From the NCBI GenBank assembly GCA_005776885.1, contig SXOD01000006.1:1-64000 (forward strand): 64,000 bases of DNA. The letters are read 5' to 3'. The notes beneath the pieces are model-generated. The model ran no database searches. It was not told where the DNA came from and saw only the letters and a list, made by a program, of their open reading frames with translations. A program made the position numbers and the translations under genes. This document shows, piece after piece, positions 1 to 64,000 of the stretch (position 1 is the first letter of the stretch; the number at the start of each line of letters is the position of its first letter). Source of the stretch: Planctomycetia bacterium. GTDB taxonomy: Bacteria > Planctomycetota > Phycisphaerae > Phycisphaerales > SM1A02.

Positions 1-1
1 C

Positions 2-565
2 ACCAGCGCCAAGATGCTCTCCATCGTGCCGCTCATGGCAGGTGGCGGGCTGTTTGAGACCGGTGCGGGTGGCTCGGCCCCCAAGCATGTGCAGCAGTTC
101 ACCACCGAGAATCACCTCCGATGGGACAGCTTGGGTGAGTTCATGGCCCTGGCGGTCTCGTTTGAACACATCGCCGCGACGCACGGCCACGCCGGCGCGG
201 CGGTTCTCGCGAAGACCCTCGACGCCGCGACTGAGCAATACCTCCTCCAGAACAAGGCACCGGGGCGCAAGGCGGGTGAGCCCGACAATCGAGCGACGCA
301 CTACTTCGTCGCACGCTTCTGGGCAGAAGCCCTCGCAACGCAGCGGGAAGACGCCGCCCTTGCCGCGCTCTTCGCGCCGATTGCCGATTCGCTCATTGCC
401 GAAGAGTCCACGATTCAAGCCGAACTCACTCCGCGGGCCGGGAAGGCCGTCGACTTGGGCGGCTACTATCAGCCCGACCCCGTGCGGACCGCGGTCCTCA
501 TGCGGCCCAGCGCAACACTCAACTCGATCGTGGAGTCGCTCACCTTGGCTCCAACCCACGCCTAG
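2..565 (+). CDS. icd: NADP-dependent isocitrate dehydrogenase, monomeric type (3' part)
   Basis: This is the C-terminal 187 residues of a monomeric NADP-isocitrate dehydrogenase, the TCA-cycle enzyme that converts isocitrate to 2-oxoglutarate and CO2 in the cytoplasm. The frame is open from the window edge, so the start lies outside; the family is usually about 740 residues. Recognition rests on GLFETGAGGSAPKHV and HLRWDSLGEF, which are characteristic of the monomeric (type II) enzyme rather than the dimeric Icd. The stop is TAG at 563-565. A small Pmp3-like gene follows 49 bases downstream. Nothing about regulation is visible. Confidence 0.9.
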   Translation, partial: TSAKMLSIVPLMAGGGLFETGAGGSAPKHVQQFTTENHLRWDSLGEFMALAVSFEHIAATHGHAGAAVLAKTLDAATEQYLLQNKAPGRKAGEPDNRATHYFVARFWAEALATQREDAALAALFAPIADSLIAEESTIQAELTPRAGKAVDLGGYYQPDPVRTAVLMRPSATLNSIVESLTLAPTHA

Positions 566-614
566 CGACGGGCGCGGCCCCACAAGCATCCGAACGCCAC
601 CATCTGGGCAGCAC

Positions 615-776
615 GTGACCCTCCTCCGAGTCCTACTCTGCATCCTCCTCCCACCGCTCGCGGTCCTTGACAAGGGGTGCGGTCCCATAGTGCTGACGAT
701 CGTGCTCACCTGCGTTGGTTGGGTGCCTGGGGTGATCGCCGCGATCCTCTTCAACACCCGCGGCCCCGCTTCCTGA
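615..776 (+). CDS. Pmp3/YqaE (UPF0057) small membrane protein
   Basis: This 53-residue hydrophobic protein starts at GTG 615. It reads as two membrane segments, about residues 4-16 and 25-47, joined by a short loop with DKGCG. The N-terminal LRVLLCILLPPLAV and the later VGWVPGVIAAIL match the pattern of the Pmp3/YqaE proteolipid family, whose members influence membrane potential and salt or stress tolerance in yeast and plants. The bacterial role is poorly known. The start is inferred from the family, because the same frame stays open upstream antisense-free but non-homologous. It lies between icd and the ECF sigma factor on the same strand. Confidence 0.8.
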   Translation: MTLLRVLLCILLPPLAVLDKGCGPIVLTIVLTCVGWVPGVIAAILFNTRGPAS

Positions 777-865
777 CGGTCGCAGTGCCCCTGGAGACCG
801 GTGCTATCGAATTTCAAGTCCACTGGCTTGCATTTGGCGGTTGCTGGGGTACTCTCGATCCTGAG

Positions 866-1513
866 ATGGATTCGATGGCTGCTCCGAAAGTGCAAGCGCC
901 AGCGGGTGGTGTCGTCGCCGTGCCGCCCTGTGGTGTTGGCGTCAGCGAGGTGACCAAGCTTCTGTCCATGGCGCAGCAGGGGGACCACGCAGCGTGCGAG
1001 TCGCTTTGGACACTCATCTACGAGGACCTTCGCCGAATGGCAAGAGCAGTCCTCCATGGCGGCGCCAACCCTCAGATGCCTGGAGATGCCACGCTGGTTC
1101 ACGAGGTGTACCTGCGCCTCACCCGGGCCGAGACGCCGACCCAGTGGGACAACCGGCGCCACTTCTTTGGATCCATGGCGAGGGCGATGGGCCAGGTCGT
1201 CATTGACCATGGACGGACAGCGCGGCGGCTCAAGCGAGGAGGTGGGGCGACGCCCCGGGTCCTCCAGTCGGAGGTGGCCGCGGTTGAATCATTTAACGAC
1301 ATGATGGAACTGGCAACTTCGGAATTGCCCGATGCACTCGAAAAGTTGAGAGTCCATGCGCCCATGGCTGCCGATGTCGTATGGCTTCGTGCCATTGCAG
1401 GATTGTCAGTCGCCCAGACGGCGGAGGTCCTGGGATGCTCCAAGCGAACGGTCGACAACTATCGACTGTTCGCCCACGCGTGGCTGCGACGTGAATTGGG
1501 TTCGCAGCGGTAG
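866..1513 (+). CDS. ECF-type RNA polymerase sigma factor (planctomycete SigX6-like)
   Basis: This 215-residue sigma factor would direct RNA polymerase to a specific promoter set. Region 2 is seen at about residues 32-60 (a LWTLIYEDLRRMAR-type helix) and 97-126. Region 4 is at about 178-211, with a helix-turn-helix reading AQTAEVLGCSKRTVDNY. The layout fits the ECF family (TIGR02999-like) that is expanded in Planctomycetes. ATG 866 was chosen because upstream in-frame sequence is not sigma-like. A serine/threonine kinase gene follows 75 bases downstream on the same strand. Such pairs are common in this phylum, where the kinase probably takes the place of an anti-sigma factor; that functional link is inference. 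Confidence 0.88.
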   Translation: MDSMAAPKVQAPAGGVVAVPPCGVGVSEVTKLLSMAQQGDHAACESLWTLIYEDLRRMARAVLHGGANPQMPGDATLVHEVYLRLTRAETPTQWDNRRHFFGSMARAMGQVVIDHGRTARRLKRGGGATPRVLQSEVAAVESFNDMMELATSELPDALEKLRVHAPMAADVVWLRAIAGLSVAQTAEVLGCSKRTVDNYRLFAHAWLRRELGSQR

Positions 1514-1588
1514 ATTCGATTCCTCCCTCGAGGCCCGCGGGGCCGGGACACTCCCATCGCGACCGAACCAAAGCATCCTTTCCCCCCG

Positions 1589-4500
1589 ATGGGTGACGAG
1601 CCTGGTCACTCGGAGGTGGTGGATGCGCTCGCGGAAGTGGCGCAGGTCGAACCCGAGGCGCGGGAGCGCTGGATCCGCGACCGGTATCCCGGTGGGTCGT
1701 CGCTCCTGGATGAGCTCCTCTCGCTCGTCCCATTTCTGCCGCGACGCGCGGCCGCGCCAGACGTCACGCCCACGGTCGTGCCTGATTCCGAGCATGACCC
1801 GATGGTGGACGTTGATGTGGGCGACTGTGTCATCCGCGAACTCATTGGGCGTGGCGGCATGGGCGACGTCTATGCAGCTGACCAGTTGGGGACCGGCCGG
1901 CGCGTCGCAGTGAAGATCTTGCCATCGCGAATGGCTGACCCACGAGTGGAGTACGCGCTCGCGGCCGAGGGCGCCATTCTTGCTCGATTGAATCACCCAT
2001 ACATTGCGCGAGTGTTCCAGGCGGGGCTCTGTGGACGTGTCGAGGGAGGTCGCGTGGTGCGAACGCCATTCATCGTGATGGAATTGCTCCAGGAGTCGCA
2101 GCCAATCGACGCGTGGGCAGCGGGGGTCACGCCGTCGCAAGTCATCGAGGCAGTGACCGGCATTGCCGACGCGCTGGCACATGCACACGACCGAGGCGTG
2201 ATTCACGGAGACATCAAGCCAGGGAACATCTTGATCGACGCGGCTTGTGTGCCGCACCTCATTGATTTCGGGACGGCCGCGGCCGGCGTGCGTGCGGTGA
2301 CGCCTTCTTTCTCTGCTCCAGAGTGCCTTGAGTTCGAAGGCAGCGTCCCCACCGTTCGGTCCGACCTGTACAGCCTTGGTCTCGTCCTGCAACGCTCATT
2401 GAAACTCGCCGCCGGCGCCTCGGCGGGGCGATTGCAGGGCCGACATCGGCGGGATGCTGCAGCGATCGTGCGCAAGGCGATTGCACCTGACCCCTCGGCG
2501 AGATTTGATTCTGCAGCGCGGATGGCGGCTGACCTCCGGGCACTCCGGCAGGATCGTCCAGTCTCGGCCCGACGGCAGCGCCCACACGAGGCAGCGGCTC
2601 GCGTGATACGGCAGCATCCGGCGCGCGCGCTAGGCGTGGCGGCGCTGCTGCTGGTGATCGGGGCCGCCGGGCAGCTCCTGATTCGCAGCGAACAACGGGC
2701 TCGACATGCGGCTGGAGTGTCGTCCCTCGCGCAGGCTGCGCTGGCCACGCATCGCGGCGAGACGACGGAAGCCCTCGCCAGGTTGCGAGAGGCCGAAGCG
2801 TTGGGCGTGGGATCCGCGCCACTTCCGGGCTATCTCTCCAGAAGGCTCGATGCCAGTCTGCCTCTGGCCGACCCAGCTCGGGGAGACCATCTCTTGAATC
2901 TGGCCCCGCTGCTCGACGGCCATCGTTGGCTTCACGGAGGGGAGATCGGGGTGCAGGTGCTTGACGCTCGTACTGGCAGCAGCACGGTGATCTCCGAGCG
3001 CGGTTTTGTGGATGCTGTGGTTGCTGATCCCGCCACCGACGGTTTCTGGGTGGGGTACACGAGCGGTGAGCTGGTCAGGCACGATGCCGAGGGGTTGGAG
3101 GTCGGGCAACCCATCCGACCAGTCGGCGACGATGGCATCTCCAGCTTGGCCACTCTGCCGGATGGCCAGCTGGTGATTGGAACCGTCCAGGGTCGCGCCG
3201 TCCTCTGCGACCGCGACGCCACCCCTCAGCGAGAGTTGCTCGGCGCGGCATCGCGTCAGTATGGTGGTGGAACGATCGTGGTGCCTTGGGGGGCCGATCA
3301 GATCGTGGCCGCCACTGAAGACGGTGACGTCTGGAGAATCCCGGTGGGTGGCGCCGAAGGCGAGGCAATCTGGGTTGAGCCGGACTCGAGATTCATCGCT
3401 ATGGCCTCGCATCATGCCTCGGGCCGCATCGCACTTGGCCTGTCCCGCGGCGCCGTGGTGTTGGATGTCAGCCAGACGGGCGGCCACGCCACTGGCCTGG
3501 ATGTCGAGACCATTCATTCCGTCTGGAGCGTGCAGTTTGTCGACCAGGGCAGGACGTTGGCTTTGGGAGATCGAGGTGGTCGGCTCCACCTCTGCGATCC
3601 AGCCACGGGGCAGGTGCGATCGCTTCGACGCCTCGGCGATACAGATCCCGTGTGGCAAGTCCTGGAGTTGGATCCCCAAGCGACTGGTGGCCCGTCCGCA
3701 TCTGGCGAGGGTCATTGGCTGGCCGTGGCGATCGGCCGGCACCTTGTGGCTACGCCACTTGGACTGGCGTTCCCTGAGTCGTTTCACCTCTGCGGCGAGC
3801 TCCGGTACCTGCCTCGCGGAGAGCGCGAGCGCGTCGTGGCCCTGCGGATGATTGGGAATGACACCGCCCGGCTGCTTCTCTCGAGTGGGAGTGTCCTCGG
3901 AGTAGACCTTCGTCAAGGGACCGCGCGCCGACTCCTTGACGGCCCGCCTGCCGCGGCGTCGGCGATAAGTTCCGACGGGCGATGGCATGCCGCCCTGCGC
4001 GGCGCGCACGTGACGATCACTGACCTTGACACGCTTCATTCGCGCTCCTTCGCGGTTGATGCCGACCCAGTCGGTACATCGGTCTTGGGCATCTCGCGCG
4101 CGGACGCTGAGCCCAAGGGCAGGATCGTTCGCCCGCGGGTCCTCCTTGTCACGGGGACTCGGATCCTGGAGTACGCGTCGGATGGGACGCTCAGTGCAGA
4201 GGTCACACACCACTCGAGGATTGGTGCAGCCACGCTGGCAGAGCTGGAGGATGGCGATTTTCTGGCCCTTTGCCTGGACCATTCGTGGTTGTTCCCGGAG
4301 ACGCAGGCCTCAGCTCCGCGCTCAGCCCCGTGGACTGGATACCAATGCCTCGGGGTCGGAGACGGCCTCGCCGTGGCTTCACCTCGAGGATGGCTTCAGT
4401 GGTGGCCAGGCACAGAGACTCGCGAAGGCGAACGCACGTTTTCTGGCCACACGGACATGGTGACGTGCGCAGACCTTTCCCCGGCGCGCGAACTCCTCGC

Positions 4501-4720
4501 GAGCGGTGGTCGAGACCGTCGAGTACGCATCTGGGACTGGGACACTGGCGAGCAACTGATGATGCTAGAGGGGCATACTGCCAAGGTGGCTGGAGTCGGA
4601 TGGAGCGATGATGGGCGGGTGCTGGCCTCGGTCGACACGGAGGGGCACGTCCAGGTGTGGAGCGATCGGGCGATTGAGGCGGTGGCGAACGCTGCTCGGG
4701 GATCCAACGACGACCGTTGA
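1589..4720 (+). CDS. Membrane serine/threonine protein kinase with C-terminal WD40 repeats
   Basis: This 1043-residue protein has a Pkn2-like kinase domain at about residues 80-330, one membrane helix at about 345-366, and a long beta-propeller region that ends in two clear WD40 repeats (about 951-1028, with GHTDMVTCADLSP and RIWDWDTG). Kinase signatures are the glycine loop GRGGMG, the lysine in VAVKIL (about 109), HGDIKPGN as catalytic loop (about 205-212), LIDFG and APE. The catalytic loop has HGD where most kinases have HRD, so it is a non-RD kinase, but all catalytic residues are present and it is likely active. It probably works with the ECF sigma factor just upstream. Confidence 0.9.
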   Translation: MGDEPGHSEVVDALAEVAQVEPEARERWIRDRYPGGSSLLDELLSLVPFLPRRAAAPDVTPTVVPDSEHDPMVDVDVGDCVIRELIGRGGMGDVYAADQLGTGRRVAVKILPSRMADPRVEYALAAEGAILARLNHPYIARVFQAGLCGRVEGGRVVRTPFIVMELLQESQPIDAWAAGVTPSQVIEAVTGIADALAHAHDRGVIHGDIKPGNILIDAACVPHLIDFGTAAAGVRAVTPSFSAPECLEFEGSVPTVRSDLYSLGLVLQRSLKLAAGASAGRLQGRHRRDAAAIVRKAIAPDPSARFDSAARMAADLRALRQDRPVSARRQRPHEAAARVIRQHPARALGVAALLLVIGAAGQLLIRSEQRARHAAGVSSLAQAALATHRGETTEALARLREAEALGVGSAPLPGYLSRRLDASLPLADPARGDHLLNLAPLLDGHRWLHGGEIGVQVLDARTGSSTVISERGFVDAVVADPATDGFWVGYTSGELVRHDAEGLEVGQPIRPVGDDGISSLATLPDGQLVIGTVQGRAVLCDRDATPQRELLGAASRQYGGGTIVVPWGADQIVAATEDGDVWRIPVGGAEGEAIWVEPDSRFIAMASHHASGRIALGLSRGAVVLDVSQTGGHATGLDVETIHSVWSVQFVDQGRTLALGDRGGRLHLCDPATGQVRSLRRLGDTDPVWQVLELDPQATGGPSASGEGHWLAVAIGRHLVATPLGLAFPESFHLCGELRYLPRGERERVVALRMIGNDTARLLLSSGSVLGVDLRQGTARRLLDGPPAAASAISSDGRWHAALRGAHVTITDLDTLHSRSFAVDADPVGTSVLGISRADAEPKGRIVRPRVLLVTGTRILEYASDGTLSAEVTHHSRIGAATLAELEDGDFLALCLDHSWLFPETQASAPRSAPWTGYQCLGVGDGLAVASPRGWLQWWPGTETREGERTFSGHTDMVTCADLSPARELLASGGRDRRVRIWDWDTGEQLMMLEGHTAKVAGVGWSDDGRVLASVDTEGHVQVWSDRAIEAVANAARGSNDDR

Positions 4721-4895
4721 GGCAGAGGCGCACGGGCAGGGCCAGTTGAGCGATCAACGCTTTTCCTTGCGCGATGCTTCTCAGGAAGCCGCGGTGGCGG
4801 CGAAGCGGGGGTAGGCGGGTTGCCCTGCCCTGCCAGGGCCCATCTGGACTAGATTCCGGTGTTCCCCAGTTCCCGTATCCCGTGTCGCGTCCCCC

Positions 4896-5933
4896 GTGTC
4901 GCGTGATGCCAGTGTTCCATACCTAGAGAGGGCGGTCAGGACGTTGCTCAGTACCACATCAGAGAGTGCTGCAGTGCTCAGACCGGACTCGTCGATCGAA
5001 GATCACGACACCCCTGAAACTGCCGTTGCCGCGACGACCCCCGCCCATCTCACCCGAGCGCAGATGCACCTGGCGATGCTGGCTGCAGTGACGCTCCCTC
5101 CGTTGGGAGTGATGGGCGCGATGTACATGATGTGGGGTGGTTGGTTTGAGTGGTCAAGCCTGATCGCACTTGTCGTGATGTACGTCGCCACCGGGCTGGG
5201 AGTGACCATCGGCTATCATCGGCTATTCGCGCACAAGGCGTTTGTCACCACGACCCCAATCGGCGTGTTCCTCATGATCCTGGGCGGGATGTCGGCACAG
5301 GGGCCACTCGTGTGGTGGGTCGGGACGCATCGACGCCACCACCGCTTTTCCGACCAGGAAGAGGATCCGCACTCCCCACACGCCACTCACGCTCACGGGG
5401 TCATCGGGTGGACGAAGGGATTTCTCCACGCCCATGTCGGATGGCTCTTCACGCGCACCCGGGAGAGCAATCATCGCTATGTGCCGGATCTGCTGGGCAA
5501 TCCGACGATCATGAGGGTCAATGGGTTGTTCCCTGTCTGGGTGGCCGCCGGTCTCATCCTTCCCGGCATCGTGTGCGGACTTATCACGATGACGTGGACT
5601 GGCGCGGCGCTTGGCGTGTTGTGGGGCGGACTCATTCGCATGTTCCTGCTGCATCACGCCACATGGAGCATCAACTCGGTATGCCATGTCTGGGGATGGC
5701 GCGATTACCGATCGGACGATCACAGCCGAAACAACCCCGTGATGGGACTGCTCTCGTTTGGTGAAGGGTGGCACAACAACCACCACGCCTTCCCCTCCAG
5801 CGCGCGGCACGGACTGAAATGGTGGCAGGTGGACATCAGTTGGATGGTGATTCGATCCTTGCAGGCGTGCGGCCTGGCGACGAGTGTCCGGCTTCCCAGC
5901 GCGCGCAGCCTGGACGCTCGGCGGCGCGGATGA
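4896..5933 (+). CDS. Acyl-CoA/acyl-lipid desaturase (delta-9 type)
   Basis: This 345-residue integral membrane di-iron desaturase is predicted to introduce a double bond into long-chain acyl groups. The three histidine boxes are HRLFAH (108-113), HRRHH (145-149) and HNNHH (293-297), spaced as in stearoyl-CoA desaturases. Hydrophobic segments flank them, starting near residue 62. The start is uncertain. GTG 4896 sits inside the second copy of a near-tandem CCGTGTCGCGT motif, and GTG 4974 in the same frame is an alternative that would remove a poorly conserved N-terminal extension. No partner reductase gene is adjacent. Confidence 0.88.
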   Translation: MSRDASVPYLERAVRTLLSTTSESAAVLRPDSSIEDHDTPETAVAATTPAHLTRAQMHLAMLAAVTLPPLGVMGAMYMMWGGWFEWSSLIALVVMYVATGLGVTIGYHRLFAHKAFVTTTPIGVFLMILGGMSAQGPLVWWVGTHRRHHRFSDQEEDPHSPHATHAHGVIGWTKGFLHAHVGWLFTRTRESNHRYVPDLLGNPTIMRVNGLFPVWVAAGLILPGIVCGLITMTWTGAALGVLWGGLIRMFLLHHATWSINSVCHVWGWRDYRSDDHSRNNPVMGLLSFGEGWHNNHHAFPSSARHGLKWWQVDISWMVIRSLQACGLATSVRLPSARSLDARRRG

Positions 5934-6139
5934 CCACACGGCATGTGTGCCACAAGACGTTCGGCGAGGGGAGTGGTCGCAGTGGTGCAATGGCCTTTCA
6001 GAGCCTTGAGCCTTCCCAAACCAACCGAATGGGGGTGCGAGTCGGTCATTGCGATGGGAAATCAGCAACGCTTCGAGGGTGGAGTCGTAATTCAGGTTGC
6101 GGCCTCTCAACGCGTCACAGGTGTATGACCGGGTCGCTC

Positions 6140-6580
6140 TCATCGGTCCACCCCTTGTGAGAGTCGAGGGATGACAGCCGCGCTCCGCGTGCCGTGCAGT
6201 GCCGCAGCGCAGGCGAGCGGAGCGAGCCGGAGGCCATTGACGGCCTTGAGAGCCTCCAGGCGGTCGGGCGGCACGAGTTCCTCCCCGATACCCCACTTGA
6301 AGCAGCGGCGCACGGCGGCCATCATGCGGTTGGTCCATACGCGGCTCTTGCCGTCGGCGACCAGCGCGGAGGCGACATACCGGGCCTCATAGGCCAGCGT
6401 GCGGCGCTGGCGTGCCTGGGTTGGCATTGGCGCGGTGTCGGCGAGCGTGGCGAGGAGCGCGGCGTAGCGTTCGAAGACTTGGGACGAACCGACCGGACCG
6501 AGGTAGCGGTCCTTGCCATTGAGGCGCACATAGGCGAGCTGGCTCCCTTTGTGAACGCGGATCGTTGGGATACGGGGCAT
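6140..6580 (-). pseudogene. Truncated tyrosine-recombinase (integrase) remnant
   Basis: The frame encodes 146 residues. The first 115 or so resemble the N-terminal arm-binding and SAM-like core-binding parts of phage/planctomycete tyrosine integrases: a beta-rich GKDRYLGPVGSSQVFERYAA segment followed by a helical part with NRMMAAVRRCFKWGIGEELV. The catalytic domain with the R-H-R-Y residues is absent. After LEALKAVNGLR the sequence no longer looks integrase-like and ends at a stop. The gene reads away from tRNA-Gly(CCC), with its start 141 bases from the tRNA 3' end, the arrangement expected for an element integrated at a tRNA. I call it a decayed integrase; catalytic activity is not possible. 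Confidence 0.7.
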
Positions 6581-6613
6581 GAGTGAGGCTCTCCTGCGCG
6601 GAATCGAGTGGGT

Positions 6614-6646
6614 CTACTACGGACCTACTACGGACTTTCCACGGAC
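6614..6646. repeat. Three tandem 11-bp repeats between integrase remnant and tRNA
   Basis: CTACTACGGAC occurs twice with no gap (6614-6624 and 6625-6635). It is followed by TTTCCACGGAC (6636-6646), which keeps the last six bases. The 11-bp period is about one helical turn. Arrays like this in front of integrase genes often bind the integrase arm domain or an excisionase; that role is inferred from position only. Confidence 0.6.
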
Positions 6647-6721
6647 TGGCACTTTGTGAGCTCACTCTGCCGAACGCCGGCAGGTTAGGGAAACCGTTGT
6701 TCCCTAGGCACTTCGGACCAA

Positions 6722-6794
<73 letters not shown>

Positions 6795-6849
6795 GCGAGC
6801 GGTTCGGAATGGTACCAGTGCCCAGCAGCAAGTACATTCGCGGCGAACG

Positions 6850-8418
6850 ATGGCGGCTGACACACTTGCGGTGCTCCTCGAGGGTCCATTCTTGGCCTTT
6901 GCTTTCGCCATGGCCGTGCTGTGGGTCTTGGTGGTGCGATGGGTGCGGCCTGAGGTCCTGGGGAGGGGTGTGGTGGCTGGGTCCGGCGTCGGTGTCGTGT
7001 TGGTGATCGTGGTGGGTGCCCATTGGGTGGCGATTGGGCGCGAACGCGAGGTCTCGCAGATGCGGACGCAGTTGGTTGAACTCGCTGAGGTGTACGCGAG
7101 AGAGTCAGAACTGCTCGGGCATCATGTCGTTGAAACTGACGGGGGCGAATCGCCCGATTCGGAGGGTGGGGTCGCCCGCCGGAGAATCCTTGAGGCACAG
7201 GCTCGCTGGCTCAGCCAGACTCGCCTGGTGGCCGACATCTATACGGTTCGACGTGAGGTCAGCAGCGATGGGACGCCGCAGTATCGCCTCGTGGTGGACT
7301 CTGAAACCGACTACGACCACTCAGGCGCGATTGACCAGGATCGGGAGGCGGCCAGCGAACCCGGCGAGTCCGTCGAGTTGCTGGGCGTTGAACCCGCATT
7401 CGCCGGTGACGCCATCTTCGTCGACGAGCCAGAGAACGATCGCTGGGGGTATTGGGTCAGTTCGCACACTCCGCTGCGGGGGCCCGACGGGAGGGTCGAG
7501 GCGATTCTCGGCGTGGACTATCCGGCAGAAGAATGGATCGCCCGCCTGGCCGACGTCCAGCGGTCGACTCTCCTCACCACGGCACTGATGATTGTCTCTG
7601 GCTTGGCCGCGCTCTCGGTCTACGCGTTGGTTCGCCGAGCCGCCATGGCCCAGGTGGAACGGGCGAGGCTGTCGGGGGAACAGCTGGCGATCGAGCTGGA
7701 ACTGGCTCGTCATGCCCATCGTGGGCTCCTCGCTGTCCCCAGCCCGGTCGTTGCTGGCTTCGACACTTCGCTGACCACGAATGATGGCGAGTCTGGAACG
7801 GGCGATTCGTTCGATTGGCTCGCGCTCGCCGACGGGCGATTCCTCCTCGTCATGGCCCATGCCAAGGGCAGGCCCATTGGCGCGATGTTGATGTCCACGA
7901 TCGCCCGTGAGGTGGTTCGGATCGGCGGGACTGTCCAGTTGTCCCACCTCGAGCAGGCCGTTGACCGATTGCGCGAGGAACTGAAGGCCGACGTGATGCT
8001 GGAGCGATCCACCTCGATCATGGTGATGTTGGTCGATCCCTCGTCTGGAAGCTGCTCAATCGTTCGATCCAGCAAGACACCGGTCATGATTGGTGGCGAG
8101 ACATGGGTTCCGTCCGGCGCGCCGTTCACGGACGCAGTCCGGAATGAATCCGCGGCGCCCACGGTCGACGATCTCTCCTCCAGAACCCGGGTGGTCCGCC
8201 CCGGCGAGGCGCTCATCGTGCTCTCGGATGCGGCCCATGAATGGCTCCGCACGTCCGGCGACCTGGAGGGACTCTCACGGCTCCGGCGCCTGTTGCAGGA
8301 GGGGGGCAGGTCGGCGCGCGACCTCGGGCGACTGGTCACCGAGGAACTTTCCGCGGCGGGGGGGCCGCCGCAGGGGGCAGCGTGTGCCGCCTTCGTCCGC
8401 CGACCGGCTGCGCGGTGA
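6850..8418 (+). CDS. Membrane sensor protein with degenerate SpoIIE/PP2C-type domain
   Basis: This protein of 522 residues has hydrophobic segments at about 10-28, 36-60 and 239-264, an extracytoplasmic sensor-like region between the last two (about 60-238, possibly a Cache/PDC fold with GYWVSSHTPLRGPDG) and a cytoplasmic C-terminal domain. That domain resembles RsbU/SpoIIE phosphatases: GDSFDWLALADGRFLLV, GAMLM and LIVLSDAAHEW align with the family. However, the usual ADVSGHG metal motif reads AHAKGRPIG and the final DD motif reads GAACAAFV. Phosphatase activity is therefore doubtful and it may be a regulatory pseudophosphatase. The start at ATG 6850 is inferred from the first membrane segment. 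Confidence 0.72.
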   Translation: MAADTLAVLLEGPFLAFAFAMAVLWVLVVRWVRPEVLGRGVVAGSGVGVVLVIVVGAHWVAIGREREVSQMRTQLVELAEVYARESELLGHHVVETDGGESPDSEGGVARRRILEAQARWLSQTRLVADIYTVRREVSSDGTPQYRLVVDSETDYDHSGAIDQDREAASEPGESVELLGVEPAFAGDAIFVDEPENDRWGYWVSSHTPLRGPDGRVEAILGVDYPAEEWIARLADVQRSTLLTTALMIVSGLAALSVYALVRRAAMAQVERARLSGEQLAIELELARHAHRGLLAVPSPVVAGFDTSLTTNDGESGTGDSFDWLALADGRFLLVMAHAKGRPIGAMLMSTIAREVVRIGGTVQLSHLEQAVDRLREELKADVMLERSTSIMVMLVDPSSGSCSIVRSSKTPVMIGGETWVPSGAPFTDAVRNESAAPTVDDLSSRTRVVRPGEALIVLSDAAHEWLRTSGDLEGLSRLRRLLQEGGRSARDLGRLVTEELSAAGGPPQGAACAAFVRRPAAR

Positions 8419-8474
8419 CCGGAGACTCACCCAAAAACTGTGGTTTGGCCACGTGGGAGGCCGATACCCATTCC

Positions 8475-8777
8475 ATGTTGGATCACCGAAGACTCCACGC
8501 CACGGTGCTCGTCAGGCAGCGATCGTCAACCGGTGCCAGTGGACGCGCGCTGCTTGCCCTGGGCGGGTCGGCTCTCGCGTTGCTCTCCATGTCCGGCTGC
8601 AACATGGTCGCCGGTGCCGGCCGCGACATCACCAACATGAGCTCCTCGGTTCAGGGCTGGATCAGCCCAGACGAGGGTGATCGCATCCAGCACGCCGATG
8701 GGCAGGAGACGATCCCGCAGAATGGATCTTCTTCGGGGTCGAGCAGCCGCAGCGCCAGCTATCAGCCCAATCTGTAG
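8475..8777 (+). CDS. Entericidin-like small lipoprotein
   Basis: This 100-residue protein has a basic N-terminus, a hydrophobic stretch and the lipobox LSMSGC, with the acylated cysteine at about residue 42. The residues after the cysteine, NMVAGAGRDI, resemble the mature start of entericidin A/B-family lipoproteins, which in enterobacteria form a toxin/antidote pair linked to envelope stress. The rest is polar and serine-rich. It lies between the sensor gene and the lipid-transport operon, and an envelope role is likely. The family assignment rests on a short motif and is tentative. Confidence 0.6.
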   Translation: MLDHRRLHATVLVRQRSSTGASGRALLALGGSALALLSMSGCNMVAGAGRDITNMSSSVQGWISPDEGDRIQHADGQETIPQNGSSSGSSSRSASYQPNL

Positions 8778-8802
8778 CTGTGGCCGATAGACTCTTGACG
8801 CC

Positions 8803-9933
8803 GTGATCCCGCTAGCCCACTCGAGCGGCGGACCCGACTCCAACCGATCGGGCTCCCCTGAAGCCACCATCTCGCTTTCATCGGGGTCAACCGATGCCGA
8901 GGTGAATGCCATGTGGCTTGCGGAGGTCGAGCCGGTCCTCATGGCTGGCCCGTCGTCGGTCCGGATCGTGCTCCCGCCGACCCGCCCCTTGTCGCTTGCG
9001 CAGCTGTCCGCGATCGTGGCCATCACGAATCGAGTGCGGGGTGCTGGCGGCACCGTTACGTATGAGCCTTCGACCCCACGCCTGGCCATGATGGTTCGAG
9101 CCTTCGGGCGAAGGGACCTGGCCCCCGGGAGCAGTGCGCGTGTCGGATTCGTAGAGCAAGTTGGCGAGTCGGCCATCGCGACGGTGCACACCGGTGTGTC
9201 GATCATCGGCTTCGTGGCGCATCTTGGGGCGGCGATGGCGTCCACGCTCCGTCACCCGGCGACCATGCGATGGCGCGATTTCTTTTCTGCTGCCGCTGCC
9301 TCGAGCGCCGATGCCCTGCCAGTCACGGCGTTGCTGTGTTTCATCGTTGGATTCATCATCGCATTCCAGACCATGCCCAGCTTTGCGCAGTTTGGCATGC
9401 CCGCGATGACCGGCATCGTGATTGGCGTCTCCATGGTGCGTGAATTGGGGCCCCTGATCACCGCCATCATCCTCTCGGGTCGCTCAGGAAGCGCCTTCGC
9501 GGCGGAGCTGGGAACGATGACGGTGACCAGCGAGATCGACGCCCTCCGTGCCCTGGATCTGGAACCCGTCAGGTTCTTGGTCGTGCCCAGGATCCTGGCT
9601 GTCGCCCTCGTCACGCCGCTGCTTTCGATCATCGGCACCATCGCCGGATTGCTCGGTGGGTACTTGGTCCTCTGGGGGAAGGACATCTCGTTCCTCTTCT
9701 TCTACGAACAGCTCAAGCACTCGGTCCACCCGCACGACTTCGTGCAGGGCGTCTTCAAGATGTTCGTGTTCTCGCTGCTCGTCGGTGCCGCCGGCTGCCT
9801 CGCCGGGCTCCAGACAGCTGCCGGGCCCGGTGCCGTGGGGCTCTCGGCGACCCGCGCGGTGGTGGCCGGCATCGTGCTGGTCATTCTGGCCGACGGCCTC
9901 ATGGGCGCGATCTTCTACGCGATTGGATGGTGA
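8803..9933 (+). CDS. mlaE: MlaE/YrbE-family ABC transporter permease with N-terminal STAS-like region
   Basis: This 376-residue permease belongs to an Mla-type lipid transporter that moves phospholipids between membranes. The C-terminal two thirds show the conserved MlaE core, including GMPAMTGIVIGVSMVRELGP, ILSGRSGSAFAAELGTM and EIDALRALDLEP, with several membrane helices. The first 115 residues resemble the STAS/MlaB-like domain often fused to this family. GTG 8803 was chosen as the first in-frame start after the preceding lipoprotein. The gene is followed directly by the ATPase, whose ATG overlaps the stop codon by seven bases, so the proteins are probably co-translated. Confidence 0.9.
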   Translation: MIPLAHSSGGPDSNRSGSPEATISLSSGSTDAEVNAMWLAEVEPVLMAGPSSVRIVLPPTRPLSLAQLSAIVAITNRVRGAGGTVTYEPSTPRLAMMVRAFGRRDLAPGSSARVGFVEQVGESAIATVHTGVSIIGFVAHLGAAMASTLRHPATMRWRDFFSAAAASSADALPVTALLCFIVGFIIAFQTMPSFAQFGMPAMTGIVIGVSMVRELGPLITAIILSGRSGSAFAAELGTMTVTSEIDALRALDLEPVRFLVVPRILAVALVTPLLSIIGTIAGLLGGYLVLWGKDISFLFFYEQLKHSVHPHDFVQGVFKMFVFSLLVGAAGCLAGLQTAAGPGAVGLSATRAVVAGIVLVILADGLMGAIFYAIGW

Positions 9934-10721
9934 CCATGGACACGAGCATTCCTTCCAACGACCTCCTGCTTGCAGCGCGTGGACTCTCCATTGGCTATCA
10001 CGGCAAGGCCGTGATGCGCGACCTCACCTTCGACGTTCGCCGGGGCGAGGTTGTCGTGGTCGCTGGCGGGTCTGGGTGCGGCAAGACCACGCTCATGCGG
10101 ACGATCGCGACACTGCTCCCGCCGGTCTCGGGCAGCCTGGCCATCAATGGGCATGAGCTGGTTGGGGCGAGTGCGGAATCCCTCAGCGTCATCCGCCGGA
10201 GCCTCGGTGTCATGTTTCAGAGCGGGGCACTGTTCGGCGGCCTGACGGTCCTGGAGAACGTCCTGCTCCCCATGGAGGCCCATCGGCACCTCGCGCGGCC
10301 GGCGCGCGTGGAGATGGCCAAGTCCCTCCTCAGCAGCGTCTTCATGCAGGACGCCGCCAACAAGCTCCCAAGCGAACTGTCTGGCGGCATGCAAAAGCGA
10401 GTGGCGATCGCCCGCGCCCTCGCACTGGAGCCGCCCATCGTGCTGCTGGACGAGCCCAGCGCAGGCCTTGACCCGATCACCAGCGCGGAACTGGATCGCC
10501 TGATCCGCGAATTCTGCGAGTCAACGGGCCGGTCATTCCTGGTCGTGACCCACGAGCTCCCCAGCATCTTTGCGATTGCCGACCGGATGGTGTTCCTCGA
10601 TGCCCAGTCAAGGACGATCACGGCGATCGGCACTCCAAAGGACCTTCTCGAGTCAGGACCGACCGCCGTTCGGCAGTTCCTGAGCCGGACCCCACCAGAC
10701 CAAGCCAAGGAGGCAGCGTGA
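9927..10721 (+). CDS. mlaF: MlaF-type ABC transporter ATP-binding protein
   Basis: The 264-residue ATPase energises the Mla-type lipid transporter. Walker A is GGSGCGKTT (about 47-55), the signature is LSGGMQKR (about 151-158), and Walker B is IVLLDEPSAGLDP (about 171-183), with the switch histidine in VVTHEL. The signature with GGM rather than GGQ is typical of MlaF/Ttg2A ATPases. The start could be ATG 9927, overlapping the permease stop, or ATG 9936. The C-terminus overlaps the MCE-domain gene through GTGA at 10718-10721. Confidence 0.92.
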   Translation: MVTMDTSIPSNDLLLAARGLSIGYHGKAVMRDLTFDVRRGEVVVVAGGSGCGKTTLMRTIATLLPPVSGSLAINGHELVGASAESLSVIRRSLGVMFQSGALFGGLTVLENVLLPMEAHRHLARPARVEMAKSLLSSVFMQDAANKLPSELSGGMQKRVAIARALALEPPIVLLDEPSAGLDPITSAELDRLIREFCESTGRSFLVVTHELPSIFAIADRMVFLDAQSRTITAIGTPKDLLESGPTAVRQFLSRTPPDQAKEAA

Positions 10722-11650
10722 ACACTTATCGAGATGCATGGAAGGCCGGAATCATGGTGCTTGTGGGAGCGGGAGCCGGGGTGGGCTTCTTCGCCTACTT
10801 GGCAGGGCCGATGTACTTCGCAGCGAAAGTGGATGCCGAAACCTACATCCCCGGTGGGGTCACCGGACTGGCCGTCGGGTCCAACGTGGCCTTGCGTGGA
10901 GTCAATGTGGGTCGAGTCACGGACCTCACCTTTCCCGGAATCCAATATGGCGGACCGCAGGCACTCTTTGACAAGCGGTACGGAGATCTCGTCACTGTCG
11001 TGTTCGAGGTGAGCGCTGAGTCGCCCGACCAGTCAGAGGAGGATCTCAGGGCACTCCTGGCAGAGGCCGTCAAGGAGGGGATTCGGGCGAGGACCAAGAT
11101 GGCCGGCATCACCGGCGGCTCGTTCCTCGAGCTTGGCAACCCGGGACCGGGCACGCCTCCGGCTTTCGTGCCGAGCTGGACGCCCGGGCGCCTCTACATT
11201 CCCTCGGCACCAGGGGTGCTGGACGAAATGATCTCTGACATTCAGTCCGTGCTGCGAAAGCTGGCCGCGTTTGACCTGGAGGGAATCAGCACCAAGCTCA
11301 ACACGTTGCTCGCCGATGCAGACAGCTTCGTCGAGCAGGATGGCAAGGCGTTGGTGAGCTCGCTCAAGGACAACAGTGCCGCGCTCCAGGTCATCCTCAA
11401 GGACCCGGAGATCCAGCGCGCCATCCGCGAGGTCGCCGATGCGGCGGATGGGATCCACCACCTGGTCAAGTCCAACTCGCCCGCGGTGCGAGAGCTGCTT
11501 CAGTCTCTTGGTGAGACGATCGAGAACCTGGAAGCGCTTTCCGCGAAACTGCGGCAGGATCCATCGGCCATCATCTTCACGGCCCCGCCACCAAAGCTTC
11601 CACCATCCCAGCCCGATCCAGCGCCATCCGCGCACGACACTGGCCACTGA
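10718..11650 (+). CDS. mlaD: MlaD-type MCE-domain substrate-binding protein
   Basis: This 310-residue protein has an N-terminal membrane anchor (about residues 8-30, GIMVLVGAGAGVGFFAYLAG), then an MCE domain (about 38-125) with GGVTGLAVGSNVALRGVNVGRV and ITGGSFLELG. A long helical region ends in a proline-rich tail. MCE proteins form hexameric rings that shuttle lipids across the periplasm. The GTG start overlaps the TGA of the ATPase gene. Together with the permease and the downstream lipoprotein it makes a four-gene transport operon. Confidence 0.9.
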   Translation: MNTYRDAWKAGIMVLVGAGAGVGFFAYLAGPMYFAAKVDAETYIPGGVTGLAVGSNVALRGVNVGRVTDLTFPGIQYGGPQALFDKRYGDLVTVVFEVSAESPDQSEEDLRALLAEAVKEGIRARTKMAGITGGSFLELGNPGPGTPPAFVPSWTPGRLYIPSAPGVLDEMISDIQSVLRKLAAFDLEGISTKLNTLLADADSFVEQDGKALVSSLKDNSAALQVILKDPEIQRAIREVADAADGIHHLVKSNSPAVRELLQSLGETIENLEALSAKLRQDPSAIIFTAPPPKLPPSQPDPAPSAHDTGH

Positions 11651-11662
11651 CGGAGTACCACC

Positions 11663-12298
11663 ATGAAAGCAACCTCCCCAAGCCGCCGTTTCGCCCGTGT
11701 TGCCGCTGCCGCCGTCGTGTCGATCCTGCTCGGCACGGGCGTGTCGTGCGACATGTTCAAGCCGAGGGCCGCCGACCAGGCGTACTGGGCCCTGCAGACC
11801 GGCCCGCTCCATGCGACGCCCGTGGCCAACCCCACGAAGTCCGTGCGGGTGCGCACCGTGAGTGCGCCGGCCCCGATCTCGAGCGCGCCGCTCGTGTACC
11901 GTTACCCGAACGGCCAGGTCCGGGTCGACCAGTACAACTCGTGGATCTCTCCAGTGCAAGTGCTGGCCACGCCGGAAATCCAGAACGGGCTCCGGTCGAC
12001 CGGCCGCTTCTCGGGCGTGCTTTCGCCGGCCGACGCTGGCGAGGTGTGGGCCGAACTCCAGCTGAGCATCATCGATGCCAGCGCCCACTACGAACTGGGA
12101 GCCGACAAGGCCTTTGCGCGAGTTTCGGTCGTCGTGACCTGGATGGGCGGGGATGACCAGGACGACGTGATGCGGCAAACGGTGATCACGAAGGATGTGA
12201 CGATCGCCAAGGACACGGCGCAGGGAGTCGTGGAGTCGCTGAACGCGGCGTGGACGCAGGTCGTGCAGGAGGTCGTGGACCGGGCTCCCGCGCAGTAA
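11663..12298 (+). CDS. ABC-type transport auxiliary lipoprotein (PqiC/ABC_trans_aux-like)
   Basis: This protein of 211 residues has a signal sequence ending in the lipobox GTGVSC (cysteine about residue 30). The mature part contains YWALQTGP, then PLVYRYPNGQVRVDQYNSWISPVQVL, a pattern of the PqiC/YmbA family of lipoproteins that partner MCE transporters at the outer membrane. It starts 12 bases after the MCE gene, so it is the fourth member of the operon. No MlaC-like periplasmic shuttle is present nearby. The family assignment is from the RY-x-Q-x-R-x-D-x-YNSW motif and operon context. Confidence 0.8.
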   Translation: MKATSPSRRFARVAAAAVVSILLGTGVSCDMFKPRAADQAYWALQTGPLHATPVANPTKSVRVRTVSAPAPISSAPLVYRYPNGQVRVDQYNSWISPVQVLATPEIQNGLRSTGRFSGVLSPADAGEVWAELQLSIIDASAHYELGADKAFARVSVVVTWMGGDDQDDVMRQTVITKDVTIAKDTAQGVVESLNAAWTQVVQEVVDRAPAQ

Positions 12299-12301
12299 CC
12301 T

Positions 12302-13228
12302 GTGCGAATGCAAGCAGCCACCGTGCTCTTTGGCGATGCACTCGACTTCGCCGGGCGATATCCACCGGCACGCCTCCCGGCTGGGGAGGCGATCGCCGCC
12401 CATGGACGGCTGCTGGCCGCCGCACCCTGGTTTGCGGGGCGGCTGGTGTGGCCCGTGGAGGAACTTGACACGCTCTCCGACGGTGCCGAGGGGGTGGCAC
12501 CGACCGCGTTGCCGCCTCGGACCGAGGGAGCGTGGGCCATCAGCGCCGTGACGCGGCCTGTTGGGTCCGATGATTTCCAGTTTGACCTTGAGACCATCGC
12601 GGAGTTCAACGAACGCCATGCCATGGAGGGGGCGGCAGCCCTGTGCATCGACTCGCTGGAGGCCAGGGTGGAATCGGCCGCGGACATCGACCGGGCCATC
12701 GAGGCCGTTCCCGATGACGTCTTCCCGTACCTGGAGATCGCGTGGGGGAAGGATCCTCGAGGCCTCATCGCAGCGCTTGCCGGCGTCGGCGTCGGCGCCA
12801 AGTTGCGCACTGGTGGGCTTGACGCGGCGTCGCACCCGCCCGTTGAGGCCGTGGCTCGCTTCATGGTGGCCTGCGCACGGGCCGAAGTGCCGTTCAAGGC
12901 GACCGCCGGCATGCACCGTGCGATGAGGCACGCCGCTCCAGACCTGGGTTGCGGGCAGCATGGCTTCCTCAACCTGTTTGGTGCGGCGGTCCTCCTCCAG
13001 GCCGGTCAACTGGACGAAGCGGGCGTGTCAAGGATGTTGCTCGAGACCACGCCGGGTGCGATCAAGCTCGACACGGCCGGGCTCCAATGGAACGGCATCA
13101 GGGCCTCCATGGAGTCGATCGCGGCGGCACGCCGTGACGTGGTCCACAGTTGGGGGACCTGTTCGTGGGAGGAACCGATGGATGACTTGATTGCCCTCGG
13201 CTTCGTCGACCGCGAGGTCATGGCGTGA
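12302..13228 (+). CDS. Conserved hypothetical protein coupled to fumarylacetoacetase
   Basis: This 308-residue cytoplasmic protein has no signal or membrane segment. I do not recognise a named family. Visible features are VGAKLRTGGLDAASHPP (about 160-176), PFKATAGMHRAMRH (about 198-211) and GQHGFLNLFGAAV (about 217-229). They alternate with hydrophobic strands, suggesting an alpha/beta barrel with a basic, possibly phosphate-binding site. It starts 3 bases after the lipoprotein gene at GTG 12302 (or ATG 12308). Its TGA overlaps the ATG of fahA in GTGATG, so it is probably translated together with the tyrosine catabolic enzyme. Function unknown. Confidence 0.75.
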   Translation: MRMQAATVLFGDALDFAGRYPPARLPAGEAIAAHGRLLAAAPWFAGRLVWPVEELDTLSDGAEGVAPTALPPRTEGAWAISAVTRPVGSDDFQFDLETIAEFNERHAMEGAAALCIDSLEARVESAADIDRAIEAVPDDVFPYLEIAWGKDPRGLIAALAGVGVGAKLRTGGLDAASHPPVEAVARFMVACARAEVPFKATAGMHRAMRHAAPDLGCGQHGFLNLFGAAVLLQAGQLDEAGVSRMLLETTPGAIKLDTAGLQWNGIRASMESIAAARRDVVHSWGTCSWEEPMDDLIALGFVDREVMA

Positions 13229-14529
13229 TGTCGACCGATGCCTCACTGCCTCGATCGAGCTGGGTTCCCACGTCGGGTGCGGAATCCGGCTTTGGCCTGG
13301 ATCACTTGCCGATCGCCTCGTTCTCCGCGGAGGGTCGAGGGCGGCGGCTGGGCATCCGGATCGGCGCACATGTCCTTGACCTGGCGCGGGCGACCGAGGC
13401 TGGATTGTTCGATGGTCTGTCCGTCCAGGAGCGCGAGGCGCTCCGCAAGCCCGAGATGAATGCGCTGCTGGCGCTTGGCGCACCCTCGTGGGCTCGCGTG
13501 TGGTCACGCCTCCGCGAGCTTCTCGGACCAGACTGTCCCGCACTGCGAGACCACGCCGACTGCAAGAGCATGCTGGTGCCGGAGTGGGGTGTGTCGTTGC
13601 GTGTCCCCGCCCACATCGGCGACTACACCGATTTTTACGCCTCGATCCACCACGCGACCAATGTGGGCAGCATGTTTCGGCCGGACAACCCGCTGTTGCC
13701 CAACTGGAAGCACGTCCCGATTGGGTACCACGGCCGGGCCAGCACGATCGTGGCGACCGGCACGGCGGTGCGCCGGCCTTCCGGGCAGCGCAAGCCCCCT
13801 GAGGCGGCGGAGCCGACCTTCGGCCCGAGCCAATCGATGGACCACGAACTGGAGATGGGATTCCTGGTGGGGCCCGGCAACCCGATGGGACAGTCGCTCT
13901 CCGTCGAAGAGGCTTCGCAGCGGATCTTCGGCGTGCTCCTGGTCAATGACTGGAGCGCACGAGATGTTCAGGCATGGGAATACCAGCCGCTGGGGCCGTT
14001 TCTCGCGAAGAACTTCGCGACGACCGTCGCAGGCTGGGTGACGCCGATGCTGTCGCTTGGCGGGGCCAAGCGTCCCGGGCCGATCCGTCGGGCCGATGAC
14101 CCTGCGCCGCTCCCGTACTTGCGCTGGCCTGGCGACTGGGGTCTCGACCTGGACGTGGAGGTGTGGATCCAGAGTGCCGTGATGCGTGAGCGCGGCCTGG
14201 AGCCGATGCGCCTGTCGGCGGGGAACTACACGGACATGTTCTGGACGCCGTCCCAGATGCTGGCGCATCACGCCAGCGGGGGCTGTGCGATGCAGCCCGG
14301 GGACCTCTTTGCGTCCGGCACGATCTCCGGCCCAACCAAGGAGTCGCGCGGCTGCATGCTTGAGCGGACGTGGCGAGGAACGGAGCCGATCGCCCTTCCG
14401 GACGGGACCGAACGGAAGTTCCTCCAGGATGGGGACGAGATCATCCTGCGTGGCAGTGCCCCGTCCAGCGGAGGGGGTCGATTGACACTGGGGGAATGCC
14501 GGGGCCGGATCGAACCATCCCAGCACTGA
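13228..14529 (+). CDS. fahA: Fumarylacetoacetase
   Basis: This 433-residue enzyme hydrolyses 4-fumarylacetoacetate to fumarate and acetoacetate, the last step of tyrosine/homogentisate breakdown. Family residues are DYTDFYASIHHATNVG (metal aspartate and catalytic histidine), HELEMGFLVGPGN (metal glutamates), NDWSARDVQAWEYQPLGPF and FLAKNF, in the usual order. The length is close to eukaryotic and bacterial homologues (about 420). ATG 13228 overlaps the stop of the unknown upstream gene; GTG 13225 is an alternative. The downstream minus-strand genes hmgA and hppD supply the preceding steps. Confidence 0.95.
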   Translation: MSTDASLPRSSWVPTSGAESGFGLDHLPIASFSAEGRGRRLGIRIGAHVLDLARATEAGLFDGLSVQEREALRKPEMNALLALGAPSWARVWSRLRELLGPDCPALRDHADCKSMLVPEWGVSLRVPAHIGDYTDFYASIHHATNVGSMFRPDNPLLPNWKHVPIGYHGRASTIVATGTAVRRPSGQRKPPEAAEPTFGPSQSMDHELEMGFLVGPGNPMGQSLSVEEASQRIFGVLLVNDWSARDVQAWEYQPLGPFLAKNFATTVAGWVTPMLSLGGAKRPGPIRRADDPAPLPYLRWPGDWGLDLDVEVWIQSAVMRERGLEPMRLSAGNYTDMFWTPSQMLAHHASGGCAMQPGDLFASGTISGPTKESRGCMLERTWRGTEPIALPDGTERKFLQDGDEIILRGSAPSSGGGRLTLGECRGRIEPSQH

Positions 14530-14539
14530 CGGACGCCAA

Positions 14540-15091
14540 TCACTCGCGGAGCGAGTCGATGGCGGACCAATCGATGTCGATCACCGTGCCCGGCTTGATG
14601 CCGAGTCGCTTGTTGGTGCCGGGTGGCGTCTCGATGGCGTACTTGGCCGGCAGGTTGGATGAGTATCGAGGCAACCGAGCGTGATACACCGGGATGGGCT
14701 CATTCTCGGCGCGCGGTGATTCCTTCTTCATCGCATGCACCGCGGTCACCTTCCCGGATGGGGCCACGAACGCGATGTCCATGTCGGTGAGGCAATCGAC
14801 CATCCAATAGCTCTGGATCCGGGCACGATCGTCGATGAAGAGCATCCCCGTCCCGGCCGGAATCTCGGTGCGGCCAGAGAGTCCCTTCTGGATGGAGGGG
14901 AGATCATCCGCGACCTCGAACGCGAAGGCTTCGCCGCCAAACGGGAAGCGGATCACCTCCAGGGCGTTCGCCGACTCCTTGGAGACGACCTCGAATCCCT
15001 TGTCCCCAGCCTGTCGGCCGTCCTGTTGCGACGACTGATAGGCAAAACCGGCCCCAGCGAGGGCCACGAGCACACTGGCCAGGATCTTCAT
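14540..15091 (-). CDS. DUF192 family exported protein
   Basis: This 183-residue protein has an N-terminal signal or anchor (MKILASVLVALAGAGFAYQ). After a polar linker comes the DUF192 fold, with GLSGRTEIPAGTGMLFI, YWMVDCLTDMDIAFV and KRLGIKPGTVI. DUF192 proteins are small beta-barrels of unknown function found in many bacteria. The start is ATG 15091, eight bases after the hmgA stop, so the two genes form an operon on the minus strand. GTG 15103 is another possible start. It converges with fahA, with 10 bases between the stops. Confidence 0.85.
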   Translation of the reverse strand: MKILASVLVALAGAGFAYQSSQQDGRQAGDKGFEVVSKESANALEVIRFPFGGEAFAFEVADDLPSIQKGLSGRTEIPAGTGMLFIDDRARIQSYWMVDCLTDMDIAFVAPSGKVTAVHAMKKESPRAENEPIPVYHARLPRYSSNLPAKYAIETPPGTNKRLGIKPGTVIDIDWSAIDSLRE

Positions 15092-15099
15092 GTTGGTCT

Positions 15100-16410
15100 T
15101 CACCAGGTCGAGGCCTTCTGGCCAGTCGAGGTTGACGCCGCCGCGCGCCGGCCCCGCGTGCTCACGGAGCCGCTGGACTTCGCCGTCACCTTGCCGTTGG
15201 AGACGTGAGCACTGGCCGTTGCAGTCAGGGCGCCGTCTTGCCACGAGATCGGGTACGCGCGATCGTCCAGCCCGAGTGCGGCCTTGGTCGGGAAGAGCGG
15301 CCGAAACGTGTCGCACATGATGGCCAGTTCGTCGGTCTGGGTCGCACCGATCGATTTCTCGACCGTGCCGGGATGCGGGCCGTGGGGGATGCCTTGCGGG
15401 TGCAGCGTCAGGCTGCCCGACTCGATGCCGCGCCTGGCCTTGTAGTTGCCCTCCACGTAGTAAAGCACTTCGTCCGAGTCCAGGTTGGAGTGGTTGTATG
15501 GGACGACGATCGCCTCGGGGTGGAAGTCGAGCGGACGCGGGCAGAAGGCACAGATCACGAAGTTGTGCGCGTCGAAGACCTGGTGGGTCGGCGGCGGCAG
15601 GTGGTGCTTGCCGACGATCGGGCTGAAGTCGTTCACGTTGAAGATGTAGGGGTAGTAGCAGCCATCCCAGCCCACGACGTCCAATGGGTGGTAGTCGTAG
15701 ATGTACGAATGCACGTGTCCCCGGCTCTTGATCCGGACCTCGAACTCGCCCCGCTCGTCGAAGGAAAGCGGAAGGGTTGGCAGCCGGAAGTCCCGCTCGC
15801 AGAAGGGGGCGTGCTCCAGGAGCTGTGCCGATTGCTTGGAGAGGTATCGAGGCGGCGGAAGCATGTGGCTGCCGTTCACGCTCTCGATGAGGAGGAACCG
15901 ATTCGCGGGCGCATGCTTCGCCGGGCGGTCGAACTCCATCCGGTAGATCGTCCCCTTGGGGACCACCACCAGGTCCTTGGGCCCGAAGCGGAGTGTCCCG
16001 AACATCGTCCAGAACGTGCCGGTCCCATGATGGATGAAGAAGCACTCGTCGGCGACCGCGTTCTTGAAGTGGTACGCCATCTCCTGCCGCGGGAGGCAGA
16101 TCGACATCAGGCAGTCGTCGTTGCCAAAGAGCGGGATGCGCCCTTCGACGGGGTCCCCCTTGGGCTTGAGGCCGGCCGTCTTGAGGTGCCGCATCCGCAT
16201 CGAGCTGCGCTCCACGTAGGCCGGGTCGCAGGCGTAGAGCGGCTTCCAGCCATGGACTTGCGTGGGGGCGTTGATGTGGTACAGGGTCGAGGTCGGCCCG
16301 ACGAATCCCTCGGTGCCGAACACCTCTTCGGAATACAACTTCCCGTTCGGGGCCCGGAATTGGGTATGCCGCTTTGGCGGAAGCGTGCCGAGTTGTGTGT
16401 AATAGGCCAT
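15100..16410 (-). CDS. hmgA: Homogentisate 1,2-dioxygenase
   Basis: The 436-residue iron enzyme opens the ring of homogentisate to give maleylacetoacetate. Recognisable parts are the N-terminal cupin (DECFFIHHGTGTFWTMFGTL), CAFCPRPLDFHPEAIVVPYNHSN (iron-ligand region), DEVLYYVEGNYKARRGIESG and HPQGIPHGPHPG, with the later iron histidine. The last 40 residues are low-complexity Ser/Thr/Arg-rich and not part of the family core. The gene is the middle step between hppD and fahA. No maleylacetoacetate isomerase is seen in the window. It is divergent from the pseudouridine synthase gene at 16439. Confidence 0.95.
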   Translation of the reverse strand: MAYYTQLGTLPPKRHTQFRAPNGKLYSEEVFGTEGFVGPTSTLYHINAPTQVHGWKPLYACDPAYVERSSMRMRHLKTAGLKPKGDPVEGRIPLFGNDDCLMSICLPRQEMAYHFKNAVADECFFIHHGTGTFWTMFGTLRFGPKDLVVVPKGTIYRMEFDRPAKHAPANRFLLIESVNGSHMLPPPRYLSKQSAQLLEHAPFCERDFRLPTLPLSFDERGEFEVRIKSRGHVHSYIYDYHPLDVVGWDGCYYPYIFNVNDFSPIVGKHHLPPPTHQVFDAHNFVICAFCPRPLDFHPEAIVVPYNHSNLDSDEVLYYVEGNYKARRGIESGSLTLHPQGIPHGPHPGTVEKSIGATQTDELAIMCDTFRPLFPTKAALGLDDRAYPISWQDGALTATASAHVSNGKVTAKSSGSVSTRGRRAAASTSTGQKASTW

Positions 16411-16438
16411 TATCGACTCTCTTCAGGAGTCTAGCCGC

Positions 16439-17113
16439 ATGGAAGCTGACCCTTGCCACTCCCAGGTCCCGTGCGTGCTTCACCGCGAGCGCGACTGGGT
16501 GGCCGTGCACAAGCCGGCGGGCTGGCACAGCGTGGTGCAGTCGAGGTCGGATGGTTCCCCGACGGTGGAAGAGTGGCTTCGGCAGGGCGAGCCAGCCCTG
16601 GCGGCGCTCGAGGATTCCGGGCTGGTGCATCGACTCGACAAGGGGACCAGCGGATGCCTCATCGCGGCCACGACGGTCCCCGCGCGCGAATCGCTGCGTG
16701 ATGCTTTCACGGCGGGAGAGTTCGGGGCACGGCTGATCACCAAGCGCTACCTCGCGAGGCTCTCCGCAGCGGTGGAGGACCGAGGCGAGTTCAGCGCACA
16801 CTTTTCGGGCCGCCACAAGCGGTCCGCCAAGGTGACGGTCTCGCGCGCAGGCGCCCCGAACACCCAGGGAACGATTCGGTGGTCGATCCTCGACCGGGGC
16901 TCCAATCTCTTCGATGTGGAACTGGTCGGCCCCGGTCGGCGTCACCAAATCCGTGCTGGATTCGCCTCGCTCGGGGCGCCGTTGGTGGGTGACACGCTGT
17001 ACGGCGGGCCGGCACATCCAAGTGGGTTCCACCTGCTCCACGCCTGGCAGGTGCAACTGGATGGCGTGGTCGTGGAATCCCCGCGCCCGACGTGGGCACA
17101 TGCCAGGGCGTGA
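16439..17113 (+). CDS. RluA-family RNA pseudouridine synthase
   Basis: This protein of 224 residues isomerises uridine to pseudouridine in rRNA or tRNA. The catalytic motif HRLDKGTSG (about 63-71) carries the essential aspartate, and the family also shows VAVHKPAGW near the N-terminus, KRYLA and GRRHQIRAGFASLGAPLVGDTLYGG. There is no S4 domain, so its target cannot be told from sequence. It shares a 28-base divergent gap with hmgA and converges with the inhibitor gene at 17120. A second RluA-type gene lies at 57394. Confidence 0.88.
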   Translation: MEADPCHSQVPCVLHRERDWVAVHKPAGWHSVVQSRSDGSPTVEEWLRQGEPALAALEDSGLVHRLDKGTSGCLIAATTVPARESLRDAFTAGEFGARLITKRYLARLSAAVEDRGEFSAHFSGRHKRSAKVTVSRAGAPNTQGTIRWSILDRGSNLFDVELVGPGRRHQIRAGFASLGAPLVGDTLYGGPAHPSGFHLLHAWQVQLDGVVVESPRPTWAHARA

Positions 17114-17119
17114 GCGACA

Positions 17120-17545
17120 TCAGTCGCGGTCGACGAGATAGGGGATCACCACTGTCTGCGCCGCCTGCCCGTTCTTCTCCCAAGGACGACGCAGCTCGAA
17201 GGTGAGCGTGCCGCGCCCCGGACGGGCGGGGCTGATCTCAAATCCCCACTCGCGAGGCCCACCGGACACGCCTGGGTCGATCGTCCGCGATCCCTTGGGG
17301 TGGACCGACACGGGAATGGGCTGCGTGGTCGTGTCGCGCACGTAGACCCACTCATACCCGGTTCCACCGTGCGCCGGCAGTGAAATCGTCTGGGGCGTCC
17401 CGACCTTCAGGTCCAGCATCGTTTGGGCCGAGACGATCGGGTCGACGTACACCGGGCTGGCGCGGTGGGGCGCGTCGCATGCGGCGAGGGAGGCCGCGGC
17501 GAACGCGACGGCGAGGGCTCGGCAGGCCAAGGTGATCGGTGGCAT
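17120..17545 (-). CDS. Chagasin-like (I42) cysteine protease inhibitor, lipoprotein
   Basis: This 141-residue exported protein has the lipobox SLAAC (cysteine about residue 22). The mature domain shows the three loops typical of the I42 inhibitor family: GTGYEWVY (like NPTTGY), GGPREWGFEISPARPG and LRRPWE. Family members block papain-type cysteine proteases, and here it would sit on the periplasmic face of a membrane. The start is ATG 17545. It lies 31 bases after hppD on the same strand and may be transcribed with it. The target protease is unknown. Confidence 0.82.
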   Translation of the reverse strand: MPPITLACRALAVAFAAASLAACDAPHRASPVYVDPIVSAQTMLDLKVGTPQTISLPAHGGTGYEWVYVRDTTTQPIPVSVHPKGSRTIDPGVSGGPREWGFEISPARPGRGTLTFELRRPWEKNGQAAQTVVIPYLVDRD

Positions 17546-17576
17546 CGGTTGATCCAGTGGTGAAATCAAGGAGGGG

Positions 17577-18779
17577 CTAGAGGTTGCCGCGACGGTCCTG
17601 CTCGATCTCCAGCGCCTCGAAGAGCGCCTTGAAGTTGCCCTTGCCGAAGGACTGGCTCCCACGGCGCGAGATGATCTCGAAGAAGAGCGTCGGGCGATCC
17701 TGCAACGGCTTGGTGAACAGCTGGAGGAGGTAGCCCTCGTCGTCGGCGTCCACCAGGATGCCGAGGTCCTTGATCCGCTGGTGGTCTTCCTTGACCGGCT
17801 CGTGGCCATGCTTGCGAAGCATCGCATCGACCCGACCCCAGACCGCGTCGTAGTACGAGTCGGGGAGGGCCAGGAAGTCGACCCCGCGGCGGCGAAGTTC
17901 CGCCACGCTCGAGAGCTCGTCGTCGGTCCGGAGCGCCAGGTGCTGGACGCCGGGAGTCATGTCATGCCACTCCAGGTACTCCAGGATCTGCGACTTCTTC
18001 TTGCCGTCGGCCGGTTCATTGATCGGCATCTTGATGAGGTGGTTGCCCGATGCCATCACCTTGCTCATGAGCGCCGAGTATTCGGTCGAGATGTCCTTGT
18101 CGTCGAAGTGCTTGAACATCGAGAAGCCCATGACGTTCTCGTACCACTCGACCCAGTAGTTCATCTTGCCTTCCTCGACGTTGCCGACGCAGTGGTCGAC
18201 GAACTTGAGGCCGCATGGGTGCTTCCTGTTGTGCTCGTTGAGCGCGAAGTGGCCCATGGGGGCGAACCCGGGCGCGAACGTGCCTCCCTGCTTCACGCGG
18301 GGCAGCGCGTACGCCCCGGTGCGGCTGACGAACGAGTGGACGGCACGGCCGTATGACTGGAGGCCGGCCATCGTGACCGAGCCATGTTGGTCAGCGATCG
18401 TCCGTGGCTCGTAGGCACTGGAGCCGCCATTGCGGAGCGCGGCCTCGTAGGCGCGTTCGGCATCGAGCACCGTGAGCGCAATGTCCTTCACGCCATCACC
18501 GAATCGGCGGATCTCGTCCGCGGCCGGGTGGTTGGGCGTCAACGGGGTTTCCAGCACGAGGCGGATGTTTCCCTGCGTGAGCAGGTACTGCGCGCTGGTG
18601 CGGCTCCCGGTCGTCAGGTCGCTGTACTGCTCCACCTGGAAGCCGTAGGCCGACGCGTAGAAGTAGGCGGCCTGCTTCGCGTTGCCCACGAAAAACCGGA
18701 CATGGTCGACATCGACCAGCATCAGCGGATCCGTGGTGCTCATCTCGGCCGGCGCGGCAGAAGTGGAGGTGCTGCTCAT
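17577..18779 (-). CDS. hppD: 4-hydroxyphenylpyruvate dioxygenase
   Basis: The 400-residue enzyme converts 4-hydroxyphenylpyruvate to homogentisate, feeding hmgA. It has the two vicinal-oxygen-chelate halves: VDHVRFFVGNAKQAAYFYASAYGF in the N-terminal half, and FVDHCVGNVEEGKMNYWVEWYENV with the first iron histidine in the second. GVQHLALRTDD gives the second iron histidine and LFFEIISRRG the iron glutamate. The last 30 residues include GKGNFKALFEALEIEQ, a family hallmark. ATG 18779 was chosen as the start; an in-frame upstream start would add six residues. apt lies 30 bases upstream on the same strand. Confidence 0.95.
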   Translation of the reverse strand: MSSTSTSAAPAEMSTTDPLMLVDVDHVRFFVGNAKQAAYFYASAYGFQVEQYSDLTTGSRTSAQYLLTQGNIRLVLETPLTPNHPAADEIRRFGDGVKDIALTVLDAERAYEAALRNGGSSAYEPRTIADQHGSVTMAGLQSYGRAVHSFVSRTGAYALPRVKQGGTFAPGFAPMGHFALNEHNRKHPCGLKFVDHCVGNVEEGKMNYWVEWYENVMGFSMFKHFDDKDISTEYSALMSKVMASGNHLIKMPINEPADGKKKSQILEYLEWHDMTPGVQHLALRTDDELSSVAELRRRGVDFLALPDSYYDAVWGRVDAMLRKHGHEPVKEDHQRIKDLGILVDADDEGYLLQLFTKPLQDRPTLFFEIISRRGSQSFGKGNFKALFEALEIEQDRRGNL

Positions 18780-18809
18780 GGGTCGATCATAGCGCACAGG
18801 CCGAAAAAC

Positions 18810-19328
18810 TCAGTACGTCACGAGGCTCTCGACGCGTGTCGGCGCGAGCGCGGCACGGCCATTGAGCTGCAGGAGCTCGATCAGGACCGAAACCCCCATG
18901 ATGGCGGCGCCGGAGCGGCCGCAGAGGTCGAGCACGGCGCGCATCGTCCCGCCCGTCGCGAGCACGTCATCGGCCACCAGGACGCGGGAGCCCGGGCGGA
19001 TGGCGTCCTGGTGCACGTGGAGTTCGTCGGTTCCGTATTCGAGCGCGTATCGCACGGCGTGCGTGGCTCGAGGAAGCTTTCCCTTCTTGCGCACGGGCAC
19101 GAACCCCGCGTTGAGCTCGCGGGCCAGGGCCGTGGCAAAGATGAAGCCACGGCTCTCCGGGCCCACGACGTAGTCGATGCACTCGTCGCGGAATGGGCCG
19201 GCCATCAGGTTGATCGACTGGGCCAGTGCCCGGCGATCGGACAAGAGCGGCGTGATGTCGCGGAAGAGGATGCCGGGAGATGGATAGTCGGGCACGTCCC
19301 TGATGAATGACTTGAGCTGGACCGACAT
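18810..19328 (-). CDS. apt: Adenine phosphoribosyltransferase
   Basis: This 172-residue purine-salvage enzyme makes AMP from adenine and PRPP. Family features are IRDVPDYPSPGILFRDITPLL at the N-terminus, GPESRGFIFATALA and the PRPP-binding motif VLVADDVLATGGTM (about 120-133). ATG 19328 is chosen because family homology begins there. It is divergent from the GroES-like gene, with 44 bases between starts, and precedes hppD. Confidence 0.95.
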   Translation of the reverse strand: MSVQLKSFIRDVPDYPSPGILFRDITPLLSDRRALAQSINLMAGPFRDECIDYVVGPESRGFIFATALARELNAGFVPVRKKGKLPRATHAVRYALEYGTDELHVHQDAIRPGSRVLVADDVLATGGTMRAVLDLCGRSGAAIMGVSVLIELLQLNGRAALAPTRVESLVTY

Positions 19329-19372
19329 GTCCGGAGCGTACTTGGGTCGCAGGGCCGACCTATCATGCCCAC

Positions 19373-19714
19373 ATGGCCGAGAAGGGCACAAGCAAGCGCG
19401 CATTGGAAGTGGTCGAGCCCGTCGGCAAGCGGGTGCTCATCCGCAAGGACCTGGATCGCAAGATCACCAAGGTGGGGATCCATCTTCCTGACAAGATCGA
19501 GATCCCCACGATCACCGGTCGGGTGGTCGCCATCAGCGCCGTCATCGAGAAGGATGAGGCGTACCCGATCAAGCAGTACGACCGGGTCTTGTTCAATCCG
19601 CGCGGCGCGGTTCCGGTCGATTTCGAGGGCGACAATCGCTTGTTCGTCGTGAACATCGAAGACGTCGTCGCGATCTTCCGCCGCCCAGGCGATGAGGACA
19701 CTGAGGGTGGCTGA
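19373..19714 (+). CDS. GroES-like co-chaperonin (orphan)
   Basis: This 113-residue protein has the GroES fold pattern. It reads EPVGKRVLIRKD, a mobile-loop-like HLPDKIEIPTITGRVVAI, QYDRVLFNP and a C-terminal VVNIEDVVAIF. GroES normally caps the GroEL ring in protein folding. No groEL is present here, and the protein is longer than standard GroES (about 95) with a less conserved mobile loop. It may be a specialised paralogue. Its last 23 bases overlap the start of aroA in another frame. Confidence 0.75.
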   Translation: MAEKGTSKRALEVVEPVGKRVLIRKDLDRKITKVGIHLPDKIEIPTITGRVVAISAVIEKDEAYPIKQYDRVLFNPRGAVPVDFEGDNRLFVVNIEDVVAIFRRPGDEDTEGG

Positions 19715-21041
19715 AACGGCCGCCCCGCGGGCCGTGGGGTGCGTGCGCCAGCCAATCCGGGGCACGATCCTGGTGCCGGGATCCAAGAGCATTTCGCAGC
19801 GGGCCATGGTGCTTGCGGCGCTCGCCGACCAGCCCACCAGGATCGACGGCGTGCTGGATGCCGAGGACACTCGACGCCTGGCGGCCGGGATGGCGGCCTG
19901 CGGCGCCACGATCGAGTGGGGTGCGGCGGGACTGCAAGTCACCCCTGGCGCACCGCCTGCGATTGGGACGACGTCGTGGGTGCGCGTCGATGCGGGAGAC
20001 GGGGGAACGCCAGCCCGTTTCATGATGGCTTTGGCTCCGGCACTTGGCGTCCCCATCGAGTTGGATGGGTCGGCCCGATTGCGCGAGCGGCCGATGGCCG
20101 ACGGCATCGACCTCATCCGGCAACTGGGCGCCGTGGTCGAAGAGCGAGGGGAGCCCGGGCATCTCCCCATTCGCATCAGTGGTCGATTGCGCGGCGGCGA
20201 GGCGGTCGTGGGCCGAGTCGCCAGCAGCCAATTCGTCAGCGCACTCCTGTTGGTCGCCCCGGCGCTTCCGGCAGGATTGACGCTTGAGATCCAGCAGCCA
20301 CTCCCGAGCGTTGAGTACATCGACCTGACGGCGGACGTGCTGGCCAGGGTGGGGGTGAAGTTGGAGCGCGACAGCCTGCTCGGCGACGTGCGGCGCATCG
20401 CCGTGGGCCCGGCATCCATTCGTGGTGGCCTGAGTCACGTCGACGCCGACGCCAGTTCTGCCGCCTATTGGTGGGTCGCGGCGGCGATCGTGCCGGGGAG
20501 TTCGATGGTGGTGCACGGTGTGTCCGCGACGTCGAACCAGCCGGACATGGGGGTGCATCGGACGCTGTGCCGCATGGGAGCTGTCAGCGTGGACGCGGGT
20601 ATGGGACTGGGCGTCGCATCATCAGGCGGTTTGCGGGCCGCGGAGGTCGACGCGAGCGCCTTCCCCGATGGCTCGCTCGCGATTGCCGCGGCGATGGCGT
20701 GCGCCGAGGGCACCTCACGCCTCACGGGGCTGCATACGCTGCGAGGCAAGGAGAGCGACCGCATTGAGGCCATGGCCACGGCACTGCGGAGCGTGGGCGT
20801 CAGCGTCGACACGGGTCCCGATTGGATGGCGATCGAGGGTCGTGGATGGGCCAGCGGCGCCACGGCGCCACCCTCTGGCCAAGTCGTGATCGACCCGGTC
20901 GGTGACCATCGCATTGCCATGTCGACGGCCCTGCTGGGGCTGCGACGACCTGGGGTGGCTGTCTCCGATCCCGGCTGCGTCGCGAAGAGCTATCCCGGTT
21001 TCTGGGATGATCTCCGGCTCGTGAGCGAGGCAGCATCATGA
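19692..21041 (+). CDS. aroA: 3-phosphoshikimate 1-carboxyvinyltransferase (EPSP synthase)
   Basis: The 449-residue shikimate-pathway enzyme joins shikimate-3-phosphate and PEP. It contains VPGSKSISQRAM near the N-terminus, RERPM, a central SSQFVSALLL, FPDGSLAIAAAM with the catalytic aspartate, RGKESDRIEAMATALRSVG and GDHRIAMSTALLGL. The glycine-rich PEP loop reads DAGDGGTPARF where typical bacterial enzymes have GNAGTAMR, so it is a divergent form. ATG 19692 overlaps groES-like by 23 bases; an inner start is possible. The stop overlaps the next ABC gene in ATGA. Confidence 0.92.
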   Translation: MRTLRVAETAAPRAVGCVRQPIRGTILVPGSKSISQRAMVLAALADQPTRIDGVLDAEDTRRLAAGMAACGATIEWGAAGLQVTPGAPPAIGTTSWVRVDAGDGGTPARFMMALAPALGVPIELDGSARLRERPMADGIDLIRQLGAVVEERGEPGHLPIRISGRLRGGEAVVGRVASSQFVSALLLVAPALPAGLTLEIQQPLPSVEYIDLTADVLARVGVKLERDSLLGDVRRIAVGPASIRGGLSHVDADASSAAYWWVAAAIVPGSSMVVHGVSATSNQPDMGVHRTLCRMGAVSVDAGMGLGVASSGGLRAAEVDASAFPDGSLAIAAAMACAEGTSRLTGLHTLRGKESDRIEAMATALRSVGVSVDTGPDWMAIEGRGWASGATAPPSGQVVIDPVGDHRIAMSTALLGLRRPGVAVSDPGCVAKSYPGFWDDLRLVSEAAS

Positions 21042-22861
21042 TCGGACCATTCTGGCATTTCGTCCGAATGCTGCTGGAACGGCGGGGGGCGGTTGCCCTT
21101 GCGATCGTGTGTGCCACGATCAGCGCGGCCAGCATGGGTTCGGGGCTGGTGGTCCTGGGGCCGATACTCGAGATCGTCCTGGGGGAGGCACGCGGGCTGG
21201 CGGAGGTGGTGCAGGCCTTCTTCGCGCAGCACCAATCGTGGGCACCGCCGTCGGCGATTCTCGATGTCCTTCCCACCACTCCGCGAGGGAGCCTGGCGTT
21301 CCTCCTGGGCGGGCTCGCCGTGCTCACGGTCATCGGGGCGTCGGCCAACTTCCTGCACCAATATTTCTCGGTGACCCTCTGCGCCGGAGTCGTGGCCCGG
21401 GTCCGGCAGGAGGCCTTCGATCGGTCGCTGCGCCTGCCGTTGGCCACGGTCGTGGCGCGCGGCCCCGCCGAGTACACCAGTCGAATCCTCCGCGACGCCG
21501 GTGACCTGCAGACCGGGCTCTCCACGCTGGTCGGCAAGATGCTGGCGCAGTTGCTCAAGGGCGTGGCGGCGTTCGCCGCGGCGATCTGGTTTGACTGGAG
21601 ACTGACGCTCTTTGCGCTGTTGGTCGGGCCGGTCGTGGCGATCATCCTCCGAAAGGCCGGGAAGCGAATTCGGCGCGGCATTCGAGGATCGCTCGAGGCG
21701 CAGCAAGGCTTGCTCCGAGTTGCGGGAGAGTCCTTGCATGGGCTTCGCACCGTGAAGGCGATGGGGGCGGAGGAGCAGATGGCAACTCGCTTCGGGCGCC
21801 TCAACCAGGAGGCGTACCGCCAGGAAATGCGCGCGCGGCTGGCCCGAGCGCTCGCCAGCCCGCTGATCGAGATGATTGCGATCGTCGTGGCCGCGGGGCT
21901 GGCGTACCTGGCCGGTGTGCAGATCCTGGATGGCCATGCCCGGTTCGAGGACTTCGTGCTGGCGATGGGTTCGCTCGCCGCGATGGGAAGCAGCCTGAGG
22001 CCCGTGGCCGTGTTCATCAACGAACTGTCGGCCGCCAATGCCCCTTCCGCCCGACTCCTCGAGATCCTGCACGCGCCGGCCGAGTCCGAGGGCGATCGGC
22101 ACCGCTCGGACGCGCCTGCGTTCAGGCATTCGATCGACCTCGTGGACGTGTCGATCCGCTATCCCGGCGCGACGGTCGATGCCGTGGATCGATTCTCGCT
22201 CTCGCTGCGGGCTGGCGAACATCTTGCGATCGTGGGGCCCAATGGGTGCGGCAAGTCCACGGTGCTGGCAGGACTCGCCCGCTTGATCCCGCTGGCCGGC
22301 GGAACGCTCTCTGTCGATGGCGTCGACCTGCAGGGCACGTCACTCTCGTCGTGGCGCAGGCAGTTGGCGATGGTGGCACAAGAGCCATTCCTCATGGCGG
22401 GGTCGATCGAGGAGAACATCCGGCTGGGCCGACCCAACGCAACCCGTGCGGAGATCGTCGAGGCGGCGAAGCGTGCGCACGCGATGGAGTTCATCCTTCG
22501 GCTTCCCGGCGGGCTGGACGCCGAGGTCTCCGAGCTCGGCTCGTCGCTCAGTGGCGGCCAGAGGCAGCGCATCGCGATCGCGCGGGCGGCCTTGGTGAGC
22601 CCTGCACTGCTCCTCATGGACGAGGCCACAAGCCAGGTGGATGCCGAGAGTGAAGTGGAGATCGCGGCGGCCATCCGCGAGATTGGGCAAGGGCGAACCG
22701 TCGTGACGGTCGCGCACCGATTTGCCTCCGTCGTCTCGGCCGACCGGATCGTCGTGATGGACCACGGCGCCGTGCTTGATGTCGGGACCCACGAGGAGTT
22801 GCTCGCGCGGTGCGACCTCTACGCCCGGCTGGCGCGGGCCCAGTTCATGGCAGCGGGATGA
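21038..22861 (+). CDS. ABC exporter, fused membrane and ATPase domains (MsbA-like)
   Basis: This protein of 607 residues has about six hydrophobic segments in the first 320 residues, followed by an ATPase domain. Walker A is GPNGCGKST (about 403-411), the signature LSGGQRQRIAIARA lies near 505, Walker B is LLLMDEATSQVD, and the H-loop is in TVAHRF. It would act as a homodimer exporting lipid-like or hydrophobic substrates; the substrate cannot be read from sequence. The start overlaps the aroA stop in ATGA, and the 3' end overlaps the convergent gene at 22845 by 17 bases. Confidence 0.92.
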   Translation: MIGPFWHFVRMLLERRGAVALAIVCATISAASMGSGLVVLGPILEIVLGEARGLAEVVQAFFAQHQSWAPPSAILDVLPTTPRGSLAFLLGGLAVLTVIGASANFLHQYFSVTLCAGVVARVRQEAFDRSLRLPLATVVARGPAEYTSRILRDAGDLQTGLSTLVGKMLAQLLKGVAAFAAAIWFDWRLTLFALLVGPVVAIILRKAGKRIRRGIRGSLEAQQGLLRVAGESLHGLRTVKAMGAEEQMATRFGRLNQEAYRQEMRARLARALASPLIEMIAIVVAAGLAYLAGVQILDGHARFEDFVLAMGSLAAMGSSLRPVAVFINELSAANAPSARLLEILHAPAESEGDRHRSDAPAFRHSIDLVDVSIRYPGATVDAVDRFSLSLRAGEHLAIVGPNGCGKSTVLAGLARLIPLAGGTLSVDGVDLQGTSLSSWRRQLAMVAQEPFLMAGSIEENIRLGRPNATRAEIVEAAKRAHAMEFILRLPGGLDAEVSELGSSLSGGQRQRIAIARAALVSPALLLMDEATSQVDAESEVEIAAAIREIGQGRTVVTVAHRFASVVSADRIVVMDHGAVLDVGTHEELLARCDLYARLARAQFMAAG

Positions 22862-23756
22862 CCTCGGATGTCGGATTGGCCGGGGCGTTCGGAGCCTTGT
22901 CCCGGCCTGCTTCCGAAGGGCTTGCTCCTGGATCGTCGTCGCCGGTGGACTCCGTCGTTGCTGACGATGCGCTCGTTGTTCCGGCAGCAGGCGGAAGGTC
23001 GGCCGGGGACGCCGTTCTCGGGGCATTGGGAGTGGAATCCGCCATGGTGACGTCGCTGGCTGGATCGATGGCCGGCGATGCCGACCTGTACGCCAGGAAC
23101 AGGCTGTAGCAAAGGCAGGCCGTCGCCAGCCCCGTCGTGACGATCATCCACGTCTGGAGCGATCGCTCCATCTGGTCGGCCTTGCGAGTGCGGCGGCGAG
23201 TGGCCTCGAGGAGCGATTCGATCGCCCTTGTGTGGCGTTCGCTGGTGCCGGCATAGGCCCCCAGGGCGATGCTCGCGTCGCGGAGTCCTTCGGCGACCGA
23301 TGTATTGGTCACGTGATTGAGGTCCAGCTGCTGCTGGATCAGCCTGAGCAGCTGCGTCTGGCGTTCGGCTCCCTGCTCGAACTCCGAGAGCGCCTTGGCC
23401 AGCAGGGCGTCGCGGTCACGGGCTTGGTTGGTCAACTGGAGGATGGCCTCGGTGGCGCGGCCTTGGTGCCGCACCAGGTCCGGGAGGCCATCGAGCGCCG
23501 GAACGAGCCGTTCGGCAACGGAAGCCAGGTTCGCGCTTGACGCCGCCGCCGACTGCAACGCGCGGACCACCAGCTCAGCCTCCGGGGGCTGCGGCGCGAA
23601 GTCACCCTGCGCTTTCGGCCCGGGGTGGGCCAATGGTTCCAGTTCCTGGAGTTGAGCAGCCGAGGAGTCGGGCACGCCCGTGCCCGGCACGATCGACGCG
23701 TGTCGTGGAGGAGCTTCGCTTGGTTCACCGAGCAGCCAGCGCCAGACCTGCTTCAC
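22845..23756 (-). CDS. Single-pass membrane protein with long coiled coil (unknown)
   Basis: This 303-residue protein is not recognised. After a proline-rich start (about 1-60) there is a long, mostly helical region (about 65-195) rich in Ala, Leu, Gln and Arg with heptad-like patterning, such as ARDRDALLAKALSEFEQGAERQ. One membrane helix follows at about 201-222 (MIVTTGLATACLCYSLFLAY), then an acidic Ser/Pro tail. The GTG start at 23756 is inferred from KQVWRWLLGE. It is divergent from the binding-protein gene, with only 18 bases between the proposed starts. A structural or sensing role at the membrane is possible but unproven. Confidence 0.65.
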   Translation of the reverse strand: MKQVWRWLLGEPSEAPPRHASIVPGTGVPDSSAAQLQELEPLAHPGPKAQGDFAPQPPEAELVVRALQSAAASSANLASVAERLVPALDGLPDLVRHQGRATEAILQLTNQARDRDALLAKALSEFEQGAERQTQLLRLIQQQLDLNHVTNTSVAEGLRDASIALGAYAGTSERHTRAIESLLEATRRRTRKADQMERSLQTWMIVTTGLATACLCYSLFLAYRSASPAIDPASDVTMADSTPNAPRTASPADLPPAAGTTSASSATTESTGDDDPGASPSEAGRDKAPNAPANPTSEVIPLP

Positions 23757-23774
23757 GCCACTTACTCTATCAGG

Positions 23775-24692
23775 GTGCCAGCCCTCTCCCATCAGTTGCG
23801 AGTCGTGCGGTGCGCACGGCGTGCCGCATGTGACTGGTCGCGGAGTGGCATCGTCGCGTTGGCGGCCCTTGGCTGCGCCATCGGTTGCGGCAACGGTCGC
23901 GGCAACGGCACGCCCACCCAGCCGGAAGGCGGCGCGCGCCTCCGCGTCGCCAGCCTGAGCCCGGCGCTGAGTGACACCCTGATCGCCCTGGACTGTGGAG
24001 CGCAACTGGCGGCCCGCACGCCGTGGTGCCCGGTGGATCCGGAGATCCCGGTCGTCGGGACGCTCTTGGACATCGACGCCGAGCAACTGACGGCCATCGA
24101 CCCAGAGTTGATTCTGGTGCAGCCACCCATGCAGGGAGCACCTGAGGAGCTGGCGGCGCTGGCCAGGCAGCAGGGCTGGCGCGTGGCCGAGATCCGAATC
24201 GATTCATTGGACGATGTCGGTGCTTCGTTTGCGAGCGTGGCCTGCGCGATCGATCCCGGCGGGAACTCCGGGTGCACCGCCAGGGCGGAAGCGCTCGCCG
24301 CATCGCTCCGTGCCGCTTGCCTCCCCATCGACGGTGCGGCTTCGCTGGGCCGGGTGGCGCTCCTGGGCAGCGTGTCGGACGCTGGCGCGCTGGCCTTCGG
24401 CCGCGGGAGTTTCCCGGGGGACGCGGCCGTGTCGATGGGTGTGACCCTGGCCGACGCAGGTGCCGCGTACGCGCAACGCTCGCGCGAGGAACTGGCGTTG
24501 CTGGCCCCGGACCTCATCGTCGTGATTGGGGGCCCGGAGGAGCGTGCGCGGTGGATGGATGCCCCGGCGGGCGAGTTGGCCCCGGGGTCCCGCCTGCTCG
24601 TGGTGGAGGAGCCGAGATTGCTCCAGCCGGGAGCATCGCTCGTCCAGGGCTTGGCCACGCTTCGCAAGGCACTGGAGGGGGCAAGGCAGTGA
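23775..24692 (+). CDS. BtuF/FecB-like periplasmic substrate-binding lipoprotein
   Basis: This 305-residue binding protein belongs to an ABC importer for cobalamin or ferric siderophores. A signal sequence ends in LGCAIGC, giving a probable lipid anchor. The mature part reads RVASLSPALSDTLIALDCG, RTPWCP and VVGTLLDIDAEQLTAIDPELILVQ, which is characteristic of the BtuF/FhuD class. GTG 23775 is the longest start; GTG 23805 is equally plausible and keeps the signal sequence. The gene leads a three-gene operon, with the permease start overlapping its stop (GTGA). Substrate is not determined. Confidence 0.85.
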   Translation: MPALSHQLRVVRCARRAACDWSRSGIVALAALGCAIGCGNGRGNGTPTQPEGGARLRVASLSPALSDTLIALDCGAQLAARTPWCPVDPEIPVVGTLLDIDAEQLTAIDPELILVQPPMQGAPEELAALARQQGWRVAEIRIDSLDDVGASFASVACAIDPGGNSGCTARAEALAASLRAACLPIDGAASLGRVALLGSVSDAGALAFGRGSFPGDAAVSMGVTLADAGAAYAQRSREELALLAPDLIVVIGGPEERARWMDAPAGELAPGSRLLVVEEPRLLQPGASLVQGLATLRKALEGARQ

Positions 24693-25687
24693 ACGGGCGA
24701 CGCATGTTGAAGTTGTTGGCCCTGGTCATCGCGGTCGCCGGACTTCGGCTGGTGGTCGGTCGCTCTGCCGATGGATCATTGACCATCGAGCTGGCACACG
24801 GTGCGATCCTGGGGTACAGGCTTTCGGCGCTCCTGACGGCAGCACTCGCGGGAGCGGCACTGGGACTGGCGGGCCTGTGCATGCAAGTGTTGCTTCGCAA
24901 TCCGCTGGCGGCACCCAGCGTGCTGGGCGTCACGAGCGGCGCATCGCTGGGTGTCTCGTTGGCCGCGGTGGCGACCGCCAACGCCTGGGTGGCCGGCTCG
25001 GTGGTCCCCGCGTGGCTGAACATGTCCATCGAGGCGGCGGCAGCAGTGGCCGGGGCGATCGGCGCCCTCAGCCTCGTGTGGGTCATTGCGGTGCGGCGCG
25101 GAGGAATCGACCCGATCTCGGTTGTCCTGGCGGGCGTCGTGCTGGGGGCGGTCCTCGGAGCGGTTGCCATGGGACTCCAATGGGCGCTTCCGCCGCACTC
25201 GCGGGCCGACGTGTCGCTCTGGATGATGGGCCGCGTCCCCGAAGTGCCCTCGTGGCCCGTGGTGATCGTCTCTGCGGTGGCCATCGCCACCTCGCTGTGT
25301 GCGGCGTTGGGCTCGAGCGTTGCGATGGATGCCGCTGCGGCGGGAGAAAACGAGGCACGGTCGATGGGAGTCCCCATGCATTCGCTCCGCATGAGGCTGC
25401 TCCTCGCTGCCGGCGTGCTCTCTGGCTGCGCCGTGGCACTGTGTGGGCCGATCGCCTTCGTCGGATTCGTTGCGCCGCACCTGGCGCGAGGGATGGTTGG
25501 CCCCCGGGCACGGCCACTGGTCGTGGCGGCGCCACTCTGCGGCGTGATCGTGCTCGTCGGCGCCGATGCATGCCGATTGTTGGTCCCCACGACGCAGGGA
25601 CGCATCCCGATCGGGGTGGTCACGGCCTGCGTCGGCGGCCTCTGGTTCCTTCGATTCATCCGACGGGGACGCGAGGCATGGACGTGA
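24689..25687 (+). CDS. FecCD/BtuC-family ABC transporter permease
   Basis: This 332-residue permease has about nine or ten hydrophobic helices. Family motifs are GAALGLAGLCMQVLLRNPLAAPSVLGVTSGA, GVVLGAVLGAV, WMMGRV and GPIAFVGFVAPHLAR, the last marking the coupling-helix region that contacts the ATPase. It forms the channel of the importer made with its two neighbours. GTG 24689 overlaps the stop of the binding-protein gene, and the 3' end overlaps the ATPase gene by 10 bases. Confidence 0.9.
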   Translation: MNGRRMLKLLALVIAVAGLRLVVGRSADGSLTIELAHGAILGYRLSALLTAALAGAALGLAGLCMQVLLRNPLAAPSVLGVTSGASLGVSLAAVATANAWVAGSVVPAWLNMSIEAAAAVAGAIGALSLVWVIAVRRGGIDPISVVLAGVVLGAVLGAVAMGLQWALPPHSRADVSLWMMGRVPEVPSWPVVIVSAVAIATSLCAALGSSVAMDAAAAGENEARSMGVPMHSLRMRLLLAAGVLSGCAVALCGPIAFVGFVAPHLARGMVGPRARPLVVAAPLCGVIVLVGADACRLLVPTTQGRIPIGVVTACVGGLWFLRFIRRGREAWT

Positions 25688-26487
25688 GCGGCGCGTCACT
25701 GCGCGTGCAGGATGTCACCGTCGGCTACGACGCTCGAGCCGTCGCCGGGCCGTGGTCGGCGGAGATCACGCCGGGGGAAATCGTGGCCATCGTCGGAGCC
25801 AATGGCGTCGGGAAGAGCACGCTCTTGAAGGTGCTCGCTGGACTCCTGCGCCCAGTGTGCGGCGTGGTGTCGCTGGGGACTCGATGTGTCCATTCGATGT
25901 CGGAGCGGCAGCGCTCGCTCGTCGTGGCCTACGTGGACCAGCAGCCCAGCATGGCAACTCGCCTCTCGGCTCGGGCCGTCATTGAGTTGGGGACGTGGCG
26001 CGGAGGTGCCGGCGTCCCCGATGCCACGTCGCGGGTGCGTGGCGTCATGGAGGAACTTGGCATCGAGGGGTTCCAGGGCGTGCCATGGCATGAGTTGAGT
26101 GAAGGCCAGCGACACCGAGTGGCGGTCGCACGGGCCTTGGTGCAGTGCACGGAAGGGGTGCTCGCCTTGGATGAGCCATTCGCGGCCCTCGATTCCACCG
26201 GGAGCGTGTTGGTGGCACGTGCACTGCGGCGCCGAGCTCACGCCGGCGTGATCGTTCTGGCGAGCGCCCATGATGCTGGACTGGCTCGGGCCCTCGCCTC
26301 GGTCGTGGTGAGGTTGGGGGATGGTCGAGCTCCTGCTGCCGGATGCAACGCGCTGGCGATGGGCTCCGCGGAAGTGATGCTTTCGCCCGAAGCGATGACA
26401 AGTGCCACTGGTGTGCCGCACTGGGGACTGGGGCAGGTGGACGGATCAGGTGGCGTCGGACCCGACTGGGGCCGGGCGCTGGGGTGA
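25678..26487 (+). CDS. BtuD/FecE-family ABC transporter ATP-binding protein
   Basis: This 269-residue ATPase completes the cobalamin/siderophore-type importer. Walker A is GANGVGKST (about 41-49), the signature is LSEGQRHRVAVARAL (about 140-154; LSEGQ replaces LSGGQ, a common variant in this family), and Walker B is LALDEPFAALD. The final 60 residues past the switch histidine (SAHD) are variable. ATG 25678 lies within the end of the permease gene, so the three genes form one operon. Confidence 0.9.
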   Translation: MDVSGASLRVQDVTVGYDARAVAGPWSAEITPGEIVAIVGANGVGKSTLLKVLAGLLRPVCGVVSLGTRCVHSMSERQRSLVVAYVDQQPSMATRLSARAVIELGTWRGGAGVPDATSRVRGVMEELGIEGFQGVPWHELSEGQRHRVAVARALVQCTEGVLALDEPFAALDSTGSVLVARALRRRAHAGVIVLASAHDAGLARALASVVVRLGDGRAPAAGCNALAMGSAEVMLSPEAMTSATGVPHWGLGQVDGSGGVGPDWGRALG

Positions 26488-26562
26488 GACGCCGCGTTGA
26501 GGCGGCGGGGTGAGCCGGGCTGAGGCGGAAGCGTGTGGCGACACGGAGTAGCCTTGGAGTCG

Positions 26563-27078
26563 ATGGACTCGATCGGCCTGCTCTTGGCTTCTGACACCGA
26601 GTTCGCGGAGGTGTTGAAGGCGATCGGCCGTGCCCTGTCGTGGGTTGCTGGCAATCTCCCTGTTTGTCTCGTCGTGCTGACCGTCGCGGGGCCGTTGTTC
26701 GCGCGATTGGTGAAGGGGTTCAAGGCGACGCAGGCGCAGGCGGGGAAGGATCGACTGGCGGAATGGTTGGTGACGCAGGTTCAGGCTCGCGCACCCAAGC
26801 GAGTGCCGGGAGTCACGGCGGGGCCGCCAGTGGCGCCGCCGACATCGATGCCACCAACTGTTCCCCGGAATCCGAGGCCTTCCCCTGCGCAAAGGGGCGG
26901 GACTCGAACGGAGGGCCGCCAGGAGGGGCGCTCCGCGGGCGTTTCAAACGTGCGCGGTGCACCGCGTCCAAGTGGATCGAACGAGCGGCCGACCAAGAGG
27001 GTGGATCGAGTTCGGGGACTTCGCAGGGCAATCGTGCTCGGCGAGGCGCTCAGTCAACCGCGTTGGTCACGTCTTTGA
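26563..27078 (+). CDS. Hypothetical single-pass membrane protein
   Basis: This 171-residue protein is of unknown family. One hydrophobic helix is visible at about 28-46 (LPVCLVVLTVAGPLF), and the C-terminal 110 residues are basic, proline/arginine-rich and probably disordered. ATG 26563 was preferred to an upstream in-frame start because the sequence before it looks non-coding. It sits between the importer operon and accB on the same strand. It could be a real small membrane protein, but the disordered tail makes the exact boundaries uncertain. Confidence 0.45.
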   Translation: MDSIGLLLASDTEFAEVLKAIGRALSWVAGNLPVCLVVLTVAGPLFARLVKGFKATQAQAGKDRLAEWLVTQVQARAPKRVPGVTAGPPVAPPTSMPPTVPRNPRPSPAQRGGTRTEGRQEGRSAGVSNVRGAPRPSGSNERPTKRVDRVRGLRRAIVLGEALSQPRWSRL

Positions 27079-27157
27079 TGCTGTTTCAATCGGGGTCGAA
27101 CGATGGTCGATTGTTCGTGAACTTGCGCGATAACAGGACAAGTCGTAGCCTCCCGGG

Positions 27158-27676
27158 ATGATCGACATCCGAAAGTTGAAGGAGCTGGTGAAGCTGATGG
27201 TCGAGAACGACCTCAGCGAGATGGACCTGCGCGATGCGGATGAAACCGTGGCCTTGAAGCGGCCTGGGGTTTCGCAGCCTGTCGTCAGTTACTCCGCCGG
27301 CGGGGCAGCTCCACAGGTGATTCATGTTCCGGCGCCGGCCGTCCTGTCCACGCCCGGAGGCGCACCCGCCGTTCACGCGCCCGCCCCAGTCCCGGCACCG
27401 GCGCAAGGTGCCGTCGCGGCTCCGGCTGCTGCCAAGCTCCCGGCGATCGAGAGTCCGATGGTGGGCACCTTTTACAGCGGCCCGGGACCAGGCAAGCCGA
27501 ACTTCGTGGCGGCGGGGCAGAAGGTCACGGCCGAGACGACCGTGTGCCTCATCGAAGCGATGAAGATCTTCAACGAGATCAAGGCCGAGCAGGCTGGCAC
27601 CATTGTCGAGGTCCTCGTCGAGAACGGCAAGGCCGTCGAGTTTGGACAGCGACTTTTCACCATCCAACCCGACTGA
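27158..27676 (+). CDS. accB: Acetyl-CoA carboxylase biotin carboxyl carrier protein
   Basis: The 172-residue carrier holds the biotin that shuttles CO2 from biotin carboxylase to the carboxyltransferase in fatty-acid synthesis. The N-terminal helix [24 protein letters not shown] is followed by a flexible Ala/Pro linker (about 50-95) and a biotinyl domain with [19 protein letters not shown]. The biotin site is EAMKI, with lysine about residue 136. accC follows 22 bases downstream, the usual pairing. Confidence 0.96.
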
Positions 27677-27698
27677 GTCGGTGCGACGGTCAACATCC

Positions 27699-29054
27699 AT
27701 GTTCAAGCGCCTCCTGATCGCCAACCGTGGCGAAATCGCCCTCCGAATCATCCGAGCGTGCCGCGAGCTGGACATCGCGCCGGTGTGCGTCTACTCGCAA
27801 GCCGACGCTGGAGCCCCATGGCTTGAGCAAGCCGACCAGTCGCTCTGCATCGGCCCAGGGCCGAGCAAGGACTCGTACTTGCGCATCGACCGCATCATCG
27901 CGGCGGCGGAAGTCGGTCGCGCCGACGCCATCCACCCGGGCTATGGGTTCCTTTCGGAGAACTCCCATTTCGCCGAAGTCTGCCGCGACAGCGGTTTCGA
28001 GTTCGTCGGCCCAAGCCCGGAGGCGATGCATCTCTTGGGAGACAAGGTCAATTGCAAGCGGCTGGCCAGGCAGGCCGGGACGCCCGTGTTTCCCGGCACC
28101 GACGGCGGCATCGAGGACATCGAGGAAGCAGTCAAGGTCGCGGCCGAGATCGGCTACCCGGTCATCGTGAAGGCCGCCGGCGGCGGCGGCGGCCGAGGCA
28201 TGCGGATCGCACGCGACGAGACCGGCCTGCGGGAGGGGATCGAGGCCGCGCGACAGGAGGCGGCGGCTGCGTTCGGCAACCCCATGGTGTATGTCGAGAA
28301 GTATCTGGAGCATGCGCGGCACTTCGAGGTGCAGGTGATCGGCGACAAGCATGGCCATGCCGTCCACCTCTTCGAGCGAGATTGCTCCAGCCAGCGTCGC
28401 CACCAGAAGTTGATCGAGGAAGCCCCGGCGCCTGGCGTCGATCACGCGAAGCGCCTCAAGGTGTGCGAGGCCAGCGCGGAGCTGATTCGCCAGGCCAAGT
28501 ATGCGGGCGCCGCAACCTGCGAGTTCCTCATGGACCGCGACCAGAACTTCTACATGCTGGAAGTGAACACGCGCGTCCAGGTGGAGCACCCGATCAGCGA
28601 GGCGATCACGGGCATCGACATCGTCAAGACTGGCATCCGCGTGGCGGCCGGCGAGCCGCTGCCGATGAAGCAGTCTGACATCTCGATCAATGGTCACGCG
28701 ATCGAGCTGCGAGTGAACGCCGAGGACCCCGCACGAAACTTCATGCCGCAGGCTGGGCTCATCGAGACATTCGTGCCGCCGGGTGGCATGGGGATTCGAG
28801 TGGATACGCACGCCCGTGCCGGCTATCGCATTCCGGCCAACTATGACTCCATGATCGGGAAGCTCATCGTGCATGCGCCCGATCGTGAGACCTGCATCAA
28901 GCGGTGCTTGCAGGCGCTGCGCGAATTCAAGATCGGCCCCATGCGGTCGACTCTGCCTCTCTATGAACGACTCCTGCAAGAGGCTCCGTTCGTGGAAGCG
29001 ACCCATGACATCAAATGGGTCGAGCGACTCCAGGACGCCGACAGGAAGAAGTGA
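27699..29054 (+). CDS. accC: Acetyl-CoA carboxylase biotin carboxylase subunit
   Basis: This 451-residue ATP-grasp enzyme carboxylates biotin on AccB using bicarbonate and ATP. It begins MFKRLLIANRGEIALRIIRA and continues with DAIHPGYGFLSEN, the glycine-rich ATP loop KAAGGGGGRGM, ERDCSSQRRHQKLIEEAP, EFLMDRDQNFYMLEVNTR and VEHPISEAITGIDIV, all diagnostic for AccC. The length matches the family (about 450). It is translated with accB. Carboxyltransferase genes are not in the window. Confidence 0.97.
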   Translation: MFKRLLIANRGEIALRIIRACRELDIAPVCVYSQADAGAPWLEQADQSLCIGPGPSKDSYLRIDRIIAAAEVGRADAIHPGYGFLSENSHFAEVCRDSGFEFVGPSPEAMHLLGDKVNCKRLARQAGTPVFPGTDGGIEDIEEAVKVAAEIGYPVIVKAAGGGGGRGMRIARDETGLREGIEAARQEAAAAFGNPMVYVEKYLEHARHFEVQVIGDKHGHAVHLFERDCSSQRRHQKLIEEAPAPGVDHAKRLKVCEASAELIRQAKYAGAATCEFLMDRDQNFYMLEVNTRVQVEHPISEAITGIDIVKTGIRVAAGEPLPMKQSDISINGHAIELRVNAEDPARNFMPQAGLIETFVPPGGMGIRVDTHARAGYRIPANYDSMIGKLIVHAPDRETCIKRCLQALREFKIGPMRSTLPLYERLLQEAPFVEATHDIKWVERLQDADRKK

Positions 29055-29109
29055 GCCCTCCGGTGCGAGAGCATGTTTCCTTTCGTATCTGCGAATCAGT
29101 CTCAATGAC

Positions 29110-29138
29110 TTGACACAGACAGAAGGCGGGGCTATCTT
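29110..29138 (+). promoter_or_regulatory. Sigma-70-type promoter candidate for the PEP-CTERM gene
   Basis: TTGACA (29110-29115, a perfect -35 consensus) is followed by a 17-base spacer and TATCTT (29133-29138, four of six -10 bases). It lies 97 bases before ATG 29235 in a non-coding gap after accC. Position, spacing and score make it the clearest promoter-like site seen in the window. Confidence 0.55.
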
Positions 29139-29234
29139 TCCTTGCTCGTTCTCCGGGGTTTCAAGGGCAGGGAAGGGCGCAAGTTGCGTTGGGTATTCAA
29201 CTTGCGATCAGTCACCCACCTCGGCCTCAATCCC

Positions 29235-29747
29235 ATGAACTGTTTGTCTCGGTCCCTCTCGTGCGCTGCTTTCGGTGCACTGTCAGTCGCTACGGTTGCC
29301 TCTGCCGGTTTCGATACCTCTGTCGAGTCGTACCACTTGGTGATGAATCTCACCGTTCAGTACGTCGGACCAGTGGTGATCGACGCGGATCTCACGCAGC
29401 AAGAGTCGAGTTACGCCGCCCTCGGCACCTCGACGGCGACCGCCTTCGGCTCGACCGGCGCATTCGCTGGTTCGTTCGACTACATCGACGGCGGATTCCT
29501 GCTCAGCGGGACATCAAACTTCCCCTTCGGGCCCGGCGTGACGATGTCGTTTGACACGAACATCGACATGGTCTTCACCTCCGAGACCGGCGGCGACGCC
29601 GTCGGCACGCTCTACGGATTTGACCCCTTTGCGCAACAGTGGGTGACCGCGGCCGCGTCCGGCACCTTCACGATGGTCCCGGTGCCCGCGCCCGGCGCGC
29701 TCGCGCTGCTCGGGCTGGGTGGGCTGGTCGGTAGGCGGCGCCGCTGA
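29235..29747 (+). CDS. PEP-CTERM-like exported surface protein
   Basis: This 170-residue protein has a signal peptide cleaved near VASAGF (about residue 22). The middle is beta-rich, with many Thr, Ser, Gly and Asp residues. The C-terminal sorting tail reads VPAPGALALLGLGGLV followed by arginines (RRRR), the PEP-CTERM arrangement that is processed by an exosortase in exopolysaccharide-producing bacteria. Its function is unknown; homologues are often extracellular matrix or biofilm proteins. ATG 29235 is chosen because the signal peptide begins there. A consensus promoter lies upstream and a strong hairpin downstream. Confidence 0.82.
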   Translation: MNCLSRSLSCAAFGALSVATVASAGFDTSVESYHLVMNLTVQYVGPVVIDADLTQQESSYAALGTSTATAFGSTGAFAGSFDYIDGGFLLSGTSNFPFGPGVTMSFDTNIDMVFTSETGGDAVGTLYGFDPFAQQWVTAAASGTFTMVPVPAPGALALLGLGGLVGRRRR

Positions 29748-29762
29748 CCGAAGCCGCCGCTG

Positions 29763-29807
29763 GTTTTTGCTAAACCGTTACTTCAGAAGTAACGGTTTGG
29801 CAAAAAC
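29763..29807. terminator. Strong bidirectional intrinsic terminator
   Basis: A 21-base stem (29763-29783 paired with 29787-29807, one G-T wobble position) is closed by the three-base loop CAG. The stem begins with GTTTTT and ends with AAAAAC, so both strands end the hairpin in a U-run. It can terminate the plus-strand PEP-CTERM gene and the converging minus-strand epimerase gene. The epimerase stop codon (29778-29780) lies inside the stem. Confidence 0.85.
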
Positions 29808-31079
29808 CCCGGGGGAGTTTGTGGCCCCCGCGTGCTTGTTCAAGAGCGCGGCTCGGTCCGGGAGGCCCCTGATCGCTTGCGCGATGCGTTCCGCGGCACG
29901 CCCATCCCCGTATGGGTGATTGCTGGGCCACCGGTCGCGCGGCTGCGGTGACCAGCCAACCGTGACCGCTGCTTCGATCGCGAGCGCAATCTCGAGGGCA
30001 GTTGGAGTGCCAAACGGAACTTGCGCCGATGCGCCAGTGACCCACTGTGTGCTCGGTGACAGTTCGCGGCCTCGCTGCCGCTCGCCGACCAGGACGCTTG
30101 GCAGTCCGGCGGCCGGTGCCTCCATGACGATGCTGCTGGAGTTTCCCACGATGGCTACCGTTCGAGGGGAGTCCAGCAGGGCGAACCACCACTCGGCCGG
30201 TAGTTGCGTCACGAGTCGGGCGATCGGGGAAGCGGTCGATGACCGTCGAAGGCACCACGCTTCGCAGTGGCGCCGCACCGTGCGACCGCCATCGTCGGCG
30301 TTGGGAAATGCAAAGAGCACCTGCGCAGACCGCAGCGGACCAGCCTGGTCCAACATGGTGAGCGCCGCGAGGATGGCGACCGCATCAGCATCGGGTTCGT
30401 CGGCAAGCGTGGTCGGATGGACGGCCACGAGCAGGAGCGGATGGCTCGGTGCGAGTCCGGTGGGGATGAGCACCTCGGTCAACGGGGGCAACGTCGCATG
30501 GCGAAGGTGGTCCAGGCTCGCCGCGCCAACCTGGTGCACTCGCCAGGGCTCCTCGCCCATCGCGATGACGCGAAGCCGCGCGGCCTCCGTGGTCACCAGA
30601 TGCACATGACTCATGGCCGTGAGGGCGTTGCGGACGGCGTTGTCGATCGCCCCTTCGCTCAACTCACCGCCTTCGATGTGGATGATGGGGATCCGCATCG
30701 CGAGCGCGGCGGTGGCGGGCGCCAGCATCTCGACTCGGTCAGCGATGACCAGCAGCAGGTCCGGTGGCGCCAGTGCCAGCGCCTCTGCGAAGTCGCGTGT
30801 CAGCGACCCGACCGCAGCGGCCATCTGCGCTGGAGTGTCGATTCCCAGTGGCTCTCCGACATCAAGGACCTCAAATCCTTCCTCGCGCAGCCGTGCGGCG
30901 GCCGAGCCGTATTCCTCGGACAACGCGGCACCGCACGCCATGATGGTGAGTCGGAGGCTGGGTTCGGCCCGCAGTGCCCGCAACGGCCAGATCAAGTGCG
31001 CCAGGTCGGCACGGCTGCTGGTGACCACGACGAGGTGGCGGGGAGGCGCGGTCGTGCGCGAGCTCGCGCGTGCGCCCAT
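29778..31079 (-). CDS. UDP-N-acetylglucosamine 2-epimerase family protein (NeuC-like)
   Basis: This 433-residue protein has the GT-B-like epimerase fold. NeuC-like features are VVVTSSRADLAHLIWPLRAL at the N-terminus, LLVIADRVEMLAPA, IIHIEGGELSEGAIDNAVRNALT with the conserved acidic residues, and a late IVGNSSSIVMEAPAAGLPSVLVGERQRGRE. HIEGGE replaces the usual HIHGGE. Hydrolysing NeuC enzymes make N-acetylmannosamine for sialic-acid-like sugars, and the exact product here is unknown. ATG 31079 overlaps the stop of a 34-residue membrane peptide (TGATG). The last codons run through the terminator hairpin. Confidence 0.8.
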   Translation of the reverse strand: MGARASSRTTAPPRHLVVVTSSRADLAHLIWPLRALRAEPSLRLTIMACGAALSEEYGSAAARLREEGFEVLDVGEPLGIDTPAQMAAAVGSLTRDFAEALALAPPDLLLVIADRVEMLAPATAALAMRIPIIHIEGGELSEGAIDNAVRNALTAMSHVHLVTTEAARLRVIAMGEEPWRVHQVGAASLDHLRHATLPPLTEVLIPTGLAPSHPLLLVAVHPTTLADEPDADAVAILAALTMLDQAGPLRSAQVLFAFPNADDGGRTVRRHCEAWCLRRSSTASPIARLVTQLPAEWWFALLDSPRTVAIVGNSSSIVMEAPAAGLPSVLVGERQRGRELSPSTQWVTGASAQVPFGTPTALEIALAIEAAVTVGWSPQPRDRWPSNHPYGDGRAAERIAQAIRGLPDRAALLNKHAGATNSPGVFAKPLLLK

Positions 31080-31183
31080 CAATCCGAGCTCTCACGACGC
31101 GCCGCCAGCGCCACGAACACAAGCACCGCGCACGCGAGCGAGGCGGGGATCCACAGCCATGTCTTCGGGGGTCGGTCGTTCAT
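31079..31183 (-). CDS. 34-residue single-pass membrane peptide coupled to the epimerase gene
   Basis: On the minus strand an ATG at 31183 opens a 34-codon frame. The product has a short charged start (MNDRPPKTW), one hydrophobic helix (about residues 9-28, LWIPASLACAVLVFVALAA) and a charged end (RRESSD). Its TGA overlaps the ATG of the NeuC-like gene (TGATG), the same coupling used by many genes in the window. The function is unknown. Membrane anchoring or regulation of the epimerase step is one possibility. No homologue is recognised by eye. Confidence 0.55.
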   Translation of the reverse strand: MNDRPPKTWLWIPASLACAVLVFVALAARRESSD

Positions 31184-31263
31184 GCCATGCGGGTCGATGG
31201 TGGACCGGGCTGGAGCTCGCCACACCGCGGCGTCACCGGGCCTGAGCGTACTACGATCGCCCC

Positions 31264-32133
31264 ATGGCGCTCTTCAGTCGATGGGCCGACTGGTACGACG
31301 ACCTCTATCAGGCTTCCGGGAGGGACCCCGCGGACGATGTGCGCGCGATCGAGTCCACTCTCCAATCCAGCCCGACGGTCGGCCCGGATGTCCGGCATCG
31401 ACTCCACCATCGCCAGCTCAGGATCCTGGACATCGGGTGCGGCACTGGCCGGCATGCTGATGCGCTGGCTGCGCTCGGGCCATACACGGGGATCGATCCG
31501 TCTCCGGAAATGCTCGCTGTGGCGAGGCGAACGCACGCTCGGGCCCGATTCCTGGAGGGCACTGCCGCCGGGGCGCCGCGGCTCTTCCGGCCTGGCCATC
31601 GATTCGATGTCGTGGTGATGCTGTTTGGGGTGGCTGCCTATGCGGACTCGATTGTCCAGGCAGGGGCCTGGCTTCGGTCGGCATCGTCCTGCCTGGCACC
31701 GGGCGGCGCGCTCTTCGTCGGGGTCGAGGTCACGCGCGAGACCTTGCAAGCAGCGCAGCCGCGCAGCGTGGTGCTTCGCCGGGGCCACGCAGTCCTGACC
31801 CGCACGAGCGGGGCAATCGCCTCCGGGAGCCACCTCGAATGCACCTTCCAGTTTCTCCTGCAAGTCGGCACGGCCCAAGAGTGCACATGCGGGGAACGCT
31901 GGACCGAGTGCCACCCGCACGTGCTGGCATCGCACAGTGAATGGAGCGCGGCCATTTCCGACGCGCTTGCGGCCGAGTCCGGGAGCAGTTCCCTGCCCCC
32001 GCGCACGGGCCATCTGTCGGTGGCGAGTGGACCCTGGGGTGAGATTGTGCCCATCCACGTTTCTCGTCCCCCCGAACACTGCCTACGATCGCCAGAACCA
32101 TGCACCCCGAGTCAAGCCGTCGCACCTTCCTGA
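31264..32133 (+). CDS. Class I SAM-dependent methyltransferase
   Basis: This 289-residue enzyme has the SAM-binding motif ILDIGCGTGRHADALA (about 58-73) and YTGIDPSPEML as the acidic loop. It also shows FDVVVMLFGVAAYADS and LAPGGALFVGVEV, the usual motif order. The substrate is unknown. The last 34 bases overlap the next gene in another frame, so the C-terminus could be read beyond the conserved domain. It faces away from the NeuC-like gene and may be co-expressed with the oxidoreductase. Confidence 0.85.
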   Translation: MALFSRWADWYDDLYQASGRDPADDVRAIESTLQSSPTVGPDVRHRLHHRQLRILDIGCGTGRHADALAALGPYTGIDPSPEMLAVARRTHARARFLEGTAAGAPRLFRPGHRFDVVVMLFGVAAYADSIVQAGAWLRSASSCLAPGGALFVGVEVTRETLQAAQPRSVVLRRGHAVLTRTSGAIASGSHLECTFQFLLQVGTAQECTCGERWTECHPHVLASHSEWSAAISDALAAESGSSSLPPRTGHLSVASGPWGEIVPIHVSRPPEHCLRSPEPCTPSQAVAPS

Positions 32134-33482
32134 CCAACGCCGGAGGCTTGGCCGCCGGCACGATCCTCTCGGCCAGCGCGCTGGCTTCCGTCCATCGAAG
32201 CGACGACGAGACGATCAATGTCGCGCTCATCGGCTGCGGCGGTCGCGGCGGCGGGGCGGCCGTGAATGCCCTGTCCGTCAAGCGGGGTCCGATGAAGTTG
32301 GTGGCGATGTCCGACGTGTTCGTCGACAAGGTGGAGTCCAGTTACGCCGCGCTCGCCGGCGCCAAGCTGCCGGGGGCCGTCGATGCGCCGCCCGAGCGAC
32401 GATTCTCGGGGATGGAGTCGTACAAGCAGGCGATGGATTGCTTGCGTCCCGGCGACATCGTGATCCTCGCGACGCCGCCCGCGTTTCGCCCCGTGCACTT
32501 CAAGTACGCCATCGAGAAGGGGCTCAACGTCTTCATGGAGAAGCCAGTGTGCGTCGACGGTCCCTCGGGACGTCGGATGCTTGAGCTGGCCAAGGAAGCC
32601 GAGAAGAAGGGGCTCAAGGTCGCCGTCGGCTTGATGGGTCGGCACAGCACCGGCTTCAAGGAACTGGCGAAGCGCGTGCAGGATGGCGAGATGGGCGAGA
32701 TTGTCGCGCAGTACGGGTATCGAATGCAGGGGCCGGTCGCGAAGTTCCGCTCGACCCGAACCCCCGCAGGCCTGAGCGAGGTGGAGTACCAGATCCAACG
32801 GTTCCACTCCTTTCTCTGGGCCAGCGGCGGCGCCTACAACGACTTCTTCATCCACATCATCGACCACCTCTGCTGGATGAAGGGCGCATGGCCAGTGCTG
32901 GCCCAGGGCAATGGCGGCCGCAACTGGCGAACTGGGCCAGACGGCCAGAGGTACATCGACCAGAACTTCGACTCGTACGCCGTGGAATACACCTATCCCG
33001 ACGGCACGAAGATGGTCTTCGAGGGCCGGAACATGGACGGCTGCGAGAATCGATTCTCCAGCATGATGGTGGGGACGAAGGCCTCGGCGATCGTGTCCGC
33101 CAGCGGCGACTACGGCGCTCCTTCGCAGATCTGCACGAGCCGCGATTTCTCTCCCGGCAGCAAGGTCTGGGAATCCACGATCCCTGCGTCCGAAGCGAAC
33201 CCGTACCAAAACGAGTGGGAGTCGTACATCGACGCTGTCCGCGACGACAAGCCCTACAACGAGGCGCCACGCGGCATCGAGTCCAGCCTTGTGTGCTGCA
33301 TGGGCCGCATGGCCGCGCACACGGGCCAGCCGATCACCTTCGACGAAATGCTTGCCTGCGAGCACGACTTTGCGCCCGGCATCGCCACGCTCACGCTGGA
33401 TGGCACCGCCCCGGTGATGCCCGACGCGAACGGGGACTACCCCGTGCCGCAGCCCGGCGTGTTGATTGGGAGGGAGTATTGA
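32100..33482 (+). CDS. Gfo/Idh/MocA-family oxidoreductase with Tat signal
   Basis: This protein of 460 residues begins with a twin-arginine signal (SSRRTFLTNAGGLAAG), so it is probably exported folded with its NAD(P) cofactor. The Rossmann motif is INVALIGCGGRGGGAA (about 39-54), followed by MEKPV (about residue 143, family EKP lysine), and the GFO/IDH C-terminal domain has FFIHIIDHLCWMKGAWP. Such exported sugar dehydrogenases are abundant in Planctomycetes. The sugar substrate is unknown. It follows the methyltransferase with a 34-base overlap. Confidence 0.88.
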   Translation: MHPESSRRTFLTNAGGLAAGTILSASALASVHRSDDETINVALIGCGGRGGGAAVNALSVKRGPMKLVAMSDVFVDKVESSYAALAGAKLPGAVDAPPERRFSGMESYKQAMDCLRPGDIVILATPPAFRPVHFKYAIEKGLNVFMEKPVCVDGPSGRRMLELAKEAEKKGLKVAVGLMGRHSTGFKELAKRVQDGEMGEIVAQYGYRMQGPVAKFRSTRTPAGLSEVEYQIQRFHSFLWASGGAYNDFFIHIIDHLCWMKGAWPVLAQGNGGRNWRTGPDGQRYIDQNFDSYAVEYTYPDGTKMVFEGRNMDGCENRFSSMMVGTKASAIVSASGDYGAPSQICTSRDFSPGSKVWESTIPASEANPYQNEWESYIDAVRDDKPYNEAPRGIESSLVCCMGRMAAHTGQPITFDEMLACEHDFAPGIATLTLDGTAPVMPDANGDYPVPQPGVLIGREY

Positions 33483-33564
33483 GTGAGCAATCCTGCGGGC
33501 CGCGAAACGGCGGAGTCTGAGCCCGCTCGCACGACCCGCCCTTGCTAGACTGCCACCCCCTGAT

Positions 33565-33636
33565 GCGGGCGTAGCTCAGTGGTAGAGCGTCAGCCTTCCA
33601 AGCTGAATGTCGCGGGTTCAAATCTCGTCGCCCGCT
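33565..33636 (+). tRNA. tRNA-Gly (anticodon TCC)
   Basis: This 72-base cloverleaf has the acceptor stem GCGGGCG paired with CGCCCGC. The D-arm contains AGCTCAGTGGTAGAGC. The anticodon stem TCAGC/GCTGA with loop CTTCCAA gives anticodon TCC for glycine codons GGA/GGG. The T-arm is GCGGGTTCAAATCTCGT. CCA is not encoded. It is the second glycine tRNA in this window, after the CCC species at 6722. Confidence 0.95.
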
Positions 33637-33711
33637 TTGTGCGGTACCCATGGTGGCATCGGGCAGACGGATCACTCCGACAGGCCCTCACGCATCGTTC
33701 GCCGCATGATG

Positions 33712-33865
33712 CCGATCGACCCAGGCATGGGAGCTCTACGAGAAGTCCTGCCGGCTGGATGAGCCGGTCCGGACCGAGTGGACCAGCCTGTTCCTGGAGG
33801 ACCTTCACCGATCGCACTATCCGACACTCTTCGAGGACGAAGCCCCTACGATCTCCCCGCCGTGA
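33712..33865 (+). pseudogene. Possible 3' remnant of a lost gene before xylA
   Basis: After a stop at 33709-33711 the frame stays open to TGA 33863-33865, and its sequence looks protein-like (for example [21 protein letters not shown]). It has no ATG, GTG or TTG start. The stop overlaps the xylA GTG in the GTGA pattern typical of this genome. It may be the tail of a deleted gene; chance openness is also possible. Confidence 0.3.
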
Positions 33866-35055
33866 CCCTCGCCCCGATCCCCGCGCCGCGTCCAGCCGAC
33901 CGTTTCACCTTTGGCCTCTGGACCGTGGGCAACACTGGCCGCGACCCGTTCGGTGATCCGACCCGCGCGGCAATCGATCCCTGCCGAATCGTCGAGAAGC
34001 TCGCCGGCCTCGGCGCCTGGGGCGTCAACCTCCACGACAACGACCTCGTGCCCTTTGGTGCCTCGGCCGCCGACCGCGACCGGATCGTCAGCCAGTTCAA
34101 GCATGCGCTTGCCGACCACGGCCTCCGCGTCCCGATGGCGACGGCCAACCTTTTCTCGCACCCGGTGTTCAAGGACGGGGCATTCACATCCAACGATCCG
34201 GCGGTCCGTGCATTCGCGCTTCGCAAGTCGATGGATGCGATTGACCTCGGCGCCGAGCTGGGCGCCAGCACCTATGTCTTCTGGGGCGGTCGTGAGGGGA
34301 CCGAGGCCGATGCCTGCCGCGACCCGCGGGAGGCCCTGCGCCGGATGCGCGACGCGCTGGACTACCTCTGCGGCTATGTGCGTGATCGCGGGTACGCGCT
34401 TCGGTTCGCGCTGGAAGCCAAGCCAAACGAGCCACGCGGCGACATCTATCTCCCGACCACCGGCCACATGCTGGCGTTCATCCAGACGTTGGCGCACCCG
34501 GACATGGTGGGCGTCAATCCCGAGGTGGCCCATGAGTCGATGGCGGGCCTCAACTTCGTGCACGGTGTGGCGCAGGCGATGGAGGCGGGGAAGCTCCTCC
34601 ACATCGACCTCAATGGCCAGCGCATTGGCCGTTACGACCAGGACCTCCGCTTTGGGAGTGAGGACCTGCGCCAAGCGTTCCTGCTGGTGCGGCTCCTTGA
34701 GGGGACGGCCGGCGACCAGTTCGGTCCCGCCTATGACGGTCCGCTCCACTTTGACGCGCACGCCTACCGCACCGAGGACGAGGAAGGCGTATGGGATTTC
34801 GCCCGTGGATGCATGACCAACTATCTGTTGCTCAAGCAGCGTGCTCGGCAGTTTGATGCCGACCCGGAAGTGCGGCAGCTGCTCGCCGAACACGCGGACC
34901 CGATGGGATTGTGCCCCCACATGCGACAGTACTCGCGCGAGTCGGCCACGGAGTTGCGCCGCGCGGTGATCGATCCCGATGCCATCGCACGCCGTGGCCT
35001 GGGGTACGAACGACTCGACCAGCTCATGGTCGAGCACATCCTCGGGGCTCGCTGA
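33862..35055 (+). CDS. xylA: Xylose isomerase
   Basis: This 397-residue class I (Streptomyces-type) xylose/glucose isomerase converts xylose to xylulose. All metal and catalytic sites are visible: [12 protein letters not shown] (active histidine and aspartate), [12 protein letters not shown] (glutamate and lysine), [31 protein letters not shown] (metal aspartates) and [11 protein letters not shown] 33862 was chosen since family homology ([11 protein letters not shown]) begins shortly after; the frame extends upstream to non-homologous sequence. The stop overlaps xylB in TGATG, so the pair is co-translated. No xylose transporter or XylR is seen. Confidence 0.95.
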
Positions 35056-36422
35056 TGGGCGCCGGCGAGGGCACTTCTGGCTGCTGCCTCGGGCTGGATG
35101 TGGGCACGCAGGGGGTCAAGGCGATCCTGATCGATGCCCAGACCTGCGCCGTCATCGCTCGTGGCGCCGCACCGCTCTCGCTCATTCCAGGTCTGCTGCC
35201 CGGTCACGCGGAGCAGCACCCCAGGGATTGGGCCGACGCGATTCGTGGCGCGGTGGCGGATGTGTGGAAGGCGGCACCGCACGCCCGCGAATCACTGCTG
35301 AGCGTCGGCGTCTCCGGGCAGCAGCATGGTGCCGTGGTGGTGGACGAACATCGACAGGTCATCCGTCCGGCCAAGCTGTGGTGCGACACATCGACAGCAG
35401 CGGAAGCTGCCGAGCTCTCGGCCTTGCTCAATCGCCCCATTCCTGCGGGATTCACCGCGCCGAAACTTCTCTGGCTCAAGCGGAACGAACCCGCCCACTG
35501 GGCGCGCGTGCGCCACGTGCTCCTTCCGCACGACTGGGTCAACCTGCAGCTCACGGGTGCGATCGCCACGGAAGCAGGGGACGCCTCCGGCACGGGCTAC
35601 TTCGATCCCGTGGCGCGGGAATGGGATCGATTCGCACTCGCCGCGATCGACACGCACGCCCACGAGCTGCTTCCACGCATCGCCGCCCCAGGATCGATCA
35701 TCGGCCAGCTGAACGAGTCCGGAGTCGATCTTCTCGGGTTGCCGGCCTCCGCCATGGGTCGCGTCGCAGTCTCCACCGGCGGTGGCGACAACATGATGAG
35801 TGCGATCGGTGCAGGCGCCACGGCCCCCGGTCCCGCCGTCATCAGCCTCGGGACCAGCGCCACGGTCTTCACGGTGAGTGATCGCCCCCTTCTCGACCCC
35901 ACGGGTGCCATTGCACCCTTTTGCGATTCCACCGGCCATTGGCTGCCGCTCATCTGCATGCTCAACTGCACGGGAGTCCTGGAAGAGGTGCGACAGGCAT
36001 TTGGCATGACTCACGCCGGGCTCACAGCGTTGGCTCGTGCGGTTCCACCAGGTTGCGACGGCCTCGCCTTCACGCCGTACCTCCGCGGCGAGCGAGTCCC
36101 CAACCTCCCTGACGCGACGGGCACACTCAGCGGAATCCGCGATGGGCTCCTGCGCCCTGGCCACCTCTACCGAGCCGCTCTGGAGGGCGTTACGGCGTCC
36201 ATCGTGTCTGCCGTGCAGCGCCTTCGGGATGGTGACCTGCCGATCACCACCATCCGACTGGTTGGAGGCGGCGCCAAGAACGAACTGTGGCGCGAACTGA
36301 TCTTAGAGGGAATGGGTGCGCCAGTGCAACTGGTCCCGGAGCCGGAAACGGCGGCACTGGGCGCAGCGATCCAGGCGCAGTCGGCCGTGTCACCCCGAGC
36401 CATTGTCGGAGTTCGCTCCTAG
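35055..36422 (+). CDS. xylB: Xylulokinase
   Basis: This FGGY-family kinase of 455 residues phosphorylates xylulose to xylulose 5-phosphate. It has LGLDVGTQGVKAILID (N-terminal ATPase motif), VGVSGQQHGAVVVD, HDWVNLQLTGAIATEAGDASGTGYFDP, GTSATVFTVSD and a C-terminal IRLVGGGAKNELWRELILEGMG, in the normal order. The start overlaps the xylA stop, completing a two-gene xylose pathway. The downstream ChaA-like gene starts 10 bases later but is functionally unrelated. Confidence 0.95.
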   Translation: MGAGEGTSGCCLGLDVGTQGVKAILIDAQTCAVIARGAAPLSLIPGLLPGHAEQHPRDWADAIRGAVADVWKAAPHARESLLSVGVSGQQHGAVVVDEHRQVIRPAKLWCDTSTAAEAAELSALLNRPIPAGFTAPKLLWLKRNEPAHWARVRHVLLPHDWVNLQLTGAIATEAGDASGTGYFDPVAREWDRFALAAIDTHAHELLPRIAAPGSIIGQLNESGVDLLGLPASAMGRVAVSTGGGDNMMSAIGAGATAPGPAVISLGTSATVFTVSDRPLLDPTGAIAPFCDSTGHWLPLICMLNCTGVLEEVRQAFGMTHAGLTALARAVPPGCDGLAFTPYLRGERVPNLPDATGTLSGIRDGLLRPGHLYRAALEGVTASIVSAVQRLRDGDLPITTIRLVGGGAKNELWRELILEGMGAPVQLVPEPETAALGAAIQAQSAVSPRAIVGVRS

Positions 36423-36432
36423 ACTCAGCGAA

Positions 36433-37551
36433 ATGGTTCCACTGCTCAGGCGCGAATGGCCACTGCTCATGCTCCTGGGCTTGCTCGGGCTGTCCTTCAC
36501 TCCGTTGGGACATTCGATGCTGGGCGCTGCGGGTGAGGGCGCGCTTGCGGTCACCTTCCTCGTGCTCCTCCTGGCGATTGTGGTGGGTGCCTTTCGAGTG
36601 GTGCACCACGCCGACGCGATCGCGCACCGCGTGGGCGAACCGCTGGGAACGCTGGTCCTGACGCTTTCGGTGATCGGGATTGAAGTGGCGCTCGTGGTCG
36701 CCATGATGCTGCAGGGCGCCGCCGATCCCACCGCGGCTCGCGACACCATGTTCGCCGTCGTCATGCTCGCCATGAATCTGGTCTTGGGACTTTCGCTGGT
36801 GAGTGCGGGCTCCCGTTTCGGCCAGGCGATCCACAACATGAGCGGGGCATCAACCTTCCTGGGGACACTCATCGTGCTGGGGACGCTCAGCCTGGTCCTC
36901 CCTCGATTCACGACATCCGCCCCCGGAGGCCAGCCATCGACTCTTCAGTCGTGGTTCCTGGTCGGCGCGTCCGTGTTCTGCTACGGGATGTTCGTTTCCA
37001 TGCAGCTGGGCGGACGCCGCGAGTGGTTCCAGGAGTCTGGCGTGGCGACCGACCAATCCGGTGCCGTCGCGGGCCACCATGATGTGGACACCTGCAGAGG
37101 CGGGGTGAAAGCGCTGACGGGCTTCCTTCTGGCGTACCTGGTGGCGATCATTCTCCTCGCGGAACACCTCGCGCACGGCTTGGAGGGCGTGATCGAGTCG
37201 ACCGGGCTCCCCCACGCGCTTGGGGGCGTCGTCATTGCCGGCATCATTCTTGCCCCGGAGGGGATGGCTGCCATCCAATCGGCGAAACAGAATCGGCCCC
37301 AACGCGTCATCAATCTCTCTGTCGGCAGTGCGCTCTCCACCATCGGGCTCACCGTTCCGGCCGTTCTCGCCGTGGCGATCTACAAGCACACCCCAGTTGA
37401 ACTCGGTCTGGAGCCCGTGGAAATCCTTCTCCTGACGCTCACCTTCGCCGTCTCGGTCGTCACGTTGTGCACCGGGCGAACCACATTCTTGCACGGTGTG
37501 CTCCATTTGGCGATCTTTGTGGCCTACCTTGTCCTGATCTTTGACGATTAG
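36433..37551 (+). CDS. ChaA-like calcium/cation:proton antiporter
   Basis: This 372-residue membrane protein has about ten helices. The repeat motif GEPLGTLVLTLSVIGIEVALVV (about 76-97) and a second, GVVIAGIILAPEGMAAIQSAKQN, are typical of ChaA/CaCA cation exchangers with conserved acidic residues. Such proteins expel Ca2+ or Na+ in exchange for protons in alkaline or saline conditions. The start at ATG 36433 removes a frame extension shared with xylB. It is the last gene of the xyl run before the dockerin protein. Confidence 0.88.
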   Translation: MVPLLRREWPLLMLLGLLGLSFTPLGHSMLGAAGEGALAVTFLVLLLAIVVGAFRVVHHADAIAHRVGEPLGTLVLTLSVIGIEVALVVAMMLQGAADPTAARDTMFAVVMLAMNLVLGLSLVSAGSRFGQAIHNMSGASTFLGTLIVLGTLSLVLPRFTTSAPGGQPSTLQSWFLVGASVFCYGMFVSMQLGGRREWFQESGVATDQSGAVAGHHDVDTCRGGVKALTGFLLAYLVAIILLAEHLAHGLEGVIESTGLPHALGGVVIAGIILAPEGMAAIQSAKQNRPQRVINLSVGSALSTIGLTVPAVLAVAIYKHTPVELGLEPVEILLLTLTFAVSVVTLCTGRTTFLHGVLHLAIFVAYLVLIFDD

Positions 37552-37599
37552 CTGGCCCGGAGCTTGCTCGTCGGCGTGGCTGGAGTACCTTCCTCCATC

Positions 37600-38643
37600 A
37601 TGACCACCGCCTCGCCCCGTGCCGCCCACGCCGCGCTCTGCGCCGGAACCATCGCACTTTCCGCCGGCGGGGCCTTCGCGGCCGACACGCTGTTCACGCT
37701 CCAGACCGGGAGTTCCATGCAGGTCCAGATGTCGACCGCAACGCCGCTGGCTGGCACCTTCATCGGCGACCATGACGCGACAGCCAATCCCACCGGCACG
37801 AAGACCCTGCCGGGGCTCTTTGGAGGCAGCACGAACACGCCAATCGCCTACAACGCGACGGTGGCTGTCGTTGTCGGGGTCGATACGCCAACCGTCGGGA
37901 CATTCCATGTCATCGACGGCGCCACGGGCCCTGAAGTGAGCGGTCTCTCCATCAGCAACGGCACCCCCGGCCCCGGCGGTGCAGACGTCACGCTCACGAT
38001 CAACTATGCGTCATTCCACACCGTGAACCCCACGGGGCTGTTCCCGGGTGGCATCGACATCCCGCTGCCGCTCGGCACGGTGGATGTGCAGTCCATATCA
38101 ATGATTCAGACGTCAACCGTTCCGGCGTTGATCGCGCCAGATGGATCGGGTGGACTCTCGTTCACGGCCGCCGTGCCGGTTGAGGTGACGGTGGTGGCCT
38201 CTTCGGCCGGAGCCCCGGTTGACATCGCCCCATTCCCGGCGGCACTCGCCATCTACGGTTCGTGGACCGATGCAGCAGCTGGTCCCGTCATCGAGGCCTC
38301 CGGATCGCAGGCTGACACGTCGGTCGTTCCCGCCAACGGGGCCACCTTCACCGATCAGCCGATGGACATCCCGACCGTCTTGCCCGCTGGGGGAACGGCG
38401 CACCTTTTGATGTCGGGAGCGATCGCCGACACGAACGTCGACTCCACGGTGGGTGCCACGCTCATCGCCCTCGGCGAGGGCACCGACGTCCCCGGTGACA
38501 CCGACGGCGACGGCGACGTCGATGGCGGAGACCTCGCTTACCTGCTCGGCGCCTGGGGACTCAACGACCCAGCGGCTGACTTTGACGGAAGCGGGACGGT
38601 GGATGCTGCGGACTTGGCGGCACTCCTGGGCAACTGGAACTGA
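37600..38643 (+). CDS. Secreted protein with Phycisphaerae-type dockerin/EF-hand repeat
   Basis: This 347-residue exported protein has a signal peptide cleaved near AFAAD (about residue 27). The body is beta-rich and Thr/Gly/Ala-rich. The C-terminal 45 residues carry two calcium-loop repeats, DTDGDGDVDGGDLAYLLGAWG and DFDGSGTVDAADLAALLGNW, which are dockerin-like EF-hands common at the C-terminus of exported proteins in Phycisphaerae. The ligand is unknown, and no cohesin-like partner is adjacent. ATG 37600 starts the signal peptide. Confidence 0.85.
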   Translation: MTTASPRAAHAALCAGTIALSAGGAFAADTLFTLQTGSSMQVQMSTATPLAGTFIGDHDATANPTGTKTLPGLFGGSTNTPIAYNATVAVVVGVDTPTVGTFHVIDGATGPEVSGLSISNGTPGPGGADVTLTINYASFHTVNPTGLFPGGIDIPLPLGTVDVQSISMIQTSTVPALIAPDGSGGLSFTAAVPVEVTVVASSAGAPVDIAPFPAALAIYGSWTDAAAGPVIEASGSQADTSVVPANGATFTDQPMDIPTVLPAGGTAHLLMSGAIADTNVDSTVGATLIALGEGTDVPGDTDGDGDVDGGDLAYLLGAWGLNDPAADFDGSGTVDAADLAALLGNWN

Positions 38644-38693
38644 TTCGCCCCGTCCGCAGATTCACGAGACGGCAGGTTCGCTCGACAGCAGAT

Positions 38694-39086
38694 TCAATAG
38701 ACCGGAATCGTGGAGTCGACCGCCGCGGTCCACGCGTGGATGCCGCCGGCCATGCTCCAGCATTCAGTGTGGCCAGCCGCGCGGAGAATCGCCACGGCCC
38801 TCAGGCTCCGGACACCGTGGTGGCAGTAGACGATGATCGAGGCAGGCGATTCATCCGACACCTCATCGAGCCGCTGCTCCAACTCCCCCAGCGGAATGTG
38901 GATCGAGCCAGCAATTGAGGCCACCCGACGCTCATCCGGCGTTCGGCAGTCCAGGAGGAGCGGGCCGTTGTGGGTTGAGAGGCGCCTGGCGACATCGCAC
39001 GGCCCCAGCTCCCACTCTGGATGCCATGGATAGCCGACGGGCAACTCCGAAGGTGCTGACGAATGGTCCCGCTCGTGCCGAGTCAT
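38694..39086 (-). CDS. Rhodanese-like domain protein
   Basis: This 130-residue single-domain protein has the sulfurtransferase pattern: LLLDCRTPDERRVASIAGSIHIPLGEL, then the active-site loop VYCHHGVRS with the persulfide cysteine (about residue 88) and the final GGIHAW. It may carry sulfur or detoxify cyanide. The partner is unknown. It is the third gene of the minus-strand TPR-recX-rhodanese operon, overlapping recX in ATGA. The N-terminal 30 residues are not domain-like. Confidence 0.9.
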   Translation of the reverse strand: MTRHERDHSSAPSELPVGYPWHPEWELGPCDVARRLSTHNGPLLLDCRTPDERRVASIAGSIHIPLGELEQRLDEVSDESPASIIVYCHHGVRSLRAVAILRAAGHTECWSMAGGIHAWTAAVDSTIPVY

Positions 39087-39703
39087 GACTCGATCCCTTC
39101 GTTCGCCATGCCGGCGGCTTCCATCGCCGCCCAGATCTCATCCGAATCAAATCCCGCCGCCGCCAGCCGGCGAGCAATCGCTGCCGGCGTGCCCTTGCGG
39201 GATGACCGAATCGCCTCGCGGATGGAATCGCGATCGTTCACCGCTGCGGCACCCAGGAAACGGGCGACGGCAGCCTCCCCAAACCCCTCGGCTTCGAGCG
39301 CGGACGCGATCCGAGCCTTGGACCAGCCGCGATCCCGCAAGGCGGCCGTCCTCGACGCAAGGGTTCGTGCATCATCCAGCCATCCCGCCCGCGTCAGGTC
39401 CGCCAGCAGTGCCTGGATGTCGCGCGTGGTCGCACCGAGCCTGGAGAGGCGCTCGCGGAGCGAAGTTGTGGAATGGTCGCGCTGCCCCAAGAGGCGAAGC
39501 GCCGCGCGCCGGAGCGCCTCGGCACGCGCGTAGGCGTCGACTCGGCGAGCCAACGCTGCCGTCCATCGATCGCCCTCGTAGACGCCCAACTCGGCAGCGG
39601 CGACCCGGGTGAGTCGATGCATCCGCTCCCCGCCGACCACGACCCAGACGTCCTGGGGGGCGTTTCGGACCGACCGCAGCTCAATCAAGGCCGGTGCGGC
39701 CAT
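39083..39703 (-). CDS. recX: RecX-family regulatory protein
   Basis: This 206-residue protein is made of three-helix repeats. Typical RecX features are ALRLLGQRDHSTTSLRERLSRLG (about 78-100), WLDDARTLASRTAALRDRGWSKARIASALEAEGF and AARRLAAAGFDSDEIWAAM-like final repeats (seen as IARRLAAAGFDSDEIW). RecX inhibits RecA filament formation. recA is not in this window, so the gene is unlinked. ATG 39703 overlaps the stop of the upstream TPR gene in TGATG. Confidence 0.85.
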   Translation of the reverse strand: MAAPALIELRSVRNAPQDVWVVVGGERMHRLTRVAAAELGVYEGDRWTAALARRVDAYARAEALRRAALRLLGQRDHSTTSLRERLSRLGATTRDIQALLADLTRAGWLDDARTLASRTAALRDRGWSKARIASALEAEGFGEAAVARFLGAAAVNDRDSIREAIRSSRKGTPAAIARRLAAAGFDSDEIWAAMEAAGMANEGIES

Positions 39704-40026
39704 CAGGCCACCTCGCCCCACGAGGCAAGCAAGGCCTTGAGTTCGCCGATGGCTTGCGTGTCGCTGGTCGCCATGGCCGTCCGGAGTCCTTCGCGGGCAG
39801 CGTGCACGGCCTCTTGGTCGCGGCCAAGCGCTTCCAGCGAGCGAGCCCAGTGAAAGTAGGTGTAGGCGGATGAGGCGTCGGCCGCCGCACTGGTGGCGAA
39901 CCAGCGGAGAGCCTCTTCATGCCGCATGGCCTTCGCGTGCTCCATGGCGATGGCATAACTGCAAAACCCGTCTGACGGGTCGCGCGCGTGCATCGACTGG
40001 AGTGTCTGGAGCCGGTCGGTCGTCAC
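39703..40026 (-). CDS. Small TPR-like protein
   Basis: This 107-residue helical protein reads as two or three tetratricopeptide-like units, for example GFCSYAIAMEHAKAMRHEEALRWFATSAAADASSAYTYFHWARSLEALGRDQEAV, with the small-large-Gly pattern of TPR helices. Such proteins usually serve as scaffolds for protein contacts. It is the first gene of the minus-strand operon with recX and the rhodanese, coupled to recX by TGATG. A RecX partner role is a guess. Confidence 0.8.
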   Translation of the reverse strand: MTTDRLQTLQSMHARDPSDGFCSYAIAMEHAKAMRHEEALRWFATSAAADASSAYTYFHWARSLEALGRDQEAVHAAREGLRTAMATSDTQAIGELKALLASWGEVA

Positions 40027-40069
40027 GATCCCGAGTCTATCGCGGGGACGGCTGCGCTAGCCTTGCGTC

Positions 40070-41599
40070 ATGCAGGGAGCCGGATTGAACCGTGTCAGGC
40101 GTGCGCTCAGCGCAAGCGCGTGGATGGCCTGCGTTGCGCTCACCCAACTGGTGGCCGTTGGATGCGAAGCAAAGCCGTACGTCAAGGAAGACCGCACCGA
40201 CTACCGGCTGCGGCGCCCGGACATCACCCATGCCGTCCCCGGCGCGTACCGTGCCTGCGTGGGCCTTGACGACGGGCTCATCGTGACGGCCCAGGGTGGA
40301 AACGTCATGGTCATCGACCCCAAGACCTGCGAACAGCGATCGACCATCGAGGTGTCACAGGTTGGAAAGACCGGAGAAGTCACCGACCTGGCCACGGATG
40401 GCACCACGGTATGGGCGTGCGTCGGCCGCGATCGAGTCGTGCAATTGGGAGTGACGCCGGGGAGCGACGCGCTGGAAATCCTGGCGACGAAATCGACCGA
40501 AGAACTCGGCCTCAAGCCCCACACGGTGGTGTTGGTCGGCGGGCGCGTGATCATCTGCGGAAGCAACGGTGCCATCGACGCGGCCAGCGGTCGGCGTTTT
40601 GGTCCGGACCGAGGGCCGGTCGACGCCGCGGTGGTCGTCGGGGGGCGCGAAGCGACCGTCGTCGCCGGACGGCTCCGCTCCGACCGCGGGACGGTGGCAC
40701 CCGCCACCTCGGTGGTTGCGACGCGCGATGGGCTCGGGCGAAAGGGCGGGGCCATCGTGGCCATCCAGGAGGCGGACGGCGCACGGATCGTGATGATTGA
40801 GCCAAGCGGCGAATCCGTCGCGGAGTTGACCATCCCGGGGTCGCTCGAGCGGATGCGGATCATCGGCTCAAGGCTCTATTTGATCACCCCTGGCGCTGTC
40901 CACTCGTGGGGCATCGGGAAGGCCAGCTTCATGGACCCGGAGCACTTCGCGGTGAAGGGTGCATTGGACGTGTGCCCCGCTGAGATGGGCGACCTCTTCA
41001 TCTGTGGCACCTTCGGACGAGCGCTGTACCACCCGCACTCCGATGGTCGAGGCCCCGGCGATACCTTTTTTGCGGTCACAAGGGCACCGGGCCGGCTGGA
41101 GGTCGCTCGCGGCGATGGCCGTCGGATCCGGGCGGGCAGTGCCGAAGGCGTGTGGGACTATCGAACCGGGGCCGACGCCGAAATCACCTCGCGCAAGCTG
41201 CCGCCTGATGCCGATCGGCCCATCGAGGCGAAGGGCCCATGGGGACTGGCCACCGTGACCCGCGAGGACGGCGATGATCGTGTGACGGTCCAGCGCGACG
41301 GCGTTACGTTGGCCGAGTACACCTATCCGGTCGTCAGCGAAGTCCAGGCCGAGAGCGATGCGCTCTGGATCGCGCATGGCCAGGGGATTGACATTTACAA
41401 GGCTGGGCCCGCGGGGACACTTGAACTCGTGGCCTCGTTCACGTTTGCCAGCCCGGTGATCCACCTCTTTGCGGAGAACACCGGTGGAATGGGATACGTC
41501 ACCCTCTTTTCCGGGATGGGGACGATCGACTGGATCCCGTACGGCGAACCGATCCTGCCCCCAGGCGCGAAGCCGAGTCCCGCGACGCACGCGCCGTAG
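40070..41599 (+). CDS. Lipoprotein with repetitive beta-propeller-like sequence (unknown)
   Basis: This 509-residue protein has a signal ending in the lipobox LVAVGC (cysteine about residue 32). The mature part repeats short beta-strand blocks of the kind VVGGREATVVAGRLRSD and AVHSWGIGKASF, suggesting a seven-bladed propeller, possibly an envelope or assembly protein. No enzyme motif is seen. The 3' 100 bases overlap the tail of the convergent nth gene. The start at ATG 40070 is 43 bases from the divergent TPR gene. Confidence 0.7.
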   Translation: MQGAGLNRVRRALSASAWMACVALTQLVAVGCEAKPYVKEDRTDYRLRRPDITHAVPGAYRACVGLDDGLIVTAQGGNVMVIDPKTCEQRSTIEVSQVGKTGEVTDLATDGTTVWACVGRDRVVQLGVTPGSDALEILATKSTEELGLKPHTVVLVGGRVIICGSNGAIDAASGRRFGPDRGPVDAAVVVGGREATVVAGRLRSDRGTVAPATSVVATRDGLGRKGGAIVAIQEADGARIVMIEPSGESVAELTIPGSLERMRIIGSRLYLITPGAVHSWGIGKASFMDPEHFAVKGALDVCPAEMGDLFICGTFGRALYHPHSDGRGPGDTFFAVTRAPGRLEVARGDGRRIRAGSAEGVWDYRTGADAEITSRKLPPDADRPIEAKGPWGLATVTREDGDDRVTVQRDGVTLAEYTYPVVSEVQAESDALWIAHGQGIDIYKAGPAGTLELVASFTFASPVIHLFAENTGGMGYVTLFSGMGTIDWIPYGEPILPPGAKPSPATHAP

Positions 41600-42296
41600 T
41601 CAACTTTCGCTTCTTCCGAGGCTGCTTTTTCTTCGGTGCGTCCTTGGCCGCAGCCGCTGAGCACGTGCCGTAGCGCCGGCAGAGTGGATCCGTGGCGCAC
41701 GACCCGCCCCGCGCCTTGCACGCGCGCCTTCCATGCCAGATGAGGAGGTGCGGGAGTACCGTCCATTCGGTGCGGTCGACCAGCGCCATGAGGTCTCTCT
41801 CGATGCGTGCCGGGTCAGTGGCACGCGACAACCCGAATCGACCAGCGAGCCGGGCAACGTGCGTGTCGACGACGATGCCCTCCGCGACGCCGAAGCACTC
41901 GCCCAGCACGACATTGGCCGTCTTCCTGGCCACGCCCCTCAACGTCAGCAGTCCTTCCATCGTCCGAGGCACTTCGCCACCAAACCGCTCCACGATCGTG
42001 GTCATGGCGGCGTGGATCGAGCGAGACTTCGTGCGCCAGAAGTTGACCGTCTTGACGCATTCGCCAATCGCCTCCGGCGTCGAGGCGGCGTAGTCGGCCG
42101 GTGCTCGAAACTTGCCAAAGAGGGCAGGGGTGGCTTTGTTGACGCCTGCATCGGTCGCTTGTGCGCTGAGAATGGTCGCGATCAGCAATTCATGCGGCGC
42201 CCCGGCATGCAACTCACACCTGGCGTCGGGGTAGCGTCGCCCAAGGGCTGCAATCAGGCGTCGAGCACGGGCGCGCTGGGCTGGTGTGGGCACCAA
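41499..42296 (-). CDS. nth: Endonuclease III (base-excision DNA repair glycosylase)
   Basis: This 265-residue DNA glycosylase/AP lyase removes oxidised pyrimidines. The helix-hairpin-helix and catalytic lysine are in LTLRGVARKTANVVL (about 115-129), and the catalytic aspartate is in VDTHVARLAGR (about 137-147). The iron-sulfur region has four cysteines spaced C-x6-C-x5-C-x5-C, not the classic C-x6-C-x2-C-x5-C, so cluster binding may be altered. The last 40 residues are a Lys/Arg/Ser-rich tail that overlaps the convergent lipoprotein gene by about 100 bases. The start is TTG 42296 (or GTG 42293); no ATG lies in frame. Confidence 0.85.
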   Translation of the reverse strand: MVPTPAQRARARRLIAALGRRYPDARCELHAGAPHELLIATILSAQATDAGVNKATPALFGKFRAPADYAASTPEAIGECVKTVNFWRTKSRSIHAAMTTIVERFGGEVPRTMEGLLTLRGVARKTANVVLGECFGVAEGIVVDTHVARLAGRFGLSRATDPARIERDLMALVDRTEWTVLPHLLIWHGRRACKARGGSCATDPLCRRYGTCSAAAAKDAPKKKQPRKKRKLTTARASRDSASRLGAGSVRRTGSSRSSPSRKRG

Positions 42297-42346
42297 GCCA
42301 TGGTAGGGGTCCGGTGGTGGCGATCGTGCGATACGCTTGAGTCGGC

Positions 42347-43129
42347 ATGGCCGCTCCCGTCACTCAACACGGCATCGCGATCGACGCGCTGGGCCTGAGC
42401 GGCGCCGACGCCATCCGCTGGGCTGGGGAAGCACGGTTCCGTGGCGTACAGCTGAGTGCACTCGTCCCCGGCATGCGGTCATTCGAGCTCGACCAGGGTG
42501 GGCGGCGCGGCGTCCGAGCGGCGCTTGCGGCGGCGGACGTGGCGGCGTGTGGCATCGACTTTCTCATCCCCAGGGCCGACTGGAGCGATGCCTCGCGTGT
42601 CTCGCGCGTGGTCGACGCCTTTCGATCCGCCGTGGAACTGTCGGTCGCCGTTGGCCGGTGCCCGATCGCCGTCTCGCTCCCCGAACTGGACCCCACTGGT
42701 GCCGCCTTGGCGTGCGTTGAATGCGGGGATCACGCCGGAGTTCGCTTGATTCACCTCACGCCAGTGGAACCCGCGCCGGAGTGGCTTGCGGACCGGAGAG
42801 AATCGATTTCCATCGGGCTCGAGACGGCTTCCGCCCTGGCCGGGTGCCATGACCCACTTGATCGAATCGTGGCGATCGGCGCGCGGCTGGGGCAACTGCG
42901 GATGAGCGACGTCGATCGAAGCGGCCGGAAGGGGCCGCCTGGAGTGTTGGCGGGTGGGCGGCTGGACTGGCGTGGCTGCTTGCTTGCGGCGTCCCTCGCG
43001 CCTTCGCACCCGGTCGCGCTGCTTGACCCTTCGGGGTGGGACGATCCCCGACACGGGGCATTGGAGAGCGCACGGTCGATGCGTTGGCTCGCTGAGGCCA
43101 GTGCGCCATCACGGAGGCACACTGGATGA
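42347..43129 (+). CDS. TIM-barrel sugar-isomerase-like protein (AP-endonuclease-2 fold)
   Basis: This 260-residue protein has the strand-helix rhythm of the xylose-isomerase-like TIM barrel, beginning HGIAIDALGLSGADAIRWAGEARFRGVQLSAL. The usual metal ligands (Glu, His, Asp, Glu in fixed positions) are not apparent; for instance LRMSDVDRSG stands where a histidine-bearing strand is common. It may therefore be a degenerate or non-metal family member. Its stop overlaps acpS in ATGA, so the two are probably co-translated. It is divergent from nth. Confidence 0.6.
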   Translation: MAAPVTQHGIAIDALGLSGADAIRWAGEARFRGVQLSALVPGMRSFELDQGGRRGVRAALAAADVAACGIDFLIPRADWSDASRVSRVVDAFRSAVELSVAVGRCPIAVSLPELDPTGAALACVECGDHAGVRLIHLTPVEPAPEWLADRRESISIGLETASALAGCHDPLDRIVAIGARLGQLRMSDVDRSGRKGPPGVLAGGRLDWRGCLLAASLAPSHPVALLDPSGWDDPRHGALESARSMRWLAEASAPSRRHTG

Positions 43130-43530
43130 AGCGGCTCATTGGCCTTGGCACGGACATCGTGGAGATTGAGCGCATCCGTTCCATGCGCCTGCAACACGGG
43201 GAAGCGTTCGATGCACGGTGCTTCACGGAGCGCGAGCGCACCTACGCGGCCAGCTATCGCGACGGCGGCCACGCTCAGCTCGCCGGGCGATTTGCCGCCA
43301 AGGAAGCGGCGCTCAAGGCGCTCGGCTCAGGCCTTCGCGACGGCATGGCCTGGACCGACATCGAAGTGGTGTTGGACCCGCACGGTGCGCCGTCACTTCG
43401 TGTCCGGGGCGACGTGGAACTCGCCGCTGCGGCGCGTGGCATCGACCATTGGATGGTCTCGATCAGCCACGGACGCGACTACGCCGTCGCCACCGTCATT
43501 GGCGGCGCAGTGGAGAAGGAGTCCCCATGA
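43126..43530 (+). CDS. acpS: Holo-[acyl-carrier-protein] synthase
   Basis: This 134-residue enzyme transfers the phosphopantetheine arm from CoA to acyl carrier protein, essential for fatty-acid synthesis. The metal-binding GLGTDIVEIERI near the N-terminus and RFAAKEAALKALG (about 49-61, catalytic glutamate) are diagnostic. The late SISHGRDYAVATVI also fits. The start overlaps the TIM-barrel gene and the stop overlaps the SPOR-like gene, both in ATGA, giving a tight three-gene operon. Confidence 0.95.
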   Translation: MKRLIGLGTDIVEIERIRSMRLQHGEAFDARCFTERERTYAASYRDGGHAQLAGRFAAKEAALKALGSGLRDGMAWTDIEVVLDPHGAPSLRVRGDVELAAAARGIDHWMVSISHGRDYAVATVIGGAVEKESP

Positions 43531-44216
43531 GCCGGCGACCCCGCACGACGCTGTACGAGGCACTGCGCACTCCGGCACCGGGCCAGCCGGACCCGCCGCT
43601 TGCTCGCGGAGTGGCTCGCGGAGCCGGTCGCGGAGGAGGGCCGGACTCCCACGCCCACCAGGAGGGGCCGAGGGGACTTGGCGCCGGGGCAATTGCCACC
43701 ATTGCCGTGGCGTTCGTGGTCCTCTCCGCCGCGGCGTTCCTCGTCGGATTTTCCCAAGGCCGGGCCTCCGGGTTTGAGGAAGCCTCCGGGGTCGCGCGTT
43801 CCATTGGTGGGGTGCAGGAACCGCTCCGTCCACCACCGTTGCCGACGACCCATGTCGATGATGCTCCCACTGGAGGCGTGGAATCGATCCCTCCCCGACG
43901 GCAGCCGGCTGCCGGCTCCGACCCTCGATTCCCGGGGCTGAACTACTTCGTGCTGGCGCAGGTGGAGCCAGAGCGGGCCCCCCAAATGGTGGAATTCCTG
44001 CGAGAGCAGGGGCTTGAAGCCTTCGCCCAAAAATGGGATAATGGTCGGTTTCTTCAGGTGTTCGTGCTGCCCGGATTTCCCGGTGGCGACCTGAAGTCGG
44101 CGGAGGCGGAAGCGCTCAAGAAGAGCATTCTTGCCGCCGGCCGCCGCTGGAAGTCCGCCGCGCCAGGCAATGAGGACTTCCGATCGCATTACCCGAGGAA
44201 GTACCTCGGCGACTGA
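43527..44216 (+). CDS. Membrane protein with SPOR-like C-terminal domain (unknown)
   Basis: This 229-residue protein has a polar N-terminus, one membrane helix (about 51-73, GAIATIAVAFVVLSAAAFLVGF), a proline-rich linker and a C-terminal domain (about 135-205). The C-terminal part reads NYFVLAQVEPERAPQMVEFLREQGLEAF and FLQVFVLPGF, in the pattern of SPOR-like peptidoglycan-binding domains. If right, it could localise to cell-wall or division sites. Planctomycete walls are reduced, so the role is open. It is the last gene of the acpS operon. Confidence 0.6.
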   Translation: MSRRPRTTLYEALRTPAPGQPDPPLARGVARGAGRGGGPDSHAHQEGPRGLGAGAIATIAVAFVVLSAAAFLVGFSQGRASGFEEASGVARSIGGVQEPLRPPPLPTTHVDDAPTGGVESIPPRRQPAAGSDPRFPGLNYFVLAQVEPERAPQMVEFLREQGLEAFAQKWDNGRFLQVFVLPGFPGGDLKSAEAEALKKSILAAGRRWKSAAPGNEDFRSHYPRKYLGD

Positions 44217-44250
44217 CTGACGGTTGTCCTCCCATCCATCCAGGTTTCCC

Positions 44251-44511
44251 ATGAGCATTCACCCAAGCCTCAAGTCCAAGTCCGGCGCGCTCTCCCAGCA
44301 CCGCAACGTCCTCTCCCGGCCCGAGCGTGTGGCCAAGCTCAGCGAAGCGGGTCGGTTGGACACCGAATCCGGTTCTGCGCTCAACCTGCCGAAGGTACGC
44401 AGCATCAAGGTCGCCGCAGCGAAGAAGCCGAAGAAGGAAGCTGCCGCCGAGGGCGCGGCCGCCCCAGCGAAGCCTGCTGCTGCGGCGAAGGCTGACGCCA
44501 AGAAAAAGTGA
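44251..44511 (+). CDS. PVC-type small basic protein (TIGR04137-like)
   Basis: This 86-residue basic protein begins MSIHPSLKSKSGALSQHRNVLSRPERVAKL and continues with LNLPKVRSIKV, then a Lys/Ala-rich tail ending in KKK. This pattern matches the small basic protein family I know as a marker of the Planctomycetes-Verrucomicrobia-Chlamydiae group, thought to associate with ribosomes. It is therefore useful phylogenetic evidence. Its TGA overlaps the GTG of the aminotransferase (GTGA), so translation of the two is probably linked. Confidence 0.82.
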   Translation: MSIHPSLKSKSGALSQHRNVLSRPERVAKLSEAGRLDTESGSALNLPKVRSIKVAAAKKPKKEAAAEGAAAPAKPAAAAKADAKKK

Positions 44512-45689
44512 GTGGAGGCTTGACCGCCTCGACGACGCCCGCGCTGTCGCCGGACCGCCTGGTCTGCGCGAGGTCGCGTTCCATCGATGCCAGTGGAATA
44601 CGTTCCGTCTGGCAGTTGTCGGTCACGATGAAGGACCCGATCAACCTCAGCATCGGGCAGCCTGACTTCGGGGTGCCCGAAGAGATCTGCCAGTCCGCGA
44701 TCGAGTCGATTCGCCACCACCACAATGGCTACTCCCTCACGACGGGAGTGCCGTCGGTCCAGGATTCACTCTGGGAGTTCCTCGGTCAGGACGTGGGATG
44801 GGCCAGGGGGGATGTTCACGGTGCCATGGTGACGAGCGGCACGAGCGGTGCGCTCCTTCTCGCCGCCTTCGCGCTGGCCGGTCCGGGCGACGAGATCATT
44901 TATCCGGATCCGTACTTCATCCTTTATCCGCAGCTGGCTCGGCTCACCGGCGCCACCGCGGTCCCGTGCGGCACCTACCCGGACTTCCGCATGACGGCGG
45001 AGCGGCTGGAGCGGTGCATCACGCCGCGCACCAAGATGGTGATCCTCGTGTCGCCGTCCAACCCATGCGGGACGGTGCTCAATGGGGCGGAACTGCAGGA
45101 CATCGTCGATCTCTGCCGGGCCAAGGGCGTGGCCGTGGTCTCGGACGAGATCTACGACGTGTTCACTTTCTCGGACGTGCGAGAAGAGGGCCGATGCCCC
45201 AGCGCGGCGCGCCTGTGGGACGAGGTCTTGCTGATCCGCGGATTCGGCAAGTCGTACGGCGCCACGGGCTGGCGGCTGGGATACGCGGCTGGTCCCAAGT
45301 GGCTCATCGACGAGATGGCGAAGATGCAGCAGTACACCTTTGTCTGCGCACCCACGCCATTGCAGCACGCCATCCCCACGATGCTGCGTCATGACATGGG
45401 GGAGATCGTGCGCCGTTTCGAGTCCCGTCGCGACTTGGTCGTTGAGGCGTTCGAGGGCGTGACCAGTGTCCCCCGACCCGGAGGCGCGTTCTACGCCTTC
45501 GTCGAGGTCCCCGCCCACCTGGGGATCTCGGCCACGGAGTTCGCCACCCGCGCCGTGGAAAAGAACACGCTGATCATCCCCGGCAAGGTCTTCAGCGAGC
45601 GGGACACACACTTCCGGCTGAGCTTCGCGGCCCCCGACCACAAGTTGGCCGAGGGACTGGCTGCACTCCGCTCCTTGATGGTCCGGTAG
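44508..45689 (+). CDS. Class I/II PLP-dependent aminotransferase
   Basis: This 393-residue fold-type I enzyme has NLSIGQPDFGVPEE near the N-terminus, TSGTSGALLLAAFALAGPGDEIIYPDPYF, SPSNPCGTVLNG (aspartate/aromatic aminotransferase signature), SDEIYDVF and the PLP lysine in RGFGKSYGATGWRLGY (about 245-260). It probably transfers amino groups between aspartate or aromatic amino acids and 2-oxoglutarate, and the specificity is not fixed. The N-terminal 25 residues are non-conserved, so an inner start is possible. It follows the small basic protein through a GTGA overlap. Confidence 0.88.
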   Translation: MSGGLTASTTPALSPDRLVCARSRSIDASGIRSVWQLSVTMKDPINLSIGQPDFGVPEEICQSAIESIRHHHNGYSLTTGVPSVQDSLWEFLGQDVGWARGDVHGAMVTSGTSGALLLAAFALAGPGDEIIYPDPYFILYPQLARLTGATAVPCGTYPDFRMTAERLERCITPRTKMVILVSPSNPCGTVLNGAELQDIVDLCRAKGVAVVSDEIYDVFTFSDVREEGRCPSAARLWDEVLLIRGFGKSYGATGWRLGYAAGPKWLIDEMAKMQQYTFVCAPTPLQHAIPTMLRHDMGEIVRRFESRRDLVVEAFEGVTSVPRPGGAFYAFVEVPAHLGISATEFATRAVEKNTLIIPGKVFSERDTHFRLSFAAPDHKLAEGLAALRSLMVR

Positions 45690-45708
45690 CGGCCGGACGC
45701 CATGAAAA

Positions 45709-45729
45709 AGCCCCGCGCAAGGCGGGGCT
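45709..45729 (-). terminator. Intrinsic terminator of the small lipoprotein gene
   Basis: An 8-bp GC-rich stem, AGCCCCGC (45709-45716) paired with GCGGGGCT (45722-45729), encloses a five-base loop. On the minus strand the stem is followed by TTTTT (from AAAAA at 45705-45709), so the signal points to the minus-strand lipoprotein gene ending at 45760. On the plus strand no U-run follows. Confidence 0.75.
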
Positions 45730-45759
45730 GGTTGGTGATCGGGGCCCTTGAGCGGGGAC

Positions 45760-45966
45760 TCAGTCCTTCTTCTTGGCCGCGGGGGCCTGGACGCTCGACG
45801 TCGACTGCATGGTGTGAGACTTGTTGAAGGCCGCATCCGGTGATTCGATCTTCTCGACCGGCTCCGGCCGTGGCTCAACCTTGGTGACCTTGGTGTTGCT
45901 GTCGCCGCATCCGGCAAGCAGGAGGCAGGCGCAGGCGGTGAGGGCGACGATGCTGAGGGTTCGCAT
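45760..45966 (-). CDS. Small lipoprotein
   Basis: This 68-residue protein has a short basic start and a hydrophobic stretch ending in the lipobox LLLAGC (cysteine about residue 20). A polar, Lys/Glu/Pro-rich mature part of about 48 residues ends in KKKD. No family is recognised. The start ATG 45966 has a good Shine-Dalgarno AGGAG at 45974-45978, seven bases upstream, which is clearer than at most genes here. A terminator lies 30 bases past its stop. It is probably a single-gene unit. Confidence 0.75.
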   Translation of the reverse strand: MRTLSIVALTACACLLLAGCGDSNTKVTKVEPRPEPVEKIESPDAAFNKSHTMQSTSSVQAPAAKKKD

Positions 45967-46256
45967 GTAGTTACTCCTATCGTGAGTCGATTCGTGGCGG
46001 TCGACCCGGCCCAGTGGCTGGTTGCGTCCGCGACTGGGGATTCTAACGGGAGCGGACGGCCCCGGGGTCACGCGCCGGTAACGGCGTCTGATGGCGTTCC
46101 AGCCTCGGATCGACGGGCCTTTCAACAACTCAGCCGGCCCAACGGAACGGGCCGGCAGAGCAGAGGGGAGAAAGATGCGTGGTTGCCCCAGGCCAATGCC
46201 CGGTCTCCAGTCTTCGGCCGGGTGCTGCAAGCCACTTGAGAATTGTGGTCGGCGGA
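45967..46256. other. Intergenic region with one hairpin, no clear gene
   Basis: The 290-base gap between the small lipoprotein and the DUF971 gene (both minus strand) holds no convincing gene. It contains a perfect 8-bp inverted repeat GCCGGCCC (46133-46140) / GGGCCGGC (46149-46156) with an 8-base loop. The hairpin lies about 100 bases past the DUF971 stop and may be a weak terminator of the pyrF operon, since no clear U-run follows it on the minus strand. A TAGAAT -10-like site lies upstream of the lipoprotein but has no matching -35. Confidence 0.4.
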
Positions 46257-46601
46257 TCACGGCGCTGGCGGACCGGGATCGGTGTCCCCGAGTTCGCGGA
46301 GGAGTGGCCATGTGTAAAGGCCGGTTCGGTGTCCGTCGGAGAACTCGATCCGGAGTGCGTAGGAACCGACCGGCTCACACCGAATCGCCGTGAGCGGCCC
46401 GCTGCCCGTGGAGTGCGGGAGAACGGTCAGTGGATTGGCGGCCAGGGCGTCCCGAAGCGCGCGGGCGTCCGCACTGGGGGAATGCCGCCGCAGCGTCGCG
46501 AGCGGGATCGAGGTCCGCACGCCGTCCGCCCACTCGATCTCGAGGGCGCGGTCGCGCACGAGGTGCACGTGAAGCGGACGATGCTCGGCGGAGCCGGTCA
46601 C
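46257..46601 (-). CDS. DUF971 (GBBH-like N-terminal) domain protein
   Basis: This 114-residue single-domain protein resembles the DUF971 family: HLVRDRALEIEWADGVRTSIPLATLRRHSP near the N-terminus and LRIEFSDGHRTGLYTWPLLREL at the end. The domain is also found at the N-terminus of gamma-butyrobetaine hydroxylases and in Fe-S-associated proteins, but free-standing copies lack a defined role. Its start overlaps the stop of the solute-binding protein gene (ATGA), making it the third gene of the pyrF operon. Confidence 0.85.
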   Translation of the reverse strand: MTGSAEHRPLHVHLVRDRALEIEWADGVRTSIPLATLRRHSPSADARALRDALAANPLTVLPHSTGSGPLTAIRCEPVGSYALRIEFSDGHRTGLYTWPLLRELGDTDPGPPAP

Positions 46602-48181
46602 TCCGTGTCGATCCCGATCGCCCGGGCCCCGTCGATGATCTGCGTGTATCGATCGATCGCCTTCTGCGTCATCATCCGACGCAGCGCGACCTCAGGCTCT
46701 TCATCACCTTCCCAGAGCCGGGCTTCTCGCCATTCCCCCTTGATCCAGCCTCGATAGACCGCATCGATGCCTTCATCGGTGGCCAGCGAGTATTCCTTCC
46801 CTCCGGGACCCGGGACGGTCGGCATCATGTCGAACAGCCTGAGCCACTCGTAGAGACGGGGGTCGGTGACATCGGCGGCCGTGACGATCCGCGCGTGCTC
46901 GCCATCGACGACGGGCGGATAGTTTGGGTGGCGGGTGATGGCTCTCCAGGCGGCCTGCTGGAGTTCCCTCGGCTGGATGATGAGTGCGCTGAAGATCGGC
47001 TTGATGAGCGGCCGGACCGCGCGGCGCTCGGGAAGCGGGGACGCATCGTCGAATGGGTTGCCGATGTCCTGGTCGACGAACGCCGAGAAATGCTTCTCGT
47101 ACATCTCGCGACGCGCGGGCATGCGCCTCAACTCCCACTCCACTGGCGGCGCGATGCCGGCCACGCGGGCGTCCTTCCGGAACTGCCACAGTGCCTGGCC
47201 TTGCGGCGACAGGCAGAACTCGACGAAGTGCGCCGCCAACTCCGGTTCCCGTGCGCCATTCAACACCGCCACCGGGTCGGGATCGATCACGGTCTCGCCG
47301 CGAGGAGCCACGAAGGCGACGCGGGTGCCGCCACCGCTGCCCGCGCCATTCACGACCTGTGCCTCGGCCCGTGCAAAGAAGTCGATGCACACCCCCGCGG
47401 CGCACGCGCCGGCCGAAACGCGCTTGGGGATCTCCGAACTGCTGCCGCTGAAGGTCCGTGCGTTGGCTCCCGCGCGCAGCAGGATGGCCCACCCCTCGGC
47501 CCATCCCCTCCGGAGGATGATCGTCTCGAACGCGGTGAGGACGCTGCCCGATTGGCTCGGGTTGGTCATGGCCACCCATCCCTGGAGCCGAGGGTCGGCG
47601 AGATCGGCCCACGTGGCCGGCGAAGGGAGCTTCAGTTCCTCGATTCGCTCCGGATTGAAGACGATTCCGAAGGTGCTGATGGCGGACGCAAACCAGCGCT
47701 TGTCTTCCGAGAACAGCCGGCGGCCCCCGATGTCGGCACTGGGGAATGCCTCCGCCAGCACCTGGTCGGACAGCGGTGCCACGGCGAGGACCGGTTCGCC
47801 CGGCGAGGCGGCGCCCGGCAGCGGGAAGGGTCGAGCCAGGTCCGTGTATTCAAAGCTCCCGCCACCGAAGAACACGTCCGTCTGGATCGAGGAGGCGCCG
47901 TCAAGGAGCGCCTGGCGGTGGCTCTTCTCGAGGAGCTTCTTGATCTCGCTGGTCCCGCCAGGGATGTCCCACTCGATGGCGACAGGCTCGCCGTAGTGCT
48001 CCATGTGCCAGGCACGAAAGCCGCGCTCGAACTCGCCACGAATGAACTCGTTGTGTGGCGTGATGACGACGATGAATCGCCCCCCGGGCGTGGACTTGGC
48101 TCCCTGCCCGGAGAACATCATCGGGATGGCGATGAGGATGGCCAGCGGGATGAGCGCGAGCAGCACGCGATTCCACTTCAT
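46598..48181 (-). CDS. Family 1 extracellular solute-binding protein, membrane-anchored (orphan)
   Basis: This protein of 527 residues has an uncleaved-looking anchor (LLALIPLAILIAIPMMF, about 7-23), then a periplasmic binding-protein fold. Segments like VITPHNEFIRGEFERGF, DVFFGGGSFEYTDLARPF and TFGIVFNPERIEELKLPSPATWADLADPRLQGWVAMTNP resemble iron/thiamine-type family 1 binding proteins. It is longer than usual (about 340) because of a C-terminal extension of about 170 residues. No permease or ATPase is adjacent, so the partner is unknown. It overlaps pyrF and DUF971 in ATGA on both sides. Confidence 0.82.
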   Translation of the reverse strand: MKWNRVLLALIPLAILIAIPMMFSGQGAKSTPGGRFIVVITPHNEFIRGEFERGFRAWHMEHYGEPVAIEWDIPGGTSEIKKLLEKSHRQALLDGASSIQTDVFFGGGSFEYTDLARPFPLPGAASPGEPVLAVAPLSDQVLAEAFPSADIGGRRLFSEDKRWFASAISTFGIVFNPERIEELKLPSPATWADLADPRLQGWVAMTNPSQSGSVLTAFETIILRRGWAEGWAILLRAGANARTFSGSSSEIPKRVSAGACAAGVCIDFFARAEAQVVNGAGSGGGTRVAFVAPRGETVIDPDPVAVLNGAREPELAAHFVEFCLSPQGQALWQFRKDARVAGIAPPVEWELRRMPARREMYEKHFSAFVDQDIGNPFDDASPLPERRAVRPLIKPIFSALIIQPRELQQAAWRAITRHPNYPPVVDGEHARIVTAADVTDPRLYEWLRLFDMMPTVPGPGGKEYSLATDEGIDAVYRGWIKGEWREARLWEGDEEPEVALRRMMTQKAIDRYTQIIDGARAIGIDTE

Positions 48182-49098
48182 CGGCAGCCTCCGCAGGGAA
48201 ATGACGTGAACGGTTGGTGATGGGGGGAGGGCACGTGGAACCGGCGCAGTTCCGCGGCCGTGGCCGCCGCGGCCCTGTGCACGGCCTCATCCCACGTCTC
48301 GCCGTGGTTCGGTGCCGCGAAAATGATCGCCCGGCTTGAGGTCGCAAGTGCACCCGCTGTCCCCGGCCGGAAGGCATCGGCCACATCATCGACGGTGGCA
48401 CCCTGCGCACCAATGCCGGGAAGGAGCAGCGGTTGTGCGGGCATGGCTGACCGGAACGCAGCCAGCTCCGAGGACTTGGTCGCCCCAACGACGGCGCCGA
48501 CGGCCGAGTGGCCCGAGGAGGAACATCGACCCTCCCCGAGTTGAGCCACCTGCCTGGCGACCTCCAGTGCCAACGTTGCGGCCGCTGCCCCGGATCCCAC
48601 CGGAAGGCATTGCAGTGAGTCGCTTCCGTGGTTGCTGGTCCGGACAAGGACGTAGGTCCCCAGGCCGGCAACCAGGAATGGCTCGACGGTCTCAAGTCCC
48701 AGGTAGGGACTCACCGTCACCCAATCCGCGCCCAGGCCGACTGCCGCGGCCGCGTAGTGGTTGGCGGAGATCCCGATGTCGCCACGCTTGGCGTCGAGGA
48801 TCACGAGGAGTCCCAATTGATGCGCCAGCCGAATGCCGGCGTGCATGGCATCAAGTCCGTGCGAGAGGTGCCGCTCGTAGCAGGCGCTCTGAAACTTGAC
48901 GGCCGCGGCGACGGGAGCGACTGTCCGGACCACCGACTCCGTGAAGGCACGGAGGCCGCCGTCAGTGTCCTGTCGCATGGCCGCCGGCAGCCGATCCGCG
49001 ACTGGATCCAAGCCGACGCAGAGCGGCGAGCCGGCACGCTCGATCGCGATCGCCAACCGATCCGCCGGATGCTGTCGCGTGGTGTCGCCGATGGGCAC
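48178..49098 (-). CDS. pyrF: Orotidine 5'-phosphate decarboxylase (type 2)
   Basis: The 306-residue pyrimidine-synthesis enzyme makes UMP. It has PLCVGLDPVADRLP near the N-terminus, the catalytic LVILDAKRGDIG (Lys and Asp, about 95-106), DWVTVSPYLG, VRTSNHGS and PLLLPGIGAQGA, all type 2 PyrF features. The start is GTG 49098, since no in-frame ATG is present. It is the first gene of a minus-strand operon with the binding protein and DUF971. It is divergent from the pncC-like gene, 32 bases between starts. Confidence 0.93.
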   Translation of the reverse strand: MPIGDTTRQHPADRLAIAIERAGSPLCVGLDPVADRLPAAMRQDTDGGLRAFTESVVRTVAPVAAAVKFQSACYERHLSHGLDAMHAGIRLAHQLGLLVILDAKRGDIGISANHYAAAAVGLGADWVTVSPYLGLETVEPFLVAGLGTYVLVRTSNHGSDSLQCLPVGSGAAAATLALEVARQVAQLGEGRCSSSGHSAVGAVVGATKSSELAAFRSAMPAQPLLLPGIGAQGATVDDVADAFRPGTAGALATSSRAIIFAAPNHGETWDEAVHRAAAATAAELRRFHVPSPHHQPFTSFPCGGCR

Positions 49099-49130
49099 GT
49101 CCAAAGTGTACGAACTGGCGCGGCCGTACA

Positions 49131-49742
49131 GTGCCCGGTGTGAAGACCCCGATGACCTTGGCCGGTGACGAGCCGCTGAACGGGGCCGGGACTGGCGCCC
49201 ACGGATCGATTCCTGGAATCGAGACACTCGCCGGAAGGATCGGAGCGGAACTTCGGGCGCGGGGGCTCACGATGGCGACGGCGGAAAGTTGCACCGGCGG
49301 AATGGTCGGTGCTGCCTGCACCAGCATCGCGGGAGCCAGCCAGTGGTATCGGGGGGGCGTTGTCGCCTACGACAATCAAGTGAAGGTTGACCTGCTCGGC
49401 GTGTCGGACGCAGCAATCGCTGGCCACGGCGCGGTGAGCCGAATCGTGGCCCAGGCGATGGCGGTCGGCGCCCTGGGGTCGTGTGGGAGCGTGTGGGCCG
49501 TGAGCACCACCGGCATCGCCGGACCGGATGGAGGAAGCGAATCGAAGCCGGTCGGGACGGTGTACGTGGGTGTGGCTGCCCGAACGGGCGATGGCCAGGT
49601 CGAAGCCTCCTGCAGGCACTTCGTGCTCGATGGAGGCAGGGAACTGATTCGCCAGCGCGCCGCGTCATGCGCACTGGCCTCGCTGTGGTGCCGATTGGTC
49701 CGGCGGCCAGACACCACGCTCCCGTGGGAGGTGGCGGAGTGA
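49131..49742 (+). CDS. CinA C-terminal domain / nicotinamide-nucleotide amidase (PncC-like)
   Basis: This 203-residue protein corresponds to a free-standing CinA C-terminal domain. It has TMATAESCTGGMVGAACTSIAGASQWYRGGVVAYDNQVKVDLLGV, with the catalytic-type serine in ESCTGG, and STTGIAGPDGGSESKPVGTVYVG. Family members deamidate nicotinamide mononucleotide in pyridine-nucleotide salvage. GTG 49131 is the longest start; ATG 49152 is an alternative. Its stop overlaps folK in GTGA. The CinA N-terminal domain is absent, as in PncC. Confidence 0.85.
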   Translation: MPGVKTPMTLAGDEPLNGAGTGAHGSIPGIETLAGRIGAELRARGLTMATAESCTGGMVGAACTSIAGASQWYRGGVVAYDNQVKVDLLGVSDAAIAGHGAVSRIVAQAMAVGALGSCGSVWAVSTTGIAGPDGGSESKPVGTVYVGVAARTGDGQVEASCRHFVLDGGRELIRQRAASCALASLWCRLVRRPDTTLPWEVAE

Positions 49743-50371
49743 CCCCATTTGCGATTGGCCTTGGGTCCAATCTTGGCGACTCGCTGGCCATCGTGCGTGG
49801 TGCCGTGCGCGCGCTCGACCAGGCTGGGCAGCGGGGTGGCTCTCGCGTCCGGGCGATGAGCCGTGTCTATCGGTCCCCACCCGTGGGGGGGGTGGAGCAG
49901 CCCGCCTTCCTCAATGCCGTGGCCATCCTGGAGTGGGGCGACGCCCCGGAGTCGCTCTTGGCCACGTTGCATTCGGTCGAGCGTTCGCATGGACGTGATC
50001 GAGCATCGGAGTCGATTCGATGGGGGCCACGAGTGCTGGACCTGGACATCCTCCTCGCAGGCGAGGACGGATCGATCTCCTGCGTGGCCCAGCACCTCAC
50101 GATTCCGCACCCGCGCGCCTTTGACAGGGCATTCGTGCTCAAGCCTCTCGCCGACGTGGCTCCCACTTGGCGTCATCCGGCCACCGGTGAGCGCGTAGAC
50201 TTGGCGCTTTCCCGAGTCGCGGATGATGCACGCCTCGTTGTTCCCATCGCTGAAGGTCTTGCCGCTCCGTGTCGCGGGACGATGGTGTGCGCTGGCGACA
50301 GTGCTCGTGACGTGGATGGTCGCGATGGCCGCGATGGCCCAAGTGCCGGCGGCGGATCCCCCGGGGCCTGA
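49739..50371 (+). CDS. folK: 2-amino-4-hydroxy-6-hydroxymethyldihydropteridine pyrophosphokinase
   Basis: The 210-residue enzyme is the pterin pyrophosphokinase of folate synthesis. HPPK features are FAIGLGSNLGDSLAIVRGAVRAL at the N-terminus, SRVYRSPPVGGVEQPAFLNAVAIL and RWGPRVLDLDILL with the metal aspartates, then IPHPRAFDRAFVLKPLADVAP. The conserved fold ends near residue 160. The last 48 residues are unrelated and overlap the following gene by about 146 bases, which is unusual. The start GTG 49739 overlaps the pncC-like stop. Confidence 0.9.
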   Translation: MTPFAIGLGSNLGDSLAIVRGAVRALDQAGQRGGSRVRAMSRVYRSPPVGGVEQPAFLNAVAILEWGDAPESLLATLHSVERSHGRDRASESIRWGPRVLDLDILLAGEDGSISCVAQHLTIPHPRAFDRAFVLKPLADVAPTWRHPATGERVDLALSRVADDARLVVPIAEGLAAPCRGTMVCAGDSARDVDGRDGRDGPSAGGGSPGA

Positions 50372-51560
50372 GCTTCCTCCGCTCACTCCAGAGAACATCA
50401 ACATGGACACGGTCCCGACCGTGCCGCTCAACGGCGAACGGTTCGGGCCCCAGACGCGCACGCCGGCGGCCGTGGCGGAGGGCGTCAATCTCCTCGCTCG
50501 CGTCGCTCGCACCTATCGAGAGGCTCCGGCGCTCAAGGACACGGTTGTCTACTCACTGAGCCTGCCCGGCGGGCAACCGCAGGGCGAGTCGTTCACGGTG
50601 GAGTGTGCGGGTGATGCCTGCCGTGCGACCAGCCCGCAAGTGGCGGCCGTCGCGCTTGGTGGGAAGGTGTTCATCACGCTCCCGGGGGTCGACGACAAGT
50701 ACGTCGAGGAGCCCTACACAGGGAGCGCGGCACTCGGGTTGGCTGCCTCGTTTGCCATGCTTCCAACTCCAGACCTCTTGCTTCGGGGTGGGGTGCAGCC
50801 TCCAGCGTTGGCGTTCGGACTCTTGGCCCTGGACGAGCCTCGGCTCGAGGCCTATCGACCCGGGGAGTTCCTCTTCTCGGGCAAGCAGGGAGATGTCTCC
50901 GTCCGAGTGGATCCAACGACAGCCCTCCTCACGTCGGCAAGCCTCGTCTTCACGCCGCCCGGCACGCCAGAGGTCATCCGCATTCGGGTGGAGTTCACCT
51001 TCGCTCCAGAGATCCTGCCGGAACTCTCCGTCCCGATTGCCTTCGACGCGGCGATGCGTGCTCGGGTGGCTTCCGCCGAGGAACTTGCTGGCCAGGTCCC
51101 CGCACTTCGGGTGGGCGATGTCGCGCCGGAGTTCGCTGCCCCGGCGCTGGACGGCACGCCGATCAGCTCCAAGTCGCTTCCCGGCCGGTTCATCGTCCTC
51201 GAGTTCTGGTCGACCTGGTGCGGGCCGTGCAAGCGTGGCCTGCCGATCCTCGGGGAGTTTGCGACCTGGGCCTCCGCCAACGCGCCAGACGTGGCGGTCT
51301 TCGGCGTGAACGTGTGGGAGGAGGGGGCTCCCGACGAAGTGCCTGCACGCGTCCGCGCATACTGGGCAAAGGGCGGATTCCCCTTTCCGACGCTCTTGGG
51401 GACGGAGGACATGGCCAAGTCGTTTGCAATCACCGGCATCCCGGCGACAGTCGTCATCGACCGCGGCGGGCGCATCGCAGCGGTCCACGTCGGGGTGGAA
51501 CCGGACCTCGGCCGCAAGCTCCGCGAAATGGCCTTGATGGCCTCACCAGTCGCGCCGTGA
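50226..51560 (+). CDS. Exported thioredoxin-fold (TlpA-like) protein with extra N-terminal domain
   Basis: This 444-residue protein has a signal sequence (about 10-40, ending VAMAAMAQ). A non-thioredoxin domain (about 55-290) follows, beta-rich and partly resembling lipoprotein-sorting/DUF2092 folds (TVVYSLSLPGGQPQGESF). The C-terminal thioredoxin domain (about 295-440) has the redox motif EFWSTWCGPCKRGLP (about 325-339) and the cis-proline loop GIPATVVI. It may carry electrons for cytochrome c or outer-membrane assembly. The ATG lies inside folK. Its TGA overlaps the ydiJ-like GTG. Confidence 0.85.
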   Translation: MHASLFPSLKVLPLRVAGRWCALATVLVTWMVAMAAMAQVPAADPPGPELPPLTPENINMDTVPTVPLNGERFGPQTRTPAAVAEGVNLLARVARTYREAPALKDTVVYSLSLPGGQPQGESFTVECAGDACRATSPQVAAVALGGKVFITLPGVDDKYVEEPYTGSAALGLAASFAMLPTPDLLLRGGVQPPALAFGLLALDEPRLEAYRPGEFLFSGKQGDVSVRVDPTTALLTSASLVFTPPGTPEVIRIRVEFTFAPEILPELSVPIAFDAAMRARVASAEELAGQVPALRVGDVAPEFAAPALDGTPISSKSLPGRFIVLEFWSTWCGPCKRGLPILGEFATWASANAPDVAVFGVNVWEEGAPDEVPARVRAYWAKGGFPFPTLLGTEDMAKSFAITGIPATVVIDRGGRIAAVHVGVEPDLGRKLREMALMASPVAP

Positions 51561-54500
51561 CGAGCGCCCTCTCCACGCCGCTCCCGCAACTGGATGCCCG
51601 TCGCGAACGGGAGCGGCAGGGCGTGGCCAACGATCTTCGAGGCCTGGTTCGCGGCGAGGTGCGATTCGCCCTCCACGACCGGATGCTCTATTCGACGGAC
51701 GCGAGCCTCTACCAGGTGGCCCCCATCGGAGTCGTGTGTCCCTCGACGCCCGAGGATGCCGTGGCCGCCGTGCGGTACTGCGCAGACCGTGGCATCCCCA
51801 TCCTCCCGCGCGGTGGTGGGACGGCGCTCGCAGGACAGTCGGTGAACACGGCGGTCGTGATCGACTTCAGCCCCCATTGCCGGGAGATCCTGGAGATTGA
51901 CGTGGAGCGGCGCGTAGCACGAGTCCAGCCGGGCGTGGTGCTGGACCAGTTGAATGCGGCCCTTGCCGGACGCGGCCTCTTCTTCGGTCCCGATGTCGCG
52001 ACCAGTTCGCACGCCACCATCGGCGGCATGGTCGGGAACAACTCCAGCGGGGCGCGATCGATCCGCTACGGGCGCACGGTGGAAAACCTGCTCGGCGTCC
52101 GGGCCATCGGGCCTGACGGCGAGCCACGCTGGTACCGCTCGGGCTCGGGAGGACCGGAATCCCCCGACACGCTTCAGGTCCGTCTTGCCCGGCAAGTCTG
52201 GGCCATCACCGAGCGGGTGCGCGGGGAAATCGACGCGCGCCTGCCAAAGATCCTTCGCCACGTCGATGGCTATAACTTCGACCTGCTCCTGGCGCAGGGC
52301 GACCACGCATGCGCTGCCGGACGGGATGCCGAGAGCGGACTCAACCTGGCCCACCTCCTGTGCGGCAGCGAGGGCACGCTCGCGACCACGCTGGAGGCCG
52401 AGCTCACGCTTGTCAAGAAGCCCACCCATGTCGCCCTGGCGATCCTTGCCTTTCCTTCGGTGCGGGATGCGCTGGAACCCATCGCCCGGATGATTGACTT
52501 GGGTCCCAGCGCCGTCGAACTGGTGGACGACGTGATCCTTGGGCTCGCGCGCGCCAATCGAGAGTGTCGAACGTTCCTGGATGTCATCCCGGCCGTCGCC
52601 GGTGCCGGGGCAGGAGCGGTGATCTACGTCGAGTTCTCGGAGACAACCGCGTCGGCACTCGAGGATCGACTGCACGCCCTCGGTCGGGAGTTCGCCGGGA
52701 TTCCCATGGGCATTCATCGCGACGCCGCGGCCATGACCAAGGCGTGGCGGTTGCGAAAAGCAGGGGAGCCGTTGCTGCATGGGTTGCCAGGGCACCGCAA
52801 GCCCCTCACCTTCGTCGAGGACACGGCGGTGGACCCGCGCCGCCTGCCGGAGTTTGTCGAGGAGTTCAGGGCCATCGTGGCCAGCCACGGAACGACCGCT
52901 GCCTATTACGCACACGCCAGCGTGGGGTGCCTCCACATCCGACCGCTGCTGGCCATCGACGATGCCATCGACCGGCGCCGGTTGGTTGACATTGCGACGC
53001 AGGTCGCAGACCTCGTGGTGAAGTATCAGGGCGCCTTGAGCGGCGAGCATGGCGACGGTCGCGTGCGCAGCCCGCTCCTGGAACGAGTGCTCGGCCGCCC
53101 ACTCTGTGACGCCATCGTTGACGTCAAGCGGTGCTTCGACCCCCATGGCGTGATGAATCCCGGCAACTTGGTGCACACGACCGAGCCTTCGCGCCTGATC
53201 GACCACCTGCGGGTCAAGCCGCTGGGGCATGAGATCGCACCTCCGGTTGTGGGTTCATTCTTTCGCTTCGAGGGGGAAGGCGGGCTGGCCCATGCCGTGA
53301 CGCAGTGCAACGGCAGCGGCATCTGCCGCCGGCTGCTCCCCGGCGGGACGATGTGCCCGTCCTATCGCGTCCTGCTCGACGAGCGACACAGCACGCGTGG
53401 ACGGGGCAACGCCCTCCGACTCGCGATCACGGGCCAGTTCGCCGCGAGCGGCGCACCGTCCTGGAACGATCCCGCCACCAAGGAGACGCTTCGGGCCTGC
53501 CTTTCCTGCAAGGCGTGCGCCGCTGAGTGTCCCAGCAACGTCGACCTGGCCAAGCTGAAGGCCGAGTATGAGGCACAGGGCTTCGCCGCTGCGGGCCGAG
53601 TGCCGTGGCGGACCAAGGTCATCGGCCACATCCGCTCAGTGAATCGGCTGGGCAGTGCGCTGGCGCCAGTGTCTGACTGGCTACGGCAGGTCCCCGTGAT
53701 TCGATCGGCGATCGCCGCGCTGCTTGGATTGGACCCGGGGCGATCGCTCCCACCGCTGAGCCGATCGCTCCTGGCCTGGAAGCGGCGGCGCGACCGGATT
53801 CAGGCACCGGATCCGGGGGCGCCCCGGGTCCTGCTCCTGGCCGACTGTTTCTGCACATTCAGCGAGTCAGCGATTGGCCAAGCCGCGGTGGAGCTCTTGG
53901 AGCGGTTCGGCTACCGGGTCGACGTGGTGGATGTGGGCTGCTGTGGTCGGACCCTCATTTCCACAGGTCTCTTGGCGGAGGCAATCACGTCGTGCGCATC
54001 GACTGCCCAGGCACTCGATGCGTCGCTGTCCAGGTCAGGTGCGGTGGCGCTGCTCGCGATGGAACCCTCGTGCGCCAGCGCCATCCGTGACGATTGGCTC
54101 GACCTGAATGTCCCCGCCAGCGTGCGTGCCGCCATGCATCGAGTGGCCGCGCGCACCGAACTTGTGGAAGAGTTCATTGACCGCGAGTGGGACCGACACC
54201 CGCGCCGGCCGGTGTTCACCTCCTCAAGGCCTCGCATCGCGCTCCACGCCCACTGCCACCAGAAGGCGTTGTGGGGCGCCACGAGCAGCGCGGGCGCGCT
54301 CCAGCGAGTCCTTGGCGACCGCTGCGAGGTCCTCCCGACGGGTTGTTGCGGGATGGCTGGGGCATTTGGCGCGCGGCGGGAGACCGCGGACCTCAGCCGC
54401 CGCATCGCGGCGAATGACGTGTTGCCGGCCTTCGCTGCCCGGCCCGACGCCGTGGCCTGTGCGCCAGGTGCGTCGTGCCGGCACCAGTTGCACGACCTGG

Positions 54501-54595
54501 CGGGACGCGAGGCCCGCCATCCGGTCCAGGTGCTGCTTGCCCTCATCGATGACGCAGCATGGCCGAGCGGTACGATCGACTCCCATGAGCACTGA
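51557..54595 (+). CDS. FAD/Fe-S oxidoreductase, YdiJ-like (D-2-hydroxyacid dehydrogenase type)
   Basis: This protein of 1012 residues is close in length and order to E. coli YdiJ (1018), a D-2-hydroxyglutarate dehydrogenase. The FAD-binding half has RGGGTALAGQSV (about 85-96), GGMVGNNSSGARSIRYG, EGTLATTLEAELTL and EHGDGRVRSP. The second half has Fe-S cysteines in CNGSGIC (about 584) and CLSCKACAAECP (about 648-659), then two CCG motifs, VGCCGRTL (about 793) and TGCCGMAG (about 929). It probably oxidises a D-2-hydroxyacid to a 2-oxoacid and passes electrons onward. The substrate is inferred, not shown. The gene is coupled to the TlpA-like gene. Confidence 0.9.
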   Translation: MTSALSTPLPQLDARRERERQGVANDLRGLVRGEVRFALHDRMLYSTDASLYQVAPIGVVCPSTPEDAVAAVRYCADRGIPILPRGGGTALAGQSVNTAVVIDFSPHCREILEIDVERRVARVQPGVVLDQLNAALAGRGLFFGPDVATSSHATIGGMVGNNSSGARSIRYGRTVENLLGVRAIGPDGEPRWYRSGSGGPESPDTLQVRLARQVWAITERVRGEIDARLPKILRHVDGYNFDLLLAQGDHACAAGRDAESGLNLAHLLCGSEGTLATTLEAELTLVKKPTHVALAILAFPSVRDALEPIARMIDLGPSAVELVDDVILGLARANRECRTFLDVIPAVAGAGAGAVIYVEFSETTASALEDRLHALGREFAGIPMGIHRDAAAMTKAWRLRKAGEPLLHGLPGHRKPLTFVEDTAVDPRRLPEFVEEFRAIVASHGTTAAYYAHASVGCLHIRPLLAIDDAIDRRRLVDIATQVADLVVKYQGALSGEHGDGRVRSPLLERVLGRPLCDAIVDVKRCFDPHGVMNPGNLVHTTEPSRLIDHLRVKPLGHEIAPPVVGSFFRFEGEGGLAHAVTQCNGSGICRRLLPGGTMCPSYRVLLDERHSTRGRGNALRLAITGQFAASGAPSWNDPATKETLRACLSCKACAAECPSNVDLAKLKAEYEAQGFAAAGRVPWRTKVIGHIRSVNRLGSALAPVSDWLRQVPVIRSAIAALLGLDPGRSLPPLSRSLLAWKRRRDRIQAPDPGAPRVLLLADCFCTFSESAIGQAAVELLERFGYRVDVVDVGCCGRTLISTGLLAEAITSCASTAQALDASLSRSGAVALLAMEPSCASAIRDDWLDLNVPASVRAAMHRVAARTELVEEFIDREWDRHPRRPVFTSSRPRIALHAHCHQKALWGATSSAGALQRVLGDRCEVLPTGCCGMAGAFGARRETADLSRRIAANDVLPAFAARPDAVACAPGASCRHQLHDLAGREARHPVQVLLALIDDAAWPSGTIDSHEH

Positions 54596-55076
54596 TGCGG
54601 AAGGCCTGGCGTTTGAGGCGACGGCCTCCAATGACATCGACATTACGGGCTGCACGATCTTGATCGTCGATGACAACCCGCAGAACGTGGAGTTGCTGGA
54701 GGCCTACCTTGAGTCGCTCGGCTGTCGCCTCCTGACGGCATTTGACGGCGCTTCGGCCCTGGATGCCGTCCGGCAACATCGACCCGACATGATGCTGCTG
54801 GACGTCATGATGCCGAAGCTCTCTGGCTTCGAGGTATGCCGAGCCGTGAAGGGGGATCACCAGTATCGCGACACCGTCGTCCTCATGGTGACGGCACTGC
54901 ATGAGGTGGCCGACCTCGAGCGCGCGGTGGAATGCGGCTGCGATGACTTCCTCTCCAAGCCGGTCAACAAGGTGGAACTGGTGACGCGGGTGCGGGGGTT
55001 GCTCAAGGTCCGCGTCCTCAAACGCACGCTTGCCGACTACATGCGTCGAAGCGCCTCCGGCTCCCAGAACGGTTGA
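54585..55076 (+). CDS. Single-domain response regulator (CheY-like)
   Basis: This 163-residue protein is one receiver domain. It shows CTILIVDDNPQNVE with the acidic pair (about 29-30), the phospho-acceptor aspartate in MLLDVMMPK (about 73), the T-loop LMVTAL and the lysine in FLSKPVNK (about 125). A short basic helix (KVRVLKRTLADYMRR) follows the domain; there is no output domain. Its start lies 11 bases inside the ydiJ-like gene. No histidine kinase is seen in the window, so the partner is unlinked. Confidence 0.88.
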   Translation: MSTDAEGLAFEATASNDIDITGCTILIVDDNPQNVELLEAYLESLGCRLLTAFDGASALDAVRQHRPDMMLLDVMMPKLSGFEVCRAVKGDHQYRDTVVLMVTALHEVADLERAVECGCDDFLSKPVNKVELVTRVRGLLKVRVLKRTLADYMRRSASGSQNG

Positions 55077-55104
55077 CAGGACGGTTGACAGGCCGGTTGA
55101 GTCG
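55069..55104. repeat. Tandem 12-bp repeats at the response-regulator stop
   Basis: ACGGTTGACAGG is repeated without gap at 55069-55080 and 55081-55092. A third, weaker copy, CCGGTTGAGTCG, follows at 55093-55104. The gene stop codon lies in the first copy. The repeats fall in the short gap between two converging genes, so they may be a simple duplication near a coding end. No protein-binding role is known. Confidence 0.6.
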
Positions 55105-55127
55105 GGATCGGGGGTCGCGCCGTGCGG

Positions 55128-55331
55128 CTAGGCCGCGTGACGGACCATGATCGCCTGGGTCTCGGAGGTCCGCTGCCACGGCGACTCGCCGCGGGGCTGC
55201 TGGGCGTGCTGCAGGTGCTGGAGATAGCGCTCCAGTTCGTCACGCGTGAAGAGCCCCAACCAGGCGCGGTCGGCGCTGGAGTTGAGGTCGCGGATGGCGT
55301 CGATCAACTGGCTCTTGTTCAGCATCATCAT
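55128..55331 (-). CDS. Small conserved hypothetical protein
   Basis: This 67-residue soluble protein has LNKSQLIDAIRDLNSSADRAWLGLFTRDELERYLQHLQH as its core, a helix-rich pattern I have seen in short planctomycete proteins but cannot name. It starts at one of three consecutive ATG codons (55331, 55328, 55325), with a GAGG site just upstream. The C-terminus ends in ETQAIMVRHAA. It lies 91 bases downstream of the POT gene on the same strand, so co-transcription is possible. Confidence 0.6.
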   Translation of the reverse strand: MMMLNKSQLIDAIRDLNSSADRAWLGLFTRDELERYLQHLQHAQQPRGESPWQRTSETQAIMVRHAA

Positions 55332-55422
55332 GTCCTCGCGGACATATGCATCGGCCCCCGGGCCGGTGGTGATGAGCCGAAACAGGCTCGTTTTCGCAGT
55401 TCCCTGGACTTTGGGAGGCGGG

Positions 55423-57315
55423 TCAGGTGGTTGTTGTGTCGCCGGCTTCCTCGACCCACAACCCATTGTGGTCTCGGCCCTCATGCATCCACTTCTTCAG
55501 GAGCGGCGAGATGAGGAGCGCCACGACGCCAGCGGCGAGGGCGATGAGGGCGATCCCCTTGAAGAGCTCGCCATACACGCCGACCGTCTCGATGGGGAGC
55601 GGTGTCACGGCGCCGTCGGCGCTGGCCTCTTCCTTGATGCCCGAGAGCTTCGCGATGAAGGCGGCCAGGAAGTGGCTGAACGCGGTGGCCAGGAACCACG
55701 CGCCCATGATGGTGGAGACCAACCGCGCGGGAGAGAGCCGCGTCACCATGGAGAGTCCCACCGGGCTCAGGCACAGTTCGCCCGTGGTCTGCAAGAGGTA
55801 CCCCAGCATCAACCATTCGAGCGCGACGACCCCGTGGGAATCGGCGTTGACGGCGCCGTACCAGAAGGCCGCGAACCCAAGTCCCAGTTGCATGAGTCCC
55901 AGCGCGAACTTCACCGGGGTGTTGGGCTCCATGTTCCGCCGGGAGAGGAACGTCCAGAGCCATGAGAAGACCAGGCCAAAGAGCAGGATGAACGCTGGAT
56001 TGACGGCCTGGAACACGCTGGTCCGGATCTCGTCGCCGCCGATGGCCAAGTCCTTGTTGTCACTGGTTGCGGTGAATGACACGACCCCCTTCGACGGGTC
56101 GGATTCGTGCTCCCGTTGCGCTGCTTCCACGTCTTGCAGGTGCCAAGTCTTTCCCTCGATCGTTTCGCCGACAAACTCCTGGTCGACGACGACGTCCCTG
56201 TACGACTGGCCTGGCGTGACCGGCGTGTCGTCGACCACTCGATCGACATTCCGGTCGGTGAAGAGATTGACGCTGCTTCCCGCTTGCTCGAAGAATGCCC
56301 AGAAGAGGAGGCTGAAGAACATCAGGATCACGACGACGAAGAGCCTTTCCCGCTCGACCTTGTTCGAGAGGATGGCTTGCGCGACGATGTACGTGAGCGC
56401 ACAAAGGCCCAGGGCCGCCAGCACCCAGCCGGCGATGGCATCTCTCTGGAGCAGCAACATGACGCCGGGGACGGCCACGAGCGTCCCCACGTACGAGGCG
56501 ATCCGCGCCCATTGCGGTGAGTTCGCGGGTGGTCGCCCAACCGCTGGATCCAGCCCGCCGCGCCCCAGTTGCACCGTCGAGACGATTGCGGCAAGGACCA
56601 GCGCCGCCAGGAAGGGGAGCGTGATCATCAGTTGGACAGAGTCGTCCTTCGTGACATACACGGTCCCGACGGCGGTTGACGCAGCCGTGAGCAGGATCAG
56701 GATGCGGGCCAGTCCACGCGGGGCGACAAAGGTGGCGACGCCAACCAGCATGCCCACGGTCGCCAGTCCGAAGCCGTAGTGCCAGCCCTTCTCTTCTCCC
56801 AGGTAGCCGCAGAGAACCGGTGCCAGCGCGGCACCCAGGTTGATGCCCATGTAGAAGATCGTGAACCCCGCATCACGCGCTGCGTGCGAATCCTTGTAGA
56901 GCGCGCCCACCATCGTCGAGATGTTCGGCTTGAAGAACCCGTTGCCAACCACCAGCAGGGAGAGGGCCGCAAAGAACCCAAACTCAGTCTCCACGGTCAT
57001 CATCAGGTGGCCGGCCGCCATCAGCAATCCGCCCCAGATCACGGCGAGCCGATTGCCAAGCACCCGGTCCGCCAGCATGCCGCCGATGAACGGGGTGGCG
57101 TAGACCAACGCGCCATAGGCGCCATAGACGGCATACGCCTGGTCATCCCCGTACTTGAGGAAGCCCTTGATCATGTAGAGGACCAGGAGCGCGCGCATCC
57201 CGTAGAACGAGAATCGTTCCCACATTTCCACGAAGAACAGGTGGAAGAGCCCCGGTGGATGTCGATTGTCGTCCAGAATGGGGGGGTGGGCCGCGAAGGC
57301 GGTCGTAGTGGCCAT
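55423..57315 (-). CDS. POT-family proton-dependent peptide transporter with large loop
   Basis: This 630-residue membrane protein has about 12-14 helices. The POT/PTR2 signatures are WERFSFYGMRALLVLY (about 31-46), GGMLADRVLGNR, FFKPNISTMVGALY and GINLGAALAPVLCGYL. It would import di/tripeptides with protons. Bacterial members are about 500 residues. This one has an insertion near 355-425 with charged sequence such as TWHLQDVEAAQREHESDPSKGVV before FQAVNPAFILLFGLVFSW. The insertion is probably a loop and could be a planctomycete feature. It is divergent from the second pseudouridine synthase gene. Confidence 0.9.
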   Translation of the reverse strand: MATTTAFAAHPPILDDNRHPPGLFHLFFVEMWERFSFYGMRALLVLYMIKGFLKYGDDQAYAVYGAYGALVYATPFIGGMLADRVLGNRLAVIWGGLLMAAGHLMMTVETEFGFFAALSLLVVGNGFFKPNISTMVGALYKDSHAARDAGFTIFYMGINLGAALAPVLCGYLGEEKGWHYGFGLATVGMLVGVATFVAPRGLARILILLTAASTAVGTVYVTKDDSVQLMITLPFLAALVLAAIVSTVQLGRGGLDPAVGRPPANSPQWARIASYVGTLVAVPGVMLLLQRDAIAGWVLAALGLCALTYIVAQAILSNKVERERLFVVVILMFFSLLFWAFFEQAGSSVNLFTDRNVDRVVDDTPVTPGQSYRDVVVDQEFVGETIEGKTWHLQDVEAAQREHESDPSKGVVSFTATSDNKDLAIGGDEIRTSVFQAVNPAFILLFGLVFSWLWTFLSRRNMEPNTPVKFALGLMQLGLGFAAFWYGAVNADSHGVVALEWLMLGYLLQTTGELCLSPVGLSMVTRLSPARLVSTIMGAWFLATAFSHFLAAFIAKLSGIKEEASADGAVTPLPIETVGVYGELFKGIALIALAAGVVALLISPLLKKWMHEGRDHNGLWVEEAGDTTTT

Positions 57316-57393
57316 TCGTGGAGCCTAGGGCCTCGCGGCCGTTCCGTCAGGCCGTGCGGCTTTGGGTTCCTTTCTGTAGGCTCGACCACACTC

Positions 57394-58122
57394 GTGGAAC
57401 CCCAGACCGTTGAGCTTCCCGTGGTTCGGGACTGGGGGGATGTTGTGGCCATCCTCAAGCCCGCTGGCCTGCCATCGGAGGCGAGTGGAAGTTCATCGAC
57501 GGCACTCTCGCTCCTGCGCGCACAGCTGCGATGGCCCGAGGCCCGGCTCCCGCACAGACTCGATGCTCCCACCAGCGGCATCCTGGTGGTTGCGCGAGAT
57601 GCCACGGCGGCCGAGCGCGTCAACGCGGACATTCGGGATCGCGCGTGGCGGAAGTTTTACGTGGCACGGCTTCATGGAGACGCCACGGCCCTTGTCGGCG
57701 TGCTCCGCTGCTACCTCAAGGCCGGGCGCGGTCGGTCGGCCGGACCTCGACACCTGGCGCGTCGCGCCGAGGTGGTGCGGTCAGGTGGTGATCCGTGCAG
57801 CCTCGAAGTCATCGCAGCTGCGCTTGATGGCCGTTGGCAGTCGACCCGGGCGGTGATCGAGCTGCATACCGGCCGGTACCACCAGATTCGCGCGATGTGC
57901 GCGTGGAAGGGTCATCCACTGATCGGCGATGAGCTGTACGGAGGGGAGGCCGGAAAGATGTCCCTCGTCCACGCGGCGCTCTCGCTCCCGATTCCAGGCG
58001 GCGCGGCCAACTCCGCCCGGGACACTGAGGTGGTGTCAGTCCGGGCGGGAACCAATGGCGTCACGGAACGCGACCTTGCGATCATCGCCGATCGATTGAC
58101 CCGCCCCAGCGCCGGCTGGTGA
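57394..58122 (+). CDS. RluA-family RNA pseudouridine synthase (second copy)
   Basis: This 242-residue enzyme has the RluA/TruC pattern: VVAILKPAGLPSEA, catalytic HRLDAPTSGILVVAR (about 53-67, essential aspartate), WRKFYVARLHG and TGRYHQIRAMCAWKGHPLIGDELYGG. There is no S4 domain. The start is uncertain; GTG 57394 gives the family length. The gene converges with the hypothetical at 58082 and overlaps its 3' end by 41 bases. The first copy at 16439 shares motifs but not close sequence. Confidence 0.87.
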   Translation: MEPQTVELPVVRDWGDVVAILKPAGLPSEASGSSSTALSLLRAQLRWPEARLPHRLDAPTSGILVVARDATAAERVNADIRDRAWRKFYVARLHGDATALVGVLRCYLKAGRGRSAGPRHLARRAEVVRSGGDPCSLEVIAAALDGRWQSTRAVIELHTGRYHQIRAMCAWKGHPLIGDELYGGEAGKMSLVHAALSLPIPGGAANSARDTEVVSVRAGTNGVTERDLAIIADRLTRPSAGW

Positions 58123-58771
58123 CGACAGCGCCGGCCGGTGACGGCCATTCGTCCGCATGCACCCAATGCACGGCCCCAAATCGGTTGCTGGCGGCCTGGC
58201 TTGCGGCGCGCTGGAACCGGGTGGCGAACGCATCCTGTCGCCTGGCTTGCACCAGCCCGCGCAGTTCGCCGGGGGTCAGCAGGTCCTTGAAGCCGGCGGT
58301 GTGCTCCAGCAGCGAGAACGAACACCCGGTGACATCCAGGGAGAGTGAGCCCTTCGATGCATTGACCTTGGGCCAGCCGAATCCGCCACCCCCGTAGAGA
58401 CCCGCCTCGCCTTCGCTGAGGACCAGGATTCGGCACACGAAATTGGTGGCCGTTGGATCGATCGGCGTCTTGCCTGGATGTGGCGTCCAGAGCAGGTCAA
58501 GGTGAACGATGACGCCGCTTGGCCGTTCGCCCCCAAGGGTCTCCAGGTCGATGTCACTGAGGATGATCGACGTGTTCGTGTCCCCTTGGCTATAGGCCGC
58601 CACCCGCGTCGGCATTGCCAGGCGCGCGCCAGACTCGCCCCTTGACTGGATCGCGAAGTCTTCGGAGGCCACCCACTGCGTGCAGGAGACGATGCTGGCC
58701 AAGCCAAGCGATGCCGCTCCCATGACGGCCGCCAGGACAGCCAGTCGTCGCGTCGGGTTCATGGGATTCAT
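58082..58771 (-). CDS. Exported hypothetical protein
   Basis: This 229-residue protein has a signal sequence (about 10-28, VLAAVMGAASLGLASIVSC), possibly with a lipid-attachment cysteine at about residue 30. The rest is beta-rich with short loops, for instance NTSIILSDIDLETLGGERPSGVIVHLDLLW and GLYGGGGFGWPKVNASKG, not matching a known family by eye. It is the last gene of the ispA-dxs operon, its ATG overlapping the amidohydrolase-like stop in ATGA. The 3' end overlaps the convergent pseudouridine synthase gene. Confidence 0.65.
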   Translation of the reverse strand: MNPMNPTRRLAVLAAVMGAASLGLASIVSCTQWVASEDFAIQSRGESGARLAMPTRVAAYSQGDTNTSIILSDIDLETLGGERPSGVIVHLDLLWTPHPGKTPIDPTATNFVCRILVLSEGEAGLYGGGGFGWPKVNASKGSLSLDVTGCSFSLLEHTAGFKDLLTPGELRGLVQARRQDAFATRFQRAASQAASNRFGAVHWVHADEWPSPAGAVVTSRRWGGSIDRR

Positions 58772-59676
58772 GAGTGGCCCCTCGGCATGGCGAATCCAAA
58801 GGAACCCGAGAGCGTTGCCGGCGGCGGCGCCACGGCCGAGATGCCCAGGGCCTGGAAGGCATCTCGTTCGACAATGCTCCTGATCGAGGCCCGTGGCAGC
58901 GCGGGCAACTGCACGCTTTGGGCCAGCGCACCGAGGCTATACAGGCTTTCGACGGCCCGCGATGGCGATTCGAAGGGGAAGCCGCTGGCGAAGAGCACTC
59001 GATCGAGTGCCCCCACCGACGCCGCGGTGAGCAGCGAGGTGTAGAGCGGCCAGGGCCGACTCGCCAATCCGTCGGTGGCGAGGAACACCCCCGGATGCTT
59101 GGCCGAGAGCGCCACCGCCTCGTCAATCCAAGGCCACCCCATCTCGCCCACCACCAGCCTCAGCCTCGGGCAGTTGCGGAGGACTTCGTCCCACGCCGCA
59201 GGGCGATCGAACTCAAGCACGGCACTCTGCACGATTGGGCCGGGACGTGAGGCGAACACAGGCACCCCAAGTTCTTCGCATCTCGCGAAAAGCTTGAGCG
59301 CGGCGGAGTGCGTGGGATGGAACTGTTGTGTCGATGGCGACACGCAGACGCCAAGCAGTCCCAGGCTCCGGGCGTGCTCGAACTCGGCCATCGCGCCGGG
59401 GGCCGTGGGGTCGATCCCGCTGGCACCGAGCAATCGGCCGCCGGCGCGCCTGATGGCGTCGGCCAGCACGTCATTGGGGACCGAGGCATGGATGCCCTGC
59501 GCCCGCAGTCCCATGACGAAGGCGCCCCCCAGGGGAGCGATGGCGCGCTGGATCGCATCGGCCGAAGCGTCCAGCGGCCCAGCAACGCCAACACCAAGCC
59601 CACGGACTCGACGCGAAAGTTCCGGGCCGAGCTGTTCCGGGCCGCTCCAGAATCGCACGAGCGCGTCGATGATCAC
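58768..59676 (-). CDS. Amidohydrolase-2-like protein lacking metal ligands
   Basis: This 302-residue protein has the barrel layout of the amidohydrolase-2/TatD-like family: a N-terminal IIDALVRFW, a middle EELGVPVFASRPGP, a later LRLVVGEMGWPWIDEAVALSAKHP and FASGFPFESPSRAVE. In active members these positions carry HxH, H, H and D. Here they read ALV, S, E and G, so the metal site appears lost. Catalysis is unlikely, and a structural or regulatory role is possible. GTG 59676 is 10 bases after the dxs stop, so it belongs to the isoprenoid operon. Confidence 0.7.
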   Translation of the reverse strand: MIIDALVRFWSGPEQLGPELSRRVRGLGVGVAGPLDASADAIQRAIAPLGGAFVMGLRAQGIHASVPNDVLADAIRRAGGRLLGASGIDPTAPGAMAEFEHARSLGLLGVCVSPSTQQFHPTHSAALKLFARCEELGVPVFASRPGPIVQSAVLEFDRPAAWDEVLRNCPRLRLVVGEMGWPWIDEAVALSAKHPGVFLATDGLASRPWPLYTSLLTAASVGALDRVLFASGFPFESPSRAVESLYSLGALAQSVQLPALPRASIRSIVERDAFQALGISAVAPPPATLSGSFGFAMPRGHS

Positions 59677-59686
59677 GGGGCGGAGT

Positions 59687-61618
59687 CTAGCGGTGCTGGG
59701 ACGCGCGGCTCCGTGCGGCGCGTTCGATCGCGGCGACAATGGACGCCAGGTCAAGCCCCGTCTCCGCAAGTTGCTCCGAGCGCGAACCGTGCCCAATCCA
59801 TCGCTCGGGCGCACCAAGCACCGTGATGAGGCGGGTGTCCAGTCCACGTCGATGGGCTTCGGCGAGCACGAGGGAGCCAAATCCACCCGTCGCGCCGTGA
59901 TCCTCGACGGTGATGATCGGGACTTGCCTCAGCAGCAGCGACTCGATGAGCTCGCCGTCGACTGGCTTGGCAAATCGCGCATCCCAGACGGCGACGCTGT
60001 GACGATCCGCGACCTCGCTGGCGGCGTCCATCGCCGTGAGGGCCATCGGCCCCAGCCCCAGCACCGCCACGTCCGGTGCGGGAGAGATGCGGAGGGCTCG
60101 AGCCCGACCCAGTTCGAAGGGCGGGCAGGGCTCGCCGGTGAATCGCGCGTCAACCTTTTCTCGCGGGTACCTGAGCGCACTCAGGCCCTGGTCGTACTCG
60201 GCCATGAACTGCATGGCCGCGGCCAGGCTGGGCTCGTCCATCGCCGCCATGAGGCACGCCTGCGGCAGTGGTGCCAGCAGCGCGATGTCGCAGAAGCCGT
60301 GATGCACCGCTCCATCGCCACCGACGAAGCCGGCGCGATCCAGGAGCAGCCGGACCGCGAGCCCCTGGAGCGAGACTTCCTGGAAGGCCTGGTCGAATGC
60401 GCGCTGCAGGAAGGTGCTGTACACCGCGAAGAAGGGCCTCGAACCGGCCTTGGCCAGGCCAGCCATCATGTCCATCGCGTGGCTCTCGCAAATGCCGGTG
60501 TCCCACGCTCGATCCGGGAATCGATCCAACACCTTCGTCAGGCCGGTGCCATCGGGCATCGCCGCCGTGCAAGCCACAACGCGCGGGTCACGTTCCATGA
60601 GCTTGGCCAGCGCCTCGCCGGCCGCGGCCGTGAATGAGCGTCCGCCGGAGGAGATCTCGACTCGGCACGCCTGGTTGCCAATCCGCTCAAGCGTGAACGC
60701 CGCGGGCGAGTGGAAGCTGGTGGCGTCGGACTCGGCGAAGTCGAAGCCCTTTCCCTTGACGGTCTTGACGTGCAGCAACGCGGGCCGTGGGAGGGAGCGC
60801 AGTTCACCGAGATACTCGGTGAGGACGCGAAGATCATGGCCATCAATCGGCCCCACGGGGACGAGGCCGAAGTGGGAGAACCACGCGTCGTGCGTGAAGA
60901 GCGCCTTCCCGGACTCGCCGATGCGGTGGTAGAGCTCCGTCGCGGCCTCGCCACCGGGAACTTGAGAGGCGAGGTCGCGGGCGGCTCGCTTGAAGTCGCT
61001 GTACGGCCGGGAGATGCGCAGCCGGTCGAAGTACCTCGAGATGGCCCCCTGCGGCGGTGCGATCGACATCCCGTTGTCGTTGAGGATCACCAGGAATTGC
61101 CTGCGCAGCGTCCCGCAGTTGTTCAGCCCTTCCATGGCCACGCCATTGACGATGCTGGCATCACCCACGATGGACACCACACGGCGCCCCGCCTGATTGC
61201 CGGGGGACCACGCCTCGCCGCTCCGCTCGTCCCCGCGCGCGACGCCCACCGCCGTCGAGATCGCGGTTCCGGCATGGCCGACCATGAAGAGGTCGTAGGG
61301 CGACTCGGAAGGGTCCGGGAACCCGGCCATCCCGCCGCGCTGGCGCAAGTTGGGAAGGAGCGCCTGCCGACCGGTCAGCAACTTGTGCGTGTAGCACTGG
61401 TGGCCGACGTCAAACAGCAGCCGGTCGTGGCCAAAGTCGAACACGTAGTGCATCGCCACCGTGAGTTCCACCACACCCAGGTTGGGCGCGAGGTGGCCGC
61501 CGCTGCGGGAGACCTGGTTGCAGATTGCGTCGCGGAGCTCCCCGCACAGGTCAGGCAGGGCAGACAACGGGAGACGCTTGAGGTCGGCAGGGGAGTGAAT
61601 CGAGGGGAGCAGCGCCAT
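59687..61618 (-). CDS. dxs: 1-deoxy-D-xylulose-5-phosphate synthase
   Basis: This 643-residue TPP enzyme starts the MEP isoprenoid pathway from pyruvate and glyceraldehyde 3-phosphate. It has SGGHLAPNLGVVELTVAMHY, DVGHQCYTHKLLTGR, the TPP/Mg motif GDASIVNGVAMEGLNN, HVKTVKGKGF, YSTFLQRAFDQAFQEVSLQ and LDRAGFVGGDGAVHHG, all in order. The length matches the family. It is the second gene of a minus-strand operon, 27 bases after ispA, followed by the degenerate amidohydrolase. Confidence 0.96.
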   Translation of the reverse strand: MALLPSIHSPADLKRLPLSALPDLCGELRDAICNQVSRSGGHLAPNLGVVELTVAMHYVFDFGHDRLLFDVGHQCYTHKLLTGRQALLPNLRQRGGMAGFPDPSESPYDLFMVGHAGTAISTAVGVARGDERSGEAWSPGNQAGRRVVSIVGDASIVNGVAMEGLNNCGTLRRQFLVILNDNGMSIAPPQGAISRYFDRLRISRPYSDFKRAARDLASQVPGGEAATELYHRIGESGKALFTHDAWFSHFGLVPVGPIDGHDLRVLTEYLGELRSLPRPALLHVKTVKGKGFDFAESDATSFHSPAAFTLERIGNQACRVEISSGGRSFTAAAGEALAKLMERDPRVVACTAAMPDGTGLTKVLDRFPDRAWDTGICESHAMDMMAGLAKAGSRPFFAVYSTFLQRAFDQAFQEVSLQGLAVRLLLDRAGFVGGDGAVHHGFCDIALLAPLPQACLMAAMDEPSLAAAMQFMAEYDQGLSALRYPREKVDARFTGEPCPPFELGRARALRISPAPDVAVLGLGPMALTAMDAASEVADRHSVAVWDARFAKPVDGELIESLLLRQVPIITVEDHGATGGFGSLVLAEAHRRGLDTRLITVLGAPERWIGHGSRSEQLAETGLDLASIVAAIERAARSRASQHR

Positions 61619-61645
61619 GGGGAGGGGAGGGTCGATTCTATCGCG

Positions 61646-62515
61646 TCAGTGGCGTCGACCCGCCAGTTCCGACGTCATCCGGCGCAAGTTGGCCGCGCCA
61701 TCGCCAAGGCCATGGAGTGCCGCGTTCGCTTCACGGGCGAGTCGATCGACGTGCGCGACGGCACCCGCCACGCCAAGTGTCCCCACCCAGGTCGACTTGC
61801 CGGCGGCCTGGTCCTTGCCCGTGGCCTTCCCCGCCCGTGAGGCCGGCTGCGTGGCATCGATCCAGTCGTCCACGATCTGGAACATGAGGCCAATGGCCGT
61901 TCCCCACGATGCGATCGCCTTGGCGTCTTCCGGCCCGACATCAGCGCAGACGGCGCCCATCCGCGCCGAGGCGGCGATGAGCGCACCGGTCTTTCGGGAA
62001 TGGATCTGCTCGACGAGCGCGGCAGGATCGATCGAGTCATCGCGCGCCTCGGGCAAGGTATCCATCACCTGCCCGTCGATCATCGCCAACGACGCCCCAA
62101 CCACCTCGGCGCAGAGTGCGGGCCCGTGGTGGGGGTCGTCCATGGCCACGGCGAGTGCGGCCGCGAAGAGGGCGTCGCCCGCCAGGATCGCCAGGGACTC
62201 GGGAAACGCCCGGTGCAGCGTGGGCCGGCCGCGTCGGACGTCGTCGTTGTCCAGTGCGGGCAGGTCATCGTGTGCCAGGGAGAACGCGTGCACGAGTTCG
62301 ACGGCACATGCGCCGTCAAGCGCCCGGCTGACGTCTCCCCCGCACGCCTCGCAGCACCGCATGGTGATGAGCGGCCTGATGCGCTTGCCACCACCCAGCA
62401 CGGCATAGCGGCAGGCCTCCGCCAGGCGGGGGACGGCGATGTGTGAATCGATGGCACGTGCCAGTCGCGACTCGACCATCGCACGGAGTGCATCGTCGGT
62501 GTGCGGCGAAGGCAT
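61646..62515 (-). CDS. ispA: Polyprenyl (farnesyl/geranylgeranyl-type) diphosphate synthase
   Basis: This 289-residue enzyme condenses isoprenyl diphosphates. It has GGGKRIRPLITMRCCEACGG, the first Asp-rich motif DDLPALDNDDVRRGRPTLH (about 86-104), KTGALIAASARMGA and the second DDWID within GLMFQIVDDWID. The residue before the first motif suggests a C15-C20 product, but chain length is not fixed by sequence alone. ATG 62515 starts at PSPHTDDALR. It leads the operon with dxs, supplying the next steps of the pathway. It is divergent from the ExbB-like gene. Confidence 0.92.
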   Translation of the reverse strand: MPSPHTDDALRAMVESRLARAIDSHIAVPRLAEACRYAVLGGGKRIRPLITMRCCEACGGDVSRALDGACAVELVHAFSLAHDDLPALDNDDVRRGRPTLHRAFPESLAILAGDALFAAALAVAMDDPHHGPALCAEVVGASLAMIDGQVMDTLPEARDDSIDPAALVEQIHSRKTGALIAASARMGAVCADVGPEDAKAIASWGTAIGLMFQIVDDWIDATQPASRAGKATGKDQAAGKSTWVGTLGVAGAVAHVDRLAREANAALHGLGDGAANLRRMTSELAGRRH

Positions 62516-62568
62516 GTGGGCGAGTGTAGGTCGGGCGATCGCCCGCACGACGGCTAGCATTGAAGCCG

Positions 62569-63207
62569 ATGGAACCAGGTTCACTGAGCGATCTCATGTC
62601 ACGCGGCGGGCCCGTCATGTGGCCGCTGCTGATCCTCAGCATCGTGGCCCTCGGCTTGCTGCTTGAGCGCGGCATCTTCTGGGGGCGGATCGATTCCCCT
62701 TCCGCTCGGAAACGGTTTGATGCGCTGGTCGATGCTTCGCGCCATGGTGACCGTGCGCTGGCCGGCGGGCTGGCCAGGGCCGACGGCGGACCCTACGGCT
62801 ACGTGGCGCAGCGGATGCTGGATCATGGTTCGGATGATGCCACGGCGATCAGTGCGGTCGAGACGGCCCGTGCCCCGATGGAGCGCGGCCTCTCCATGCT
62901 CTCCTTCATCGTGACGGCGGCGCCGCTCCTTGGCATCCTGGGAACCGTCCTGGGAATCATCTCGAGTTTCGAGTTGCTTGGGGACACCACGGGCCTGCGC
63001 GATCCACGCGAAGTGAGCGGCGGCATCGCGGAGGCGCTGGTCAGCACCGCGGCGGGCCTTGTGGTGTCGATCTTCGCGCTCTTCCCCCTCATGCTGTTCC
63101 GGTCCCGTTGCGATCGAGGGCTGGGCCGGCTTGAGGCGATCATCGCCGCTGTCCGAACCGGGTTGGTCGCGGCGTCCGCGCCACCCGACAGGGAGCGTCT
63201 CACGTGA
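62569..63207 (+). CDS. ExbB/TolQ/MotA-family proton channel protein
   Basis: This 212-residue protein has three membrane helices (about 17-34, 112-135 and 160-185). The conserved core is LLGILGTVLGIISSFELLG and GGIAEALVSTAAGLVVSIFALFPLML, typical of ExbB/TolQ. Such proteins use the proton gradient to power envelope work with an ExbD/TolR partner, but no ExbD-like gene is seen. An FHA-GAF gene follows with a GTGA overlap. ATG 62569 lies 53 bases from the divergent ispA start. Confidence 0.88.
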   Translation: MEPGSLSDLMSRGGPVMWPLLILSIVALGLLLERGIFWGRIDSPSARKRFDALVDASRHGDRALAGGLARADGGPYGYVAQRMLDHGSDDATAISAVETARAPMERGLSMLSFIVTAAPLLGILGTVLGIISSFELLGDTTGLRDPREVSGGIAEALVSTAAGLVVSIFALFPLMLFRSRCDRGLGRLEAIIAAVRTGLVAASAPPDRERLT

Positions 63208-64000
63208 CGGAGCCGATCCAGTTCCGGGACACGGATGGCGGCGTTCACGGCCCATTTGCCCCTTCCGATTCGCTTGAAGTCATCGTCGGGCGCGCCGAGG
63301 GGTGCGGCATCCGCCTGAGCGATCCTTCCGTGTCCCGACAGCACGCTCGGATCACCAGCTCACGCGACTCCTGGATGGTGGAAGACCTCGGCAGCCGGCA
63401 CGGGCTCTCGCTCAATGGCCGGACGATTGCCCCGCTGATCCCCGTCGCATTCCGGAATGGTGACACGCTCTCGTGTGCGGGGATTGCGCTCACCGTGCAT
63501 CGAGCCGGCCCACACCCGATCGGGACGGTGACGGTGGGTGAGGATCGCGACGCGACCGACTCAGCCGTGCAGGTGCTGGCGCCACCGCGCCGCCTGGAAC
63601 TCCTCCTTGAGGCCACTGGCGAGTTGTTCGCTGCGGCCGACGAGGCCACGCTCTTCGAGTCGCTGGTGGCGATGGTGATCCGCACGGGCGCGTTTGACCG
63701 GGCGATGGCCGTCCGCCGGAGTGCGAACGGCGACATCGAGGTGGTCGCGTGCCAGCCACCTGGTGCCGAGTCGATGCGCCCGGTGTCTCGCACCCTTGTT
63801 GAGCGTGCCGGCAGCGGGATCGCCGTCAAGCTCAGCCAGGATGCCAGTTTTGACTCGGCACACAGCATCGTCACCGGCTGCGTCACGCGTGCGGTGGCCG
63901 CCCCCGTCGCCGTGGGCGGTGCGGCGGACGTCGTGATCGTCGCGGATGCGGCAGGGGGCCAGTCGGATGAACCCGTTGAGGTTGTCGTTGCCGCATGTCG
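63204..64000 (+). CDS. FHA-GAF domain protein (partial, runs off the window)
   Basis: The frame is open from GTG 63204 to the window end (265 codons), so the C-terminus is missing. The N-terminal FHA domain (about 1-95) has the phosphothreonine-binding pattern GRAEGCGIRLSDPSVSRQHARI and SRHGLSLNG. A following region (about 125-265) looks like a GAF domain, with LLLEATGELFAAADEATLFESLVAM and FDRAMAVRRS. FHA-GAF combinations often lead into adenylate cyclase, sigma-54 or phosphatase output domains, which cannot be seen here. The start overlaps the ExbB-like stop in GTGA. Confidence 0.85.
   Translation, partial: MTEPIQFRDTDGGVHGPFAPSDSLEVIVGRAEGCGIRLSDPSVSRQHARITSSRDSWMVEDLGSRHGLSLNGRTIAPLIPVAFRNGDTLSCAGIALTVHRAGPHPIGTVTVGEDRDATDSAVQVLAPPRRLELLLEATGELFAAADEATLFESLVAMVIRTGAFDRAMAVRRSANGDIEVVACQPPGAESMRPVSRTLVERAGSGIAVKLSQDASFDSAHSIVTGCVTRAVAAPVAVGGAADVVIVADAAGGQSDEPVEVVVAAC

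Follow-up and report, generated by a model that had tools for sequence, protein, structure and literature searches.

An amidohydrolase-fold gene that lies directly behind dxs and whose metal ligands appear to be replaced raises the question of whether its product still works as an enzyme and, if it does not, what it is kept for. The gene occupies positions 58768–59676 (minus strand) of the window, the whole 64,000-nucleotide stretch of a Planctomycetia bacterium contig (SXOD01000006.1) analyzed here, and its reading frame runs from a GTG start codon at 59676 to a stop codon at 58768–58770, encoding 302 amino acids. An initial annotation described the product as a conserved, catalytically dead protein in an isoprenoid operon and as a potential binding or regulatory subunit. 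The immediate arrangement is as described there: the dxs reading frame ends at 59687, leaving a gap of 10 bases, and the next gene starts with an ATG at 58771, inside the end of the amidohydrolase gene, so that the two overlap by 4 bases.

Fold and metal-site positions

The window protein is assigned by Pfam to Amidohydro_2 (PF04909, E 8e-26), a profile matched by 61 of 61 members, and no NCBIfam model matches it. The structure prediction that the initial annotation had proposed yields a confident TIM barrel (AlphaFold with 61 homologues; mean pLDDT 92.7, pTM 0.89), and the protein begins directly with this barrel, with no signal sequence seen. All PDB fold matches of the model are amidohydrolase-2 barrels, the best being 3irs (BB4693; Z 24.7, rmsd 3.3 over 261 residues), with the ACMSD-group decarboxylases next. 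Fold, length, profile match, and the positions of the barrel segments are common to the window protein and the Amidohydro_2/ACMSD-like decarboxylases and hydratases (PF04909; 2dvt, 2hbv), whereas the HxH motif, the His and Asp ligands, and the second His of these enzymes are all replaced.

In P. fluorescens ACMSD zinc is held by His9, His11, His177, and Asp294, and His228 activates water (PMC11650718); the residues at these positions in the window protein are L6, R8, S143, G232, and E178, respectively, so that none of the four metal ligands is left and the catalytic His is changed as well. The β1 motif HxH (or ExH) is missing and reads L6-V7-R8, with the codons for the first and second His positions at 59659–59661 and 59653–59655. 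At the end of β5 the His ligand is replaced by S143 (59248–59250), at the end of β6 the catalytic or ligand His by E178 (59143–59145), and at the end of β8 the Asp by G232 (58981–58983), all on the minus strand; the codons were confirmed by eye in the nucleotide sequence, and the model places the ligand sites at the C-terminal ends of strands 1, 5, 6, and 8. The changes of His to Ser, His to Glu, and Asp to Gly agree with those first annotated. The loss of both His residues of HxH also stands, but the replacement given for it, A-L-V, corresponds to residues 5–7 and is one position off. The register of these assignments is set by alignment to relatives that keep all five residues, namely two from the same order (L069, 37% identical, and L071, 36%), two from the class (L115 and L122), and most of ten relatives outside the class. 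Independently, S143 and E178 result from profile alignment with an ACMSD-like protein that is encoded in the same genome and has an intact site.

The closest solved structure, that of the uncharacterized protein BB4693 of Bordetella bronchiseptica (3irs, 3k4w; profile E 3e-19), seemingly lacks the β5 His and the β8 Asp as well, having Thr and Ala at these positions in the aligned part; in contrast to the window protein it keeps the β6 His, and its HxH region lies outside the alignment. Given 3irs, ligand loss may be wider than the class. A literature search for this amidohydrolase family or for BB4693 returned no paper.

As judged from these alignments, the window protein is a homologue of an enzyme family with its catalytic motifs missing, as in pseudoenzymes in general (PMC10211241), and it presumably binds no metal and has ceased to be a canonical hydrolase or decarboxylase.

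Distribution and graded loss of the ligands

In the order, 171 of 301 genomes searched contain the protein; across the class, a profile search located it in 238 of 298, nearly always as a single copy. The matches belong to Phycisphaerales and related planctomycetes; in a sample of the phylum the protein is present in only 28 of 294 genomes, 17 of these 28 being in the same class. Among 36 sequences of the window's own family the site is complete in no member: 25 have lost all five residues, one remains in 7, two in 3, and three in 1. On the question that the initial annotation had posed, ligand loss is in this sense conserved to some degree in all 36 of 36 homologues. That annotation had also held that close homologues with intact ligands would speak against it, and here the outcome is divided, as two relatives from another family of the same order retain all five residues at 36–37% identity, but no member of the window's family is complete.

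Across families the loss is graded. The site is as empty in families f2, f3, and f4 as in the window's family; in f6 from none to four of the residues are left, and in f5 the site is intact in 2 of 7 members. Intact members occur in f5, f8, and f25 and in relatives outside the class. Outside the order there is family-specific loss of single ligands: f11 has Gln at the β6 position, most f9 members have Ser at the second His of HxH, f13 has Leu at the β5 position, and f19 and f21 have Tyr at the first His of HxH. A sequencing, assembly, or frameshift artefact was considered and rejected on the grounds that the same trend is found in the 36-sequence family and in 80 named genomes.

In a gene tree built without the ligand columns, a quick tree with 29 weakly supported branches, nearly all families with at least two rows are recovered as clades (the exceptions being f15 and f51), which indicates vertical descent. 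Since the gene tree follows the bacterial families, the pattern reads as repeated ligand losses in one vertically inherited gene. When branches with support under 95 are collapsed, 6–9 changes per site, a lower bound, are still required. The intact outgroup suggests that the direction of change is loss. Taken together, many lineages of one class may well have converted a single-copy enzyme into a pseudoenzyme independently of each other, with intact orthologues persisting in other lineages.

Genomic neighbors

Upstream of the amidohydrolase gene the window carries dxs (59687–61618, minus strand) and, upstream of it, an ispA-like polyprenyl synthase gene (61646–62584, minus strand). Of 101 loci, 4 share this upstream pair (the window, L031, L032, and L043), and these belong to one small clade; the loci of this survey were picked from the strongest matches, and its counts describe that sample. 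The conserved linkage to dxs and the isoprenoid operon that had initially been proposed is not borne out, and from the gene order the dxs adjacency is best read as a local accident. Most of the remaining family has menG as the neighbor, usually divergent and sometimes in line. In eight loci (L033, L034, L035, L036, L038, L041, L072, and L076) menG is immediately upstream of the amidohydrolase gene and in the same orientation. That a quinone or isoprenoid gene adjoins the amidohydrolase in most of the family may be coincidence. In f6 the neighbor is gcvH in 11 of 14 loci, and other families have other housekeeping genes. An isoprenoid role through dxs as a general function was rejected because the linkage is limited to one clade.

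The stable neighbor lies downstream. The gene that overlaps the amidohydrolase by 4 bases (58082–58771, minus strand) encodes a predicted lipoprotein with the lipobox SIVSC and Cys30, and a lipoprotein gene of this family occupies the downstream position in 60 of 61 loci of the order and in 77 of 80 named genomes, with adjacency in 8 of 25 loci of the class outside the order. In 34 of 60 pairs a start codon exists that would give the 4-base overlap. A simple lipobox pattern is found in 44 of 60 partners, the remaining ones needing better start assignment. The partner has no Pfam family and no PDB sequence match, and the lipoprotein family, with a motif around TPxDxxATN...YGGAGF, gives a profile match in 171 of 298 genomes of the class. 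A confident β-barrel is predicted for the partner (pLDDT 90.7), and a PDB fold search with this model gave nothing above Z 7.9. That best match is to the LpqH-like β-barrel lipoproteins (4zjm), which share with the partner a lipobox and an all-β barrel, but a Z under 8 is not evidence of kinship.

The association has exceptions, which count against a tie between the two genes: the lipoprotein gene is unlinked in f9 and f19, and it also occurs in genomes without the amidohydrolase. In four loci (lipoprotein reading frame starts or low ends at L239:2280, L240:2007, L241:2349, and L242:2490) the flanking menG or gcvH and the lipoprotein gene are in place with no amidohydrolase gene between them. 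Given the rest of that family's loci, deletion is the likely direction, and the amidohydrolase gene was likely deleted from these four. In genomes without a match, no diverged amidohydrolase was found upstream of the lipoprotein gene, even with a broad profile.

Candidate roles of the retained protein

The preferred explanation, held with a probability of about 0.5, is that the window protein has become a metal-free pseudoenzyme whose retained, non-catalytic role is tied to the lipoprotein, and that it is not a subunit of DXS. On this view the Amidohydro_2 (ACMSD-like) family is inherited vertically as a single copy in one planctomycete class, and its ancestral protein would have had a second, non-catalytic job serving the same envelope-related process as the lipoprotein. 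It may have bound a protein partner or a small ligand, perhaps as a cytoplasmic oligomeric scaffold. Where this job alone was selected, the metal site would have been free to drift. One review raises the idea that loss is tolerated where the ancestor also had a binding role (PMC10211241). The retained job would then be binding or scaffolding linked to the process of the lipoprotein, a regulatory role being possible as well. Direct contact between the two proteins is improbable, because the lipoprotein should be exported, whereas the amidohydrolase has the barrel at its very start and no visible signal sequence. Five residues away from the ligands, D163, E164, R167, R262, and E270, are conserved class-wide in intact and decayed members and are not conserved in intact relatives outside the class, a pattern that fits a class-specific non-catalytic role. 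Against such a role, the lipoprotein persists in a number of relatives from which the amidohydrolase gene is absent, indicating that they can do without the role. Nor does the barrel mouth stand out significantly in conservation.

A metal-independent enzyme is the main rival; its pocket would have been rebuilt for a metal-free reaction with kept residues such as D4, H120, H123, and R8. This is a tentative possibility, and residue retention in the window's family argues for it: D4 and S231 are invariant, Gly occupies the β8 position in 35 of 36 members and Arg the second HxH position in 25 of 36, and H120 and H123 are kept in 33 and 31 of 36, respectively, with H120 also present in most other members. 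The lactonase LigI, a member of the amidohydrolase superfamily, works without metal, but it keeps the very ligand residues that are lost here. Positions 6, 143, and 178 moreover vary freely in the window's family (entropy percentiles 0.85, 0.72, and 0.64), which is unusual for a rebuilt active site, and the barrel mouth shows no significant excess of conservation (entropy at the strand C-terminal ends compared with other positions; permutation p 0.14), so a kept pocket is not claimed. Also in favor of such chemistry, ACMSD catalyzes a tautomerization that survives loss of the catalytic His228 (PMC11650718). The retention of H120 and H123, which resemble an HPxH-type loop, could alternatively reflect an intact site that has been misaligned or a metal held by shifted residues. 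This is improbable, since the alignment is anchored on both sides of every site, the sites fall at the ends of β1, β5, β6, and β8 of the model, and H120 is present also in members with a canonical site; misalignment as such was rejected, since intact members align without gaps and profile alignment with the ACMSD-like enzyme from this genome gives the same positions for two sites.

Slow erosion is the second rival: an ancestral enzyme would have decayed in place and finally been deleted, with no selected role beyond, at most, translational coupling of the lipoprotein. The graded series from intact to empty site to absent gene is consistent with it, as are the four loci with only the flanking genes and the lipoprotein left and the absence of the protein from several genera of the window's family. 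It is nevertheless doubtful, because the reading frames are open, without internal frameshifts or stops among the order matches listed; 12 residues are invariant and about 40 nearly invariant in the 36 sequences; and 78 of 98 sampled family members carry the gene, among the matches listed. Between the window protein and that of L031, dN is 0.108, dS 1.69, and dN/dS ∼0.06 (dS being saturated in several other pairs). The gene is, judging from its sequence variation, under purifying selection in its carriers and not broken, and the initial description of a conserved protein without canonical catalytic residues holds for the family and class alignments and for this selection estimate. The further proposal, a subunit with a regulatory or binding function for DXS or the isoprenoid pathway, draws on the operon-like ispA-dxs order in the window and its clade and on the adjoining quinone gene menG in most of the remaining family. 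It is very unlikely, given that dxs lies upstream in so few loci, that gcvH and other housekeeping genes take its place elsewhere, and that menG is mostly divergent; DXS is presumably not the target of the protein.

If a non-catalytic role is indeed what is retained, that role would be older than the loss of the catalytic site, and the intact, partial, empty, and missing states of the gene would form a natural series for locating it. Pseudoenzymes are often read as products of duplication, with one copy free to decay, and paralogue-driven pseudoenzymes are described as arising by gene duplication (PMC6549527); here, in contrast, the same metal centre is lost repeatedly in a nearly always single-copy gene, and no duplication was detected. 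Enzyme and pseudoenzyme would therefore be orthologues in the same genomic slot, and swapping them would make the question of what the pseudoenzyme is kept for directly testable. Annotation by Amidohydro_2 alone would label as hydrolases hundreds of planctomycete proteins unable to use the known mechanism. The unnamed, widespread lipoprotein family is a conserved neighbor worth study.

No close paralogue was found in the window's own genome (84.6% complete), in which the one other clear Amidohydro_2 protein is a distant ACMSD-like one; a heteromer with a live close paralogue was rejected on this basis. The ACMSD-like protein (L231; contig C38:18261-19244) has an intact site, and its gene adjoins a kynureninase-like gene in a bacterial kynurenine-pathway locus. 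Among intact relatives outside the class (L138–L145 and others), an enolase-superfamily gene of the muconate or mandelate type adjoins in 5 of 10 loci, which suggests a catabolic ancestral enzyme.
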